Shown: piece after piece, positions 1 to 64,000 of the stretch
Layout of the letters: each line of letters starts with the position of its first letter
How positions within the stretch are numbered: position 1 is the first letter of the stretch
Origin: Bordetella holmesii ATCC 51541
GTDB taxonomy: Bacteria; Pseudomonadota; Gammaproteobacteria; Burkholderiales; Burkholderiaceae_B
Length of the DNA stretch: 64,000 nucleotides
Assembly (NCBI GenBank): GCA_000612485.1
Contig: CP007494.1
Coordinates: 3,286,001 to 3,350,000, forward strand
Direction: 5' to 3'
Made by a program: the position numbers and the translations under genes
Notes under the pieces: model-generated
The model's input: the letters and a program-made list of their open reading frames with translations, nothing else
Databases searched by the model: none
Told to the model about the DNA's origin: nothing

Positions 1-1431
1 TATCTTGAACGTGTCGGTGGCTGCCCAGGACGCGTTCAGGCTCGGACTCCAGTTGCTGCCAAACTCGGAATTGTGGTCCAGGCGCACGCCCGGGGTCAGG
101 ATGATGCTGCGGGTCGCCTCGATATTGTCTTCGACAAAAAACGCGTAGCTGTTCTGCTTGGCCTTGGTGTCGCGATTGCCCGCCTCGGTGCCGGCGATGG
201 TGCCGCCAGTGTAGGTTTGGCGCAGGCCGCTGGGGTCGTCCAGGGTGTCACGCACGTATTCGACACCCAGAGTGGCTACCTGGCTCACGCCCAGGTGGAA
301 AGGCAGGTTGACCTCGCCATCGGCTCGCCACGTCTTGAGCCGTGAGGTCGAAAAGCCGTTGCCGGTCGGTGCGCCTTCCGGGCCGCCTGCCAGGCCTTCC
401 TCGCGCCGCGAATTGCGCGTGTAGTCGTAGCCCACGCTGGCACGTGTCGTGCCCCAATCATAAGTGCCGCGATGCGTGAGGGAGAGATTGTCACGATACA
501 TGATGTTGGTCTCATGATCGTACATGGCGTCGGACACGACGGTGTTCGCGTTATTCATGGTGTCGCCGGCATACAGGTTGCCCTGGCGGCTGAAACCCAT
601 GTCCAGATCGAACGTATTGCTCTGGTCCATTTTCCAGGAGAACATCGTGTTCAGATCCTGGTTCGTGACGCCCTCGCGGCCAGCGGTCGATGTCACGCCG
701 GCCGTGCCTGCCGAGGCATAGCCAGCGTTGATGTCGCGCGCATCCGGGTTGGTTTTGTTGTAGTTGCCGTAAAAGCGCATCGACAGCGTGTCGCTGATGG
801 GAGCCGACAGGCGGAAGTTCACCCGGTTCGTGTTCCCCTCTTTGCTGTCTTCCGGCTGGTTGACGTAATAAGTCGCCGAGGCCTCGGTCTTGTCCGTGGG
901 ACGCTTGGTGATCACGTTCACCACCCCGCCCATGGCTCCCGAACCATAGCGCGCGGCGGCCGGCCCGCGAATGACTTCGATGCGTTCCACGTCCTCGGCC
1001 GGCACCCAGTTCGAGTCCCCGCGCGTGTCGCGATCGCCGTTCCAGCCATAGCGCACGGAATTACGTGAGCTGACCGGCTTGCCGTCGATCATGATCAGCG
1101 TGTTCTCAGGGCCCATGCCACGGATATCGATCTGGCGGCTATTGCCCCGCGCGCCACTGGCGCTGTTGCCGGTCAGGTTAACGCGGGGTTCGCGGCGGAT
1201 GATGTCCGCCAGGTCATTGACCGGCGGGCGGCGCTGGATCTCCTCGGCGGTAATGATCGATACGCCCAGCGATTCCTTGACCTCATCCTCTGCCGTTCCC
1301 AGCACCTGAACGGCCTGCATCTCCTGGACGTGGGGCGGGACCTGCGTCCCGGTCTGGGCGAGCGCCGGTCCAGTCATGGCCAGAAGGACAGCGGTACGGG
1401 CGTAATGCCGCGAGAAACGCGCGAACGACAT
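1..1431 (-). CDS. bfeA: TonB-dependent ferric-enterobactin receptor BfeA (partial, 3' end outside window)
   Basis: Outer-membrane receptor that imports ferric enterobactin-type siderophores using TonB energy. The frame is open from the ATG at 1431 to the window edge (477 codons). An N-terminal signal peptide ends near ALAQ. The plug domain follows, with QIDIRGMGPENTLIMIDGKP and VERIEVIRGPAAARYGSGAMGGVVN, near-identical to FepA/PfeA-type plugs, and then the first barrel strands (FSRQGNLYAGDT). The start at 1431 is preferred over in-frame ATGs at 1455 and 1464 because GGAG lies eight bases upstream. It is divergent from an AraC regulator, the arrangement known for bfeA-bfeR in Bordetella. The C-terminal barrel is not visible. 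Identification as BfeA rests on family resemblance and context. Confidence 0.9.
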   Translation of the reverse strand, partial: MSFARFSRHYARTAVLLAMTGPALAQTGTQVPPHVQEMQAVQVLGTAEDEVKESLGVSIITAEEIQRRPPVNDLADIIRREPRVNLTGNSASGARGNSRQIDIRGMGPENTLIMIDGKPVSSRNSVRYGWNGDRDTRGDSNWVPAEDVERIEVIRGPAAARYGSGAMGGVVNVITKRPTDKTEASATYYVNQPEDSKEGNTNRVNFRLSAPISDTLSMRFYGNYNKTNPDARDINAGYASAGTAGVTSTAGREGVTNQDLNTMFSWKMDQSNTFDLDMGFSRQGNLYAGDTMNNANTVVSDAMYDHETNIMYRDNLSLTHRGTYDWGTTRASVGYDYTRNSRREEGLAGGPEGAPTGNGFSTSRLKTWRADGEVNLPFHLGVSQVATLGVEYVRDTLDDPSGLRQTYTGGTIAGTEAGNRDTKAKQNSYAFFVEDNIEATRSIILTPGVRLDHNSEFGSNWSPSLNASWAATDTFKI

Positions 1432-1493
1432 TCGAGAAGCTCCTGAATAACGCATGCCCCGCATGAAATATATGGGGACATTACTTTCTAAGT

Positions 1494-1512
1494 GGGAATG
1501 ATTTGTAATACC
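1494..1512 (-). promoter_or_regulatory. Candidate Fur box in the bfeA-bfeR intergenic region
   Basis: Read on the minus strand, the 19 bases match the classical Fur box GATAATGATAATCATTATC at 12 of 19 positions. The site lies 63 bases upstream of the bfeA start, where an iron-responsive repressor would act. The match is by eye and modest. Confidence 0.35.
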
Positions 1513-1688
1513 ATTTATGGTTCGTGATTATGTCAGCTTGAAATTCTTGAAATATTTGCCGTGGCACCACAAACCTTTGCTTCCCAACCAAATTCCGGAA
1601 CTTCTGCGGCAGACCTCTATTTGAGCGTCCTCGCCCCGGGCAGCGTTCGTTTCGAGGGGGGTGCGAAACGCATGCGTTCGGCGCCGGC

Positions 1689-2501
1689 ATGACGGTCAGG
1701 CGGATGGACTGGCGCGACCTGCAGGGCGGTGTGCTGCGCAGCCAGGAGGGTCCTGGCTTTTATCTGCTGATGGTCGCCGGTGGCGGAGCCGACCTGTACG
1801 CGGGTGACACGGTATTGGCGCAACGCACATCCATGATGGGACACGCCGTCACCTGGAGCGCCGATGTGAGTTATGAATTGGTGCGCTACTCGCGGCGAGG
1901 TGATGTCGAGCGCGCCGTTCAGGTGCACTTGACGCCAGAATGGCTGGCCAGCCGCCTGGCGCCAGAGAACCCATTGCGCAAGGCGTTGCCCTTGCAGCCC
2001 TATCGCTGGCCGCTATCGCGAGGCGGACTGGCCCGTTTGCAGCAACTGTTGCATCCCCCGCGCAAGCATCCCGACCTCCTGCCTCTTTATATGGAAGCCA
2101 GGGTCCTCGAACTGCTGCGCGAAACGGGCGGTTTGCTCTGCAATGCTTCCGACGAGGGCAGCACACTGAGCCGGCGCAAGCTCCTGCGCATGGTGCAGGT
2201 CAAAGAACTGCTTGAAAGCGGTTGCGCGGACGAGTGGTCGTTGGCACAGATCGCCGCGCGCCACCACCTGAGCGTCAATACGCTGCAGCGGCATTTTCGG
2301 GCGGCATGGAAGTGCGCGGTGGATGAGTTCAGACGCGATGCCCGGCTGCGCCGGGCACGCGCGGCACTCGAGCGTGAGGGCGTGAGAGTGGCGCGGGCGG
2401 CGGAGATCGCCGGCTATCGCAGCCCGGCGAATTTCGCCACGGCCTTTCGCCGGGCATATGGTATGGCGCCGCGCCAGGCGCTCGGCACGCGAACGGTGTA
2501 A
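1689..2501 (+). CDS. bfeR: AraC-family regulator, BfeR-like activator of the enterobactin receptor
   Basis: 270-residue transcription regulator. The C-terminal ~100 residues form the double helix-turn-helix of AraC/XylS proteins (LAQIAARHHLSVNTLQRHF; then AEIAGYRSPANFATAFRRAYGMAPRQ). The N-terminal part should sense the ferric siderophore, as in PchR and BfeR. It is transcribed away from bfeA, as known for bfeR, which activates bfeA when enterobactin is present. The ATG at 1689 has no convincing Shine-Dalgarno. The protein is shorter at the N-terminus than typical PchR-type regulators (about 300 residues), so an upstream non-ATG start or a lost segment is possible. Function is inferred from family and position. 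Confidence 0.8.
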   Translation: MTVRRMDWRDLQGGVLRSQEGPGFYLLMVAGGGADLYAGDTVLAQRTSMMGHAVTWSADVSYELVRYSRRGDVERAVQVHLTPEWLASRLAPENPLRKALPLQPYRWPLSRGGLARLQQLLHPPRKHPDLLPLYMEARVLELLRETGGLLCNASDEGSTLSRRKLLRMVQVKELLESGCADEWSLAQIAARHHLSVNTLQRHFRAAWKCAVDEFRRDARLRRARAALEREGVRVARAAEIAGYRSPANFATAFRRAYGMAPRQALGTRTV

Positions 2502-2546
2502 TCCGCCTGGCCTGTCGCGGCTCAGGGGCCTACCCATAGTGAGCTG

Positions 2547-3602
2547 TCACGACAGGCGGTTGCGTCGCTGCCGCTTGACCTCGTACATCCGGGCATCGGC
2601 CAGACGCACGGGGATATCCGCATCGATATGGGTATGCTGGCCCGGCACGAAGGCGATTACCCCCACGCTGGCCCCGGCGTAGCTGAGCCTGATGTCGTTG
2701 AGCACATACTCTCCCTTGGATTCGGCCTGCATACGCTGCTCCAACGTTTGAGCCAGGTTCCGAGCATGCGCGTCATCCGCGGGGCCTGCTGCCACCAGCA
2801 TGAATTCATCGCCGCCCAAACGGCCCAATACATCACTCGGACGCAACGCGCCGCTGACTCTCCGGCCCACCGCGCACAACAAAGCGTCGCCCGCATGATG
2901 GCCGTGCTTGTCGTTGATCTGTTTAAAGCCGTCCAGATCCATCAGGCCGACGATGACGCTTTCGCTTTGCTCCGACGCGCGGGCCAGCATGATCTCCAAC
3001 GTCTCGTACAGCGAGCGCCTATTGGGCAGTCCGGTCAGGGCGTCATTCAGGGCAATGACTCGCAGGGACTCGTTGGCCGATTGCAGTTGCCGCAGCAGAC
3101 GCTCACGTTCGATAAAGCCCGAGATCAGCGTAGAAAACAGTGTGATGACGGTCTGCGCATCGATGGGTATCGGCTTGACCTCGGCGCTGGCCGCGCAAAT
3201 CGTACCCAGCAGACGCCCCTCCTCGGAGCGCACGGGCGCACTTAAATAGGTTTGAATGCCCAGTGCGCTGGCCGCGTCGGAGTCAGCCCAACGCTGGGCG
3301 ACGTCGTTGGTGAACTGGCAGCCCTCATCCAAGGCGCGCTTGCACAACGTGTCTGACCAACTGACTTCCAGACCCTCGGGGATCTTCATCAATCCGGCAT
3401 TGCGGGCAAAACGCACTTGTTGCACATCTTGCTGCAGGTCGATGGCCGTCAGATAGGTAGACTCCATTCCTGTGACCGCACCCAAGATGTCCAGCAAAGG
3501 GCGGGTGAGCTGCTCCAGAGTTTTGGCCGCGGGCAGCGATGCGGCGAGCTGAGAAACAAGGTTTTCCACGATGATAAAGGCGTGCCAAAGGGTTGCAGCC
3601 AT
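2547..3602 (-). CDS. GAF-GGDEF diguanylate cyclase
   Basis: Cytoplasmic enzyme predicted to make cyclic di-GMP from two GTP. Residues ~1-160 form a GAF-like sensor domain (LLGTICAAS near its end). A short coiled region (ERERLLRQLQSANESLR) leads into a GGDEF domain starting at NDALTGLPNRRSL. The active-site motif GGDEF is intact. An RxxD inhibitory site (RPSD) sits exactly five residues before it, so product inhibition is expected. The start at 3602 is chosen because an upstream in-frame start at 3680 would overlap the neighbouring small gene. The gene follows the DUF3596 gene on the same strand. It is the only intact cyclic-di-GMP gene in the window; both EAL genes are broken. Confidence 0.88.
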   Translation of the reverse strand: MAATLWHAFIIVENLVSQLAASLPAAKTLEQLTRPLLDILGAVTGMESTYLTAIDLQQDVQQVRFARNAGLMKIPEGLEVSWSDTLCKRALDEGCQFTNDVAQRWADSDAASALGIQTYLSAPVRSEEGRLLGTICAASAEVKPIPIDAQTVITLFSTLISGFIERERLLRQLQSANESLRVIALNDALTGLPNRRSLYETLEIMLARASEQSESVIVGLMDLDGFKQINDKHGHHAGDALLCAVGRRVSGALRPSDVLGRLGGDEFMLVAAGPADDAHARNLAQTLEQRMQAESKGEYVLNDIRLSYAGASVGVIAFVPGQHTHIDADIPVRLADARMYEVKRQRRNRLS

Positions 3603-3636
3603 CCTAGCGCGCCGCTGGAATGGTGCGCAAGCCACG

Positions 3637-3831
3637 TCATGAAGCGGGCAAACGATAGTCGCCGCGGGCAATCGCTTCAAGGATTTCCGCGCGCCGGATT
3701 GCTGCTTTTTTCAGATTGGCCGCCGTTGGCTTCAAGCGCAACCGTTGCACGCAATGGCGGCCTTCGAACACAAAGCCGATTTCGATAGATGACTCTGACG
3801 CCGGACGCACGCCTTCGAATGGTGCAGTCAT
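3637..3831 (-). CDS. 64-residue Arm-DNA-binding (DUF3596-like) protein
   Basis: Small protein resembling the N-terminal Arm DNA-binding domain of tyrosine recombinases. The pattern is a short beta region (IGFVFEGRHCVQRLRL) followed by the helix KPTAANLKKAAIRRAEILEAIARGDYRLP, which is typical of DUF3596. No core-binding or catalytic integrase domain follows; the frame stops at once. Its ATG overlaps the stop of the LD-carboxypeptidase gene (ATGA), implying translational coupling and a real gene rather than random debris. It may be a domesticated stand-alone domain or an integrase remnant. No partner integrase is visible nearby. Confidence 0.6.
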   Translation of the reverse strand: MTAPFEGVRPASESSIEIGFVFEGRHCVQRLRLKPTAANLKKAAIRRAEILEAIARGDYRLPAS

Positions 3832-4922
3832 GTTGCTCGGTTTTCCACTATCACCTGATCCAGGCGCAGGGCGCGGCGCTGGGCATCGAGCGTCACGCGT
3901 GCGCCCAGCGGCAACATCAGATTCGGATTCCAGTGCCCACTGGGCCAGCCCGCGAGCACCGGCACGCCGCGGCCTTGCAGCGTTTCGCGCAGAATCGGCC
4001 AGTACAGGCTCTGGCCCGCTGGATCGCTACCTGGCGAGCCCCTCGTGAAGTTACCTACCAGCACACCCGCCACGCTATCGAGCTTGCCCGCCGCCGCCAA
4101 TTGCGAGAGCATCCGGTCCACGCGGGGCGGCAACTCATTGACATCTTCGATGAACAGAATGGCGCCACGCGTGTCGATCTCGTTGTCGGTGCCCATCAAC
4201 GCACTGATGAGCGCAAGATTGCCGCCAACCAGCCTGCCACTGGCTTGGCCCGGAGCCAACGCCACCACCTGGCTGCCTGGCGGCGCCTCGATCCAGCTGC
4301 CCGCACCCACCTGGCCACTGAGCATGGCCCACGCAAGGCTTTCGGTGGGTTCGGCGCGGCCCACGATAAAATCCTGTCCCAACATGGGGCCATGAAACGT
4401 CACAAAGCCCACGCGCTGCTGTAGCGCCAGATGCAAGGCGGTTATGTCGCTGTAGCCGATAAACGGCTTGGGATTGGCGCCGATCAAGGCGTAGTCGATC
4501 TGATCGAGCAGGCGCCACGATCCGAACCCGCCCTGCAGGCACCACACGGCACCCACTTCGGCAGACGAAAATGCTGCGTGCAGTTGGTCCAGCCTCAAAC
4601 TGTCCGATCCAGCCAGATAGTCATAAGGTGCATCCATGCGCGCGCCCAGCATCAGCCGGGGCTGATAGCCGCGCGCCTGAAGCCACGCAGCGGCGGCGTC
4701 GGCGGCACCGTCAACGGCCGAAGCCGGCGCGATCACCGCTACGACCGCGCCTGGCTTGAGGGCCGGCACCGGTCGCGCGGCCGCCTGCGTTGATCCGGCC
4801 GCGGCTCCCCCTCTTACGGCCCGCGCCGCGCGAGGCGGACGTGCCGCACAGCCTGCCAGCGCTAGGGCTGCGCAAGCGCCTGCCACGCCGAGAAAACGCC
4901 GCCGCTCCCAGACATCCGTCAT
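3828..4922 (-). CDS. LD-carboxypeptidase (peptidase S66), predicted Tat-exported lipoprotein
   Basis: Predicted murein-recycling enzyme that removes the terminal D-alanine from L,D-linked tetrapeptides, or a MccF-like relative. The start at 4922 has GGAG seven bases upstream and gives a twin-arginine leader (ERRRFLGVAG) ending in the lipobox LAGC. The mature protein shows S66 hallmarks: PASAVDGA near the N-terminus, the nucleophile region GYSDIT, FIEDVNE carrying the catalytic Glu, and GHWNPN near the C-terminus for the catalytic His. Length is about 364 residues, usual for the family plus leader. Most S66 enzymes are cytoplasmic, so a lipoprotein leader implies periplasmic action. The small DUF3596 gene overlaps its stop. 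Confidence 0.85.
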   Translation of the reverse strand: MTDVWERRRFLGVAGACAALALAGCAARPPRAARAVRGGAAAGSTQAAARPVPALKPGAVVAVIAPASAVDGAADAAAAWLQARGYQPRLMLGARMDAPYDYLAGSDSLRLDQLHAAFSSAEVGAVWCLQGGFGSWRLLDQIDYALIGANPKPFIGYSDITALHLALQQRVGFVTFHGPMLGQDFIVGRAEPTESLAWAMLSGQVGAGSWIEAPPGSQVVALAPGQASGRLVGGNLALISALMGTDNEIDTRGAILFIEDVNELPPRVDRMLSQLAAAGKLDSVAGVLVGNFTRGSPGSDPAGQSLYWPILRETLQGRGVPVLAGWPSGHWNPNLMLPLGARVTLDAQRRALRLDQVIVENRAT

Positions 4923-5214
4923 GACTACTCCTGCATTGCAAATGACGCGATTATGGCCAATCGCCGACGCATTACCAACTGAGGCGCCCTGCCCGGCTTC
5001 ACTTTCCGTTCTGTCCTTCGTACAATCCTGCCCCATGCCTGTCCTTACCCCCGCCTCCCGCTTCGTCTGCACGCCCGCCCTGATGCGCGGCGCCTTGCTG
5101 CGCGGGCGCCAGGCAGGTATCGCCCCCACACTCGCCGCAGATGATTTAGCCCGGCGACCTCAGTAATCCCCCATAGCGCAATTCTTCAGGTCGACGGGCA
5201 TAACCCGCGCCTAA

Positions 5215-8808
<3,594 letters not shown>

Positions 8809-8824
8809 TAGCGGCCCACGCCCC

Positions 8825-8853
8825 AAAAAGCGGCCTTCGGGCCGTTTTTTTTT
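8825..8853 (+). terminator. Rho-independent terminator of icd
   Basis: Stem CGGCC / GGCCG with TTCG tetraloop (8831-8844), preceded by a run of A and followed by nine T. Confidence 0.92.
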
Positions 8854-8927
8854 ATTTATCGCGCCTCAAAATCAATCTAAAAGCCGCTAAATTCGGTCAA
8901 CGGAATGGCGGTTCGATCTCCTTTCGG

Positions 8928-8992
8928 CATTGATAGCTAAATGAAAGAAGTAGGTATTTTCCCGTAATTTAACGGCATTTAGCGTATCAATG
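8928..8992. promoter_or_regulatory. Long inverted repeat upstream of tctBA
   Basis: Arm CATTGATAGCTAAATG (8928-8943) is repeated inverted as CATTTAGCGTATCAATG (8976-8992) with one extra base. The arms are separated by 32 AT-rich bases, in an AT-rich 240-base gap upstream of tctB. It looks like a paired operator or a hairpin in the leader. No regulator gene is adjacent. Confidence 0.5.
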
Positions 8993-9092
8993 AAAGCAAA
9001 ACGCAAGTCTGGACTTTTAGACTGCTGACCTTTTCAACCTAAATTCAGCTTGGCTTCAGACACCCGTCAGCCATGCGAAAGGAGACAAAAGG

Positions 9093-9557
9093 ATGCAGCA
9101 GGAATCACGATCCGAGCGCCACGAATGGGCTGCGGGCGGGGCGATGATTGTGTTGGGCCTGGGGGCCTTTGCGCTTGCCACGACCTATCAGCTCGGCACA
9201 CTCGGGCGCATGGGGCCAGGGATGTTTCCGGCCATTCTGGGAGCGCTACTGGCCCTGCTGGGCGTTGCGATATGGCGGACCCGGCGGCAGGACGGCGCCG
9301 AGACAGACGCGGGCCCTGCCCCGTCGCAATGGCGCGGCTGGGCATGCATCACAGCCGGTTTGCTTACCTTCATCCTCCTGGGGCAATACGGAGGCCTGAT
9401 TCCCGCGACCTTCGGCCTGGTCTTTATTTCTGCGCTCGGCGACCGCCAGCACACGCTAAAAACCGCCGCGCTGCTCGCCGCGGGCGTCACCGCCCTGGGT
9501 GTTGCCATCTTCTCATGGGGCCTGCAACTGCAGTTCCCGCTCTTTCGTTGGGGCTGA
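9093..9557 (+). CDS. tctB: Tripartite tricarboxylate transporter small membrane subunit TctB
   Basis: 154-residue inner-membrane protein with four hydrophobic segments (IVLGLGAFALATTY; GMFPAILGALLALLGVAIW; ITAGLLTFILLGQYGGLIPATFGLVFI; AALLAAGVTALGVAIFSW). The RMGPGMFP segment after the first helix is typical of TctB. It works with TctA and a periplasmic TctC protein to import tricarboxylates or similar acids by ion symport. tctA follows after six bases. No tctC gene lies nearby; Bordetella encodes many orphan TctC proteins elsewhere, so the binding protein may be unlinked. The partner tctA is frameshifted, so this system may be dead. Confidence 0.9.
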   Translation: MQQESRSERHEWAAGGAMIVLGLGAFALATTYQLGTLGRMGPGMFPAILGALLALLGVAIWRTRRQDGAETDAGPAPSQWRGWACITAGLLTFILLGQYGGLIPATFGLVFISALGDRQHTLKTAALLAAGVTALGVAIFSWGLQLQFPLFRWG

Positions 9558-9563
9558 GACGAG

Positions 9564-11080
9564 ATGGACATTCTGAACAATCTGCTTCACGGTTTCTCTG
9601 TCGCCTTTGCCCTGGATAATCTCCTGTGGGCGATCTTCGGTGTCTTCATGGGCAACCTCATCGGCGTGTTGCCGGGCATGGGGTGCTGGCAGCGATCTCG
9701 ATACTGCTGCCGCTTACCTATACGATGACCCCGACCGCCGCGCTGGTCATGCTGTCGGGCATCTATTATGGCTCGCAGTATGGCGGCGGTATTACCTCCA
9801 TCATGCTGAATCTGCCTGGCACTGCCTCCCATGCCGTGGCTTGCCTGGATGGAAACCCGCTGGCGCGTAACGGCAAAGCAGGCTCGGCGCTGTTCATGCT
9901 GATGTTCTCGTCGTTCTGCGGCGCGTCAGTCGGTATTCTGGCGATGATTCTGTTCTCGCCTATGTTGGTCGACGTTGCCTTCAAGTTCGGACCCGCCGAG
10001 TATTTCTCGATGATGATGCTCGGGCTGCTGGCCGGCGCCACATTGGCCAAGGGCTCGGCGCTCAAGGGTGTGGCCATGGTCGTCGTTGGTCTGCTGTTGG
10101 GCGTGGTGGGCACCGATGTCAATACCGGGACCATGCGGTTTCATTTCAGTATCCTGGAGCTCAGCGATGGCTTGCAGATCGTCGCGTTGGCCATGGGCTT
10201 GTTTGGCGTGGCGGATTTTCTCAAAAACATCAACCGCATCGGCGACGGGGGCAGCATTGCCAACACCAAGATCAGCATGAGTGCCATGCGTCCGCAGCCG
10301 GGAGACATCAAACAGGCGCGCGGCGCGCTCGTGCGCGGCACGGCCATCGGCGCGGCATTCGGGATTTTGCCGGGCACCGGACCCACCATTGCCTCGTTCA
10401 TCTCCTACGCCACGGAGAAGAAGGTGGCGCGCGAGCCGCAGCGCTTTGGCCATGGAGCGATCGAAGGAATTGCGGGGCCGGAAGCAGCCACCAGCGCCTC
10501 GACGCAGACCAGTTTCATCCCTACGATGAGCTTGGGCATCCCGGGGGATCCCGTCATGGCGTTGATGTTGGGCGCACTCATCATTCACGGCATCCAACCG
10601 GGTCCGCAGATGATGATTGAGCACGCGGATATGTTCTGGGGCTTGATCGCCAGCTTCTGGGTCGGCAACGTGCTGCTGCTACTGCTGAACCTGCCGCTGA
10701 TCGGCATGTGGGTGCGCATGCTCAGCGTACCGTTTCGCTATCTCTTTCCGGCGGCGCTGTTCTTTGTGTGCGTTGGCGTCTACAGCACCAACAACAATCT
10801 GTTCGATGTCGGCATGGTGACCTTCTTCGGCGTCGTGGGCTACATGCTCATGCGCCTGCGCTTCGAACCTGCCCCGCTGCTATTGGGATTCGTGCTGGGT
10901 CCGATGGTCGAAGAGAACTTCCGGCGCGCGTTGCTGCTGTCACGTGGAGATCTATCGATCTTCATTAGCCGCCCAATCAGTCTGGGCTTCATTGTGGCCT
11001 GCGCGGGCTTGATCGGCCTGCTGGCCGTATCCGCCTTGCGCCAGCGGCAACGCCGCCGCGCACTGGCGTTGCGGGGCTAG
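9564..11080 (+). pseudogene. tctA: Tripartite tricarboxylate transporter large subunit TctA, 1-nt frameshift
   Basis: Large (about 505-residue) permease with roughly twelve membrane helices. The true start is ATG 9564 (MDILNNLLHGFSVAFALDNL...). The frame breaks at the G-run 9680-9683: GGCATGGGG runs into TGCTGG, whereas one more G restores PGMGVLAAISILLPLTYTM. The remainder reads in the other frame to 11080. Conserved TctA features are present downstream: YYGSQYGGGITSIMLNLPGTA, GILPGTGPTIASFISYATEKK and TSFIPTMSLGIPGDPVMALMLGAL. Apart from the single lost base the gene looks intact, so sequencing error is possible. Confidence 0.85.
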
Positions 11081-11088
11081 CAAGAGGG

Positions 11089-11128
11089 GGTCTTGGCGCT
11101 TCGGATGCGGGACGCCAAGACCGTTTTT
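11089..11128 (+). terminator. Rho-independent terminator after tctA
   Basis: Ten-base perfect stem GGTCTTGGCG / CGCCAAGACC (11089-11098, 11113-11122) with a 14-base loop, followed by G and six T. It separates tctA from the convergent ABC-transporter operon. Confidence 0.88.
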
Positions 11129-11908
11129 TCAGAGCATCTGCCCCAGGAAAGCACGCGTTCGCGGCTGCTGCGCAGCCTCGAAGAAAACCCGAGCGGCAGC
11201 CTCTTCGACAATGCGTCCCTGATCCATGAAGATGACTCGGTGGGCGACTTCGCGTGCAAAGCCCATTTCATGCGTGACGACAAGCATGGTCATGTGCTCC
11301 TCGGCCAGATGCCGCATGGTGCGCAGCACTTCGACCGTCAGCTCGGGATCCAACGCCGAAGTCGGCTCATCGAACAACATGATGTCTGGCTCCATGGCCA
11401 ATGCCCTGGCGATGGCCACGCGTTGTTTCTGCCCACCGGACAGCCTTGCCGGATAGTTGTCCCGCTTGTTGAGCAGGCCGACCTTGCGCAACAATTCTTC
11501 CGCCTTGGGTACGATGGCATCGCGCTTCATCCCTTTGACGGTGATGGGCGCTTCGATGACATTTTGCAGCACCGTCATGTGCGGAAAGAGATTGAACGAT
11601 TGAAAGACCATGCCCATCTTGCGGCAGATGCGCCGAACTTCGACGTCCCTGACATACTCACTGCGACCGCCCGCCACCCCGCGCGCCAAGATCTCTCCTT
11701 CGACCGAGATCGCGCCCTCGTCGATGGTTTCAAGGTGGTTCAGGCAGCGCAAGAAGGTGCTTTTTCCCGATCCCGACGGGCCGATCACCGCCACGACTTC
11801 GCCTTTGCGCAACGTCAACGAGACCCCATCTAGCACCCTGACCCCGCCAAAGGATTTGACGATGCCGTCGGCCTCGATCATGGGTGGGCTATTGGTCATA
11901 CTTGGCAT
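11129..11908 (-). CDS. Polar amino-acid ABC transporter ATP-binding protein (GlnQ/HisP-like)
   Basis: Cytoplasmic ATPase driving amino-acid import with the permease and lipoprotein encoded just upstream. Walker A is GPSGSGKST, the Q-loop is [14 protein letters not shown], the signature is LSGGQKQR, Walker B is [13 protein letters not shown] and the switch His is VVTHEM. All are intact and typical of the polar amino-acid (PAAT) subfamily. ATG 11908 or ATG 11899 may be the start; both overlap the end of the permease gene, consistent with translational coupling. The substrate cannot be read from this subunit. Confidence 0.92.
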
Positions 11909-12542
11909 AGCGTTTTTCCAAATGCTGGAAGAACCAGGTCAGCACCAAGGTCATGGTGAGATAGAAGGCCGCTGCCACGAGAAATGGCGTGGTGGTGAAG
12001 TCGCGTTGCACAATGCCGCGCGCGGTGCGCAAGATGTCATTGAGCGCGAGCACGTAGATCAGCGAAGTGTCCTTGATCAGGGTGATGGTCTCATTGCTCA
12101 TGGGCGGCAGCACCCTTTGCACCATCTGCGGCAATACAATTCGGCGCAAGGTCTGCAAATAGGTCATCCCCAGCACCTTGCCGCCCTCGTATTGGCCCCG
12201 ATCCACTGACAAAATACCTGCCCGGAAAATCTCGGCGAAATAGGCGGCGTAGTTAAGCGCGAACGCGACGATGGCTGCGGGAAAGTCGGGCAACCGCACG
12301 CCTATGACAGGCACGAAAGGCAGGGCAAAATAAATGAACAGCAGTTGCAGCATCAAAGGCGTGCCGCGCATCAGCCAGATATAGCCGTTGACCAGCCTTG
12401 CGAGCAACTTGAACTTGGAAATGCGCGCCAGCGCAAGAACCAGCCCCAGCGGGACCGCCAGAGCCAAGGTAATGAAGAACAGCGACAGCGTGACCTTGGC
12501 GCCATCGGCCATTGGTCCCAGCAGAGATATGACGTAGTCCAT
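11889..12542 (-). CDS. Polar amino-acid ABC transporter permease
   Basis: 217-residue inner-membrane protein of the HisM/GlnP type. It has about five membrane helices and the EAA-like loop [36 protein letters not shown] that contacts the ATPase. The [11 protein letters not shown] segment after helix two is characteristic. A single permease gene suggests a homodimer. It is second in the operon after the binding lipoprotein, with a strong palindrome between them. The final bases overlap the ATPase start. Confidence 0.92.
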
Positions 12543-12549
12543 GCGGAGT

Positions 12550-12573
12550 ACGGGCGGTCAGCTGACCGCCCGT
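12550..12573. promoter_or_regulatory. 24-bp perfect palindrome between binding-protein and permease genes
   Basis: Arms ACGGGCGGTCAG / CTGACCGCCCGT touch without a spacer. It lies in the 36-base gap between the binding-lipoprotein stop and the permease start. As RNA it would form a very stable stem protecting the upstream message, a known way to make more binding protein than permease. It could also be an operator. Confidence 0.7.
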
Positions 12574-12578
12574 CAGCC

Positions 12579-13367
12579 TTATTTGATGATGTCGGCGCCG
12601 AACCACTGGGTCGCAATACGGCCCGACGTGCCGTCCTGCTTCATGTCGCCCAACGTCTTGTCCAGCTTGCCCAACAGATCCGTGTCGTCCTTGCGCACGC
12701 CGACGCCATAGTCTTCGGTGCCGAAGTTCTCATCCAGCACGAGGTATTGACCTTCACGCTTGGAAGCCAGGTATCGCCCCACCACCTCATCGACAACCAC
12801 GGCATCCAGACGCATAGCCGAAAGATCCATCAATGCGGTCACGTTGTCGCCGAACATCTTCAGCTCTTTCAGGCTCTTGAATACGGTGTCATCTTTCTTG
12901 ATGGCATCGATGGCGCTGCTGCCGTCCTGGGCGCCGACGACGTGGCCGGCCAGATCCGCGCGGGTTTTGATGGGCGAGTCCACCGCAACCAGAATAATCT
13001 GGTGGTTGGCCATGTAAGGAGCCGTGAAGGCAATATTCTTCTTGCGCTCGTCAGTGATCGTCAGCCCGTTCCAGAGCACGTCAACGCGCTTGCCATTGAG
13101 TTCGGCTTCTTTGGCGCTCCAGTCAATGGGCTTGAACTCGACCTCCACACCCATACGGCGGCTGGCTTCGCGCGCCATATCGATATCAAAGCCCACCAGC
13201 TCGTTCTTCTCGTTCCGGAAACCCATGGGCGGGAAGTTGTCATCCAGGCCGACCACGACCTTCTGGGTCTTGGACGTGGCAGATGCACTGGCCTGCGGAG
13301 CGTTATCACTTTGGCCGCACGCAGCGAGCAAAGCAGAAATCATCAAAACAGCGCTGAGTTTTTTCAT
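12579..13367 (-). CDS. Amino-acid ABC transporter substrate-binding lipoprotein
   Basis: 262-residue SBP_bac_3-family protein. The signal sequence MKKLSAVLMISALLAACG carries a lipobox (LAAC), so it is anchored to the inner membrane facing the periplasm. The family signature GFDIDMAREASRRMG follows the N-terminal FPPMGFRNEK segment. WNGLTITDERKKNIAFTAPY and the late DAVVVDEVVGRYL motif are also present. These suggest a cystine, glutamine or histidine-type ligand; the exact one is not readable. First gene of a three-gene operon (lipoprotein, permease, ATPase). Confidence 0.9.
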   Translation of the reverse strand: MKKLSAVLMISALLAACGQSDNAPQASASATSKTQKVVVGLDDNFPPMGFRNEKNELVGFDIDMAREASRRMGVEVEFKPIDWSAKEAELNGKRVDVLWNGLTITDERKKNIAFTAPYMANHQIILVAVDSPIKTRADLAGHVVGAQDGSSAIDAIKKDDTVFKSLKELKMFGDNVTALMDLSAMRLDAVVVDEVVGRYLASKREGQYLVLDENFGTEDYGVGVRKDDTDLLGKLDKTLGDMKQDGTSGRIATQWFGADIIK

Positions 13368-13484
13368 TTGGATAGGGGCGATGTGCGCAACAAAACGCAG
13401 AAACAGATAAGCGCCGCAGCTCTATGCCACGGCAGCGAGCCGAAGCCGCCATTATATCGGCCCCACTACCGCCTTGCCCTGGAC

Positions 13485-14066
13485 TCAACCGGGACGACGC
13501 AAGGCCTCAACCTGAATGTTCAGTTTCACTCGCGGTTTGAATCCCATGTTCAGGCCGAAATCCAGGCCGAAGTCGCGGCGATTCAAGGAGGCCGACACGT
13601 CTGCCCCACACACCTCCCGATGCTCCATGGGATGAATCATGCAATTGAAATCCTCGATGGTCAGTGTCACCGCACGGGTGACACCACGCAGCGTCAACTC
13701 CCCCCGCACCTTCTCAGGTTTGTCGCCATCGAACGCGGTAAAACGGCCTTTGAAGGTCGCCGTGGGATACCTTGCCGCGTCGAAAATGTCAGGTGCTATT
13801 GCGTGCCGGTTCATTTCGTCGTGGCCAAAATCCACCGATGCGATGTCGACCTCGATATCGATGCTGCCTGTTTTTGCCTCTCGATCCAACACGACGACGC
13901 CCCGGGAACGATTGAACTTGCCGCGCCACGTCGACAGACCTCCCATGTGATCGGCTTCGAAGCTGGGATACGTATGCGACGGCTCGATATCATAGGTAAT
14001 TGCTGCGGCCTGCGCGGCGTGGGCGGGCGCGGCCAGCGCGACAGCCAGTGCTACCAGGGATCTCAT
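13485..14066 (-). CDS. YceI-family periplasmic protein
   Basis: 193-residue exported protein with signal peptide cleaved near AHAAQA. YceI proteins are lipocalin-like periplasmic barrels that bind polyisoprenoids. Visible family features are YDIEPSHTYPSFEADHMGGLSTWRGKF at the mature N-terminus, DARYPTATFKG in the middle and the RGELTLRGVTRAVTL strand. Two cysteines (NCMIHPMEHREVCGADV) could form a disulfide, common in this branch. It stands alone between the amino-acid transporter operon and small exported proteins. Physiological role uncertain. Confidence 0.88.
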   Translation of the reverse strand: MRSLVALAVALAAPAHAAQAAAITYDIEPSHTYPSFEADHMGGLSTWRGKFNRSRGVVVLDREAKTGSIDIEVDIASVDFGHDEMNRHAIAPDIFDAARYPTATFKGRFTAFDGDKPEKVRGELTLRGVTRAVTLTIEDFNCMIHPMEHREVCGADVSASLNRRDFGLDFGLNMGFKPRVKLNIQVEALRRPG

Positions 14067-14158
14067 GCTGACTCCTCAAATAATCGGGCCAGCCCGAAGG
14101 CTGGCCCCTGTATCGCCCAGTTTACCGTCAGAGCGGGTGTGCGGGGATGGGCGAGAGG

Positions 14159-14332
14159 TCAGTCCAGCACGTCGATCATCATGCCGGCACCCGCGCCGAT
14201 CATGGCGCCCGCTGAGCCGTCACCACCCGAGGCACGATCGACCCCGCCACCGATCAGGCCGCCCGCTGCGGTCGCGCAACCGGCCAGCATCAGCACCAGG
14301 AGGGCCGCCGCAAATTTGGCTTTCTTGTTCAT
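14159..14332 (-). CDS. Small glycine-rich lipoprotein
   Basis: 57-residue lipoprotein with AGGAGG just before ATG 14332. The leader MNKKAKFAAALLVLMLAGC ends in the lipobox LAGC. The mature part is a glycine-zipper-like stretch (AAGGLIGGGVDRASGGDG, GAMIGAGAGMMIDVLD). Glycine-zipper lipoproteins associate with outer-membrane or envelope-stress functions. It is probably cotranscribed with the exported protein upstream, with a 16-base gap. Confidence 0.75.
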   Translation of the reverse strand: MNKKAKFAAALLVLMLAGCATAAGGLIGGGVDRASGGDGSAGAMIGAGAGMMIDVLD

Positions 14333-14348
14333 AGTCCGTCCTCCTTAA

Positions 14349-14744
14349 TTAATGAGACTTTTTGACGAGGTCGCGCCAGATCACACCCATGACCGGGGTG
14401 GACAGCTTGTCCGGATTGGCCCGGTACCATGCCGTCACTCGCTCGCTCCACTGCCAGAGATTCATGCCGCTGAGGGCGTCGGTAATGGCTTTGGCCGCAC
14501 CTGGCGCCGCCTGGTCGCGTCGTTTCGCATACGCATTCTCGGCCACGATCATATTCGCCACGCCGACCAGAAACGCACGGCGCTCCTGATCAGATGCGCC
14601 AAGCCAACCGTTGCCATCGACGACGATGGCGCTGCGGGCGGCGGGTTTGGCTGATGCGGCTGGCTCAGCCATCTGGGCCTGGGCTACCCCCAAACTGCCG
14701 GCCAGACACGCACCGATCAGCCAGCATTGCATTCGTTTATGCAT
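14349..14744 (-). CDS. Hypothetical exported protein
   Basis: 131 residues with a clear signal peptide (MHKRMQCWLIGACLAGSLGVAQAQ). The mature part is helical (SDQERRAFLVGVANMIVAENAYAKRRD; LSGMNLWQWSERVTAWYRANPDKL; WRDLVKKSH) and has no domain I recognise. The tryptophan-rich central segment may mediate protein or membrane contact. It is first of a two-gene unit with the small lipoprotein. An inverted repeat lies 19 bases upstream of its start. Confidence 0.65.
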   Translation of the reverse strand: MHKRMQCWLIGACLAGSLGVAQAQMAEPAASAKPAARSAIVVDGNGWLGASDQERRAFLVGVANMIVAENAYAKRRDQAAPGAAKAITDALSGMNLWQWSERVTAWYRANPDKLSTPVMGVIWRDLVKKSH

Positions 14745-14762
14745 GTGGACCTCCCTCTATGC

Positions 14763-14783
14763 GCGTTTCCAGAGCGGAAACGC
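14763..14783. promoter_or_regulatory. Inverted repeat upstream of the exported-protein gene
   Basis: GCGTTTCC and GGAAACGC separated by five bases; perfect 8-base arms. Its position just upstream of the start at 14744 suggests an operator. The inner TTTCC/GGAAA halves loosely resemble BvgA heptads but without their usual spacing. Confidence 0.4.
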
Positions 14784-15316
14784 TTAGGCCGTATCGTCGG
14801 CCGTGCATGATCAACCGTTTGCGGTCGACCACTCTGAAGACTGTCTTACCTAAGAGATGGTCCTACTATGCCATAGCCAGCCGCCGCAGCCAAAGGTGAG
14901 GGTTTCCTCCCGCACAAAAACGCGTTCGACTGCCGGGCTGTGTGCCAGCTCGGCCACCGGCCCTCAGCCGCTGACTTTTCGTCTCCGCACGCGCGCGCCA
15001 CCCCCTTAATCCCCTGGTCACGCGCGTTTTGGTGCGTTTCTGTTCGATAAGGCGCCGGGCCAGAAGACGACCCTGCCGCAATTGCCTCTCCTTCGATAGG
15101 TCCCTACTTCTTCAGCTTCCAAAAAAACGGATAGTATTGCGGAAAATATTCATCAAGCATCTAATTACATCGATAAATGGAATAATCTTTTCAACTTTAC
15201 CGGGTTTATCCTAGGTCTTGTTGCATGCACAATGCAGTCATTGGGAAACAAAAACGAACTTTGACGGCACCTCCGCCAGGTCCGCTCCCAGGAACCTAGA
15301 CCTAAAGGAAACCGCT
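14784..15316. other. Intergenic region between exported-protein and DUF4148 genes
   Basis: About 530 bases with no supportable gene. The right half (15110-15230) is AT-rich and probably holds the promoter of the DUF4148 gene. No other structure stood out. Confidence 0.5.
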
Positions 15317-15646
15317 ATGAAAACCCTCACTTCCGCCCTATTGATGTCGATGGCCATGCTGAGCACGGGTGCTTACGCCTCGCAGAACATTGAACCGAAC
15401 AACGTGCCGTTCCAAGGCGTCTACGGCCAGCAAGAGCAAGGCAAGAGCAACGCTCAAGTGCAACAGGAACTGGCCAATGCCAAGGCGACCGGTCAGTACA
15501 CCTTTGGCGAAAACGACTATCCGCCCGCCACCGCCATGGCCACTTCGGGCAAGACCCGTCAACAAGTCAGGGACGAGCTGGCTCAAGCCAAGGCCAATGG
15601 TGATTACACCTTCGGCGAACTGGACTACCCGCCCCACACGAACTGA
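15317..15646 (+). CDS. DUF4148 family exported protein
   Basis: 109-residue protein with signal peptide MKTLTSALLMSMAMLSTGAYA. The mature part has two related repeats ending YTFGENDYPP and YTFGELDYPP, each preceded by a helix of the type VQQELANAKATGQ / VRDELAQAKANGD. This is the DUF4148 pattern, abundant in Burkholderiales. AAAGGA lies upstream of the ATG. Function unknown; presumably periplasmic. Its message may extend into the hairpin array immediately downstream. Confidence 0.88.
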   Translation: MKTLTSALLMSMAMLSTGAYASQNIEPNNVPFQGVYGQQEQGKSNAQVQQELANAKATGQYTFGENDYPPATAMATSGKTRQQVRDELAQAKANGDYTFGELDYPPHTN

Positions 15647-15689
15647 TTTAGGTAGTAAGCGCGGAGCCACGCGTGATGCAGTAGCAGTA

Positions 15690-15850
15690 CCAGCAAGTGC
15701 AAGACCAGCAAGTGCTTTATCCGCAAGTGCAGTAGGTAGTCTTTGCAACACAAAGAAGTAGCAGTGACGAGCCAGAGCATCGGCTCGAGCGACATCCGGG
15801 CCAGAACATCGGTCCGGTGCAGTAAAAGGCTAGAACATCGGCCTTTGGCC
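15690..15850 (+). ncRNA. Candidate structured RNA: tandem hairpins sharing one loop sequence
   Basis: Three consecutive hairpins have different stems but the same 8-base loop. Hairpin 1 (15768-15787): stem CGAGCC/GGCTCG, loop AGAGCATC. Hairpin 2 (15796-15817): CCGGGCC/GGTCCGG, loop AGAACATC. Hairpin 3 (15825-15846): AAAGGCT/GGCCTTT, loop AGAACATC. Stem changes are compensated or G-U wobbles. Upstream, GCAAGTGC is repeated three times (15693-15700, 15707-15714, 15723-15730) and CTTTG/CAAAG can pair around CAACA (15741-15755). No coding frame explains this. It follows the DUF4148 gene directly and precedes a broken yddG. It could be a 3' UTR structure or a separate RNA. No family recognised. 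Confidence 0.5.
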
Positions 15851-15881
15851 GGGTAGGTTTCCGTTTGCAATCTCGATTACT

Positions 15882-16823
15882 ATGCGCGCTTGTCCCGATT
15901 TGCCGAGTCTGATTTGCCTTCCGCCCCCCGTCGTCCCGGGCAACCGTAATTGGTCTGCTTGCCGTTGTCTGCTGGAGCGCCGTGGTCGGGCTCATACGCA
16001 GTATTGCCGAAGGCTTGTGGGGCCGGCCGGCGGCGCCGCCTGCCTGTTCACCGTCAGCGCCGCGTTGGTTTGCCTGGTCCGCGGCTTGCCGCGGCTGGCC
16101 CGCTTTCATCCGGTCTATCTCTACGGCTGCGCAGCGCTGTTTGCCGCCTATGAGATCTGCCTGGCCTTGGCGATCGGCTCGGCACATACCCGGGCGGAAG
16201 CTCTCGAGCTGGGCATGATCAATTACCTTTGGCCCAGCCTGACCATCGTGGTGGCAGTGCTGGCCGGGCAGGCGCGCGGCACGTGGGTGTTATGGCCGGG
16301 CGCTGCCCTGTCCTTCTTGGGCATCGTCTGGATTACCGGGGCCGGCCAGGCACTGTCGTTCGATCGTATCCATGACAATGTCGCCGGCAATCCGGTGGCC
16401 TATGCGCTGGCCTTTGCTGCAGCAGGCCTGTGGGCTGCCTATTCGGTGCTTACCCGCATCTACGGGCGCGGAGATAACGGCGTCGCCCTTTTTTTGCTGA
16501 TAACTGCCTTGGTCTTATGGCTCAAGCATGGCCTGAGTACCGAGATGGGCGTGTACGAGGCTTTGGTCGCCAATCCCGCAGCCGGCGTGCAAGTCCTGGT
16601 GCTGGGCGCCTTGGTGGCCACCGGCTATAGCTGCTGGAATCTGGGTATACAGAAAGGCAATCTGGCCTTTTGGGCCGCTGCTTCCTACTTCACGCCGGTA
16701 CTGTCAGCCTTGTTGGCTGCCGCATGGTTGCACCAGGATCCCGGTGCGGCATTCTGGCAAGGTGTGGCCATGGTGACTGCCGGGTCCCTGCTATGTTGGC
16801 ATGCAACCCGGGCGCGCGGCTGA
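15882..16823 (+). pseudogene. yddG: YddG-like aromatic amino-acid exporter (EamA), frameshifted near N-terminus
   Basis: Drug/metabolite-superfamily exporter with ten predicted helices. The body (VGPAGGAACLFTVSAALVCL onward) matches YddG: YEICLALAIGSAHTRAEALELGMINYLWPSLT, SYFTPVLSALLAAAWL and a GSLLCWHATR end. The first helix, ATVIGLLAVVCWSAVVGLIR, is encoded in another frame (about 15939-15998). Two extra bases around 16017-16019 (GGCTTGTGGGG) break the join to GPAGGAA. That frame has no start codon after its upstream stop, so a second lesion near the C-run at about 15925 is likely. Non-functional unless these are sequence errors. Confidence 0.75.
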
Positions 16824-16824
16824 T

Positions 16825-17553
16825 CTACATACTCAAATAGGCGCGCCTGGCCGCCGTATCTGCGGCGAGTTCGTCCATCCCGCCGTGGTAGCAGATCTGG
16901 CCTTTTTCTAGTACGTAGGCGCGGTCAGCCACCAGCATGGCAAAGTGCAGGTTCTGCTCCGACAGCAAAATACTCGCGCCTGCGGCCTTCAGTCGCAGAA
17001 TCATTTGCGCCATCTGCTCGACAATGAGGGGGGCTACTCCCTCCGACGGCTCATCCATCATAATCAGATAAGGGTTGCCCATCAGCGTGCGCGCCACGGC
17101 CAGCATCTGTTGTTCGCCACCGCTCATCAGGCCTGCCGGCCTATCGCGCAGCGTGGCCAGATTGGGAAACAGCCGATACATGTCCTGCGGCTGCCAGTTC
17201 GCTGCGGCGCTGCCATCCGGCCAGCGCCGCGCCGGCTGGCGGCCCATGTCCAGGTTCTCCGCCACGCTGAGGTCGGTAAATATACGCCGCTCCTCGGGTA
17301 CGTAACCCAGCCCGAGACGAGCCACTTCGAACGGCCGCATGGTGGAGATATCCCGCCCCATGAAGCGCATGTCGGCATGCCGTCGGCTGACCAATCCCAT
17401 GATGCTTTTGATCGTGGTGGACTTACCGGCGCCATTGCGCCCCATCAACGCCACCACCTCCCCCCGGCCGACGCAAAGACTGACATCAAACAGCGTGTGG
17501 GCCGCACCGTACCAGGCATTGAGGCGCTGGACACTGAGCAAGGTTGGATTCAA
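16825..17553 (-). CDS. Branched-chain-type ABC transporter ATP-binding protein (LivF-like)
   Basis: 242-residue ATPase. Walker A is GRNGAGKST, the signature is LMSGGEQQML and Walker B is LIMMDEPSEGVAP, the last being a LivF hallmark. The end carries ISILLSEQNLHFAM-like sequence with Q in place of the usual switch His, normal for LivF. Translation appears to start at TTG 17553, overlapping the LivG stop (TTGA), an unusual but coupled start. Last gene of the operon SBP, LivHM fusion, LivG, LivF. It drives uptake of branched-chain amino acids, urea or short amides; the substrate is not readable. Confidence 0.9.
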   Translation of the reverse strand: MNPTLLSVQRLNAWYGAAHTLFDVSLCVGRGEVVALMGRNGAGKSTTIKSIMGLVSRRHADMRFMGRDISTMRPFEVARLGLGYVPEERRIFTDLSVAENLDMGRQPARRWPDGSAAANWQPQDMYRLFPNLATLRDRPAGLMSGGEQQMLAVARTLMGNPYLIMMDEPSEGVAPLIVEQMAQMILRLKAAGASILLSEQNLHFAMLVADRAYVLEKGQICYHGGMDELAADTAARRAYLSM

Positions 17554-18317
17554 GCACGTTCTCCCTGCGCGGCAAACGTGCTGCCCGTGCCGAAATACAC
17601 CTCCTGGACCCGTGGGTGCTCGCGAATCTCCTTCGCCGATCCCTCAGCGATGAGTCGCCCGCGCGCCAGCACGATGATCCGATCGGCGTAGCCGAACACG
17701 ACGTCCATACTATGTTCGGTAAAGAGCACCGCCATCCCGCGTTCGGTGACGAGCCTGCGGATCAAGGCCATCAATGACAGCCGTTCGCCCGGTGCCATGC
17801 CCGCAGTCGGCTCATCCATCAGCAGCAAAGACGGCTCTCCACCCAGCGCGATGGCCAGTTCGACCCGTTTGACATCGCCATAGGACAACTCGCTGCATGG
17901 ACGGTCGGCCTGTTCTTGCATGCCAACCTGCGCGAGCAGGGAAAGTGCTTCGGTTCGGTGCTGATCGCACGCCGCACGACCGAAGGCAAACACTTGGCGT
18001 TTTTCAGACAGGAGCGCCAGCTGCACGTTCTGCGCTACCGTTATGGACGCAAACGTGGCGGCAATCTGAAACGTGCGCCCCACGCCGAGACGAAATATCT
18101 CGCGCGGTTTGCGCCCGACCAGTTCCCGGCCGGCGAGTTGAATTGAACCGGCGCTGGCCGGCAATTGGCCGCCCAGCATGTTGAACAGGGTGGATTTTCC
18201 CGCGCCGTTGGGGCCGATGAGCGCGAGCAACTCGCCAGCTCGCAGCTCGAAGCTGATCCCATCGACGGCGCGAACGCCACCAAACGCTTTGGCGAGGTCT
18301 TTGACCTGTAACATCAT
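17550..18317 (-). CDS. Branched-chain-type ABC transporter ATP-binding protein (LivG-like)
   Basis: 255-residue ATPase with Walker A GPNGAGKST, signature LSYGDVKRVELA and Walker B LLLMDEPTAGMAPGE. LSYGD replaces the canonical LSGGQ, as known for LivG/UrtD-type subunits. The GMAP motif and the C-terminal HPRVQEVYFG are family features. ATG 18317 overlaps the permease stop (ATGA) and a second in-frame ATG follows directly. Paired with LivF to energise the fused permease. Confidence 0.9.
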   Translation of the reverse strand: MMLQVKDLAKAFGGVRAVDGISFELRAGELLALIGPNGAGKSTLFNMLGGQLPASAGSIQLAGRELVGRKPREIFRLGVGRTFQIAATFASITVAQNVQLALLSEKRQVFAFGRAACDQHRTEALSLLAQVGMQEQADRPCSELSYGDVKRVELAIALGGEPSLLLMDEPTAGMAPGERLSLMALIRRLVTERGMAVLFTEHSMDVVFGYADRIIVLARGRLIAEGSAKEIREHPRVQEVYFGTGSTFAAQGERA

Positions 18318-20197
18318 GCTGGCGCCTTGTGGCGCGTAAGCGATCTCCAGATCCCGGCAAGGCCCTGGGGAAAGGCTAGTACGAGCAACAGTATTACGGC
18401 CCCCAACAAGGCCCGCCAGTATTCCGTGGCACGCATGACGTAATCCTGCAGCAAGGTAAAGCTGGCTGCCCCCACGACCGGGCCGGCCAGGCTCTGAATG
18501 CCGCCAAGCAAGACCATGACCAGGCCGTCGACCGACTTGCCCACCGCCATCACATCAGGAGAGACACTCCCTTTGGAGAAGGCGAACAGCGCTCCCGCGA
18601 CACCGCCAAACCAACCTGCCACCACAAAGGCGGCCCACTGCACGGCGTTGACATTGATCCCGATGGACTCGGCGCGCAGGCTCGAGTCGCGCGCGGCACG
18701 TAGCGCATAGCCAAAAGGCGAGAAAAGGATGTGGCGCAGCGCCCAGAGCGACGCGGCGGCGATGCACAACACGAGATAATAATAGGCCGATCCACCCAGC
18801 CAGGACGACGGCCACACGCCGATGATTCCGTTGGACCCGCCCGTGAGCCCATCCCACTGGAACACAACGGACCACATAATCTGTGCAAAGGCCAACGTCA
18901 GCATGGCGAGATAGACCCCCGAGAGCCGGACGCAGAACCAGCCGAAGACCAATGCGCCTAGCCCGGCAGCCAATGGCGCGAACAGAAGCGCGGCTTCCAT
19001 GGGCAGTGCAACGGTCTTGAGCAACAATGCCGCGGCATAGGCGCCCAATCCGAAATAGGCGGCGTGGCCAAAAGAATGCATGCCTGCCGGCCCCATGATG
19101 AAGTGCAGGCTGGCGGCGAACAGGACAGCAATCAACATATCCTGCGCCAGCACAACGGCATAAGGCAGCCATGGCGAGACCAGTGGCAGTAAAGCCAGCA
19201 GCAGCAGCACGCCGGCAAAGCCAGCTCGCATGCTGCGCGAAGCTCGTCGCAGCGGAGCTTCCGCGGAGGCGCCGCTGCGGCTGACGGCCTGGGGTTTGCC
19301 GAACAATCCCCAGGGCCTGGCCACGAGGACGACGGCCATGACGAGAAACTCCACGACCAATGTCAACTTGGAGAACGACACCGTAAAGCCCGCCCAATGC
19401 ACCGTGCCCAGCGCGATGCACACCGCCTTGAGCTCTGCGATCAGCAATGCCGCAACATACGCACCTGGCAAGGAGCCCAGGCCGCCCACCACCACAACGA
19501 CGAATGCGTCGCCAATTATGCGCAGATCCAGGCTCAGGCTCGCGGGTTCACGGGGCAACTGCAACGCGCCACCCAGGCCGGCCAACATGGCGCCCAGGGC
19601 AAACACACCCGTGAAAAGCCACGCCTGATTGACGCCCAGGGCGCCCAGCATTTCTCTGTCTTGAGCAGCGGCTCGTACAAGGCGGCCCCAACGGGGGCGG
19701 GTCAGCAACGCCCAAAGAAGGCCCAGCACCATGGGGCCGGCGACTATCAGCACCAGGTTGTAGGTTGGGTAACGCCGCCCCAGCAGATCGATCGCGCCCT
19801 CAAGTCCCGGCGCCCGGGGTCCCAACAAGTCTTCTGCCCCCCAGATCCACAGACAGGCGTCATTGATCAAGAGCACCAGGGCAAATGTGGCCAGCAGTTG
19901 AAACAACTCCGGCGCCCGATAGAGACGGCGCAACAGGACCATCTCGATCACTGCGCCCAATGCTCCGACGGCCAGCGCCGCCGCTAGCACTCCGAACCAA
20001 TAACCGACGGCTCCGCCCCCTATCCATTGCACCAGGGAGTAAGCCCCATACACCCCCAACATATAGAGCGAGCCGTGGGCGAAGTTGACCAGCCGCGTGA
20101 CGCCAAAGATCAAGGACAGGCCGGCGGCCACCAGAAAAAGCGACGATGCCTCTGCCAGACCGTTGAGCAACTGAACCAGAAACGCGGTAACACTCAT
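18314..20197 (-). CDS. Fused LivH-LivM branched-chain-type ABC permease
   Basis: 627-residue inner-membrane protein in which a LivH-type permease (residues 1-290; LIFGVTRLVNFAHGSLYMLG, VVVVGGLGSLPGAYVAA) is joined to a LivM-type permease (about 315-627; HFIMGPAGMHSFGHAAYFGLGAYAAALL, GVYLAMLTLAFAQIMWSVVF, GGIQSLAGPVVGAA). The linker around residue 300 is a hydrophilic, serine/alanine-rich stretch. LivH and LivM are usually separate genes, as in the second cluster at the right edge. The gene starts 12 bases after the binding-protein stop and overlaps livG. There is no sign of frame damage at the join, so this is a genuine fusion. Confidence 0.92.
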   Translation of the reverse strand: MSVTAFLVQLLNGLAEASSLFLVAAGLSLIFGVTRLVNFAHGSLYMLGVYGAYSLVQWIGGGAVGYWFGVLAAALAVGALGAVIEMVLLRRLYRAPELFQLLATFALVLLINDACLWIWGAEDLLGPRAPGLEGAIDLLGRRYPTYNLVLIVAGPMVLGLLWALLTRPRWGRLVRAAAQDREMLGALGVNQAWLFTGVFALGAMLAGLGGALQLPREPASLSLDLRIIGDAFVVVVVGGLGSLPGAYVAALLIAELKAVCIALGTVHWAGFTVSFSKLTLVVEFLVMAVVLVARPWGLFGKPQAVSRSGASAEAPLRRASRSMRAGFAGVLLLLALLPLVSPWLPYAVVLAQDMLIAVLFAASLHFIMGPAGMHSFGHAAYFGLGAYAAALLLKTVALPMEAALLFAPLAAGLGALVFGWFCVRLSGVYLAMLTLAFAQIMWSVVFQWDGLTGGSNGIIGVWPSSWLGGSAYYYLVLCIAAASLWALRHILFSPFGYALRAARDSSLRAESIGINVNAVQWAAFVVAGWFGGVAGALFAFSKGSVSPDVMAVGKSVDGLVMVLLGGIQSLAGPVVGAASFTLLQDYVMRATEYWRALLGAVILLLVLAFPQGLAGIWRSLTRHKAPA

Positions 20198-20209
20198 GCG
20201 TGCGGCCGA

Positions 20210-21427
20210 TCAGTCTGGGCGGTGCAAGGTACGCACTTCGGAGTCCGCAGGCATGACGTCGGCACCGCTGATGTAGCGAAAATCGGTCATGATGCCCTTC
20301 CCATCCTTAAGACCCAGCCGGCCGACATAGGCGCCCATTGTGGACTGATGGTCCAGGGCGCGGTATTGAATCGGGCCGAAGGGAATCGTCAGCTCAAGGC
20401 TGGCAAAGGCCTTGATCAATGCCTCTGTATCGGCGGAGCCGGCGCGTCGCATGCCCTCGGCCAATGATTTGATGGCGCTGTAGCCCACTACCGATCCGAG
20501 CCGTGGGTAATCGTGGAACTTGGCTTCATAGGCCTTGAGGAAAGCCTGATGCTCGGGCGTATCGATGAACTGCCAGGGATAGCCCGTGACGATCCATCCC
20601 TGCGGGGTCTCGTCGCGAAAGGTATCCAGGTATTCGGGCTCGCCGGTCAGCACACTCACAACGGGCCGGTCCTTGAACAATCCGCGGGTGTTGCCTTCTC
20701 GGACGAACTTGGTCACGTCGGTGGCAAACAGCACATTGAAAATAGCATCGGGCCGGGCGTCGTCCAATGCCTGCACGACGCTGCCGGCGTCGACCTTGCC
20801 TAACGGCACGGCCTGCTCCGCGACGAAATCGATGTCCGGGTCAGCGGCCTTCATGAGCGCTTTGAACGTGGCCACGGCGGACTGGCCGTATTCATAATTG
20901 GGATAGACGATCGCCCAGCGCTTTTTCTTCAGAGCTACCGCCTGCGGCACCAGCATCGCCACCTGCATGTAAGTCGAGGTGCGCAAGCGATAGGTATATC
21001 GGTTGCCCTCCTGCCATACGATTTTGTCGGTCAGCGGCTCGCTGGCGAGAAAAAACACCTTCCTTTGCCGGGCGAAATCGCTCAGAGCCAGACCGATATG
21101 CGACAGGAAAGATCCGGTCAGCACATCCACTTTCTCGCGCGACAGCAACTCTTCGGCGGCACGGACGGCTTCGCCCGGAGTGGCATTATCGTCCCGGATG
21201 ATCAACTCGAGCGGCTTGCCCCCGATGCCACCGGCCTCATTGACCTCGTCCACCGCCAATTGCATCCCTTTGCGGTAAGGCTCGAGAAAGGCGGGCTGAG
21301 CCTTGTAGCTGTTAATTTCGCCAATCCGTATGCTGCCTTGTGCCGCTGCAAGAGAGGAAAAAGCCAACATGCCCGCTGCCATCAGCAGGCCAACGCCGCC
21401 TGATCCAAGCTTCATTTTCTTACCCAT
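20210..21427 (-). CDS. Periplasmic amino-acid/amide-binding protein of the fused-permease ABC transporter
   Basis: Leu/Ile/Val-binding-type (Peripla_BP_6) protein of about 405 residues. ATG 21427 gives MGKKMKLGSGGVGLLMAAGMLAFSSLAAAQ, a signal peptide, then SIRIGEINSYKAQPAFLEPYRKGMQLAVDEVNEAGGIGGKPLELIIRDD, the family's opening domain. A longer upstream reading frame to 21634 is rejected because it overlaps the neighbouring EAL gene and precedes the signal peptide. Ligand specificity is not evident; relatives bind branched-chain amino acids, amides or aromatic acids. First gene of a four-gene operon. Confidence 0.88.
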   Translation of the reverse strand: MGKKMKLGSGGVGLLMAAGMLAFSSLAAAQGSIRIGEINSYKAQPAFLEPYRKGMQLAVDEVNEAGGIGGKPLELIIRDDNATPGEAVRAAEELLSREKVDVLTGSFLSHIGLALSDFARQRKVFFLASEPLTDKIVWQEGNRYTYRLRTSTYMQVAMLVPQAVALKKKRWAIVYPNYEYGQSAVATFKALMKAADPDIDFVAEQAVPLGKVDAGSVVQALDDARPDAIFNVLFATDVTKFVREGNTRGLFKDRPVVSVLTGEPEYLDTFRDETPQGWIVTGYPWQFIDTPEHQAFLKAYEAKFHDYPRLGSVVGYSAIKSLAEGMRRAGSADTEALIKAFASLELTIPFGPIQYRALDHQSTMGAYVGRLGLKDGKGIMTDFRYISGADVMPADSEVRTLHRPD

Positions 21428-21482
21428 AGTGATTGAAATACGCGCCGGCGCGCGAGCCAAAGAGTACACCGCCACCCGGGCC

Positions 21483-23062
21483 TCAGGCGAGAGGACGATG
21501 TCCTTTAACCCGGTACCAGTGGGCAAACTCGGCGGCGCGTAACGGCGGTGAGACCAGAAAACCCTGGACGTAGCCCACGCCGCGTTGGCGCAAATAGTCC
21601 AGTTGCGTCTGTGCGCTGACTCCTTCGGCGACAACCGACAGGCCCAATCGGCTTGCCAGGGCCAGAATCAGCTCCAGAATGGGCGAATCCTGATCCGCAT
21701 CGGTAATGGCGTCGATGAATACCTTGTCTATCTTCAGATAATCCACCGGTAATTGCTGCAAGTACGACAAGGAGCAGTACCCTGCACCAAAATCATCAAT
21801 CGCTACACTCAGTCCCGCCGCCCGCAGCGTACGGATATGCTGCTGGACTATGCCACTGTTCTCCACCAGGCTGCGTTCCGTCAGCTCCAGCACCAAGTGT
21901 GGGGCATTGGGTGCAACCTGCTGGGCGAAAGCCTCGATGTCCGCAGGGAAATCCGCGCGCAGAAGGTGTTCCGCCGCGACGTTGACGCTTAAATGAAAAC
22001 CCGGTGGCAGGCCCATCAGCGGAAGATCCCGTTCGATCAGGCGCAACGCATGCCGGGTCAGAGGCACGATGGCGCCTTCTGCCTCGGCGGCGGCAATGAA
22101 CACTTCCGGACTGATTGCGCCCACTCCTGGCCGCTCCCAGCGCATCAGAGCCTCGATCCCTTCGCAACGGTCACTCCCGATGCCCTGGATGGGTTGATAC
22201 TCCATATGAAATTCGCCTGCCCGCATGCCGCGGTGAATCTGATCATGGAACGACATTCGCTGCATTTGCAGACGGAATACCGCCCAGCTCATCAGACACC
22301 CTAACACCAGCGCCACAGGCAGCGACACCAGCAGCAAGCGCTGCCATTCCTCCTAAACCTGGCTCGCGGGCGAGAAGATGCGGATGTCGACAGGTACGTT
22401 CTGCGACATGAAAGACACGCTAGCGCTCTGCGCGCCATAGGCGCGCGGCTCATAGATGAGGTCACGCGCAGGGCAGCTCGCTAGGGTCATCCCACCGTCG
22501 ATCTTCAGTTCGATGCGGTGATTGCTTAGCGCCGCCACCGAGTCCAGCAGGTCTTGCAGATACTGGCTGTCGATCACTGCAATCGCATGCCGTTCGCCCG
22601 GGCCTGCAGTACCGGCCAGCAAGGCGGGACGCTCAAGCACGAAAGGCGACCCGTTGACCAGCCGCAGCCAACGTCCAGGGGGATAGCCCACGGCCACTCT
22701 CTGGAATGACCGCCGGGCAACGATGGCAGCGACGAACAGTAGGCCTGCCGACCGTCGAACAGGGTCAGCGAGCGAAAATATGGCCGCGTACTCATCGTGC
22801 GCGACAGAACTGGCCGGGCTTGATCGCAACCCACTTGTAACAGTGGCACCATGGCGTCGATACCGAGCCAGGCTTCGCGCAATATGCGTTCGACCTGGAC
22901 ACGCATGATGCCCGCCTCGGTTTGCGCTTGTGTCCGGCTTAGGCGCTGCGCATTCATCCATGTCAGCACCACGCACGCTACCAGCGGCAGCAACAGGGCT
23001 ATGGCCAGCGAGATATAGCGCCAATGTCTACCACTGCCGCCAATCAAATCCGATTTTTGCAC
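21483..23062 (-). pseudogene. CSS-motif EAL cyclic-di-GMP phosphodiesterase, frameshift plus internal stop
   Basis: Degraded membrane-bound phosphodiesterase. The N-terminal part (from ATG 23062) has a transmembrane helix (YISLAIALLLPLVACVVLTWM) and a CSS redox-sensing periplasmic domain (QAYCSSLPSLPGG). Around 22690-22720 the frame shifts: GRWLRLVNGSPFVLERPALL continues in another frame. It then ends at TAG 22353-22355 just before the second membrane helix. The EAL domain follows in frame with that stop and is complete: EGIEALMRWERPG, LSVNVAAEHL, LELTERSL, IDDFGAGYCSL, DYLKIDK. Both lesions must be corrected for a full protein of about 525 residues. The EAL part might still be made from a TTG at 22337. 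Confidence 0.8.
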
Positions 23063-23130
23063 GCTGTCCTACCGCCCCTGTGTATCGTCCACCTCACGTC
23101 GTCGCTCCAGCGTACCTGAGTTTGCGGCAC

Positions 23131-23877
23131 TCAGGCGCCCCGCCAACGGTGCGAGATCAACCAACCGAACACGATCAGGCTTCCGGCACCCAGCAGGCCC
23201 GCGGCGGCATAGTAGATGGGGCGCGCGCGGAGAATGTGTTCGGCCTGTACGTTGGCGCGTGCAATCATCTTCGCGTCGGCACCAGCGGCCAAGGGGGCCG
23301 GATCCAGTGGCGCGACGATGTAGGCGAACGCAAGCAAGATCGCGCCCAGCAAAATCACAAACAGCGCGGCCCAGCCAAGGGCGGCTATCCTGCGGGGACG
23401 CGGCCGTTGTTTGACGGCGGCCTTGGTGCTTCTTTGCGGCGAGGCCTTTTTCTCTGGTTTGGCACGGCCTTCTTGGGGCACAGGTCTATCCGCGCGCGGT
23501 GTCTGGAGGCGGCGCCATAACCCGGGCGCCGCCGCAGCCAGGCCCAGGGCGACGGTCGCGCCCATCAGCGCCGCCGCGGACAAATGGCTGTTGCCGGCAA
23601 GCCACTGTGGCTGCCCGCCGACCAGGGCGCTCTTGCCCATCCAGGCGTGCAGGACATGACCGCAGGCATAGCAGGCCGCCAGCGCCACGGTCACGGCAAC
23701 GAATACGACAAGCCCGCTGGCCAGATCCTGCTGGCGCTCTGTCTCGAAGGACCGTACCGTCCGCCGCACGACGCGCAAGCAGACAAGAGCCAGGGCCAGC
23801 ATAATCGCAAGCGCGATCCAGGCCATTGCAACGCCATAGACAAACCGCGCCAATACCACCGTCATCGAAGAAACCAT
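23131..23877 (-). CDS. Hypothetical inner-membrane protein
   Basis: 248 residues, no family recognised. Predicted helices are near residues 8-34, 55-75, 98-116, 168-188 and 224-243. A basic cytoplasmic linker of about 45 residues lies between helices three and four (QTPRADRPVPQEGRAKPEKKASPQRSTKAAVKQRPRPRR). The linker's charge makes that face cytoplasmic. The gene is isolated between the broken phosphodiesterase and the divergent hydratase gene. Confidence 0.6.
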   Translation of the reverse strand: MVSSMTVVLARFVYGVAMAWIALAIMLALALVCLRVVRRTVRSFETERQQDLASGLVVFVAVTVALAACYACGHVLHAWMGKSALVGGQPQWLAGNSHLSAAALMGATVALGLAAAAPGLWRRLQTPRADRPVPQEGRAKPEKKASPQRSTKAAVKQRPRPRRIAALGWAALFVILLGAILLAFAYIVAPLDPAPLAAGADAKMIARANVQAEHILRARPIYYAAAGLLGAGSLIVFGWLISHRWRGA

Positions 23878-24003
23878 CCTGTATCCGGTTGCGCACCTGC
23901 CGGCAGCAACCTTAATATCAATAAAATCAGCGGCTTATTTACCATAATTAAAGTAAAAAATATAAGAATTCACATCAAGCGCGGCACGGTACGGAGGCCT
24001 TGC

Positions 24004-24031
24004 CGTACGATTGCCCTGCCTGAATCGTACG
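24004..24031. promoter_or_regulatory. Inverted repeat upstream of hydratase gene
   Basis: CGTACGATT and AATCGTACG, perfect 9-base arms with a 10-base spacer, ending 25 bases before the hydratase start. Probable operator of an unlinked repressor, or a leader hairpin. Confidence 0.5.
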
Positions 24032-24056
24032 TCGTAGACTGGTGCTTTTGCACGCC

Positions 24057-24833
24057 ATGACCGAAACCATTCAGTTCTACCCCGGTGCCCCTGCTGCGGC
24101 ACGCTTGTTACGCCAGGCCCGACACAAACCGGGCGAGCGCCTTCCTGAAACCTGCCGGCCTGCCACGCAAGGTCAGGCTCTGTCGGTTCAGCAAGCTCAG
24201 GCCGCATTGCGCTTGGTCGAGGGCGACCCCATTGCTGGATGGAAATGTGGCTTGCCGCAAGACGGTAAGCTCAAATTGGCCCCGATCTATGTCAGCGGTC
24301 TGCGTCAGGCGGGCGCGATTTCCTTGGGTCAGGACACGGTTCGCATCGAGCCTGAAATCGCATTTGAGCTGACCGCGGACCTGCCGCCGCGGGCGCGCCC
24401 GTACTCAGAACACGAGATCGACGACGCGGTGGGCAACGCCCGCCTGGCCTTGGAAATCCTCGGCAGTCGCTATCTGCGGCCCGAGGCTCTGCCCCACGCC
24501 GAACTGTTGGCCGATCATCTCTACAACAATGGCCTGGTACTTGGCCCAGCCATCGATCAGCCCGCGCCGCAATCGCTAAGCCTGACACTGCAAATCGAGG
24601 GTCAACCGGCTTGCGAGCTCGCCGGCCGGCACCCGGACGGCGCGCCTCGCGCCGGACTTTACTGGCTGGTCAACTTCCTGTCGGAGAACGGGCTGGGCCT
24701 GGTCGCAGGCCAGCACATCATCACCGGCTCCTATGCCGGTTATCTGGATATACCGGCTCAAGGCAAGATCAGCCTGACCTATGGACAGTTGGGTCAACTG
24801 CACCTTGAGCTGACCCCGTGCCCCCCAGGCTGA
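24057..24833 (+). CDS. 2-keto-4-pentenoate hydratase / fumarylacetoacetase-fold protein
   Basis: 258-residue MhpD/HpaH-like enzyme, expected to hydrate a 2-hydroxypenta-2,4-dienoate-type intermediate of aromatic meta-cleavage, or to decarboxylate 4-oxalocrotonate. Family features are AGWKCGLP, RIEPEIAFEL (metal ligand glutamates), ALEILGSRY and the end strand INGSYAGYL-like (ITGSYAGYLDIP). The start is ATG 24057. No other meta-cleavage genes are nearby, so the pathway is unclear. It is convergent with the TerC/CBS gene. Confidence 0.82.
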   Translation: MTETIQFYPGAPAAARLLRQARHKPGERLPETCRPATQGQALSVQQAQAALRLVEGDPIAGWKCGLPQDGKLKLAPIYVSGLRQAGAISLGQDTVRIEPEIAFELTADLPPRARPYSEHEIDDAVGNARLALEILGSRYLRPEALPHAELLADHLYNNGLVLGPAIDQPAPQSLSLTLQIEGQPACELAGRHPDGAPRAGLYWLVNFLSENGLGLVAGQHIITGSYAGYLDIPAQGKISLTYGQLGQLHLELTPCPPG

Positions 24834-24855
24834 GGGCCAGTGGCCGCCGCCTTGA

Positions 24856-26400
24856 TCAGACCGCCTGGCGGGCCAGCACTTGGGCGATGCGGCGCCCTTC
24901 CAGCCTTCTGACTTCAAACTCCCAATCGCGCCAGCGTACGCGTACGCCCACTTCGGGCAGGCTGTCGGCCGCTCGCAGCACGCAACCCGCCAAGGTGGCG
25001 TCCTCGGCGTAGTTCTGCCCGAGCAGCGGCGCACCGATGATCCGCGCAGCCTCGGGAGTCGCCAGCCGGCCATCGAGCAGCCAGGAACCATCGGCCAGAC
25101 GCGCCGCTCCTGTGACCTGATCTTCGGCGTGATCCGGCAGGTCACCTGCCACCGCCGTGAGCAGATCCATCGGCGTCACCAGTCCTTCGCAGACCCCGTG
25201 CTCGTCCACCACGATCAACAAATGGTCGCGCGACTGGCGCATGACCTCCAGCAACTTGATCACCGGCACCGTCTCCGGCACGTAGTGCGGCTCCTGCGCA
25301 AGCTCGATCAGGTCCAAGGCCCCGGGCACGCGCAAGGGGGCGAGCACATCCTTGAAGTGCAGCACCCCAACGACATTGGCCGGATCGCCGTCGCACAGAG
25401 GAAGGCGCGAATGGCCAGAGGCGAACTTGTGGAGCACGGTCGCGGTGTCGTCGCGCACATCCAGCCAGATCATCTCGCCGCGCGGCACCATGATGCTGCG
25501 CAGATCTCGCTGCCCCATGGACAGCACCCCCTCGATCAGGCTGCTTTCTTCGGGCGCGAAGGCGGCCGCATGCTCGGCCGCCTGCGGTTCGGCGGGCACC
25601 CCACTGGCGTCTTCGCCTTGCGCGCGCAACAGTTTCAGTACCATGCGCGCGGTACGCTCGCGCCGCCCCAGCCCGTGCTCGTCGCGTTGCCGATTGCGCT
25701 GCGCCAATTGATTAAAGAGCTCGATAAGAATGGCAAAACCGATGGCCGCGTACAAATAGCCCTTGGGAATGTCGAAGCCCAAGCCTTCAGCCACGAGGCT
25801 GAAGCCGATCATCAGCAGCAGGCCCAAACAGAGAATCACCACCGTGGGATGGCGTCCCACGAAAGCCATCAGAGGGCGGCTGGCCAACATCATCACGGCC
25901 ATGGCGAAGATGACCGCCGTCATCATGATGCTCAGATCCTGCACCATCCCCACCGCGGTAATGACGGAGTCCAGCGAGAAGACCGCATCGAGCACCACGA
26001 TCTGGGCAATCACCTGCCAGAACACGGCGTATTGCTGGCGGCCACTGGTGGCATGGGCACGCCCCTCGACCCGTTCATGCAGCTCCATGGTGCCCTTGAA
26101 CAGCAGAAACAGCCCGCCAAGAATCAGGATCAGGTCGCGGCCGGAAATCTCCGCCCCCAGGATGCTGAACAACGGCTGCGTCAGCGTCACCACCCAGGCA
26201 ATACTGGCCAGCAAGGCCAGACGCATGATCAGCGCAAGCGACAACCCCAACATGCGGGCCTTGTTGCGCTGATGGGCTGGCAACTTGTCAGCCAAAATGG
26301 CGGTGAACACCAGATTGTCGATGCCAAGTACGATTTCCAGCACGATCAGGGTGGCCAGGCCCACCCAGGCAGTCGGGTCGGACATCCAGTCAAAAAGCAT
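24856..26400 (-). CDS. TerC-family membrane protein with CBS pair and CorC/HlyC domain (YoaE-like)
   Basis: 514-residue inner-membrane protein. Residues 1-240 form a TerC domain of about seven helices with conserved acidic membrane residues ([37 protein letters not shown]). These are implicated in metal ion, especially manganese, export in relatives. Two CBS domains follow (about 305-430; DIRSIMVPR-like [31 protein letters not shown]). A C-terminal CorC_HlyC domain ([24 protein letters not shown]) completes it. The length matches E. coli YoaE. The message carries a structured leader ending in a terminator immediately before the start, so expression is probably controlled by attenuation. Confidence 0.9.
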
Positions 26401-26412
26401 CCACGTTCCTCA

Positions 26413-26450
26413 AAATAAAAAAGCCCACTGTCTCTGGACGAGGCATGGGC
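26413..26450 (-). terminator. Terminator/attenuator in the TerC leader
   Basis: On the minus strand GCCCA...TGGGC with an inner CTC/GAG pairing is followed by TTTTTT. It ends only about twelve bases before the TerC start codon, leaving no room for a promoter, so it most likely attenuates the TerC transcript itself. Confidence 0.7.
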
Positions 26451-26500
26451 GTAGGGCAAAACAACAACAACCGCGCGGGCGGCTGGTGTGAGAATTCAGG

Positions 26501-26597
26501 TACCCCGCAAGGGGTAAGGCGGTGGCGGCAGCGGCCGCTGGTAGACGGGGGCTCTTCGGTCATAAAGAGGGAAGGCGGGCGAATCCACAGCCTCCCC
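26501..26597 (-). promoter_or_regulatory. Structured 5' leader of TerC gene, candidate riboswitch
   Basis: Series of hairpins on the minus strand: GGGGAGGC/GCCTTCCC (26590-26597 with 26569-26576, one G-U), CTCTT/AAGAG (26565-26569 with 26552-26556), palindrome CAGCGGCCGCTG (26529-26540), and TACCCC-TTGC-GGGGTA (26501-26516). The terminator follows. TerC genes are often controlled by the yybP-ykoY manganese riboswitch, but I do not find its conserved core here. This may be a different or diverged element. Confidence 0.4.
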
Positions 26598-27144
26598 ATG
26601 AATCTAACAATAACCTGAATAATAGCAAAAGCCGGACGACTTCGCGTCCTTAGACTCAGGCGGGTCTGCGATACGCGCAGCGTTGCCGTTTGGCTAGGCG
26701 TTGCGGCCCTAAAGTTCTGTCTGTTGCGGACGTTAACGGCGTAATACGCCGTTGCCAGACCACGCCCGCCCATTCGTATGGGATCAGTCTTGGATAACGG
26801 CATTGCCGATAGAGCCCCAAGATTTATCTGATAGTTTGCACGATAGATGGCATCCATAGCGGTAATTAGCACGCTTGCCCCCTGGATATTTTCTCGATTC
26901 GACTGTTCTTTGGGGCCGTATCGTTCCGGCATTGTCGGGTCCCTCCAACGAGGCATCGCCGCGTTGCTAAAAAAATACGGGACATCATCTTGGAAATTTG
27001 TGCTCAACCGGATATAAAAGCGGATATAAATCGAAGGAATTCTGTCTTGCGCGCCCAATCGTGGCAGCCAGCGAAGACCTTTGTCTCGCCGAGCAGCCTC
27101 AGGGCCGCCTATGCTCTTCCCACCATTGATAGTCAAAATTCCGT
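26598..27144. other. Intergenic region with 19-bp palindrome
   Basis: About 550 AT-richer bases between the divergent TerC and REC-EAL genes. It contains the perfect palindrome AACGGCGTA-A-TACGCCGTT at 26735-26753. A long minus-strand open frame crosses the region but has no recognisable domain or supported start. Promoters of both neighbours must lie here. Confidence 0.5.
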
Positions 27145-28343
27145 ATGAAACAGCCGGCCGTCCTCGTGATCGAAGACCACCCCGTGCAGCGGCTGGTCAT
27201 TGTCCGAGCCCTGGAGATGCTGGGATATACCCGTGTTCTCCAGGCCCAGGAAGGCAGCCAGGCGCTCGAACAACTTGCATTGCATGGCGTGGCCGACATC
27301 GTGATCTGCGATGTCCGCACCCCCGGCATGGACGGCACTCAGTTCTTGCGTGAGTCCAGTCAGCGCAATCTCGTCAAATCGGTCATTCTCAGCAGCGACG
27401 TCCCCAGTGACCTGACAGCTGCCATTTTGCACATGGCCAGTCTATCCGGTATCCAGGTGCTGGGCGATCTGGGCAAACCCCTCAACCTCGGTCGCCTGGA
27501 GTCCCTGCTGCGGCGCTATGAGAGCGACTCCTCCACGGCGCCGGGCAACGCGCAGACCCGGCCGAAGATCCGCCCAGCGCCGACGAGATTCGCGTCGGTC
27601 TGGATCGTGGCGAGTTCATCCCCTATTACCAGCCCAAGTTCGACGTGCGCACACTTCAGCCCGCTGGCGCGGAGGTCCTCGCGCGCTGGATTCACCCTGA
27701 GCGCGGCCTGCTCTCGCCGGGCTGCTTCATCGAAGCCGTCAAGGATTGCAACGAACTCGATCGCATGACGTGGGCCTTGGCTGATCAGGCGATGGCGCAA
27801 ACCGCACGTTCTGTCCCCATGGGCAGGGGGGCAAGCCTGGCGCTGAACGTCGAGACGTGTCAGTTGGGCAATGCCCAACTGATGACCCATTTGATGGGGG
27901 CACTGCAGCTCCATGCCCTGCCGGCCACCGCCCTCACAATCGAGGTCACCGAAACCGGCCCGCTCTCGGTGCAAGCTTCCACGCTCGAAACCCTGGTGCG
28001 GCTGCGTCTGCTGGGGTGCACGGTCTCGATCGATGACTTTGGCACCGGTTTTTCCTCGATGGAGAGGTTGTGCAATCTGCCATTCAATCAGCTCAAGATC
28101 GATGCTTCCTTTGTCAGCCGCCTGCCGGGCGATGCCCGTAGCGAAAGCGTCATCGCCGCCACGCTCTCTCTCGCCGAGCGCCTGGGCATCAACGTGGTTG
28201 CCGAGGGCATCGAAACCGCTGATCGCCGCAACGCCTTGCTCGACATGCGGTGCGCGCTGGGCCAAGGCTTCTGGTATGCGCGCCCCATGTCGGGGGACGA
28301 GTATGAGTCATGGTTGTTCAATCCCATGGTAGCCAATACCTGA
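27145..28343 (+). pseudogene. Response regulator with EAL domain (REC-EAL), frameshifted in the linker
   Basis: N-terminal receiver domain from ATG 27145 (VLVIEDHPVQRLVI; phospho-acceptor Asp in IVICDVRTPGMDG; Lys in LGKPL), then an EAL domain (AEVLARWIHPERG; SLALNVETCQL; TIEVTETG; IDDFGTGFSSM; NQLKIDASF; AEGIET). The two parts lie in different frames. The join falls near the GCGC repeat around 27549-27556, where the second frame reads ADPAEDPPSADEIRVGL. Catalytic EAL residues are retained, with EVL for EAL. It lies upstream of bvgA on the same strand, separated by 436 bases. It would degrade cyclic di-GMP if intact. Confidence 0.82.
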
Positions 28344-28779
28344 TCGTATGACGCGCTACCGCCTAGGTACGGGCTTGCCGAGTCAGCTCGGTTTATCCCT
28401 GCACGCCGTTACGGCGTCTTATTCGATCTTCCCGGACGGGGCGTTCGATGTATTGCACGATCCCGGCGCCCCGCCGTAGCGCCAGTGGCCGCAGCAGATA
28501 AGACAAAAAGCACAAGATTGGTCTGAGATCCCGGCCCGGCCCTTGGGGCAGATACTTAAACTAGCCTGATTTTTATTAGGTTCACCGTAACGCACATTCT
28601 CGCAATATTCAGTAGCCAAACTGCGGGCTATGCTCTAACTTGTCACCGAATTGGGAGCTTTAGATGCTTACCTTTCAATGTGATCCCGGCTTCGGAAAAA
28701 AACCACCTCTGGCTGACTACATCTTTTCAAACATAATAACGATCATTAAAACTGAAGATTTGTGAGGCAGCAGACGGCC
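28344..28779. other. bvgA upstream region
   Basis: 436 bases without a gene. A hairpin ACGCCG-TTA-CGGCGT (28403-28417) sits 60 bases after the REC-EAL stop and may terminate it. The 3' third (28640-28760) is AT-rich and must carry the bvgAS promoters. I could not assign convincing BvgA heptad pairs by eye. The divergent fhaB gene found next to bvgA in B. pertussis is absent. Confidence 0.55.
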
Positions 28780-29403
28780 ATGCAAAAGCTACTAATTATT
28801 GATGATCATCCCGTCATCCGGTATGCCGTAAAGGGCTTGATGGAGAAAGAGGGTTTCGAGGTCGTGGGCGAAACGGACAACGGCTTGGACGGCATCACCA
28901 TGGCGCGGGAGCTGCTCCCCAACCTGGTGATTCTGGACATCGCCATCCCGAAGCTCGATGGCCTGGAGGTCCTGACCCGCCTGCAGGCGCTGGGGCTGCC
29001 CATGCACGTGCTCATCCTCACTGGCCAACAGCCCGCCCTCTTTGCCAGGCGCTGTCTTAACGCGGGCGCCGCGGGCTTTGTCTCCAAGCACGGTAACCTG
29101 CAAGAAGTGGTCGACGCCGCCAAGGCGGTCGTGGCGGGCTACACCTATTTCCCGAAAACCACGCTTACGGATATTCGCGGAGTCGAAAACCAGGACGACG
29201 CGATGATGATCTCCTCGCTGTCGAATCGCGAGCTGGCCTTGCTGCAGTTATTGGCTCAAGGCCTGACCAATAAAGATATTGCCGACAGCATGTTTCTGAG
29301 CAATAAAACCATCAGTACTTACAAAACCCGCCTGCTGCAGAAGCTTAATGCAACCACACTGGTGGAGCTGATAGACATGGCCAAACGAAATAATCTGGGG
29401 TGA
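28780..29403 (+). CDS. bvgA: Virulence response regulator BvgA
   Basis: 207-residue NarL/FixJ-type response regulator, master activator of Bordetella virulence genes when phosphorylated by BvgS. The receiver domain begins MQKLLIIDDHPVIRYAV; the phospho-acceptor is Asp53 (NLVILDIAIPKLDG), equivalent to Asp54 of B. pertussis. The C-terminal LuxR-type helix-turn-helix is intact and very close to known BvgA (LTNKDIADSMFLSNKTISTYKTRLLQKLNATTLVELIDMAKRNNLG). ATG 28780 is preferred because its N-terminus aligns with BvgA; a GTG at 28762 is in frame upstream. bvgS follows after five bases. Confidence 0.95.
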   Translation: MQKLLIIDDHPVIRYAVKGLMEKEGFEVVGETDNGLDGITMARELLPNLVILDIAIPKLDGLEVLTRLQALGLPMHVLILTGQQPALFARRCLNAGAAGFVSKHGNLQEVVDAAKAVVAGYTYFPKTTLTDIRGVENQDDAMMISSLSNRELALLQLLAQGLTNKDIADSMFLSNKTISTYKTRLLQKLNATTLVELIDMAKRNNLG

Positions 29404-29408
29404 GGTTT

Positions 29409-32400
29409 ATGCCGCCAAGGGTGGTCTGGCGATGCGCGCGGTGGCTGCTGAGTCTGGCGGCCGCTCTCTTGTTCGCTGGCGGGCCTGTCGGCGCTCAGAC
29501 GCTGCTCGACGGCTCCAATGCGGATGTACCAAAACTGAACCTGGATCTGGACGGCGAGGACTGGCATTGGCTGGCAGACAAACGCGAGTTCAGACTCGGC
29601 ATCTACGCCCCTGACTATGCGCCATTTCAGTTTACGCAACGCCCGCGTTTCGAGGGGCTCAACGCCGACTACCTCAAGCTCATCAGTCACAACCTGGGCT
29701 TGATCCCGGTGATTCGCCTGTTTCCGGATCGAGACAGTGCGCTGCACGCCTTGAAGGAAGGCGATATCGACGCGGTCGATGATGTGGCTGGCGGCCCGCT
29801 GCACGGCCAGGACTTCGCCACTACCCGCCCCTACCTGAGCAATCCTACAGTGGCTGTGGCGCGGCGCGATCGAGGCGATATCCCGGCCGATCTGGGAACA
29901 TTGCGCGTGGCGGTCAATCCGCGCTCCCAGCCCGCCGCCATACCCCAGGATGCGTCAGCCGCACGATGGAGCAGCTACCCGACGCCGTTGCTGGGCATGA
30001 GTGCCGTGGCGTACGGGCAGGCCGATGTCTATCTCGGCGACCCACTGGCCGTGGCCTATTACTTGGCGGCAGGCGTCTTTAGCGACATGCAGGTGCTACG
30101 CCGGGATGACCTCGGCCAACGTGCCAATGTCTACACCGTGCAACGCGCCAATACCCGGCTGCGTCACATTCTTGACCAAACCATTGCCGGCATCCCGGCT
30201 GTCTGGCGGCAGAACGCTATCTATCGATGGGGCTTGCCCACCGGCGCCTTCATGCCGCCCCCGCCGCTTGCATTGACGGAAAAGGAACAGCGCTGGATCC
30301 GGCGGCATCCGGTGGTCCGCGTGCAGGCACTGAATCTTTTTCCGCCCTTTTCGATGCATATTCAGGGCGACGCGCAGTTGTCCGGACTCTCGATGGATCT
30401 GTTGCAACGGATTGGCCAACTGGCAGGATTGCATTTCCAGATCGAAGGGGCCGACTCGTCGGCGGGGATGCAGCAAGCCTTGCAGAACCATGAGGCAGAC
30501 ATGAGTGCGGGGCTGTTCTGGAGCCAAAACCGCGAAGATGTGCTGGATTTCAGCGCTCCCTATCTCAGCACGGCATTTGTATTGGTTGGCCGGCAGGACA
30601 GCCCGGCCTCGTCTGCCGGCGCGGATTTCGCGGGCCTGCGTATTGCCAGTGTGCCCGGCAGCGCCGCGTCTGACGCGTTGATTCAACACTACCCGCATGC
30701 GGAGCTTGTGCCGGCCAGCAGCCCCAATGATGCGCTGCTAAAGGTGCTCGGTGGGCAGGCGGATGTTGCGGTGCAAACCCAAATTGCCGCCAACTTTTAC
30801 CTCCGTAACTACTTTCGCGACGAGCTTCGCGTCACCGCCGCGCTGAACACCGCTCCTGCGCGGCTGGCCTTCGCGTTTGCCCGCGATCAGGATGAGCTGC
30901 AAAGCATCGTCGACAAAGCCTTGGCGGCGCTTCCGGCCGATGAGTCTATCTACCTCATGAACCGCTGGCGCGGCGAATCCGCATCCACCATCAATACCTG
31001 GTACGCCTATCGTCAGGAGATCTATCTGCTCGTGGCAGCCGCCGTGGTCACTGCCGCGATATTTCTCGCCTGGGTGGTCTATCTGCGCAGGCAGATGCGC
31101 CAACGCCGCCAGGCAGAAAGAGCATTGAGCGACCAGTTGGCCTTCATGCGCGTCTTGATCGATGGCATCCCCAACCCGGTCTTTGTGCGTGATCGACACG
31201 GCCGTATGGTGATTTGCAATCGTAGTTATCTGGATACCTTCCAGTTGCAGGCCGAGGACGTGGTCGGCCGGACCTTGCTAGAGTCGCCCATGCGCACCGA
31301 CAATCCTGCCCAGGCTGCACGCGTGCATGAGCAATACCTGCAGGCAATGGAACAGGAGGCAGGCGGCCCAGTTTTTCAGGATCTGGAGCTGACGCTGCGT
31401 GGCGAAAAGCATTATCTCTATCACTGGCTGCTGCCTTACGCCGACTCGGTCGGCCGCGTCAATGGGCTGATCGGCGGCTGGACCGATCTGACGGAACGTA
31501 TGAGGCTGCTGCATGATCTGCAAGAAGCCAAAGAAGAGGCCGACGCGGCCAACCGTGCCAAGACCACATTTCTGGCTACCATGAGCCATGAAATCCGCAC
31601 TCCCATGAACGCCATCATAGGGATGTTGGAGTTGGTACTACGTCGCCCGCCCGAGCAGGCGGTTGACCGCCAGGCACTGATGGTGGCTTATGATTCGGCC
31701 CGCTCGCTGCTCGATCTGATTGGCGATATTCTGGACATTTCCAAGATTGAGGCAGACAAACTCGAGCTCACGCCGGTACCTACCGATCTGCGCCGCTTGC
31801 TCGAGAGCGTGGTCAATGTCTTCCAGGGGATGGCGCGGCAAAACGGGCTGAGCCTTCGGCTGGACATCGGCGCAGACCAGGTCCCTGCGGTCTCTATCGA
31901 TGCCTCTCGCCTCAAGCAGGTCGTGTCCAATCTCGTGAGCAATGCCTTGAAGTTCACCGAGAAAGGTGGCGTGACGGTATCGATGCAGGTCAGGCCAGTT
32001 GAGCAAGGACTTGCCCGGATAGAAATCGCCGTCGACGACAGCGGCCCTGGCATCAGCGCCGCCGACCGCAGGCGTCTGTTTGAGCCGTTTACCCAGGTCC
32101 ACCAGGAAGCCCGCGCCGACAAAGGCAGGCTCGCAGGCACTGGGCTAGGACTGGCTATCAGCCGTCGCATCGTGCAGGCCATGGGCGGCAGCTTTGATCT
32201 GAGCAGTATCCCCGGCAAAGGCACGCGCATCGATGTGCAGCTTTGCGCTCCGCTGTTGGCCGCGGATGTGCTGCCAGCAGCGTCCCTGCCCGCGCAGATC
32301 TGCACCGATGCCAAGGTGGCCCGGCTGCGAGTGCTCGTCATTGACGACCATGGGCCCAATCGCATGCTGCTGGCGCAACAATTGGCATACATCGGTCATG

Positions 32401-33065
32401 ATGTCCTGGACGCCGCAGATGGCAAGCAGGGTCTGGCGCTTTGGCGCGAGCATGAGCCGGATGTGGCGCTCACCGACTGCAATATGCCGGGGATGAGCGG
32501 CTATGAGGTGGCTCGGGAGATCCGTCGCCTCGAGCAGGCACATGGCCGCGCGGCTACGATCATCTATGCCATCACGGCGTCGGCGCAAACCGAAGAATTT
32601 GCCCGCTGCGAGGCTGCCGGCATGGACGGCTGCCTGTTCAAACCCTTGGACATTGATACGTTGCAGCAACGTCTGCACCCCCTTGCCGTTCGGAAAGCCG
32701 AGCAACGCCCCATGCCTTTCTCTCCCACTACCTTCCGCCCTCAGGAGCTGCTTGATCTGACCGGTGCCGACGCGGCCATGGCGCGACACATTATCGAAGA
32801 ACTGATCAAGACCAATCGCGAGGATAGCGCGGCGCTGGCGCAAGCGGCCCGGATCGGAGACAATCCCGCCGTGGCAGATCTGGCCCATCGTATTGCGGGC
32901 GGCGCCCGCGTAGTGGCGGCCGATCAGGCGGTCGCTCAAGCTCACGCCTTGGAGGCGGCCGCCCGTCAAAGCAAGGGCGATATGCAAGCAGATGCCACCG
33001 TGTTGATTCAGACGCTCGCCAGCCTGGAAGCCGATATGCAGGCCTGGCTGGCCGCCCGCGACTGA
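29409..33065 (+). CDS. bvgS: Virulence sensor hybrid histidine kinase BvgS
   Basis: 1218-residue inner-membrane sensor. Order: signal peptide (to about 30); Venus flytrap domain 1 (about 45-285; LGIYAPDYAPFQF); flytrap domain 2 (about 290-535; VRVQALNLFPPFSMHI); membrane helix (IYLLVAAAVVTAAIFLAWVVYL); PAS domain (FMRVLIDGIPNPVFVRDRHG); kinase with His727 in MSHEIRTPMNA and ATP-binding GTGLGLAISRRIVQ; receiver with Asp1023 in TDCNMPGMSGYE; Hpt with His1160 in ADLAHRIAGGARVV. All phosphorelay residues are present. A GTG at 29400 overlapping the bvgA stop is an alternative start. Periplasmic domains diverge more from B. pertussis than kinase and PAS, so signal response may differ. Confidence 0.95.
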   Translation: MPPRVVWRCARWLLSLAAALLFAGGPVGAQTLLDGSNADVPKLNLDLDGEDWHWLADKREFRLGIYAPDYAPFQFTQRPRFEGLNADYLKLISHNLGLIPVIRLFPDRDSALHALKEGDIDAVDDVAGGPLHGQDFATTRPYLSNPTVAVARRDRGDIPADLGTLRVAVNPRSQPAAIPQDASAARWSSYPTPLLGMSAVAYGQADVYLGDPLAVAYYLAAGVFSDMQVLRRDDLGQRANVYTVQRANTRLRHILDQTIAGIPAVWRQNAIYRWGLPTGAFMPPPPLALTEKEQRWIRRHPVVRVQALNLFPPFSMHIQGDAQLSGLSMDLLQRIGQLAGLHFQIEGADSSAGMQQALQNHEADMSAGLFWSQNREDVLDFSAPYLSTAFVLVGRQDSPASSAGADFAGLRIASVPGSAASDALIQHYPHAELVPASSPNDALLKVLGGQADVAVQTQIAANFYLRNYFRDELRVTAALNTAPARLAFAFARDQDELQSIVDKALAALPADESIYLMNRWRGESASTINTWYAYRQEIYLLVAAAVVTAAIFLAWVVYLRRQMRQRRQAERALSDQLAFMRVLIDGIPNPVFVRDRHGRMVICNRSYLDTFQLQAEDVVGRTLLESPMRTDNPAQAARVHEQYLQAMEQEAGGPVFQDLELTLRGEKHYLYHWLLPYADSVGRVNGLIGGWTDLTERMRLLHDLQEAKEEADAANRAKTTFLATMSHEIRTPMNAIIGMLELVLRRPPEQAVDRQALMVAYDSARSLLDLIGDILDISKIEADKLELTPVPTDLRRLLESVVNVFQGMARQNGLSLRLDIGADQVPAVSIDASRLKQVVSNLVSNALKFTEKGGVTVSMQVRPVEQGLARIEIAVDDSGPGISAADRRRLFEPFTQVHQEARADKGRLAGTGLGLAISRRIVQAMGGSFDLSSIPGKGTRIDVQLCAPLLAADVLPAASLPAQICTDAKVARLRVLVIDDHGPNRMLLAQQLAYIGHDVLDAADGKQGLALWREHEPDVALTDCNMPGMSGYEVAREIRRLEQAHGRAATIIYAITASAQTEEFARCEAAGMDGCLFKPLDIDTLQQRLHPLAVRKAEQRPMPFSPTTFRPQELLDLTGADAAMARHIIEELIKTNREDSAALAQAARIGDNPAVADLAHRIAGGARVVAADQAVAQAHALEAAARQSKGDMQADATVLIQTLASLEADMQAWLAARD

Positions 33066-33120
33066 CACGAGTACCCCACCGGCTGACGCCAGGCCGTTTT
33101 TCCACCTGAAGGTGAATACG

Positions 33121-35183
33121 ATGTTGCGACTCTGGCAACGCTGGAAGGCGTCCCGTACTGCCGGCCATCAACTGGATAGCCTGCTGGCCGCCGCAAGGCC
33201 CGACGCCGACCTGGTCGAGCGCAATCTTTGGGTCATCGAGCTTGCGCTCTGGATCCGGCGCGCCCGAGCCGCGCCGGCCGGCGCCAGCGGGAGCCACCCG
33301 CAACTGGCGCGACTGCGATATCTCCTCCATGTGCTAGACCGCCAACCGGAGACGCGGGAGCGGTTTGCGCAGACGCTGCGTTCAGTGGTTGCCGACAACG
33401 ATCCACTTTCGCTGTTCTGTGATACTGGCGTGGCATCCCAGCCCGGCTTCTGGGGCGAGATGGTCGAGCGCGTGCAGGCGCGCTATCTCCCGCTGCCGCC
33501 CAATCGCAGCGACATGTTTGCAATTTTCTCGCTGGTATTTACGAGCGAAGATGATGCCGACTGGCTGCGCGCCATCGACGAAGACACGCTGGAGCGCCTG
33601 CGCGACCTGTTGCAGGTCCCGGACAGCCGCCGCGATCCGGCGCTGGGCATGGACGCGGATCGCCTGCCCGGCTTCGAGCAAGCCCTGGTCAATAGCTCGT
33701 CAGCCAGGTTCGCGCCACCGGTCTGAGCCACTCGATCCGTTCACGCCTGCCAGGAGCCGTGACGGAGACGCCCTTTTTCAAGTTGACCGAGGCGTGTGCG
33801 CAGCTTAGCAACCCGACCATCTGGCGCATGCCTGACGTCTTTGCGCAGTCGCTGGCTTACTTCAGGGCTCTTCTGGATGAGTGTCGCCTGCAGGCCCGCA
33901 ACGTCTATGCCGAGCTTGAGGTCAACGGTGTGTCAGTGGAGGTGGTGTTTCAGATCGAGCGCATGAAATCCCGCTTGCGGCGCATCGAGTTGTTGCTCGG
34001 GGTGTGGGTGGATCCTACGCAGAAGCACAAGCACTTGCACCTGATGGCCGAGTTGATCCAGTCCACCCAGGCGCTACGCAGCGTCCGGCACCTGGCCGCC
34101 TCTTCGTTCGCCCACCTTGCCCGACGTGTCATGGAGCGCACGGCGCAAACCGGCGAACACTACATTGCGCGCGACGGCCGCGAGTACCGTGAGATGATCA
34201 AGGCGGCATTGGGCGGAGGACTGATCACGGCGGCCACCGTCTATATCAAGCTGGCCATCTACGGACTGCATGCCGGCCGCTTTATGGAAGGAATGCTGGC
34301 GTCATTGAACTACGCCAGCAGCTTCTTGGTCATCCATTTTGCGCACTTCACGTTGGCGACCAAGCAGCCAGCGATGACCGGGCCGGCCCTGGCTCACCGT
34401 CTGGATGACACCGGCACGGCGCAGGGCCGCCAGGCGTTTGTCGACGATACCCTGGCGATGATCCGCTCAAATGCCGCGGCCATTTTTGGCAACCTTGCTG
34501 CAGTGTTTCCCGTGGCGTTGGCTGTCCAATGGGTGGCCGTCAAGATCTTCAACCACCCACTGCTCTCCCCGGAAAAAGCACAGCAAACCATCGACTCGTT
34601 CTCGATCTGGGGTTTGACGCCCCTGTTTGCGATCGCCACCGGCGTCTTGCTGTGGCTATCGAGCCTGGTCGCCGGCTGGGCCGACAATTGGTTTGCCCTG
34701 CATCGCGTCCACGACGCCATGGTCTACAACCGCCGGCTGCGGTATGCCTTGGGAGAGCGCGGGGCTCAACGGTGGGCCGCGTTCTGGCAACGCAATATCT
34801 CGGGCATTGCCGGTAACGTCTCGCTGGGCTTGCTGCTCGGCCTGGGTCCGGAATTGGTCGGTTTCTTCGGCCCGCAGGTCGAGGTCAGGCACGTCACGCT
34901 CAGTACCGGCTCCATGGGCGCGGCCATTGGCGTGCTGGGCTGGGATGTGGCGCAGACCCCAGCATTCTGGCAAGCGGTGGCAGGCATTGCGGCCATGGGC
35001 GTACTGAATGTGGCGGTGAGCTTCGCGCTATCGTTTAATCTCGCCTTGCGCTCCCGTGCCCTCAAACGCAGCGATCGCCGCGAGATCAGCGCAGCCGTGC
35101 GCCACGCCATCCTGCGTTCGCCCGGGTCTCTGATCTGGCCTCCCCGCCCGCGTAACGTGGCCGCCGCAGGGGGGCCGACTTGA
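33121..35183 (+). pseudogene. Gcr-type 'site-specific recombinase' family membrane protein, frameshifted
   Basis: Member of the family annotated as site-specific recombinase Gcr (COG4389), though its predicted helices suggest a membrane protein. ATG 33121 has AAGGTG upstream. The N-terminal 200 residues (LDSLLAAARPDADLVERNLWVIELALWIRR) end at a stop at 33726. The continuation VSQVRATGLSHSIRSRLPGAV runs in another frame to 35183. One lost C near 33694 (AATAGCTCGTC for AATAGCCTCGTC) explains the break. The C-terminal part has several membrane helices and conserved FALHRVHDAMVYNRRLRYALG. It occupies the position downstream of bvgS where bvgR lies in B. pertussis. Confidence 0.75.
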
Positions 35184-35253
35184 CAGCCTGATGTGCATCG
35201 GGGGACTCTCATGCTTTCGGTGGCACAGCTGCCCTGGCTGGAGACTTTCCTCG

Positions 35254-36951
35254 ATGTTGCAAGCGCCGTCCGGACAGAACGACCTGCCGCCGGGCACCAC
35301 GCCCGATACCGAAAGCGTATCGGCAAGCGTGCTCGCCCCTCTGCGCCGATCCGCGTTTCGCACGATCTGGATCGCCAATCTGTTTGCCAACCTTGGCATA
35401 TGGGCACAATCGGTCGCGGCAGCCTGGATCGTCACCACCGAGCAGAGCAGCCCAGTACTGGTAGCGATGATTCAGGTGGCTGCCGCCCTCCCCCTGGTTG
35501 TGCTATCGATTCTGACCGGCGTCATCGCGGACAACTACGACCGCCGTAAGGTAATGCTGGTGGGGATGACCATGGAGCTGATCATAGGTCTGGTCATCAC
35601 TACCCTGGCCTTTCTGGGCATGCTGCATCCGCTTAGCCTCATCGTCGCGGTGTTCTTTATGTCGGTGGGCAGCGCCATCGTCACCCCGGCGTGGCAGGCC
35701 GCCGTCGGCGAGCAGGTGCCCAAGCCCGAGGTGAGCCGGGCAATATTGCTCAATTCGGTCAACTTCAATGTCGCCCGCGCACTGGGCCCGGCCCTGGGTG
35801 GTCTGTTGCTGGGCCTGTTCGGCGCACCCTGGGTTTTTCTATTTAACTGCGTCTGCTATGCCTCGCTTATCTGGGCCATCTGGATCTGGCGCCGGGAGCT
35901 GCCAAAGCGATCTCTGCCCCCGGAGCGCATCCTCGAGGGCGTTGTTGCGGCGTGGCGCTTTACGGAGTTTTCCAGCGTCACGCGGCAGGTCATGCTGCGT
36001 TCATTCAGTTTCGGGATCTCAGCCAGCGCACTCTGGGCCTTGTTACCGCTGCTCGCCCACGACCATACCTCGGGTAGCGCGTCACTGTATGGATACATGC
36101 TCGGCGCGCTGGGTCTGGGCGCCATCGGCGGCAGTGTATGGATAAGTGCGGCGCAACGTCGTCTGGGTACGGGGCGATTGATCAGCGCCGGCGCGCTGTT
36201 GATGGCGGCAAGTCTGTTGTTATTGGGAACCGTAGACAGCCTGGTGCTGGTTTTCCCCGCTTTGCTGGTGGCGGGCAGTTGCTGGATCGCCGTGCTGGCC
36301 ACCTACAACACCTCTATCCAGGTGCTGGTACCAGACTGGGTCAAGGCCCGGGCATTGGCGCTGTATCAGATGTCGATGTTTGGTGGACTGGCACTGGGCG
36401 CCTTCACCTGGGGGCACTTCGCCGAAACACTGGGCGTCAAGGGCAGCCTGGCAGCCGCCGGTATCACCTTGACCCTTACCGCCTTGTTGTTTTTCCGGTC
36501 GCGCCTGCCCAGTCTGAACGATACGCAGGACCTGGCCGCATGGCCGTCAGCGTCGCAACCGCCCTCTCAACAGGATTTCAATCCGCAACGTGGCGCCATC
36601 ATTATCCAGGTGCATTATCAGATAGAAGCGAGCGGCCAGTCAGGATTTCTAAGCAGCCTTAGAGCCTTGCGCCGCATGCGCATGCGAAATGGCGCCGATC
36701 AATGGCAAGTGTTTCGCGATTTGAATCACCTTGCTTTGTGGACCGAGGTTTTTGTTGTAGATAACTGGTTTCAGTATCTGCGCATGATGGATCGCATGAC
36801 GCTCGCCGATAAAATAGTCCTTGAAGCGGTACAGGCGTTTCACACTGGGCCGCAGCCTCCGCAGGTGACGCAGGCGGTGAGCTATCTTGCCATTCGCAGC
36901 CGCGTCGAGGTTAATGATCCTCCTCAGCAGGATTTACGTGCTGGCACGTAA
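35254..36951 (+). CDS. MFS transporter (EntS/DUF894-like) with C-terminal soluble domain
   Basis: 565-residue exporter. Twelve helices occupy residues ~25-430, with the loop motif GVIADNYDRRKVMLVG between helices two and three and the EntS-type start SAFRTIWIANLFANLGIWAQSVAAAWIV. About 120 further residues form a soluble domain (IIIQVHYQIEASGQSGFLSSLRALRRMRMRNGADQWQVFRDL; ALWTEVFVVDNWFQYLRMMDRMT) resembling a ferredoxin-like ABM/monooxygenase fold seen at the C-terminus of this MFS subgroup. ATG 35254 is chosen because it precedes the conserved region; earlier in-frame codons give no recognisable sequence. Substrate unknown; relatives export siderophores. Confidence 0.82.
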   Translation: MLQAPSGQNDLPPGTTPDTESVSASVLAPLRRSAFRTIWIANLFANLGIWAQSVAAAWIVTTEQSSPVLVAMIQVAAALPLVVLSILTGVIADNYDRRKVMLVGMTMELIIGLVITTLAFLGMLHPLSLIVAVFFMSVGSAIVTPAWQAAVGEQVPKPEVSRAILLNSVNFNVARALGPALGGLLLGLFGAPWVFLFNCVCYASLIWAIWIWRRELPKRSLPPERILEGVVAAWRFTEFSSVTRQVMLRSFSFGISASALWALLPLLAHDHTSGSASLYGYMLGALGLGAIGGSVWISAAQRRLGTGRLISAGALLMAASLLLLGTVDSLVLVFPALLVAGSCWIAVLATYNTSIQVLVPDWVKARALALYQMSMFGGLALGAFTWGHFAETLGVKGSLAAAGITLTLTALLFFRSRLPSLNDTQDLAAWPSASQPPSQQDFNPQRGAIIIQVHYQIEASGQSGFLSSLRALRRMRMRNGADQWQVFRDLNHLALWTEVFVVDNWFQYLRMMDRMTLADKIVLEAVQAFHTGPQPPQVTQAVSYLAIRSRVEVNDPPQQDLRAGT

Positions 36952-37275
36952 GCAATTTCAGACGCTAATGAGATTGCAGCCCAGTTGTGATAAGTTTCTT
37001 CCTCAGGCATCATTAATAAATCAGTACATCAATGCGCCTTGCACTGTAAAAAACAGCTGCACCGCAAGCAGGCAATAGACGTCGGGACCCGCTGGTCGCC
37101 ATGACGGCCACGGTCAACATAAATCTGCATTTATGTGAGTATCACCCTATGAAAGTCGAAATGCTGGTCTGCTTGCCGCCCACCTCCTGGGCGTTTCCTA
37201 TCTCCTGTACGAATTAAACAGCGCCAGGGCTTGCCCCTGGTGCTGGACGTCCGCTTGCGCGGACATGATCCGGGA
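36952..37275. other. Gap with palindrome and truncated reading frame before IS copy 1
   Basis: 324 bases. A palindrome ACATAAAT-CTGC-ATTTATGT lies at 37117-37136. It is followed by ATG 37149 and reading frames that look coding only piecewise (AGLLAAHLLGVSYLLYEL, then QRQGLPLVLDVRLRGHDPG one frame over) up to the IS edge. This is probably the 5' end of an unidentified gene cut by the IS; the rest is not on the other side of the element. Confidence 0.4.
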
Positions 37276-37329
37276 TGACCTGCTCCCCGTGATTAGTACG
37301 AAATCGATGTAGAGTCCGTTCCCAAAGGA

Positions 37330-37596
37330 ATGGCAATGAAGAAACGATTTACGGAAGAGCAAATCATCGGCGTGCTCAAGGAAGCCGATGCAGGTGCCAA
37401 GCCCGCAGAGTTGTGCCGCAAGCACGGAATCTCCGAGGCAACGTACTACAACTGGAAGGCGAAGTTCGGTGGCATGACGGTGTCGGACGCTCAGAGGCTC
37501 AAGGAGCTGGAGCAGGAGAACAACAAGCTCAAGAAGCTGTTGGCCGAGTCGATGCTGGACAAGGCGGCGCTTCAGGATCTGCTAAGCCGAAAGTAG
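37330..37596 (+). CDS. IS407-group transposase OrfA
   Basis: 88-residue DNA-binding protein (MAMKKRFTEEQIIGVLKEADAG). The IS3-type helix-turn-helix is ELCRKHGISEATYYNWKAKFGG, and a leucine zipper (LKELEQENNKLKKLLAESMLDKAAL) mediates multimerisation. It ends at TAG 37594-37596, where orfB continues in the -1 frame. Confidence 0.93.
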   Translation: MAMKKRFTEEQIIGVLKEADAGAKPAELCRKHGISEATYYNWKAKFGGMTVSDAQRLKELEQENNKLKKLLAESMLDKAALQDLLSRK

Positions 37597-37634
37597 TCAG
37601 CCCGCAGGCCAAACGCGAGGCGGTCAGGACATTA

Positions 37635-38456
37635 ATGACCGAGCGCAGCATGGGTGTTACCCGGGCCTGTGGGCTGGTAGGAATTTCGCGGTCGCTGTTT
37701 GCCTACGAGAGCACACGCTCAGGCGATGCTGCGCTGACCGAGCGCATGAAAGAGATGGCAGTGGCGAAACGACGCTACGGCTATCGGAGGATCCATGTGC
37801 TCTTACGTCGCGAAGGCTGGCAAGCAAATCACAAGCGAATCTGGCGGCTGTACAGTCTGGCAGGGTTAAGCGTGCGAAAACGAAAGCGTAAGCGAATCGC
37901 GGCGACCGAGCGCGTGGTTCGCCCAGCGGCAATCGCGCCGAATCAGAGTTGGTCAATGGACTTTGTGGCCGACGGCCTAGCCTATGGCCGCCGATTCCGC
38001 TGTTTGACTATCGTCGATGACTACACTCGCGAATGCCTGGCCATCGAGGTCGATACGTCGTTGCCGGGACTGCGTGTTGCCATGGTGCTGCAACGGCTGG
38101 CGGAGATGCGTGGCCTGCCGCGATCTATTACCGTGGACAACGGGCCAGAGTTCGCCGGAAGAGCCTTGGACGCCTGGGCCTACCAAGCAGGCGTAAAGCT
38201 GTCGTTTATTCGGCCGGGTAAGCCGGTGGAGAACGCTTATATCGAAAGTTTCAACGGCAAGTTCCGCGACGAATGCCTTAACGAGCACTGGTTCTTGTCC
38301 CTGCGACAGGCTAAAAGCTTGATCGAAAACTGGCGAGTCGAGTACAACACCGATCGGCCTCACAGCGCGCTCGGATATTTAACGCCGGCGCAATTCGTGC
38401 AGGCTCATCAGAAAGAAGGTCTTTTACCCCTGGGCTCTATGTCGGTGCCGTACTAA
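37635..38456 (+). CDS. IS407-group transposase OrfB (DDE integrase domain)
   Basis: Catalytic part of the transposase. The frame is open from well inside orfA and is normally fused to OrfA by -1 frameshifting near 37590; the first ATG in the unique part is 37635. HTH_21-like region RRYGYRRIHVLLRREGWQANHKRIWRLY; rve core with catalytic Asp (WSMDFVAD), Asp (ITVDNGPEF) and Glu (YIESFNGKFRDECLNEHWF). Intact, so the element may be active. Confidence 0.92.
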   Translation: MTERSMGVTRACGLVGISRSLFAYESTRSGDAALTERMKEMAVAKRRYGYRRIHVLLRREGWQANHKRIWRLYSLAGLSVRKRKRKRIAATERVVRPAAIAPNQSWSMDFVADGLAYGRRFRCLTIVDDYTRECLAIEVDTSLPGLRVAMVLQRLAEMRGLPRSITVDNGPEFAGRALDAWAYQAGVKLSFIRPGKPVENAYIESFNGKFRDECLNEHWFLSLRQAKSLIENWRVEYNTDRPHSALGYLTPAQFVQAHQKEGLLPLGSMSVPY

Positions 38457-38473
38457 ATCTGGGGGCAGGTCAC

Positions 38474-38803
38474 GGCTACTTCACCATCATGAACGACACC
38501 CAGCGTATCCCGGTCGTGGCCGTGACGCTGGACAAAAAAGTGACGAAGTTCAGCGAGTTCGACGTGTCGAACAAAGTCCGCGAAAAGGGTTGGGTCCTGT
38601 CTGCCTACCAGATGCCGGCCAACGCTGAATCGGTCAACAGTCTGCGCGTGGTGGTGCGTCCGCACATCAATCACAACGTATCGATGAAGTTGGCTGACGA
38701 CATCATCAATGCGTGCAAGTGGCTCGAGCAACACGGCGGCACCGCCACCCCGCCAGCGCTGCACGGTCACCCGGACGAGAAGACCACCCCGGCCAAGTGC
38801 TGA
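38474..38803 (+). pseudogene. gadB: Glutamate decarboxylase C-terminal fragment cut by IS
   Basis: Continuous frame entering from the IS right end (GYFTIMNDTQRIPVVAVTLDKK) to TGA 38803, about 109 residues. It matches the C-terminal domain of PLP-dependent glutamate decarboxylase (FDVSNKVREKGWVLSAYQMP, LRVVVRPHINHNVSMKLADDI). The PLP lysine and the whole N-terminal 350 residues are missing, and they are not on the other side of the element. The acid-resistance or GABA-forming reaction is therefore lost. The antiporter aspT follows after 89 bases. Confidence 0.85.
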
Positions 38804-38892
38804 GGTTCATGGCTCTAATCGCGTAACCCACAGCGCGCACCCTGACTTTCAAGGTGCGCGCTGTTGCAGTCTGGTGCTATCTGGAGCGCAAC

Positions 38893-40593
38893 ATGCACTC
38901 AGCAATGCAATTCCTTGCGGACAATCCGTATATCTTGCTCTTCCTTACCATCGGTTTATCCGTGTGGGTGGGCAAGTTCAGCTTCAAGGGCTACGGGCTG
39001 GGATCCGTGGCCGCGGCCATCGTGGTGGGGTGTTTACTGGCCACGCTGGGTTCGAGCTTCGGCGTGAAGTTCCACCTCGATGACTTCGCCAAGTCCCTGC
39101 TTTATTACCTGTTCATGTACGGCGTTGGCCTGCGCGTCGGCCCATCTTTTGTCAACGCGCTGAACAAGGATTCGATCAACTACGCCATCCTGGCCATCAT
39201 CGCGCCCGTGCTGGGCCTGGTCATCGTGGTGTTCGGCGTCAACTTCTTGGATCTGCCGCAAGGCGCAGCGGGTGGAATACTGGCCGGATCGCAAACGATG
39301 TCGGCAGCCATCGGCTCGGCCGAACAGGCGATTTCTTCCGGATCGCTGGCGATCAAGGATGGCATGACCAAAGAGCAGGTCGACGCCATGATCGCGCTGT
39401 CATACGGGATTACGTATATCTGGGGCACGGTGGGCATCATCTTGCTGTGCAAGTATCTGCCGCGCATCTGGGGCGTGGATGCCAAGAAGGCGGCCTTGGA
39501 GTTCGAAGCCGAACACGGGGTGCCCAATGTGGACGATGCCGGCATCACGGCCTTTCACCCTTTCGATGTTCGGGCCTACCGGGTCGTTAACGATCTCCCC
39601 GTTGGAAAGAGCATCAAGGAGTTCCGGATTAAATTCCCGGAGTATCAGGTCATCAATGTGGAGCGTGGCGGCCAGCTGCTTGGTGCCGACGGGGCGATCG
39701 TGCTGCAAAAGGACGACGTTGTCGCGCTGGGGGGCAACCTGCTGTCCATGACCGAGAACATGGGCATCATCGGACCGGAGGTTCCCGATGCCAAGGCGCT
39801 GAACATCCCGCTGGATCAGGCCGAAATCCTCGTGATGAACAAAGAGATCATGGGTATCCCGCTCAAGGATTTCCGCAGCCATCCCTTGGCTGGTCAGATT
39901 CAGTTGCAGCGTATCGAGCGTGGTGGCGTGCCGATTCCGATGGGTCTGGAAACCAAATTGCAAAGACGGGACGTGCTGTTCGTCACCGGGCTGCAAGTGG
40001 CAGTGGACAAGGCAGGCCAGATCTTTGGCGTGATTGCCCGCCACAGTTCGGCGACCGACCTGCTGACATTGTCCGCCGGCATGATCCTGGGCTTTCTCAT
40101 CGGCCTGATTGAGGTGCCCGCTTTCGGTGCCGCGGTCGGTCTGGGCAACGCCGGCGGGCTGCTACTTTCGGGCATCATCGTCTCCTCGATCTCGTCGCGT
40201 CTGCGCTTCTTCAGCAACACGCCGAATGCGGCACGCAACATCCTCGAGGACCTCGGGCTGATCGGCTTTGTCTCGATCGTCGGGATCAATGCCGGCGCGG
40301 AACTGCTCAGCCAGCTCACCGGCACCATTGCCCTGAAGATCTTTGCGGTGGGCTTTCTGGCGTCGACCATCCCGGCCATCATTGTGTGGGCGATCGGCTT
40401 TCACATCATGAAGATCAACCCGGCCTTGCTGATGGGCGCCACCGCCGGAGCGCGCAGCCACTCCGGACCTGCGCGTGAAGCCGCTAAAGAAGTGGGTTCC
40501 AGCGTACCCTGGCTGGGCTTCCCAGTAGGCTACGCCGTCTCGGGTGTACTGCTGACAGTGTTTGGATATTTCGCCATGATGATGGCTAAATGA
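38893..40593 (+). CDS. aspT: Aspartate-alanine antiporter family transporter (AspT-like)
   Basis: 566-residue exchanger of the AAE family. N-terminal helices (ILLFLTIGLSVWVGKFSFKGYGLGSVAAAIVVG), a central hydrophilic part with two TrkA-C/RCK-C domains (residues ~205-375: LPVGKSIKEFRIKFPEYQVINVERGG; IPLKDFRSHPLAGQIQLQRIERGGV) and C-terminal helices including GNAGGLLLSGIIVS. AspT exchanges an amino acid for its decarboxylation product; beside a glutamate decarboxylase it would plausibly exchange glutamate and GABA. The start at 38893 has GGAG upstream. With gadB destroyed its exchange partner reaction is missing. Confidence 0.88.
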   Translation: MHSAMQFLADNPYILLFLTIGLSVWVGKFSFKGYGLGSVAAAIVVGCLLATLGSSFGVKFHLDDFAKSLLYYLFMYGVGLRVGPSFVNALNKDSINYAILAIIAPVLGLVIVVFGVNFLDLPQGAAGGILAGSQTMSAAIGSAEQAISSGSLAIKDGMTKEQVDAMIALSYGITYIWGTVGIILLCKYLPRIWGVDAKKAALEFEAEHGVPNVDDAGITAFHPFDVRAYRVVNDLPVGKSIKEFRIKFPEYQVINVERGGQLLGADGAIVLQKDDVVALGGNLLSMTENMGIIGPEVPDAKALNIPLDQAEILVMNKEIMGIPLKDFRSHPLAGQIQLQRIERGGVPIPMGLETKLQRRDVLFVTGLQVAVDKAGQIFGVIARHSSATDLLTLSAGMILGFLIGLIEVPAFGAAVGLGNAGGLLLSGIIVSSISSRLRFFSNTPNAARNILEDLGLIGFVSIVGINAGAELLSQLTGTIALKIFAVGFLASTIPAIIVWAIGFHIMKINPALLMGATAGARSHSGPAREAAKEVGSSVPWLGFPVGYAVSGVLLTVFGYFAMMMAK

Positions 40594-40628
40594 CGTGACC
40601 CGCCCGGCGCCCGGGTGGGTTTACGACG

Positions 40629-40658
40629 GGGCGGACGCGATGCGATCCGCCCTTTTTT
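40629..40658 (+). terminator. Rho-independent terminator after aspT
   Basis: Stem GGGCGGA / TCCGCCC (40629-40635, 40646-40652) with a 10-base loop, followed by six T. Confidence 0.88.
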
Positions 40659-40672
40659 GGCGGGAGGCTGCC

Positions 40673-41050
40673 ATGCATAAACCGAATGAGATTGTCCTGA
40701 AACGCGCCTACGACCCTGTCGGCACGGACGACGGCTATCGCGCGCTGGTCGACGGACTGTGGCCCAGGGGATGTTCCAAGGCATCACTGAAACTGGACGA
40801 ATGGGCCAAATTGCTTGCCCCGACTCAGGCCACGCGTAAGGCTTACGGGCACGACCCGCCATTATGGGAGACGTTTCGCCATGATTATGGTCGAGAGCTG
40901 GCCCAATCGGCGCAGCAAGAGCGTATGCGCGCGCTGCTGACAGCTGCTGCAGGGCGCCGCCTGACGCTGGTCTATGCGGCGCATGACGGCTTGCACAGTA
41001 ATGCAGAAGTCCTGCACGAAGCACTGTTGCGCATGGTCAAGTCGTCATAA
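40673..41050 (+). CDS. DUF488 family protein
   Basis: 125-residue cytoplasmic protein. Family features: VLKRAYDPVGTDDGYRALVDGLWPRGCSK at the N-terminus, LDEWAKLLAPTQATRKAYGHDP, and LTLVYAAHDGLHSNAEVL at the end. The ATG at 40673 follows GGGAGG. It sits directly after the aspT terminator, so it must have its own promoter or depend on readthrough. Function unknown. Confidence 0.85.
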   Translation: MHKPNEIVLKRAYDPVGTDDGYRALVDGLWPRGCSKASLKLDEWAKLLAPTQATRKAYGHDPPLWETFRHDYGRELAQSAQQERMRALLTAAAGRRLTLVYAAHDGLHSNAEVLHEALLRMVKSS

Positions 41051-41140
41051 ACGGCCCCCGGGGGCTGCCGCCGTGCGCACGCGCATAGTGGTTTTCCCTG
41101 AAGCCTGTCGTTGTGCATTTTTTTATGCCTAGCAGTCCGG

Positions 41141-41146
41141 TATAAT
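41141..41146 (+). promoter_or_regulatory. -10 box TATAAT upstream of gntR
   Basis: Perfect TATAAT 41 bases before the gntR start, with a T-rich stretch (TTTTTT) about 16 bases upstream as a weak -35. The downstream GGCC-N9-GGCC may be an operator. Confidence 0.5.
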
Positions 41147-41186
41147 TCAGCGGCCTGACCACTCGGCCACCGGATATCTCGACAGC

Positions 41187-41912
41187 ATGGCTACTTTCCA
41201 AGCAGTTGCATCAACCCGCCTTTATCGAATGATCGCCGATCAAATCGCCAGCCGTATACGGGCGGGCGATTTTGCGTGTGGTGCTCGCCTGCCCGCCGAG
41301 CGCGATCTGGCCGAGCAGTTGCAAGTCAGCCGTGCTTCCGTGCGTGAGGCGCTGATTGCACTGGAAATCGAAGGCTACGTGGAGGTGCGCGTAGGGACAG
41401 GGGTTTTTGTCTGCGCTGCTCGAGAGGATGGGCAATATGACCCGTCCCAAGCGCTTTCACAAGGCGGCGAGCGTACCGACATCGGCCCGTTTGACTTGTT
41501 GGAAACCCGTCTGCTGCTGGAGCCGGAGTGCGCAGCGCTGTCGGCCCAGAAGGCCTCGGCGGCGCAGATCGCCGCCATCCGCAATGCGCACGAGGCGATG
41601 TCCTTGACCGACAGCCCGAGCGTGCACGATCAGGCTTTCCACGGAGCCATTGCCGCGGCCTGCGGTAATGCCGCCCTGGCTGCGGCCATCTCACATATCT
41701 GGCATCTGAGCACGATCAGCCCGGTGTTCAGTCGTCTGGAAACTCATTTTGTGACCACCCGGGTCTGGAGCGCTGCGCGCGACGAGCACGAGCGCATTCT
41801 TCAGGCCATCACCGACAGGGATCCGATACGCGCGCGCCACGCGATGCATGAGCATCTGGTCGGCATCCTTGCCCGCTTGCGCGAAGACTTCGGTAGCGGG
41901 CCCATCCGATGA
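41187..41912 (+). CDS. GntR/FadR-family transcriptional regulator (FCD domain)
   Basis: 241-residue regulator. Winged helix-turn-helix at residues ~10-75 (IRAGDFACGARLPAERDLAEQLQVSRASVREALIALEIEGYVEVRVGTGVFV) and an all-helical FCD effector domain (LLETRLLLEPECAALSA; DQAFHGAIAAACGNAALAAAI; DEHERILQAITDRDPIRARHAMHEHL) with the usual metal-ligand histidines. It lies directly before the TRAP-transporter and catabolic genes on the same strand and presumably represses them until the substrate or an acid intermediate binds. Confidence 0.9.
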   Translation: MATFQAVASTRLYRMIADQIASRIRAGDFACGARLPAERDLAEQLQVSRASVREALIALEIEGYVEVRVGTGVFVCAAREDGQYDPSQALSQGGERTDIGPFDLLETRLLLEPECAALSAQKASAAQIAAIRNAHEAMSLTDSPSVHDQAFHGAIAAACGNAALAAAISHIWHLSTISPVFSRLETHFVTTRVWSAARDEHERILQAITDRDPIRARHAMHEHLVGILARLREDFGSGPIR

Positions 41913-42044
41913 CGACTTAAATCGTCTTCCGCTTCTTTCTTACTGCCACAGGTGCCCATACCGGCGCCAGGGGCCCGCTTGCGCCGGCGGTTCCGGCCTT
42001 CCCGGCCCCTCGCGGGGCCCACAACAACATTCCAAGGTGAAACC

Positions 42045-43031
42045 ATGCAGCTAAATCGTATTTTCCGCTCCCTTATCATCGGCGCGGGCCTGAGTCTGGC
42101 ACTCGCGCCGGCCGCCCACGCGCTGGATGTCAAACTCGGCCACGTGCTCGCGCCCAGCCATAGCTGGAACAAGGCGGCCGAAGGCTTTGCCGCCGAGGTC
42201 AAGGAAAAAACTGGCGGGCGTGTCAACTTCATTCTTTTCCCAAGCGGCCAACTGGGCAATGAAAAGACCATGCTCGAAGGGCTGCAGATCGGCAGCCAGG
42301 GCGCGGCCATCATCGGCTCGGGCTCATTGCAGCCTATCGAACCCAAGTTCGGCGTTGTAGAGCTGCCGTATACCTGGAATACCGCCGCGCAGGCCTACCG
42401 CGCCTATGACGGCGAACTGGGCGCTGCGCTGTCGAAGCTGGCAGAGAAGAAAAATCTGGTCATTCTGTCGTGGTGGGAAAACGGCTTTCGGCACATGACC
42501 AACAACCGCGGTCCGATCACCACGCCGGCGGATCTCAGTGGCCTGAAGACGCGCGTCACACCGGACAAGATGCGCCTGGACACGTTCAGTGCTCTGGGTG
42601 CCAACCCGGCTCCCCTGGCCTTCGGGGAGCTCTACTCCGCATTGCAACAGAAAGTCTTCGACGCGCAGGAAAATCCGCTGTCCATCATTTACACCTCATC
42701 TTTCTTTGAAGTGCAAAAGCACCTCTCCCTGACCGGCCACGTCTGGGGGCCCGCCAACCTGATCATCTCCAAACCGGTCTGGAGCCGGATGTCCGCCGAC
42801 GATCGTAAGGTGATCCAAGAGGCCGCCGACCATTGGCGCGATCAGCAGCGCAAGATGATCACCGACGGCGAAGCGCACTATATCGCCCAGCTCAAGGAAA
42901 AAGGCATGCAGGTCAATGATGTCGACAAGGCTGCGTTTGCCGCCGCGGTCGAGCCTGTCTGGAAGACGTACTCCGTCACCTACGGTCCTGAGCTGATGGG
43001 TCTGGTCCAGAAGTATCGCGAGGCGAAATAA
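42045..43031 (+). CDS. dctP: TRAP transporter solute-binding protein (DctP family)
   Basis: 328-residue periplasmic binding protein with a signal peptide cleaved after AAHA. Family markers: LGHVLAPSHSWNKAAEGFAAEVKEKTGGRV, FPSGQLGNEKTMLEGLQIG, GLKTRVTPDKMRLDTFSALGANPAPLAFGELYSALQQKVFDAQENPL. The conserved Arg in KTRV binds a carboxylate, so the ligand is an organic acid. AAGGTG precedes the ATG. First gene of dctPQM, and intact. Confidence 0.92.
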   Translation: MQLNRIFRSLIIGAGLSLALAPAAHALDVKLGHVLAPSHSWNKAAEGFAAEVKEKTGGRVNFILFPSGQLGNEKTMLEGLQIGSQGAAIIGSGSLQPIEPKFGVVELPYTWNTAAQAYRAYDGELGAALSKLAEKKNLVILSWWENGFRHMTNNRGPITTPADLSGLKTRVTPDKMRLDTFSALGANPAPLAFGELYSALQQKVFDAQENPLSIIYTSSFFEVQKHLSLTGHVWGPANLIISKPVWSRMSADDRKVIQEAADHWRDQQRKMITDGEAHYIAQLKEKGMQVNDVDKAAFAAAVEPVWKTYSVTYGPELMGLVQKYREAK

Positions 43032-43033
43032 AC

Positions 43034-43507
43034 ATGCTCCAGCGACTGTCCGTCATCCTGTCGGGCATCAGCAAGGCCATCGCCGCATTGGCGGTGGCCT
43101 TACTGGCGATCCTGATCAGTTATGTAGTGTTTGCGCGCTTTGTCACGCACACCACGCCGCATTGGGCCGAAGAACTCCCGCGTCTGGTGCTGGTCTGGTC
43201 TGCCTTCATCGGAGGCGTGACCTGCAGCTTCGAACGCTCTCACCTGATGGCAGGCCTGCTGCCGTTCGTCGTACGCAGCCCGCGCGTACTCGGATTTTTC
43301 GAGCGTCTGAACCAGGTCCTGGTCATCGTGGGTCTGATCGTGCTCGGCTATGCCGGGTGGGAACTGGCAGACCTGACCATGGACCAGACCCTGCCCGCGC
43401 TCGATGTATCGGCGGGTGTCGTCTATCTCGCCCTGCCGTTTGCCTGCGCGCTAACCATCGTCGTGCATCTGGCGCAATTGTTCGAGCCCGCGCCCGTAAA
43501 GGAATAA
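43034..43507 (+). CDS. dctQ: TRAP transporter small permease (DctQ family)
   Basis: 157-residue four-helix inner-membrane protein. The motif HWAEELPRLVLVWSAFIGGV between helices one and two is the DctQ signature. It partners DctM in Na+-driven acid uptake. Starts two bases after dctP and ends four bases before dctM. Confidence 0.9.
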   Translation: MLQRLSVILSGISKAIAALAVALLAILISYVVFARFVTHTTPHWAEELPRLVLVWSAFIGGVTCSFERSHLMAGLLPFVVRSPRVLGFFERLNQVLVIVGLIVLGYAGWELADLTMDQTLPALDVSAGVVYLALPFACALTIVVHLAQLFEPAPVKE

Positions 43508-43511
43508 CAAG

Positions 43512-44795
43512 ATGTCTACCGGTGCCCTCTTTCTCATGGGCGTTTTCACGTTGACCGTGCTGATCGACATGCCGATCGCCTTCGGTCTGGTGCTCGCCTG
43601 CCTGGCCTATCTGACCGTCTACGATGCCGCGCCCATGATGGTCGCGGCCCAACAGTATGTCGCAGGTCTGGACAGCTTCACGCTGCTGGCCATTCCGCTT
43701 TTCATCCTGGCGGCGCAATTAATGAACGGCGCGGGACTGACCCAGCGCATCGTGCGCTTGTGCGCTGCCATTGTCGGGGACATCAAAGGAGGCCTGGCCG
43801 TGGTGGCGGTGCTGGCCTGCCTGATGTTCGGTGCGCTGTCGGGATCGGGCGTGGCCGACGTGGTTGCCATCGGCAGCCTGCTGCTGCCGGCCATGGCCCG
43901 CAGCGGCTACGACAAGGGCTTCAGTTGCGCGCTGGTCGGCAGTGCCGGCGCCACGTCCACCATCATTCCGCCCAGCATCGTGCTCATCATCTACGGCACG
44001 ATTACCGACACCTCCGTCGGCAAGCTCTTTGTCGCCGGCATCATCCCCGGCCTGTTGCTGGGACTATCGCTGATCGGCGTGGCCATCTGGCAATCGCGCA
44101 AGCACAATTGGGCCGGCGGGCAACCGTTTAGCTGGGATGAACTGCGCGCGGCCCTGGTCGATGCCATCCCGGCACTGATGGTGCCCGTGCTCATCATTGG
44201 CGGTATCCGGTTCGGAATCTTCACCGCCACCGAAGCGGCCTCCAGCGCCATCATCTATGCCTTGCTTATCGGTTTTTTCTGGTACCGCCCTCTGACGGTG
44301 AAGTCATTGTGGGAGAGCCTGAAATCCACCGGAGAAGGCAGCGCCTCGATTCTGCTCATCATCGGCGCATCGGGCCTGTTCGCCTGGGTGCTGATTGCCG
44401 AGCAAGTGCCGCAGGCCCTGTCTCAACTGTTGGTCGATTGGACGGACAGCCGGGTCGCCGTACTGCTGGTGCTCACTGTCGTCCTGCTGGCGCTTGGCAC
44501 CTTCATGGAAGCCATTCCCGTCATCATCATTGTTGCTCCGGTCGTCATGCCGGTGCTTGCGCACTACAACATCGACCCCGTGCATTTCGGCATCCTGCTG
44601 TCCATCAACATGGCCATCGGTGCCAACACGCCTCCAGTAGGCGTGGACCTGATGGCCGCCTGCAAGATCGGAGGCATCAACATGATGCAGACCTTGCGGC
44701 CGCTGTCGTGGATGATGCTCGCCATGACGGCCGTCATGTTGTTGCTGACGTTCGTTCCCGAACTGGTTCTATTCTTGCCTAGGCATATGCAATGA
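43512..44795 (+). CDS. dctM: TRAP transporter large permease (DctM family)
   Basis: 427-residue permease with about twelve helices. Signature regions: IPLFILAAQLMNGAGLTQRIV, GALSGSGVADVVAIGSLLLPAM, GSAGATSTIIPPSIVLIIYG, TEAASSAIIYALLIGFFWYRPLT and MAIGANTPPVGVDLMAACKI. Intact. Its stop overlaps the start of the CitE-like gene (ATGA), so transporter and catabolic enzymes form one transcript. Confidence 0.93.
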   Translation: MSTGALFLMGVFTLTVLIDMPIAFGLVLACLAYLTVYDAAPMMVAAQQYVAGLDSFTLLAIPLFILAAQLMNGAGLTQRIVRLCAAIVGDIKGGLAVVAVLACLMFGALSGSGVADVVAIGSLLLPAMARSGYDKGFSCALVGSAGATSTIIPPSIVLIIYGTITDTSVGKLFVAGIIPGLLLGLSLIGVAIWQSRKHNWAGGQPFSWDELRAALVDAIPALMVPVLIIGGIRFGIFTATEAASSAIIYALLIGFFWYRPLTVKSLWESLKSTGEGSASILLIIGASGLFAWVLIAEQVPQALSQLLVDWTDSRVAVLLVLTVVLLALGTFMEAIPVIIIVAPVVMPVLAHYNIDPVHFGILLSINMAIGANTPPVGVDLMAACKIGGINMMQTLRPLSWMMLAMTAVMLLLTFVPELVLFLPRHMQ

Positions 44796-45681
44796 CGCGC
44801 CGTCCCATTTCCCTTCGCCGCAGCTGGATGTTTGTGCCGGGACTCGACGTCCGGGCGCAGATGTCGGGCCTGGAGTGCGGCGCCGACGCCCTGGTGGCCG
44901 ATCTGGAAGAGTTCACGCGGCCCCAGGACCGGCCGCAAGCCCGCCTGCGCCTCGTCACACTGATGCAAGAGTGCCGCGATCGACAGGTGGTGGCCGCCGT
45001 GCGCATCAACAAGCTCGATGCCGATGGCCTGGCCGATCTGGATGGGGTGATGGCTGGCGCTCCCGATGCCATCTTTCTGCCCCATGCCGAGAGCCCCGAG
45101 CAAATTGCCGAGCTCGACGCCGCCATTTCCGCTCGCGAGCAGGCGCTGGGCCTACCTTTAGGACGCACGGAGATCGTCCCGACCCTGGAATCCGCGCTAG
45201 GTCTGGTGCGCGCTTACGCCATCATGACGGCAAGCGCGCGCGTATCGGCCTGCCTGCTGGCGGCCGAAGACCTCAGCGCCAGCCTCGGCGCCGAGCGTGG
45301 TCCCGACGGGCAGGAGCTGCATGCCGTACGTGCGCGCTTTCTGGTTGATTGCACCGCGGCGGGGTGTCTGCCGATCGACTGCCCTTTCAACTTCCGCGAT
45401 GCGGCCAGCCTGCACGCGGATCTGCGCTGGGCGCGCCGCCTCGGGCTGAAGTCAAAATGCGCCACCTTTGCCGAGCAAGTTCAGCATATCCACGAGGTTT
45501 TCACGCCCCAACCCCTGGAGATTGCCCAGGCGCAAGAATGCGTGACTCAGCGCGACGCTGACCTGGCGGCCGGTGTGCCCAGCACCATTGATCCCCCGTC
45601 TACAACACGGCGCGACGCCTGCTTGCGCGTCACGCCGAATTCGAACAATGGGCTAAAGCGGCTCAAGGAGTACCGACATGA
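44792..45681 (+). pseudogene. HpcH/HpaI-type (CitE-like) lyase, 1-nt frameshift near C-terminus
   Basis: CoA-ester lyase/aldolase family. Readable parts: RRSWMFVPGLDVRAQMSGLECGADALVADLEEFT (Asp/Glu metal region), AAVRINKLDADGL, IFLPHAESPEQI, EIVPTLESALGLV, LLAAEDLSASLGAER, FNFRDAASLHADLRWARRLGLKSKCATFAEQV and FTPQPLEIAQA. Near the end the frame runs on falsely into the next gene. Adding one C to the C-run 45593-45597 restores DPPVYNTARRLLARHAEFEQW and a stop at 45679-45681, overlapping the next ATG. A family with this ending normally continues in just this way, so the lesion is real or a sequencing error. Without correction the tail is scrambled. Confidence 0.8.
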
Positions 45682-47374
45682 ATCAGACACTGGCCGAACG
45701 CAACGGGGGTCAGATCCTGATGCAGCAGTTGCGCATTCATGGTGCGCGGCGTATTTTCATGATCCCTGGCGAGAGCTACCTCCCCTGCATAGACGCGCTC
45801 AACGAGCACAGAGACGCCATCGAGCCCATCGTCTGCCGCCAGGAAAGCGGCGCGGCCTACATGGCCGAGGCCTACGGCAAGCTGACGGGCGAACCCGGCA
45901 TCTGCTTCGTGACGCGGGCCCGGGAGCCACTAACGCCAGCATTGGGGTGCATACGGCGTTTCAGGACTCCACCCCCATGATTTTGTTCGTGGGCCAGGTC
46001 GGCAACGACTTCTACGAGCGTGAAGCTTTTCAGGAAATCGACTATCGCCGCATGTTCGGTCAGATGGCCAAGTGGGTCGCTCAGATCGACCGCACTGACC
46101 GTATTCCTGAATTCATCGCCCGAGCTTACGCCGTCGCCACCAGCGGCCGGCCCGGGCCGGTCGTGCTGGCGCTGCCCGAAGATACGCTCTGGGGTCGTGC
46201 CGCCGTGGCGGACATGCCGCGCTACCAGCGCAGCCATAGCCATCCCGGGGCGGGCGACCTGGCCCGCATGACAGCCTTGCTCGATGCGGCCGAACGCCCC
46301 TTTCTGTTGTTGGGTGGTTCGGGCTGGACGAGTACCGCGATGGCACAGATCGCCGACTTCGCGCAGCGTTTCGAGCTTCCCGTGGGTACGGCCTGGCGCC
46401 GCCTCGAATGTTTCGATCAAAACCATGCCAATGCGGCGGGTCACGTCGGCTGGGGCATGACGCCTGCCCTGCGCGAGCGGCTGCTTCAAGCCGACCTCAT
46501 ACTCGCGGTCGGTACGCGAATGGGCGAGGCCACCACTGAGGGCTATACGGCCATCGAAAGCCCTCTGCCCAAGCAGAAGCTGATCCATGTCTATCCCGAT
46601 GCCACGGAACTCGGGCGTGTCTTTGCCCCGACGCAAGCTATCGTCGCGGACGTGGCAAGCTTTGCGCAAGCCGCATCGCAGTTGCACCCAGGTCATCCGC
46701 GTTCGCGCGCCCATCTCGTTACCCAGGCCCGACAGGAGTATCTGGACAGCACCCTCCCCTTGCCCTCACCCGGCCCCATGAGCCTGGACGAGGCGGCAGT
46801 GAGCGTCGGAACCCGCATTCCGACCGATGCCTGCATTACCGTCGGCGCGGGAAACTACGCACTCTATCCGCACCGCTATCGTCGTTACTGCGGCCCGGGC
46901 ACCAGTCTGGCTCCCACGGTCGGCTCCATGGGCTATGGGCTGCCTGCCGCCATCTCGGCCAAGTTGGAGCGCCCCGACCGCACTGTGGTCTGTTACGCCG
47001 GCGATGGCTGCTTTCAGATGAATATGCAGGAGCTCGGGGTAGCGTTGCAGTACCGCCTCGGCATTGTGGTGTTGGTCTTCAACAATGGCATGTGGGGTAC
47101 GATCCGCGCCCACCAGGAGCGGGATTTTCCAGCACGCACGGTCGCGCTGACCTTTCAGAACCCCGATTTCACGCAGGTCATCCGAGGCTATGGCGGTTAC
47201 GGTGAAGCCGTCGAGCGTAGCGAAGACTTCGCGCAGGCATTCGACAGGGCGTTGGCGTTTGCGGATCGCGAACATCTGCCGGCCCTGTTGGAGATTCGCT
47301 ATGACCCCGATGGCATCGCGCCGGGTCAAACCTTGAGCGCAATACGCCAGACCGCACTCGCACGCCAGCAGTAA
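45678..47374 (+). pseudogene. Thiamine-pyrophosphate enzyme (acetolactate-synthase-like), 1-nt frameshift
   Basis: About 566 residues when restored. ATG 45678 overlaps the preceding stop. N-terminal TPP domain with catalytic Glu (CRQESGAAYMAEAYGKLTG). The frame then breaks at the G-run 45916-45918, where one extra G gives CFVTRGPGATNASIGVHTAFQD. The central domain (RPFLLLGGSGW) and C-terminal TPP-binding domain (YAGDGCFQMNMQELGVALQY...VFNN) continue to 47374. Related enzymes decarboxylate or ligate 2-keto acids; which one is not readable. It is in an operon with a lyase, a carbamoylase and an aldehyde dehydrogenase. Confidence 0.82.
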
Positions 47375-47398
47375 CCCCTATTTGACAGGAGTCGCACG

Positions 47399-48640
47399 AT
47401 GAACACCTCTATCTCTGTCAACGGCAATCGCCTTTGGCAATCGCTCATGGAACTGGCCCAGATCGGCGCCACGCCCAAGGGCGGCAATTGCCGCCTGGCG
47501 CTCACGGCACTGGATGGCCAGGGGCGTGATCTGGTCACCGGTTGGATGCGCGAGGCCGGACTCGGCATCCGTGTCGACCAGGTTGGAAACATCTTTGCGC
47601 GCCGCCCCGGTCTGGACGACACGCTGGCCCCGATCATGACCGGCAGCCACATCGACACGCAACCGACGGGCGGAAAATTCGACGGCTGCTATGGCGTGTT
47701 GGCCGGCCTGGAAGTCATGCGGACGCTCAACGACCACGCCGTGCAGACGCGGGCACCGCTAGAGGTGGCCATCTGAACCAATGAGGAGGGCTCGCGATTT
47801 CTTCCCGTGATGATGGGTTCGGGCGTGTTCGCGGGCAAGTTTTCCCTGGAGACGGCGCTGTCTGCACGCGATGCCGGCGGCACGTCCGTTGCGCAAGAGC
47901 TGCGTGCCATTGGATATGCCGGCGACGACCCTGTTGGCGGGCGGCCGGTGGGCGCGTACTTCGAAGCACATATCGAACAGGGACCCATCCTCGAACATGA
48001 GAGCAAGACCGTCGGCGTGGTCACCGGGTCTTTGGGGGTGCGCTGGTATGACGTCACGATAACCGGCATGGAAATGCACGCCGGTCCGACGCCTATGGCT
48101 ATACGGAAAGATGCCCTGTATGCCGCCAGCTTTCTCGTGCAGGCGGTGGTCGAGCTCGCACGGGCCAACGCCCCGCATGGCCGAGGAACGGTCGGAGAGA
48201 TCCATGCCCATCCTGGCTCGCGCAACGTCATCCCCGGGCAGGTACGCATGACCGTGGATCTGCGTCATCAGGACGAGGCGACGCTGGCCAACATGGACAG
48301 GCAGTGGCTTGCTCGCGCGGCTCAAGTGGCCCGCGAGCACGCGGTGGAAATCGATGTACGGCAGGTGCAGTACTTCCCTCCTACGCCCTTCGATCCCGAA
48401 CTGGTCGGCTGGATACGCGAGGCGGCCCAGCAACGCGATCTGCCGGCGATGGACATCGTTACAGGCGCCGGGCACGATGCCGTGTACATGGCCAGTGTCA
48501 CACCTACCGCCATGATTTTCGTGCCGTGCAAAGACGGCATCAGCCATAACGAGATCGAAGACGCCAAACCTGCTGATCTGGAGGCCGGCGCCAACGTGCT
48601 GCTCGACGCCATGCTGGCGCGTGCCAATACGCAGCCCTGA
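47399..48640 (+). pseudogene. Zn-dependent N-carbamoyl-amino-acid/allantoate hydrolase (M20 family), nonsense mutation
   Basis: 413-residue amidohydrolase of the HyuC/AllC type. The N-terminal metal site region reads MTGSHIDTQPTGGKFDGCYGVLAGLEV. The conserved tryptophan of VAIWTNEEGSRF is replaced by TGA at 47774-47776. After the stop the frame is clean: SLGVRWYDVTITGMEMHAGPTPMAIRKDAL, GSRNVIPGQVRMTVDLRH, MDIVTGAGHDAVYMA and FVPCKDGISHNEIED. One TGG-to-TGA change therefore inactivates an otherwise well-preserved gene, implying recent loss. A restart at ATG 47807 would lack metal ligands. Confidence 0.88.
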
Positions 48641-48698
48641 ACCTCTCTGTGCTTCGGCGCCGTACGCGGCGCCAAGTTCGCTACTTGCACCGCCCAAC

Positions 48699-50196
48699 AT
48701 GATGAATCTGCATGACACTGCCTACTGGCACGCGCGCGCGGCCAGCCTGACTATCTCCGGCCAAGCCTATATCGATGGCTCCTATTGCAATGCCGCCGAC
48801 GGGGCGACGTTTGCCGCACACAGCCCCATAGATGGCAGGCTGTTGGCCAACATAGCAGCCTGTGGCCAAGCCGATGTCGATCGGGCGGTCGCCGCAGCGC
48901 GCCGCAGCTTCGAGGCTGGCGTGTGGGCGAATCTGGCGCCGCGCGAGCGCAAGGCCCGCCTGCTTAGGTTGGCAGCCCTGATCGAGCAGGACAGCGAAAC
49001 ACTTGCATTGCTCGAAACCCTGGACATGGGCAAACCCATCCGCGATGCGCTTAGTTTTGACCTGCCTGAGACCGCCCGCTGCTACGCCTGGTATGGCGAG
49101 GCGATCGACAAACAGTACGATGAGATTGCGCCAACCGGCCCCGATGTCTTGGCTACGATCACGCGCGAGCCTCTTGGCGTGGTGGCTGCCGTGGTGCCCT
49201 GGAATTACCCACTGATGATGGCGGCATGGAAGCTCGCTCCCGCTCTTGCCGCGGGCAATTCAGTTGTCCTGAAGCCGGCCGAACAAGCCTCGCTTTCCGC
49301 CTTGCGCCTGGCCGGCTTGACCGAAGAGGAAGGGATTCCGCCGGGGTCTTCAACGTCGTGCCGGGACTGGGTCCAGTCGCGGGCAAGCGCTGGGTCGCCA
49401 TGACGACGTCGATTGCCTGGCGTTCACCGGATCCACGGCAACCGGCAAGCGCTTTATGGAGTATGCAGGACAGTCCAACCTCAAGCGCGTCTGGTTGGAG
49501 TGTGGAGGCAAGTCGCCTCACATCGTCTTTGACGATTGCCCGGATCTGCCGCGCGCTGCCGAAGTCGCCGCATTGGCCATTTTCTCCAACCAGGGAGAAG
49601 TCTGCATTGCCGGCTCGCGCCTTTATGTGCAGGCCGGCATCTATGACCGTTTCATGAGTCTGCTGGCAGGCTATGCTTGCCGCCTGCAACCAGGCGACCC
49701 CTTGAACCCGGACACTCCCATGGGCGCAATCGTGGATGAACGCCAGATGCAGGGCATCCTGGCACGCATCGACGCCGGATGCGCTGAGGGCGCAACGCTG
49801 CGGCAGGGCGGCAGGCAGGTGCGGCACGATACGGGCGGCTATTACATCGAGCCTACGATCGTCGAGTGCACCGATCAGGCCAACTCCCTGGTGCGCGAAG
49901 AAGTATTCGGTCCGGTGCTCGCTGTACAGCGGTTCACGGATGAAGATGAAGCCATTCGGCTGGCGAACGACTCCGCCTATGGCCTGGGCGCAGGGCTTTG
50001 GACGGCTGCGTTGTCGCGCGCCCACCGCCTGTCGCGGCGCCTGCGAGCCGGCCTAGTCTGGGTGAACTGTTACGCGGATGGCGACATTTCCGTCCCATTT
50101 GGCGGCGTTAAACAGTCAGGCTTTGGCCGCGACAAATCGCTGCATGCGCTGGATAAATACACAGATCTGAAAACCACCTGGATCAGCCTGCGCTGA
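48699..50196 (+). pseudogene. NAD(P)-dependent aldehyde dehydrogenase (PuuC-like), two frameshifts
   Basis: About 498 residues when restored. Segment one carries the Rossmann region (REPLGVVAAVVPWNYPLMMAAWKLAPALAAGNSVVLKPAEQASLSA). A lost G at 49343-49346 shifts the frame so that PPGVFNVVPGLGPVAG is read elsewhere. A second lost base, a C at 49384, shifts again to QALGRHDDVDCLAFTGSTATGKRF. The final segment holds the catalytic Glu (WLECGGKSPHIVFDD) and Cys (FSNQGEVCIAGSRLYV) and ends YTDLKTTWISLR. The family oxidises amino-aldehydes and similar aldehydes to acids. Last gene of the broken catabolic operon. Confidence 0.85.
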
Positions 50197-50268
50197 CTAA
50201 GCTCGCGTTGTCTTGACTGCTGACCTGCGCGGGTAAAATCCCGCGCTTTCCCATTCTGGAGTCCCGCG

Positions 50269-50787
50269 ATGGCGGACGCGCCCCGTTTACCGACGATATT
50301 CCTGTACACCGAAGAGCAACTCGGCAATCAGCTCGTGGAATCCGAGGTGATGGGCATACTTTCCGACATTTCAGGTACAGAGAAATACGTCGTCGTCCGT
50401 GACCCGAACGCAGGCTTGCAGTATGTCTATCGGGTGGACTATGACAGCGGTAATCTGGACGCTGTGGCGATGCTCGATGTGGGGCAGGATCAATTTGATG
50501 GCCGGCACCGCACCGCGATCAGCGCCATGGCGTATCGCCTTGGCACCCCTGATGCAGCAATGAAACTGCTGCGCGGCAAAACACATTGGATTCAGGACAA
50601 CGGGGCAGTATTGTCGGTGCTGCTGCAAAACGCCGCCTCCCGTGCCGCGGGTTTTAGCCTGCGCCGGATCCACCGTCCGCGCGTTCAGCAGATCCCGGCG
50701 GGCACGGCGGTTCAACGCTTGCCCCGCCCGGCCGACGATCAAGCCGTGCCGGCCTCTTGGCTGGCCGAACATGGTGGCGAGCGCTGA
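50269..50787 (+). CDS. Hypothetical protein
   Basis: 172 residues, no signal peptide or membrane segment and no domain I recognise. A mixed N-terminal part ([72 protein letters not shown]) is followed by a basic, proline-rich tail ([23 protein letters not shown]). It stands between the broken catabolic operon and psd, with its own short upstream region. Confidence 0.6.
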
Positions 50788-50860
50788 GGCCTGCCAGACG
50801 TTACACTTCAGCCTTGTTTTGACCTGCCTGCCCAACCGGGGCCGGTCATCCAGGCTATTC

Positions 50861-51751
50861 ATGTCGATCAAAGACCAGATTTTCCTCGCCAGCCAGTATC
50901 TCGCGCCTCATCATCTCGTGTCGCGCGCCATGGGCGTGCTGGCCGACAGCCGCGCACCCGAAATCAAGAACGCCATGATTTCGCGTTTCGTGCGGCGCTA
51001 TCAGGTCGACATGAGTCAAGCCCTGATCGAGGATCCGCGCGCCTACGCCAGCTTCAATGAGTTTTTCACCCGCGCCTTGAAGCCGGACGCCCGTCCGCTC
51101 GATGATGACCCACACACTATCGTCTCGCCCGCGGACGGTGCCATCAGTCAGCTGGGTCCGATCCAGGCGGGGCGGATTTTTCAGGCGAAGGGGCATAGCT
51201 TCGGCCTGTCGGCCTTGCTGGGTGGTGACGACCAGCGCGCCGCTCCTTTCGAGGGCGGAGATTTCGCCACCATTTACCTCTCGCCCAAGGACTATCATCG
51301 CGTCCACATGCCGGTAACGGGCACCTTGCGCGAAATGATCCACATACCCGGCAGGCTGTTTTCGGTCAACCCGCTCACTGCCAGTCATGTGCCGGAGTTG
51401 TTTGCCCGCAATGAGCGCGTCGCGTGCATTTTCGATACCGAGCACGGCCCCATGGCGCTGGTCCTCGTCGGTGCCATGATCGTGGCTTCCATCGAAACCG
51501 TCTGGGCCGGGTTGGTCACACCCCACAAACGGCAAGTACGCAGCATGCGTTACGACGCCTTGGGCCGTGAACCCATCACATTGACCCGAGGTGCGGAGAT
51601 GGGCCGTTTCAAATTGGGGTCTACCGTCGTCGTGCTCTTTGGCCCGCGTCGTATCCGTTGGTTGGACACCCCCTCGGTAAGAGGGCCGATACGCATGGGC
51701 GAAACCCTGGCGTTGCCCGCCCGTGACAGTGCCGACGTTATTGCCATTTGA
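50861..51751 (+). CDS. psd: Phosphatidylserine decarboxylase proenzyme
   Basis: 296-residue inner-membrane-associated enzyme making phosphatidylethanolamine. Conserved elements: [57 protein letters not shown]. The autocleavage site LGST (residues ~254-257) near [11 protein letters not shown] is where the pyruvoyl group forms. ATG 50861 matches the usual family start; the long upstream reading frame is a by-product of high GC. Single-copy housekeeping gene, intact. Confidence 0.95.
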
Positions 51752-51767
51752 TTTGACTCGTTTCACC

Positions 51768-51801
51768 AAAGCGAAAATCTCTTTACTGATTTCTTCGCTT
51801 T
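51768..51801. promoter_or_regulatory. Inverted repeat between psd and hydroxy-acid oxidase gene
   Basis: AAAGCGAA and TTCGCTTT, perfect 8-base arms with an 18-base spacer. No T-run follows, so this is more likely an operator for the downstream oxidase than the psd terminator. Confidence 0.45.
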
Positions 51802-51865
51802 CCGGGGGATGCCGGCCCTGCTAGATTGCCGGATTCGGCGCGCACCGCGCCCATCCGGAGTTTCC

Positions 51866-53062
51866 ATGCCAACGTCCCGCGCCTTGAAGTCTGTTCTTTC
51901 GCTGGATGACTTCGAAGAGGCTGCGCGCCGCCGCTTGCCACGGCCGATATTTGGTTATATTGCCGGCGCAGCCGAGACCAATCTCTCGCGCGATGATAAT
52001 CGCCAAGCCTTTTCTGAATTGGGTTTCGTGCCTCGGGTGCTGCGGCAGGTCGCCGGCCGCGACCAGAGCGTCGAACTGTTCGGGCAGCCCTACGCTGCGC
52101 CTTTCGGGATCGCGCCCATGGGAATCAGTGCCCTGTCGGCCTATCGCGGTGACATCGTGCTGGCGCGAGCCGCCCACCAGGCAGGCATCGCCGCCATCAT
52201 GAGCGCCACGTCACTCATACGCCTTGAAGAGGTAGCGGCGGCCGCGCCTGGCACGTGGTTTCAGGCCTATCTGCCGGGCGACGTCGAGCGTATCGATGCC
52301 CTAGTCGATCGCGTGGCGGCGGCCGGCTTTCGGCAATTGGTGTTAACCGTAGATATTCCGGTATCGGCTAATCGCGAAAACAATGTGCGCACCGGCTTTT
52401 CGACCCCGCTCAAACCCAGCTTGAGGCTGGCATGGGAAGGGATCAGGCATCCGCGCTGGACGGTGGGCGTCTTTCTGCGCACCCTGGCGCGACATGGCAT
52501 GCCGCACTTCGAAAACTCTTTCGCCACCCGTGGCGCGCCCATCATGTCAGCCAGTGTGCTGCGCGACTTCAGCGCACGCGACCACCTCAACTGGGAACAC
52601 GTTGCCCGGATCCGGGCCCGATGGCAGGGGCAGCTGATCATCAAAGGAATCATGCATCCCGCCGACGCTGCCCTGGCGCGCGAGCATGGTGCAGATGGCA
52701 TCATCGTCTCCAACCACGGAGGCCGCCAGCTTGACGGGGCCGTCTCGCCACTGCGCGTGCTGCCCCAAGTGGCCCGCGCGGCCGGCGACATGGTCGTCAT
52801 GATGGACAGCGGCATTCGCCGGGGCACCGATGTCCTCAAAGCCCTCGCGTTAGGCGCGCACTTCGTTTTTGTCGGCCGGCCCTTCAACTATGCTGCGGCG
52901 GTCGGCGCACAGGCTGGCGTCGAGCACGCCATCGGGCTGCTGCGCGATGAGGTCGACCGCGATATGGCCATGCTGGGCATCGTCTCGCCCACTGAAATGA
53001 GCACCGACCTTCTCGCGGTGCGTGCGGCACCAGGGCTGCTCACTCCCACGGGAAACGGATAA
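51866..53062 (+). CDS. FMN-dependent alpha-hydroxy-acid oxidase/dehydrogenase (LldD-like)
   Basis: 398-residue (S)-2-hydroxy-acid dehydrogenase family enzyme, probably oxidising L-lactate or mandelate-like acids and passing electrons to quinone. Visible active-site elements: GYIAGAAETNLSRDDNRQAF, APMGISALSAYRGD, WFQAYLPGD, LTVDIPVSANRENN, LIIKGIMHPADA (FMN lysine), IVSNHGGRQLDGAVSPL with catalytic His and substrate Arg, and MDSGIRRGTDVLKALALGAHFVFVGRP. ATG 51866 has GGAG six bases upstream. It overlaps the restored end of the convergent metQ by 23 bases. Confidence 0.9.
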   Translation: MPTSRALKSVLSLDDFEEAARRRLPRPIFGYIAGAAETNLSRDDNRQAFSELGFVPRVLRQVAGRDQSVELFGQPYAAPFGIAPMGISALSAYRGDIVLARAAHQAGIAAIMSATSLIRLEEVAAAAPGTWFQAYLPGDVERIDALVDRVAAAGFRQLVLTVDIPVSANRENNVRTGFSTPLKPSLRLAWEGIRHPRWTVGVFLRTLARHGMPHFENSFATRGAPIMSASVLRDFSARDHLNWEHVARIRARWQGQLIIKGIMHPADAALAREHGADGIIVSNHGGRQLDGAVSPLRVLPQVARAAGDMVVMMDSGIRRGTDVLKALALGAHFVFVGRPFNYAAAVGAQAGVEHAIGLLRDEVDRDMAMLGIVSPTEMSTDLLAVRAAPGLLTPTGNG

Positions 53063-53861
53063 GGTCGCCGTACAGCCGCTTGAGCGTCGCCTTGACCTAG
53101 GGCGATTGTTGATAGATATCGATAAAGCGCAACAGGCGCGGATCCTGCGTTTTTTCCGGGGTGGTCACCCAGCGGATGGCGTAACGCTTGATGGTGTCCG
53201 GTTCGGTATTGTCGAACGCCAGGCCGTCCTTCTCGTCGATCCCGGCGTGCTTGGCGAACGTCGTATAGGTCACCGACGCGGTGACGTCATCGAAGGTGCG
53301 TGCCGATTGTGAGCCTTCGACCTGCACCAGACGAATACCGCGCGGATTGGCAACGATATCCTGCAAGGTGGCGCGGTGGCCTACGCCGGGCTTGAGGCCG
53401 ATGAGCCCAATGCGCTCAAGAAGCAGCAGCGCGCGACCGGTATTTACCGGGTCGTTAGGAACCGCAATGGTTGCGCCCTGAGGAGTTTCGTCGCCCCGTT
53501 TGAGTTTCTTCGAGAAGAGCCCGATGGTGGTCGAATAGCCATAATCGATAGCCTTGAGATGGGTGCCGCGGCTCTGATTGAAGAGCTGCAGAAAAGGCTC
53601 GTGCTGGAAGAAATTCGCGTCAATGGAACCATCAGCCACGGCAATGTTTGGCAGCACCCAATCGCTGAACTCGACGAGCTTGATGTCCAACCCTTGTGCG
53701 GCCGCCTGTCGAATGGCGATTTCAGTCGCTTCATTGGCCACACTGGCGATGACGCCTATGCGCAGAGGTTGAGGCGGCGCAGCGGCCGCCGACCCTGCCA
53801 GCGCCAACATGGCAAGTCCGATTATCCAGGCCCGTAAACCGCCTCTAGTGTTCTTGCTCAT
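53040..53861 (-). pseudogene. metQ: MetQ/NlpA-family methionine-binding protein, C-terminal nonsense
   Basis: Periplasmic binding protein for D/L-methionine. From ATG 53861: signal peptide to about AAAA, then PLRIGVIASVANEATEIAIRQAAAQGLDIKLVEFSDWVLPNIAVADGSIDANFFQHEPFLQLF, GYSTTIGLFSKKLK, IAVPNDPVNTGRALLLLERIGLIGLKPG. The frame stops at TAG 53097-53099 after FIDIYQQSP. Reading through gives VKATLKRLYGDLIRFPWE and a stop at 53040-53042, the usual end of the family, so a CAG-to-TAG change is likely. The last 18 residues are lost; partial function is possible. No metN or metI is adjacent. Confidence 0.78.
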
Positions 53862-54208
53862 GGTTGCTTCTGCCCCAAAACGCGCCACCCCGTGGCCAAT
53901 GGCCGAATTGTGCCCCAAGCCCGGGCAGGCTTGTGTCTTTCCCCTGGCGTCTCTGAGGAAATGCTATGCGCTGGCGTTCATGCCGGGTTCGGCCCCAGGC
54001 GCGGGTCATAAACGAATTTTTCGCAGCGCGCGACACGGATTCGGGCCGCGTCAGCGTGCCGAGGATTGATCAGGACGTTTCCGTCGGGCAACCCCGGATG
54101 CGGCAGGATCGCGCTAGGTGTGAAGATTCAATAGGTTGTATGCATGGTTCATCCGAACCGGATTTGAGAAACTGGAAATCGCCAACCCCCAGTTCACTCA
54201 AGGAGCCC
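53862..54208. other. Gap left of IS copy 2
   Basis: About 347 bases. Just before the IS a forward frame reads RFNRLYAWFIRTGFEKLEIANPQFTQGA (from about 54127), which looks like a coding fragment truncated by the IS; the gene is not identified. Nothing else is supportable. Confidence 0.4.
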
Positions 54209-54224
54209 TGACCTGCCCCCAGAT

Positions 54225-55046
54225 TTAGTACGGCACCGACATAGAGCCCAGGGGTAAAAGACCTTCTTTCTGATGAGCCTGCACGAATTGCGCCGGCGTT
54301 AAATATCCGAGCGCGCTGTGAGGCCGATCGGTGTTGTACTCGACTCGCCAGTTTTCGATCAAGCTTTTAGCCTGTCGCAGGGACAAGAACCAGTGCTCGT
54401 TAAGGCATTCGTCGCGGAACTTGCCGTTGAAACTTTCGATATAAGCGTTCTCCACCGGCTTACCCGGCCGAATAAACGACAGCTTTACGCCTGCTTGGTA
54501 GGCCCAGGCGTCCAAGGCTCTTCCGGCGAACTCTGGCCCGTTGTCCACGGTAATAGATCGCGGCAGGCCACGCATCTCCGCCAGCCGTTGCAGCACCATG
54601 GCAACACGCAGTCCCGGCAACGACGTATCGACCTCGATGGCCAGGCATTCGCGAGTGTAGTCATCGACGATAGTCAAACAGCGGAATCGGCGGCCATAGG
54701 CTAGGCCGTCGGCCACAAAGTCCATTGACCAACTCTGATTCGGCGCGATTGCCGCTGGGCGAACCACGCGCTCGGTCGCCGCGATTCGCTTACGCTTTCG
54801 TTTTCGCACGCTTAACCCTGCCAGACTGTACAGCCGCCAGATTCGCTTGTGATTTGCTTGCCAGCCTTCGCGACGTAAGAGCACATGGATCCTCCGATAG
54901 CCGTAGCGTCGTTTCTCCACTGCCATCTCTTTCATGCGCTCGGTCAGCGCAGCATCGCCTGAGCGTGTGCTCTCGTAGGCAAACAGCGACCGCGAAATTC
55001 CTACCAGCCCACAGGCCCGGGTAACACCCATGCTGCGCTCGGTCAT
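54225..55046 (-). CDS. IS407-group transposase OrfB (copy 2)
   Basis: Same DDE transposase as copy 1, with Glu instead of Ala in EMAVEKRRYGY. Catalytic residues in WSMDFVAD, TVDNGPEF and YIESFNGKFRDE are intact. ATG 55046 marks the unique part; expression is normally as an OrfAB fusion. Confidence 0.92.
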   Translation of the reverse strand: MTERSMGVTRACGLVGISRSLFAYESTRSGDAALTERMKEMAVEKRRYGYRRIHVLLRREGWQANHKRIWRLYSLAGLSVRKRKRKRIAATERVVRPAAIAPNQSWSMDFVADGLAYGRRFRCLTIVDDYTRECLAIEVDTSLPGLRVAMVLQRLAEMRGLPRSITVDNGPEFAGRALDAWAYQAGVKLSFIRPGKPVENAYIESFNGKFRDECLNEHWFLSLRQAKSLIENWRVEYNTDRPHSALGYLTPAQFVQAHQKEGLLPLGSMSVPY

Positions 55047-55084
55047 TAATGTCCTGACCGCCTCGCGTTTGGCCTGCGGGCTGA

Positions 55085-55351
55085 CTACTTTCGGCTTAGC
55101 AGATCCTGAAGCGCCGCCTTGTCCAGCATCGACTCGGCCAACAGCTTCTTGAGCTTGTTGTTCTCCTGCTCCAGCTCCTTGAGCCTCTGAGCGTCCGACA
55201 CCGTCATGCCACCGAACTTCGCCTTCCAGTTGTAGTACGTTGCCTCGGAGATTCCGTGCTTGCGGCACAACTCTGCGGGCTTGGCACCTGCATCGGCTTC
55301 CTTGAGCACGCCGATGATTTGCTCTTCCGTAAATCGTTTCTTCATTGCCAT
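55085..55351 (-). CDS. IS407-group transposase OrfA (copy 2)
   Basis: 88-residue helix-turn-helix and leucine-zipper protein identical to OrfA of copy 1; ends at TAG where orfB continues in the -1 frame. Confidence 0.93.
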   Translation of the reverse strand: MAMKKRFTEEQIIGVLKEADAGAKPAELCRKHGISEATYYNWKAKFGGMTVSDAQRLKELEQENNKLKKLLAESMLDKAALQDLLSRK

Positions 55352-55405
55352 TCCTTTGGGAACGGACTCTACATCGATTTCGTACTAATCACGGGGAGCA
55401 GGTCA

Positions 55406-55698
55406 CACGGACTCAAACGGGTACTGGATCCAGAAATGCTTGCCGTCTGGCAGACAGGGGTGCTTTATCAGCTCATCCATGCGCTGGGGCTGTTGGCGGT
55501 GGCCTGGCTTAGTACTCGCTACAGCTCGGCGCTGTTGCCGGCGGCAGGCTGGCTCATGTTCGCCGGCACAGTGGCAGTCTGTATCTGCTGGCCGGCACGG
55601 GGACACGAATCCTGGGTGCCATTACGTCCATCGGTGGGGTGGCTTTTCTGCTGTCCTGGGCGCTGATCGCCTGGGCTGTAGCCCGCAGCCCGCAGTAA
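55406..55698 (+). pseudogene. DUF423 membrane protein fragment, truncated by IS and frameshifted
   Basis: Enters from the IS edge as HGLKRVLDPEMLAVWQTGVLYQLIHALGLLAVAWL, the middle of a YgdD-type DUF423 protein (about 125 residues, four helices). The N-terminal 25-30 residues are removed by the IS. A second lesion at about 55567-55580 shifts the frame: MFAGT is followed one frame over by GSLYLLAGTGTRILGAITSIGGVAFLLSWALIAWAVA, with about three residues missing. Non-functional. The EamA gene begins three bases after its stop. Confidence 0.85.
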
Positions 55699-55701
55699 AT
55701 C

Positions 55702-56601
55702 ATGGCAAGCACCTCCCTCGACGCACCCGGACAGGGCGCGGGCTCCTTAGCGGGCATCGCCTGCGTGGTTGCAGGAATTTTCTGCCTGACCCTCAGCGAT
55801 GCGCAGGCCAAATGGCTTGGGGCCTCTTATTCGCCCATTCAGATCCTCTTTCTGCGCGCACTTATCGCCGCGCCGGTGGTGCTCGTCCTGGCCGCCTGTC
55901 TTGGAGGGCGGCGCAGCCTGCGCACCCGTCATCCGGGCATTCATTTACTGCGCGGCGCCATCAATATCGTCTCGGCCAGTTGTTTCTATCTCGGGTTGAA
56001 CTATCTGCCGTTGGCTGAAAATACGGCCATCGCCTTTGCCGCGCCATTGTTCGTCACGGCGCTGTCCGTTTTTTTATTGAAGGAGCGGGTCGATGGGCGC
56101 AGGTGGCTGGCTGTGGCCGCAGGGTTTGCCGGGGTGCTGGTGATTGTGCGGCCCGGTTCGGCCAGTTTTCAACTCGCCGCCTTGCTGCCTCTGGTGACGG
56201 CCCTGCTCTATGCCGTCATGATGATCACCGCACGTACGATCGGCAAGGCAGAGGGCATGCTGACAACGATGTTCTATATCGTGGCAGGTCAACTCGTATG
56301 CAGTGCGGTGCTTATCCCCTGGTTCTGGCAGGCGCCCCGCATGAATGACCTGCCCTTGTTCGCCGGCGTGGCCGTGTTCAGTACCCTCGGACTGACACTC
56401 ATTACCCAAGGTTTTCGCATTGGGCCGGCGTCTGTGGTGGCCCCCTTTGATTACACCGGCTTGCTATGGGCGACGTTGCTGGGTTGGCTCATTTGGGGTG
56501 AAACACCGGCGCTCTCGGCCACGTTGGGCGCGGTGTTCATCGCCGGCAGCGGTCTTTATATCGCCTGGCGCGAAACGGGCCATCGTCGCCGTCGCAACTA
56601 A
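55702..56601 (+). CDS. EamA/DMT-superfamily transporter
   Basis: 299-residue inner-membrane protein with ten helices in two EamA repeats (IACVVAGIFCLTLSDAQAKWLG...VFLLKERVDGRRWLAVAAGFAGVLVIVRPG; then LLYAVMMITARTIGK...LGWLIWGETPALSATLGAVFIAGSGLYIAWRE). The relatives include metabolite exporters and S-adenosylmethionine carriers; substrate unknown. It probably depended on the promoter of the upstream DUF423 gene, which the IS has replaced, so its expression may now come from the IS. Confidence 0.88.
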   Translation: MASTSLDAPGQGAGSLAGIACVVAGIFCLTLSDAQAKWLGASYSPIQILFLRALIAAPVVLVLAACLGGRRSLRTRHPGIHLLRGAINIVSASCFYLGLNYLPLAENTAIAFAAPLFVTALSVFLLKERVDGRRWLAVAAGFAGVLVIVRPGSASFQLAALLPLVTALLYAVMMITARTIGKAEGMLTTMFYIVAGQLVCSAVLIPWFWQAPRMNDLPLFAGVAVFSTLGLTLITQGFRIGPASVVAPFDYTGLLWATLLGWLIWGETPALSATLGAVFIAGSGLYIAWRETGHRRRRN

Positions 56602-56605
56602 GCGC

Positions 56606-57745
56606 TCAGGGCTGCTCGGCCGGCGTCAGGCGCAGCAAGCTGCCCTGCGCGGCGTCAGTCAGCACGTATACCGCACCATCCGGGCCGACACGAACGTCAC
56701 GGATTCGCGCGCCCAGATCCTTGAGCATACGTTCCTCCGCGACGACGTTATCGCCGTCAAGCGTCAGTCGGATAAGCGATTGGTCAGCGAGTGCACCGAT
56801 GAAAAGCGACCGCCGCCATTGCGGATAGGTGGGCGCGTCGTAGAAGGCCATACCGGAAATGGCCGGCGACTTGGCCCACCAGTACTTCGGTGCCGCTCCA
56901 CCGTCGAGATCCGTGCCTGCGGCTTCGGGAATGCGAAGGCCAGAGTAATTGATGCCGTGAGTGGCCAGCGGCCATCCGTAATTGGCGCCGCGTTCAATCA
57001 CGTTGAGCTCGTCTCCGCCGCGCGGCCCATGCTCATGCTCCCACAGCGCACCCGTCCAGGGATTGACGGCTAGGCCCTGCGGGTTTCTGTGCCCATAGGA
57101 CCAGATCTCAGGACGCGCCTGCTTATCGGTGACAAAGGGGTTGTCATCCGGTACGGCCCCGTCGAGGTTCAATCGCACGACCTTGCCCTGCAACTTGGTC
57201 AGGTCCTGGGCAGTCGGCCGTTGGTTGTTTTCGCCCAACGCCACGAAAAGGTGGCCGTTTTTATCGAATGCCAGCCGCGAGCCATAGTGATGGCCCGTGG
57301 ATAATTTGGGCAACTGCCGGAAAATAACCGTGAAGTCGCCCAGTGTCATGCCATCCTCGGACAATCGCCCTCGGCCTACCGCGGTGCCACTTTTGCCATC
57401 GCCGGCTTGCGAAAAAGCCAAGTAAACCAACCTGTCCTGCGCAAACCCGGGCGATAGAGCGACATCCAGCAAACCACCCTGCCCTTGCGCATACACCTGA
57501 GGCACGCCTTTGATCGGTTCGGACAGTTTCCCTGCCCGCAACTGCCGCAACACGCCGGGTCGTTCGGTGATCAATGCCGAACCGTCAGGCAGAAATGCCA
57601 GTGCCCAGGGATGCTCCAGCCCGCGAGCTACCTCGGTGACACGGACATTGGCAGCCGTCGGCGTCAAGCTCGTCGATGCATGGGCCGCTCCGAGCGAAAA
57701 CGTACCCACCACTACCGACAGCCACAGAAAACGATGACACGACAT
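56606..57745 (-). CDS. Periplasmic PQQ-dependent aldose sugar dehydrogenase (YliI/Gdh-B type)
   Basis: 379-residue soluble dehydrogenase with signal peptide (to about AHAS) after a strong GAGGAGG site before ATG 57745. Six-bladed propeller family: ARGLEHPWALAFLPDGSALITERPGVLRQL, GQGGLLDVALSPGF, GHHYGSRLAFDKNGHLFVALGE (catalytic His region), WSYGHRNPQGLAVNPWTGALWEHEHGPRGGDELN and NYGWPLATHGINYSG. Oxidises aldoses with PQQ, feeding electrons to the chain. A longer upstream frame is rejected because it precedes the signal peptide. Confidence 0.9.
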   Translation of the reverse strand: MSCHRFLWLSVVVGTFSLGAAHASTSLTPTAANVRVTEVARGLEHPWALAFLPDGSALITERPGVLRQLRAGKLSEPIKGVPQVYAQGQGGLLDVALSPGFAQDRLVYLAFSQAGDGKSGTAVGRGRLSEDGMTLGDFTVIFRQLPKLSTGHHYGSRLAFDKNGHLFVALGENNQRPTAQDLTKLQGKVVRLNLDGAVPDDNPFVTDKQARPEIWSYGHRNPQGLAVNPWTGALWEHEHGPRGGDELNVIERGANYGWPLATHGINYSGLRIPEAAGTDLDGGAAPKYWWAKSPAISGMAFYDAPTYPQWRRSLFIGALADQSLIRLTLDGDNVVAEERMLKDLGARIRDVRVGPDGAVYVLTDAAQGSLLRLTPAEQP

Positions 57746-57852
57746 AGGACCCTCCTCGCGACAGGTGTCGGATGTGTGTGAACATGTTGTCGCCGCCAGG
57801 CGTACCATATGTGCCTGGACACGATACGTCCTCTTTTCGGAGACTACGCTCA

Positions 57853-58467
57853 ATGAAACTGTACTACATGCCCGGCGCGTGCTCGCTGGCTGATCACATC
57901 GTCCTCGAGTGGATCGGCAAGCCATATGAAACGCATATGCTCACCCGCGAAGCCCTCAAGGGCCCCGAGTTTCTGAAGATCAATCCGCTGGGTGCAGTGC
58001 CCGCACTGGTCGACGGCGACCTCGTGCTGACGCAGAACACGGCGATTCTGGAGTATCTGGCCGAAGCGGCCCCGCAAGCGGGCCTCATGGGCGATGGCAC
58101 GCCGGCCGGACGCGCCGAGACGCGCCGATGGTTGGGACTGATCAACTCCGACGTGCACAAAACGTTCTCCCTGGTGTTCGGCGCACAGCGCTATGTGGAA
58201 GATGAAGCCGCACAGAACGCTCTGCGCAGCAGTGCCGCCAGCCAATTGCGCTCGCTCTTCGGCATCATCAATCAACGCCTGTCCGGACGCGCCTTTTTGA
58301 CTGGCGCGCGTCCTGGAATCGCCGACGCCTACCTCTATGTGGTGTTGCGCTGGGCCCATGCCAAAGACATCGACTTGAGCGGTTACGACGATCTGGCTGC
58401 CTTCTTCAAACGCATGGAGGCCGATCCCAAGGTTCAAGCCGCGCTGAAGGCCGAAGGGCTGGCCTAG
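57853..58467 (+). CDS. Glutathione S-transferase
   Basis: 204-residue cytoplasmic enzyme. Thioredoxin-fold domain MKLYYMPGACSLADHIVLEW with the beta-class PGACS catalytic motif (Cys10), the glutathione-binding INPLGAVPALV and LTQNTAILEYLAE, and the helical C-terminal domain with FLTGARPGIADAYLYVVLRWA. Length and motifs match bacterial beta-class GSTs. The ATG at 57853 aligns with the conserved N-terminus. Stands alone, divergent from the sugar dehydrogenase. Confidence 0.92.
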   Translation: MKLYYMPGACSLADHIVLEWIGKPYETHMLTREALKGPEFLKINPLGAVPALVDGDLVLTQNTAILEYLAEAAPQAGLMGDGTPAGRAETRRWLGLINSDVHKTFSLVFGAQRYVEDEAAQNALRSSAASQLRSLFGIINQRLSGRAFLTGARPGIADAYLYVVLRWAHAKDIDLSGYDDLAAFFKRMEADPKVQAALKAEGLA

Positions 58468-58716
58468 CACAGAAGAATCGGGAGGCGGCCGTCCGGCCCC
58501 GCCCGGTCACAGCGGCGCGACCGGTTCGCGCCAGCCAAGCGCTGCGCAAATGATGAACTCGGCTATGGAAGCAACATCGCGGGACGCAGCGAATGCATAT
58601 GGTTGGCGCTCGAAGCGGGCCGCGTCCCTCAGCGCGACTGCGCCCGCAGATCGTCCTGGCTGGCAAAGATGATGGGCTGACGCGCGCCTGGGCTGAAGCC
58701 CTGCTGATCCATCCCT

Positions 58717-58724
58717 AAAATTAT
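58717..58724 (+). repeat. Left copy of IS1001 8-bp target duplication
   Basis: AAAATTAT directly before the IS end; repeated at 60031-60038. Confidence 0.95.
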
Positions 58725-60030
58725 GGTTCATCGCGGAATAGCGTGGAGCCGTGCTTGATTGCCGTTACGCTTGATCCTTGATTTTTCAAGGATCAAGGCC
58801 GGGATCATGCTGGACCGCAAGACGATCGAGAGGTTGGGTGGGTGGGAAGGTTATCGGGTGGAGCGGGTCGTGTGGCCTGAAGGTGAGAGCCGGACGGTCA
58901 CGATTTACCTGAAGCCTTCAGCGCGAACGATGCACTGCGAGCACTGCGGCAACCGATGTCGGCAGGTGCATGAGACGACCACGCGCCGGGTGCGGGATCT
59001 GCCGCTAATGGCGCTGCGAGTGACGCTGGTAGTGCCGCGTCGGCGGGTCTGGTGCGAGCAGTGCGGTGGACCGCATCTGGAGAGGCTGAGCTGGCTGGGC
59101 CGTTACCAGCGAGTGACCGACCGGCTGGCCGAGGCGGTCAGCCAGTTGCTTGAGTCCAGCAACATTCTGGCCGTGGCGCGCTTCTTCCAACTGGGTTGGC
59201 ACACGGTCAAGGCGCTGGACAAGGCCCTGCTGCGACGGGCGATCCAAGAGCCGGACTGGAGCCAGATCCACTACCTAGCGATGGACGAGTTCGCTCTACA
59301 CAAGGGCCATCGTTATGCCACGGTCGTTGTCGATCCGATCCGCTGTCAGGTGCTATGGATCGGTGATGGCCGCTCGCGCGAGACGGCCAGAGCCTTCTTC
59401 GAACAACTGCCAACTGGGGTTGCCCAGCAGATCCGGGCCGTAGCGATCGACATGACGACGGCCTATGAGCTGGAGATCCAGGCCAACTGCCCCAACGCCG
59501 AGATCGTCTACGACCTGTTCCACGTCGTGGCCAAGTACGGCCGTGAAGTGATAGACCGGGTGCGTGTAGACCAAGCGAACCAGTTGCGGCACGACAAGCC
59601 GGCCCGCCGGGTGATCAAGTCCAGTCGCTGGCTACTGCTGCGCAATCGCAAAAACCTCGATCCGTGCCAATCGGTAAAGTTGGACGAGTTGCTCCAGGCC
59701 AACCAGCCCTTGCTCACCGCTTATCTGATGCGCGATGAGCTCAAACAGCTGTGGTTCTACCAACACCCCGGCTACGCCCGCCAGGCATGGGATCACTGGC
59801 TGCAACAGGCTCAGGGCAGCGGCATCGCCGCCTTGGCTCACTTCGCGCTCAAGCTAAAAGCCTATCTGCACGGGATTCTGTCTCGCTGTCGCCACCGGCT
59901 CAACACCAGCATCGTCGAGGGCATCAACAACACCATCAAAGTCATCAAACGCCGCGCCTACGGCTACCGCGATCAGGAGTACTTCTTCCTCAAGATCCGG
60001 TCTGCATTCCCCGGTATTCCTCGATGAACC
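58725..60030 (+). mobile_element. IS1001-like insertion sequence (ISL3 family)
   Basis: 1306 bp, the known length of IS1001. Terminal repeats GGTTCATCGCGGAATAGCG (left) and, inverted, GGTTCATCGAGGAATACCGG (right). Flanked by an 8-bp direct repeat AAAATTAT (58717-58724 and 60031-60038), the ISL3-type duplication, so this insertion is simple and unrearranged. The related element in B. holmesii is called hIS1001. Confidence 0.95.
58807..60027 (+). CDS. tnpA: IS1001 transposase (ISL3 family)
   Basis: 406-residue transposase. N-terminal zinc-binding region with CxxC pairs (MHCEHCGNRCRQ; VWCEQCGG), a helix-turn-helix (ILAVARFFQLGWHTVKALDKALL), and the DDE core: Asp in LAMDEFALHKGHRYATVV, Asp in AIDMTTAY, Glu in LNTSIVEGINNTIKVIKRRAYGY. 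Start at ATG 58807; the stop lies three bases inside the IS right end, so it almost fills the element. Intact, probably active. Confidence 0.94.
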   Translation: MLDRKTIERLGGWEGYRVERVVWPEGESRTVTIYLKPSARTMHCEHCGNRCRQVHETTTRRVRDLPLMALRVTLVVPRRRVWCEQCGGPHLERLSWLGRYQRVTDRLAEAVSQLLESSNILAVARFFQLGWHTVKALDKALLRRAIQEPDWSQIHYLAMDEFALHKGHRYATVVVDPIRCQVLWIGDGRSRETARAFFEQLPTGVAQQIRAVAIDMTTAYELEIQANCPNAEIVYDLFHVVAKYGREVIDRVRVDQANQLRHDKPARRVIKSSRWLLLRNRKNLDPCQSVKLDELLQANQPLLTAYLMRDELKQLWFYQHPGYARQAWDHWLQQAQGSGIAALAHFALKLKAYLHGILSRCRHRLNTSIVEGINNTIKVIKRRAYGYRDQEYFFLKIRSAFPGIPR

Positions 60031-60038
60031 AAAATTAT
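60031..60038 (+). repeat. Right copy of IS1001 8-bp target duplication
   Basis: AAAATTAT directly after the IS end, matching 58717-58724. Confidence 0.95.
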
Positions 60039-60358
60039 CTCGTCTTCGGCCTGCACGACGTCTTGGCGCCCAGGATGCTGCGCATCGCACGCTGACTATC
60101 CGCGCATTTTTGTATTGGACGAACGCATAGCCAATCCGCCTGAGTTGCAAACCAACCTCACCCACGCACGCAGGCGGCTCATGGGGCCATTGCCCTAGGG
60201 TAAACCCTGGAAAAATACAAGCACACGCAGTATCATTGGGCAGTAGTTTCTGATCGACGAAGCCCGCTCCATCAACGGTGCGAGCCCGCCGACCTGGTCC
60301 GGCTGTCCGGATAGCCGTCTCGAGGCGCGCTTTGCCGCCCTGGTTTCACCGCTTTGTC

Positions 60359-61102
60359 ATGACTCACACCGATTCTTGTTATTTGGGCATCCTCGGGGGC
60401 ATGGGCCCGCTTGCGGGTGCTGCATTCGCCATGCGCCTGGCAGCGCTGACCCCGGCCAGCATAGACCAGCAGCACATTCCTGCCCTGCTGCTCAACGATC
60501 CGCGCATTCCCGATCGCAGTACGGCTCGCCTCTATGGTGGCGCCGACCCCTGGCCAGCCATGCTGCGGGGGATACGCACCCTCAACAATGCCGGCGCGAA
60601 ACTGATCGCGGTGCCCTGCAATACCGCTCACCTCTGGTATGAGCAGATGGCGCAAGCCTCCGAGTGCGAAGTCCTGCACATCATCGAAGCGGTAGCGCAA
60701 GATCTCAAGCGACAAGGCATCACTCGTGGACGCGTGGGGCTGATGGGCACCGCTGCCACGCTGGGTCTTGGTCTGTATCAGCAAACCCTGGAAAAACACG
60801 GTTATACCTGCATTGTCCCCACCGAAGAAGAAATCGACACCCTCTGCATGGCCTCGATTCGTGCAGTCAAGGGCAATCAGGTCGAAGAGTCCTTCGCGCC
60901 GGCCGCCGAATGCATAGAGCGTCTGCGCACGCGCGGTGCGGATGCCGTCGTGCTGGGTTGCACCGAGTTGCCGCTGGCCGTACCCCACGCCTTGCGCAAA
61001 GACCTGGGCATTCCGTTGACCGACTCCATCGATGCGTTGGCTCTGGCAGCCATCGCCCACTTTCAGCCACATCACCTCGAAGCCGAAGCCCTGTCAGCCT
61101 GA
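60359..61102 (+). CDS. Aspartate/glutamate racemase family protein
   Basis: 247-residue cofactor-independent racemase. Two catalytic cysteines are present in the expected contexts: AVPCNTAHLWYE and VLGCTELPLAV. The N-terminal LGILGGMGPLAGAAFAMRL and the mid-protein RGRVGLMGTAATL, with YQQTLEKHGY, are family features. Aspartate racemase or a related hydantoin/maleate-type isomerase; precise substrate unknown. ATG 60359 matches the family start. Confidence 0.9.
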   Translation: MTHTDSCYLGILGGMGPLAGAAFAMRLAALTPASIDQQHIPALLLNDPRIPDRSTARLYGGADPWPAMLRGIRTLNNAGAKLIAVPCNTAHLWYEQMAQASECEVLHIIEAVAQDLKRQGITRGRVGLMGTAATLGLGLYQQTLEKHGYTCIVPTEEEIDTLCMASIRAVKGNQVEESFAPAAECIERLRTRGADAVVLGCTELPLAVPHALRKDLGIPLTDSIDALALAAIAHFQPHHLEAEALSA

Positions 61103-61192
61103 ACCCTCGTTTGAAGCCCGAGGCGGGGTGCAACGCCACACCTCGGGGTTCTTGCATGAGCAGGTTTTCGATCCGGTCACCTCAAGCCGTGC

Positions 61193-61894
61193 TCAGCCGC
61201 CCAGATAGGCTTTGCGCACCTCGTCGTTGACCAGCAGATTGGCCCCCGTATCCTGAAGTACGACGCGGCCGTTCTCCAGCACATAGCCCCGGTCGGCGAC
61301 TTGCAAGGCCTTGTTGGCATTCTGTTCCACCAGGAAAACCGTCACCCCTTCGTCACGAATGGTGCGAATGATCTCGAAGATCTGCGCGATGATCAGGGGT
61401 GCCAGACCGAGCGTGGGCTCATCGAGCAACAACAGCCGCGGGCGGGTCATCAGTGCCCGGCCGATCGCCAGCATCTGCTGCTCCCCGCCAGACATCGTGC
61501 CGGCACGTTGGCTGGCCCGCTCCTTCAGCCTCGGGAACAGCGTGAACACGTGCTCGAGTCCGGCTTCGATATCAGCCCGCGAGCAGAAAAAGCCTCCCAT
61601 CTGGAGGTTTTCCGTCACGGTCAGGTCTTTGAACACCCGCCGTCCTTCAGGCGAGATCGCAATCCCATTGCGCATGATCAAATGGGTAGGCTCGTGCGTG
61701 ATGTCCTGGCCTTCGAAGAGGATGCGGCCCTCGCGCGCGCGGGGATCGCCGCAAACCGTCATCAGCAACGTCGTCTTGCCCGCGCCATTGGCCCCGATAA
61801 GGGTGACGATTTCGCCCTGGTTGACCTCGACCGACACGCCGCTGAGCGCCTGAATCGCACCGTAATAGGTATGGATATTTTCCAGCTTGAGCAT
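61193..61894 (-). CDS. livF: Branched-chain amino-acid ABC transporter ATP-binding protein LivF
   Basis: 233-residue ATPase: Walker A GANGAGKTT, signature TMSGGEQQML, Walker B LLLLDEPTLGLAP, and FLVEQNANKALQVADRGYVLENG typical of LivF. Last gene of livHMGF; no gap to livG. Works on the cytoplasmic face with LivG to import leucine, isoleucine and valine or related compounds. Confidence 0.93.
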   Translation of the reverse strand: MLKLENIHTYYGAIQALSGVSVEVNQGEIVTLIGANGAGKTTLLMTVCGDPRAREGRILFEGQDITHEPTHLIMRNGIAISPEGRRVFKDLTVTENLQMGGFFCSRADIEAGLEHVFTLFPRLKERASQRAGTMSGGEQQMLAIGRALMTRPRLLLLDEPTLGLAPLIIAQIFEIIRTIRDEGVTVFLVEQNANKALQVADRGYVLENGRVVLQDTGANLLVNDEVRKAYLGG

Positions 61895-62662
61895 TTACTC
61901 TTCCCCCAGATAGGCCTTGATGACGCGCGGATCATTGCGCACCTCGTCGGGGGTGCCCGTGGTGATGGGCTTGCCGTGCTCCATGACCAGAATGCGGTCG
62001 GAAATACCCATGATCAGGCTCATGTCGTGCTCGATCAGCAAAACGGCCACGCCAAACTCACGCCGCAATTGATCGATCAGATTCTGCAGGTCGCGCTTTT
62101 CTTGCGGGTTCAGGCCCGCGGCCGGCTCATCCAGCATGAGCAGGCGGGGTTTGGTGATCATGCAACGGGCGATTTCCAGACGCCGTTGGTGGCCATACGC
62201 CAGATTTCCGGCCTCGCGATTGGCCAGATCCCGCAGACCCATGAAGTCCAGCCACTGTGCCGCACGGTCCAGCGCCTCGGCCTCGGATTGCCGATAGGAC
62301 TTGAGTTTGAGCAGACCTGGCAGCAGGCGTGACTCCACCTGAGTATGCTGTGCCACTAGCAGATTCTCCAGCACAGTCAGCTGCTTGAACAGGCGCACAT
62401 TCTGGAACGTGCGCACCAATCCATGGCGTGCGACCTTGTGGCTGGGCAAGCCGGTAATCGGCTTGCCATCCATCAGGATCTCGCCTGCACTGGGCTTGTA
62501 AAAGCCGCCCACGCAGTTAAAGACGGTTGTCTTGCCAGCCCCGTTGGGGCCGATGATGGCGAAGACCTCATCACTCTTGACGTCAAACGCCACGCTATCG
62601 ACAGCCAGCAAGCCGCCAAAACGCATGGTCAGGCCGGAGACTTTAAGCAAGGTTGCACTCAT
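61895..62662 (-). CDS. livG: Branched-chain amino-acid ABC transporter ATP-binding protein LivG
   Basis: 255-residue ATPase: Walker [10 protein letters not shown], signature [14 protein letters not shown] (LivG-type variant), Walker [29 protein letters not shown] and the tail [15 protein letters not shown] 62662 overlaps the livM stop (ATGA); a longer upstream reading frame inside livM is rejected. Confidence 0.93.
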
Positions 62663-63897
62663 TTGCTCAGCTCCACATGCGGACGCTTCATGGGCAGCAA
62701 GCCCTGTGGACGCCACATCATCATCAACACCATTACCAGCCCGAACATCAGCATGCGGTACTCGGCGAACTCGCGCGCCAGCTCAGGCAACACCGTCAAC
62801 AGAATGGCGGCCAGAATGACACCGAACTGCGAACCCATACCTCCCAACACCACGATGGCCAGAATCAATGCCGACTCGATGAAGGTGAAGGATTCCGGAT
62901 TGACCATGCCCTGGCGGGCGGCGAAGAACGCTCCGCCGAAGCCGGCAAACATGGCGCCCAGCGTAAAGGCCGACAGCTTGATTCGGGTTGGATTCAGTCC
63001 CAGGGAACGGCAAGCGATCTCGTCCTCGCGCAAGGCCTCCCAGGCCAGGCCTACCGGCATGCGGATCAATCGCGTCGACACAAACAGCGTAACCAACGCG
63101 AGCACCAACGCCATTAAGTAGAGATAGATGACCAAATGCTGGTTCTGAAACGCCAGACCAAAAAACTGATGGAAGGTCTCACCGCCCTCCTGGCTGGCGC
63201 GGCGAGTGAGTTCCAGCCCCATGAAGGTGGGCTTGGGTATCCCGGAGATGCCGTCGGGGCCGCCGGTGAGCTCCGTCAAATTGATCAGCAGCAGGCGAAT
63301 GATCTCGCCGAAACCGAGTGTCACGATGGCCAGATAATCCCCGCGCAGCCTCAGCACCGGGAACCCCAGCACAAAGCCAAACAGCGCAGCCACAGCCCCC
63401 GAGAAAGGCAAGGCTTCCCAGAAGCTCCATCCGCCCCAGTGATAGAGCAAGGCGTAGGTGTAGGCACCGACGGCGTAAAAACCCACGAAACCCAGATCCA
63501 GCAGACCGGCGAAACCGACCACGATGTTCAGGCCCAGCCCGAGCATCACGTAGATCAGCACCAGCGTGGCAATATCTACAGAACTACGGCCGGCAAAAAA
63601 TGGCCAGATCGCCGCGCCAAGCAAAACCAGTACAAAAAGCCATTTGCGGCCGCCGGCGGTGGGTGCGGCCGGTAAGGTCGGCAGGCCGGTCTTGAGGCGT
63701 TGCAAGGGTTTGGTCAGCCAGGGACGCAGCAACTGGAATAGGAAGACCACGGCGGCGGCCAGAATAACCAGATCCCAACGGGACTCCAGGCTGGTGCGCG
63801 CACCTTGCCGAATGAGCTGCAGGCCAAAGACTGGGGTGACGATCACGGCCGTCAACACGGCCGCCATGGTGGCGTTTTTGAGTGAATGATTAGCCAT
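62659..63897 (-). CDS. livM: Branched-chain amino-acid ABC transporter permease LivM
   Basis: 412-residue permease with an N-terminal extension of extra helices usual for this LivM subtype. Core motifs: [83 protein letters not shown] (EAA-like loop), [27 protein letters not shown] 63897 overlaps the livH stop. Confidence 0.93.
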
Positions 63898-64000
63898 CAG
63901 ACTTTCTCAACCTCAGGTTTACCGAGCAGCCCGGTGGGACGGAACAGCAGGATGAGCACGAGCAGCCCAAAGGCGACGATGTCTTTGTACTGCGAGGAGA
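63897..64000 (-). CDS. livH: Branched-chain amino-acid ABC transporter permease LivH (partial, C-terminus only)
   Basis: The last 34 residues are visible ([30 protein letters not shown]), ending at TGA 63897-63899 overlapping the livM start. The LFRPTGLLG end is typical of LivH. The rest lies beyond the right edge. Confidence 0.85.

Follow-up and report, generated by a model that had tools for sequence, protein, structure and literature searches.

Within the window (the whole 64-kb stretch of Bordetella holmesii ATCC 51541 DNA that was analysed), three tandem hairpins were located on the + strand at 15768–15846, spaced at 29 nt and carrying unlike stems around a shared loop, AGA(A/G)CATC, an arrangement that is a selected RNA structure, probably of that strand. 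The array sits between a gene for a small DUF4148 protein and an EamA-type transporter open reading frame, both on the + strand, and closes an untranslated stretch that is longer than the array and contains GCAGTA/GTAGTA motifs. The relevant features, by window position, are as follows.

15227–15316, +: leader ahead of the DUF4148 start codon, almost unchanged across four species (alignment).
15317–15646, +: gene for a small DUF4148 protein of 109 amino acids plus stop codon, with an apparent signal peptide (by eye); PF13663, E = 1.4e-20.
15652–15824, +: span of the GTAGTA/GCAGTA motifs of the 3' untranslated region, at 15652, 15678, 15684, 15729 and 15819.
15684–15731, +: three GCAAGTGC copies in a 15-nt tandem repeat that is not conserved among the relatives.
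15740–15756, +: additional small hairpin, TCTTTG-CAACA-CAAAGA, with no counterpart seen in the three relatives.
15768–15787, +: hairpin 1, CGAGCC-AGAGCATC-GGCTCG, a stem of 6 pairs with the 8-base loop AGAGCATC.
15796–15817, +: hairpin 2, CCGGGCC-AGAACATC-GGTCCGG, a stem of 7 pairs with the 8-base loop AGAACATC.
15825–15846, +: hairpin 3, AAAGGCT-AGAACATC-GGCCTTT, a stem of 7 pairs with the 8-base loop AGAACATC.
15847–15881, +: terminator place, shortened and without a terminator in the window (hairpin comparison with the relatives' loci L057–L059, and alignment).
15882–16823, +: EamA/DMT transporter open reading frame; PF00892, E = 2.5e-11.

The three stems with a common loop had been proposed in a first-pass annotation made from the sequence alone, and their coordinates were confirmed; the hairpins also depart from chance. 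When hairpins were defined as like-looped by a stem of at least 6 pairs, a loop of 8 bases and at most one loop mismatch, none of 5000 dinucleotide shuffles of 15647–15881 yielded two or more of them (3054 held no such hairpin, and 1946 held hairpins of which no two were alike), and by the same rule, with members no more than 150 nt apart, the array was the sole like-loop cluster on both strands of the window. The three GCAAGTGC copies that the annotation had placed ahead of the hairpins were also found, starting at 15693, 15708 and 15723 (spacing 15 nt); B. genomosp. 12 has one copy, and B. hinzii and B. pseudohinzii have none. A peptide running through these repeats was ruled out by stops and indels in the relatives (by eye). 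The motif at 15819 serves as the linker joining hairpins 2 and 3, GCAGTA linkers accounting for one of the two in the window and both of those in B. hinzii.

PF13663 was the only Pfam family listed for the gene upstream of the array, and its orthologues in three relatives exhibited 83–90% identity. The leader together with the surroundings of the start codon (15227–15320) was invariant across the four species at 91 of 94 aligned sites (relatives' loci L057–L059) and contains an inverted repeat, CAATG-CAGT-CATTG, at 15230–15243 (by eye); a sigma-70 consensus scan of 15050–15950 found no promoter. Leaders resembling this one precede other DUF4148 genes (L063, L064 and L071; by eye). At the opposite end, the hairpin script indicated that in the three relatives the array is closed by a terminator-like stem of 12–14 pairs before T-rich sequence, and a terminator scan of the window's + strand behind the array listed none. 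The closing stem of the B. hinzii locus (L058) also went unlisted in a simple terminator scan, in our view because stem and T tract overlap. The first 50 or so codons of the transporter open reading frame (15882–16040) lie in a frame differing from that of B. hinzii, B. pseudohinzii and B. genomosp. 12, which it matches again from GPAGG on, as judged from the translations.

A DNA search of 101 genomes recovered the array stretch from the window genome and three further Bordetella, namely B. hinzii, B. pseudohinzii and Bordetella genomosp. 12, with the same gene order (DUF4148, array, EamA) in each. A two-loop pattern, for which the reversed control gave no match, was present in 4 of 15 genus genomes and absent from 11, two of these being just 73 and 77% complete. 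The covariance-model search suggested in the first-pass annotation was run with a model (R2) built from the 12 hairpins of the four species: across 268 family genomes it returned 11 places, all in the same four genomes and at one locus per genome, and genus genomes outside the clade gave no match, although R2 missed one of its own 12 training hairpins (hairpin 3 of B. genomosp. 12) and has possibly missed weak relatives too. The array is thus clade-specific and not genus-wide, and a widespread hairpin family was ruled out by the restriction of R2 to 4 of 268 genomes. Homologous regions lacking the stems or loop, which the annotation had regarded as telling against its reading, are what the other 11 of the 15 genus genomes present; none occurs within the four-species clade. 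In a collection of 85k species the exact two-loop pattern was matched by 32 stretches, 3 of them from Bordetella, and we suppose that most of the other 29 are due to chance; the one inspected among them, L051, proved to be a different palindrome. This Candidimonas metagenome-assembled genome carries, at 2450–2700 of L051, REP-like palindromes around CCTTGTGG / CCACAAGG that are unrelated to the array. Hairpins occupying the same position differed across species at 2.3 of 14 stem sites and 0.5 of 8 loop sites, as against 6.6 and 0.8, respectively, between positions; same-position hairpins being alike across species and different positions unlike, the array is older than the species split.

Comparison of the 12 hairpins (11 distinct) revealed that 93.5% of cells were paired, that five of the seven stem pairs had changes on both sides, and that cells changed on both sides numbered 16 as against 5.0 in shuffles; the covariation score of 0.613 (0.256 when shuffled) was reached by none of 500 shuffles. 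Sliding the partners by one reduced pairing to 47–56% and gave a far lower covariation score. When the four whole arrays were compared, 94.0% of cells were paired, but both-side changes were confined to 3 of 21 pairs and 11 of 500 shuffles reached the covariation score, so that most of the covariation lies between hairpin positions and less of it between species at one position. RNAalifold returned the same three hairpins.

The pair list for the 12 hairpins contained four G-U cells on the + strand and no A-C cells, and all five unpaired cells fell at the outermost pair, as A-A or A-G. For the window itself (15761–15848) the fold z was -3.03 on the + strand versus -0.57 on the - strand, with corresponding values of -5.06 and -2.52 for B. 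genomosp. 12, -4.11 and -3.91 for B. hinzii, and -4.16 and -3.74 for B. pseudohinzii. The two strands are set apart by folding in the window and in B. genomosp. 12, but not in the other two species. Folding alone does not give the strand, since the - strand had the lower energy in both B. hinzii (-39.4 versus -36.8 kcal/mol) and B. pseudohinzii (-40.2 versus -38.7 kcal/mol). It is the wobbles, of which there are only four, together with the window's own fold that point to the + strand; an RNA from the - strand was rejected on the same two grounds, to which B. hinzii and B. pseudohinzii add nothing by their folds.

Evidence for constraint on the loop came from comparison with silent sites. All 12 loops conform to AGARCA(T/A)C, with 1–2 of 24 loop sites differing between species, whereas the four-fold degenerate sites of the transporter, counted only in codons agreeing in their first two bases as the window reading frame is partly another one, differed at fractions of 0.16–0.49. 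By Fisher's test the contrast was significant in five of the six species pairs (p = 2.9e-5 to 9.9e-4), the exception being the closest pair, B. hinzii and B. pseudohinzii (p = 0.094). The DUF4148 gene, whose four-fold sites differed at fractions of 0.04–0.38, constituted a weaker control: the five pairs tested gave p values of 0.0016, 0.0087, 0.029, 0.13 and 0.16, and hence a significant difference in only three of them; the silent sites of this gene may themselves be constrained. Constancy extends to the inner stem, where 0–1 of 12 CC/GG sites differ, and thus to a near-constant block CCAGARCAUCGG in which loop position 4, either A or G, is the sole freely varying position of the loop. The covariation, the loop comparison and the + strand wobbles all lend support to the first-pass proposal of a selected RNA structure with a constrained loop. 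It is very improbable that the array is instead a DNA-level repeat without RNA function, its arms kept complementary by tandem duplication and quasipalindrome correction (template switching): its surroundings are indeed repeat-rich (the 15-nt repeat at 15684–15731) and Bordetella has further intergenic repeats such as BRE (PMC3110155), but under these processes the loop would not be expected to stay the same next to neutral sites that have diverged by as much as 49%, nor would all of the wobbles, four cells only, fall on one strand as G-U.

As to function, the reading to which we tentatively incline, quite possible though short of probable, is that the DUF4148 messenger may carry the array as a structured 3' untranslated region, which would serve as a multi-site regulator or sponge that offers the same loop to one partner. 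The + strand DUF4148 messenger would be transcribed together with the array as its structured 3' tail, which might be cut off as a small RNA; the array would then present an identical single-stranded 8-mer three times to one partner and might act in the manner of tandem sRNA arrays from 3' untranslated regions, such as CcsR1–4. We lean towards a partner RNA carrying GAUGUUCU, since both of the bases found at loop position 4, A and G, can pair with U, although a loop-reading protein would be nearly as likely. The first-pass proposal of repeated binding sites for a protein or a complementary RNA is in this sense plausible. A search near AGGA sites for the complementary anti-loop, which the first-pass annotation had suggested looking for in other RNAs, gave 8, 10, 14 and 13 hits in the four array genomes (G000, G001, G005 and G006, respectively; 4, 8, 3 and 5 for the reversed control), and in this single search no matched stretch was common to all four; one was common to G000 and G006, matched by stretch and not by orthology. 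Given that 11 of 15 genus genomes lack the array and that it was found at a single locus wherever present, any role in trans would be young and local.

The anti-loop search, in finding no RNA target, is consistent with a protein partner, each hairpin being the site of an RNA-binding protein that the messenger tail would titrate, and the inclusion of inner stem pairs in the constant block accords with what hairpin-binding proteins often need. This alternative is nevertheless quite improbable. Sponge RNAs of CsrA/RsmA present GGA in their hairpin loops, and these proteins do not fit the array, whose loops have no GGA. The distal face of Hfq binds repeated in-phase A-R-N triplets (PMC4104026). 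Runs of these in the linear part of the window array numbered 15 as against 11.9 in shuffles, a value reached by 48 of 200; among 13 related arrays the observed value was reached by none of 200 shuffles in two, by 1 in one, by 6 in one and by at least 26 in nine, so that all shuffles were beaten in only 2 of 13 arrays, the window's not among them.

Other DUF4148 genes bear on a further alternative, in which the hairpins would be a passive barrier slowing 3'-to-5' decay of an abundant messenger and the loop would have no partner. Some Bordetella DUF4148 genes (L062 and L063) have little beyond a terminator downstream, and others (L060 and L068 of G007, and L061 of G010) are followed by arrays of other hairpins, about a dozen in the case of L061; a common hairpin with the loop (C/A)TCGCAACAC ends the arrays of L061 and L068, which belong to two species. 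Arrays thus recur behind this gene family with loops that are lineage-specific, and the quite different loops of L060, L061 and L068 favour a barrier. At L061 and L068 the order is DUF4148 gene, array of other hairpins, and then a gene for an HD-type hydrolase (named by eye). In a fold survey of the 200 nt behind DUF4148 stops, for which 40 of 52 loci were used (the remaining 12 were incomplete or overlapped others), the mean z was -2.88 for the sense strand, -2.69 for the antisense strand, -0.02 farther down and -0.40 upstream, with z below -3 at 18, 15, 0 and 2 of the 40 loci, respectively. The greater structure of these stretches relative to their surroundings, part of which is explained by terminators, also fits a barrier, but their antisense strands are about equally structured, and a barrier would not require 12 hairpins to keep nearly one loop through changes in their stems. 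We regard a pure stability tail as somewhat unlikely, and the multi-site regulator as the preferred reading. If a working RNA it is, the array would link the large, poorly understood DUF4148 family to a regulatory messenger tail, and its three identical loops on swappable stems would make it a clean test case.

The GCAGTA/GTAGTA motifs of the untranslated stretch recur elsewhere in the family, long GCAGTA arrays being found behind some DUF4148 genes of other genera (e.g. L099, L117 and L168). Within 400 nt behind the stop of 52 DUF4148 loci, YAGTA was lacking at 28 and present in 3–9 copies at 6, and the reversed control never exceeded 2 copies at the same loci. A three-motif pattern gave, among the matches listed, 76 merged places (overlapping rows were merged by hand); for 40 of these 76 the genome had a listed DUF4148 hit, and 9 of the 40, again among the matches listed, lay no more than 500 nt sense-downstream of a DUF4148 gene, none being antisense. 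Other places, at which genes were named from reading translations and not by family search, were the following.

L121, L140, L164 and L166, sense: tRNA spacers.
L124, L145, L148 and L160, sense: leaders before rpmI.
L157: rpsB leader.
L162: behind a flagellin gene.
L136, in the window genome: behind a substrate-binding-protein gene.

The tRNA spacers each hold at least two sense GCAGTA/GTAGTA motifs, as do the rpmI leaders L171, L178, L183, L184, L191, L198 and L160, and the tRNA and rpmI cases span several genera. At L136 (1500–1530) a tandem repeat of three units is formed by the end of the substrate-binding-protein gene (named by eye), with the last codon and stop of that gene (CAGTAA) in the repeated part, and L125 is a similar case. 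Very long arrays of about 300–400 nt occur at L151 (G182) and L152 (G060), and at L131 and L144 the motif lies inside coding sequence as plain microsatellites.

An examination not chosen by motif was made of the 230 nt before rpmI in the best 30 of 61 genomes: GYAGTA occurred 23 times, its reverse twice and its complement twice, with at least one copy in 10 of these 30 leaders and at least two in 6; removal of L171, L183 and L198, previously found by pattern, left 12, 2 and 2 in 27 of the best 30 of 61. In 13 chosen arrays GCAGTA numbered 84 versus 12.6 in shuffles, a figure biased by the choice of arrays, AGTACC numbered 36 versus 2.4, and 120 of 213 AGT spacings were multiples of three. Across 161 genomes it was mainly in some genera (g4, g6 and g10) that the three-motif pattern outnumbered its reversed control, the control being higher in several genomes (e.g. 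G253, pattern 2 versus control 57). GYAGTA numbered 37 in the whole window against 20.2 expected from shuffles, and was no commoner than its reverse in the noncoding part (8 versus 6), as delimited by a longest-ORF mask that hides the array itself. It is conceivable, though unlikely, that the array is a specialised form of a family-wide, undescribed RNA spacer code, in which sense GCAGUA/GUAGUA(CC) arrays within untranslated regions of highly expressed transcripts would be read by a common RNA-binding factor or would protect naked RNA, e.g. from Rho; the noncoding count did not lower our confidence further, as the noncoding part of the window amounts to only 5.4 kb. If confirmed, such spacer arrays would give an entire bacterial family a common feature at the RNA level.

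The first-pass statement that no known RNA family corresponds to the array held good in two comparisons. Rfam covariance models run on the window and on L010–L012 gave nothing at gathering score, by which a known Rfam RNA was ruled out, and at E values up to 10 there were two chance-level matches, both outside the array. The other comparison was with BRE (the betaproteobacterial repeat of about 90 bp, bprJ), of which each Bordetella genome is described as having several dispersed copies, mostly intergenic (PMC3110155). BRE resembles the array in being tandem, hairpin-rich, mostly intergenic and found in Bordetella, but its 82-nt unit is of unrelated sequence without the AGARCATC loop, no common stem was apparent by eye, and its several dispersed loci contrast with the one array locus per genome (R2, 4 genomes). 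Identity with BRE was ruled out by the sequence (by eye) and by the single locus. The 82-nt tandem repeat at L086 (1326–1469, G008), which we take to be BRE because it lies 3' of lexA, where PMC3110155 places that repeat, has hairpins joined by GCAGCAA/GCGCAGCG linkers. In the literature searched, which left most subscription papers outside reach, no description of the array or of GCAGUA arrays was found.

Several stem-loops presenting one short motif are characteristic of LhrC-type and RsmY/RsmZ-type sRNAs, which are like the array in that repetition and unlike it in their C/U-rich and GGA loops, respectively. The closest parallel is ccaF1-CcsR, in which a small DUF gene is followed by tandem sRNAs in its 3' untranslated region and by a Rho-independent terminator (PMC10253847, PMC8625941). 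This CcsR1–4/CIN1 locus, of Rhodobacter sphaeroides and other alphaproteobacteria, shares with the array the order of small DUF gene and similar RNA units, there being four similar RNAs in the one and three hairpins in the other; as to the terminator, the hairpin script gave a terminator-like stem in the three relatives and none in the window, and the simple scan listed none at the B. hinzii locus. Features of CIN1 and CcsR further include RNase E processing to single sRNAs and an RpoH-type promoter. The upstream gene of CcsR encodes a DUF1127 RNA-binding protein and that of the array a DUF4148 secreted-type protein, and the former system is alphaproteobacterial, whereas the array is betaproteobacterial. 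CcsR RNAs also carry a C-rich loop motif, unlike the AGARCAUC of the array. With these two defining features of CcsR lacking (DUF1127 and the C-rich loop), the array would at most work like CcsR, and the comparison suggests that it is an undescribed tandem-hairpin RNA in a 3' untranslated region, of a kind that is otherwise known.
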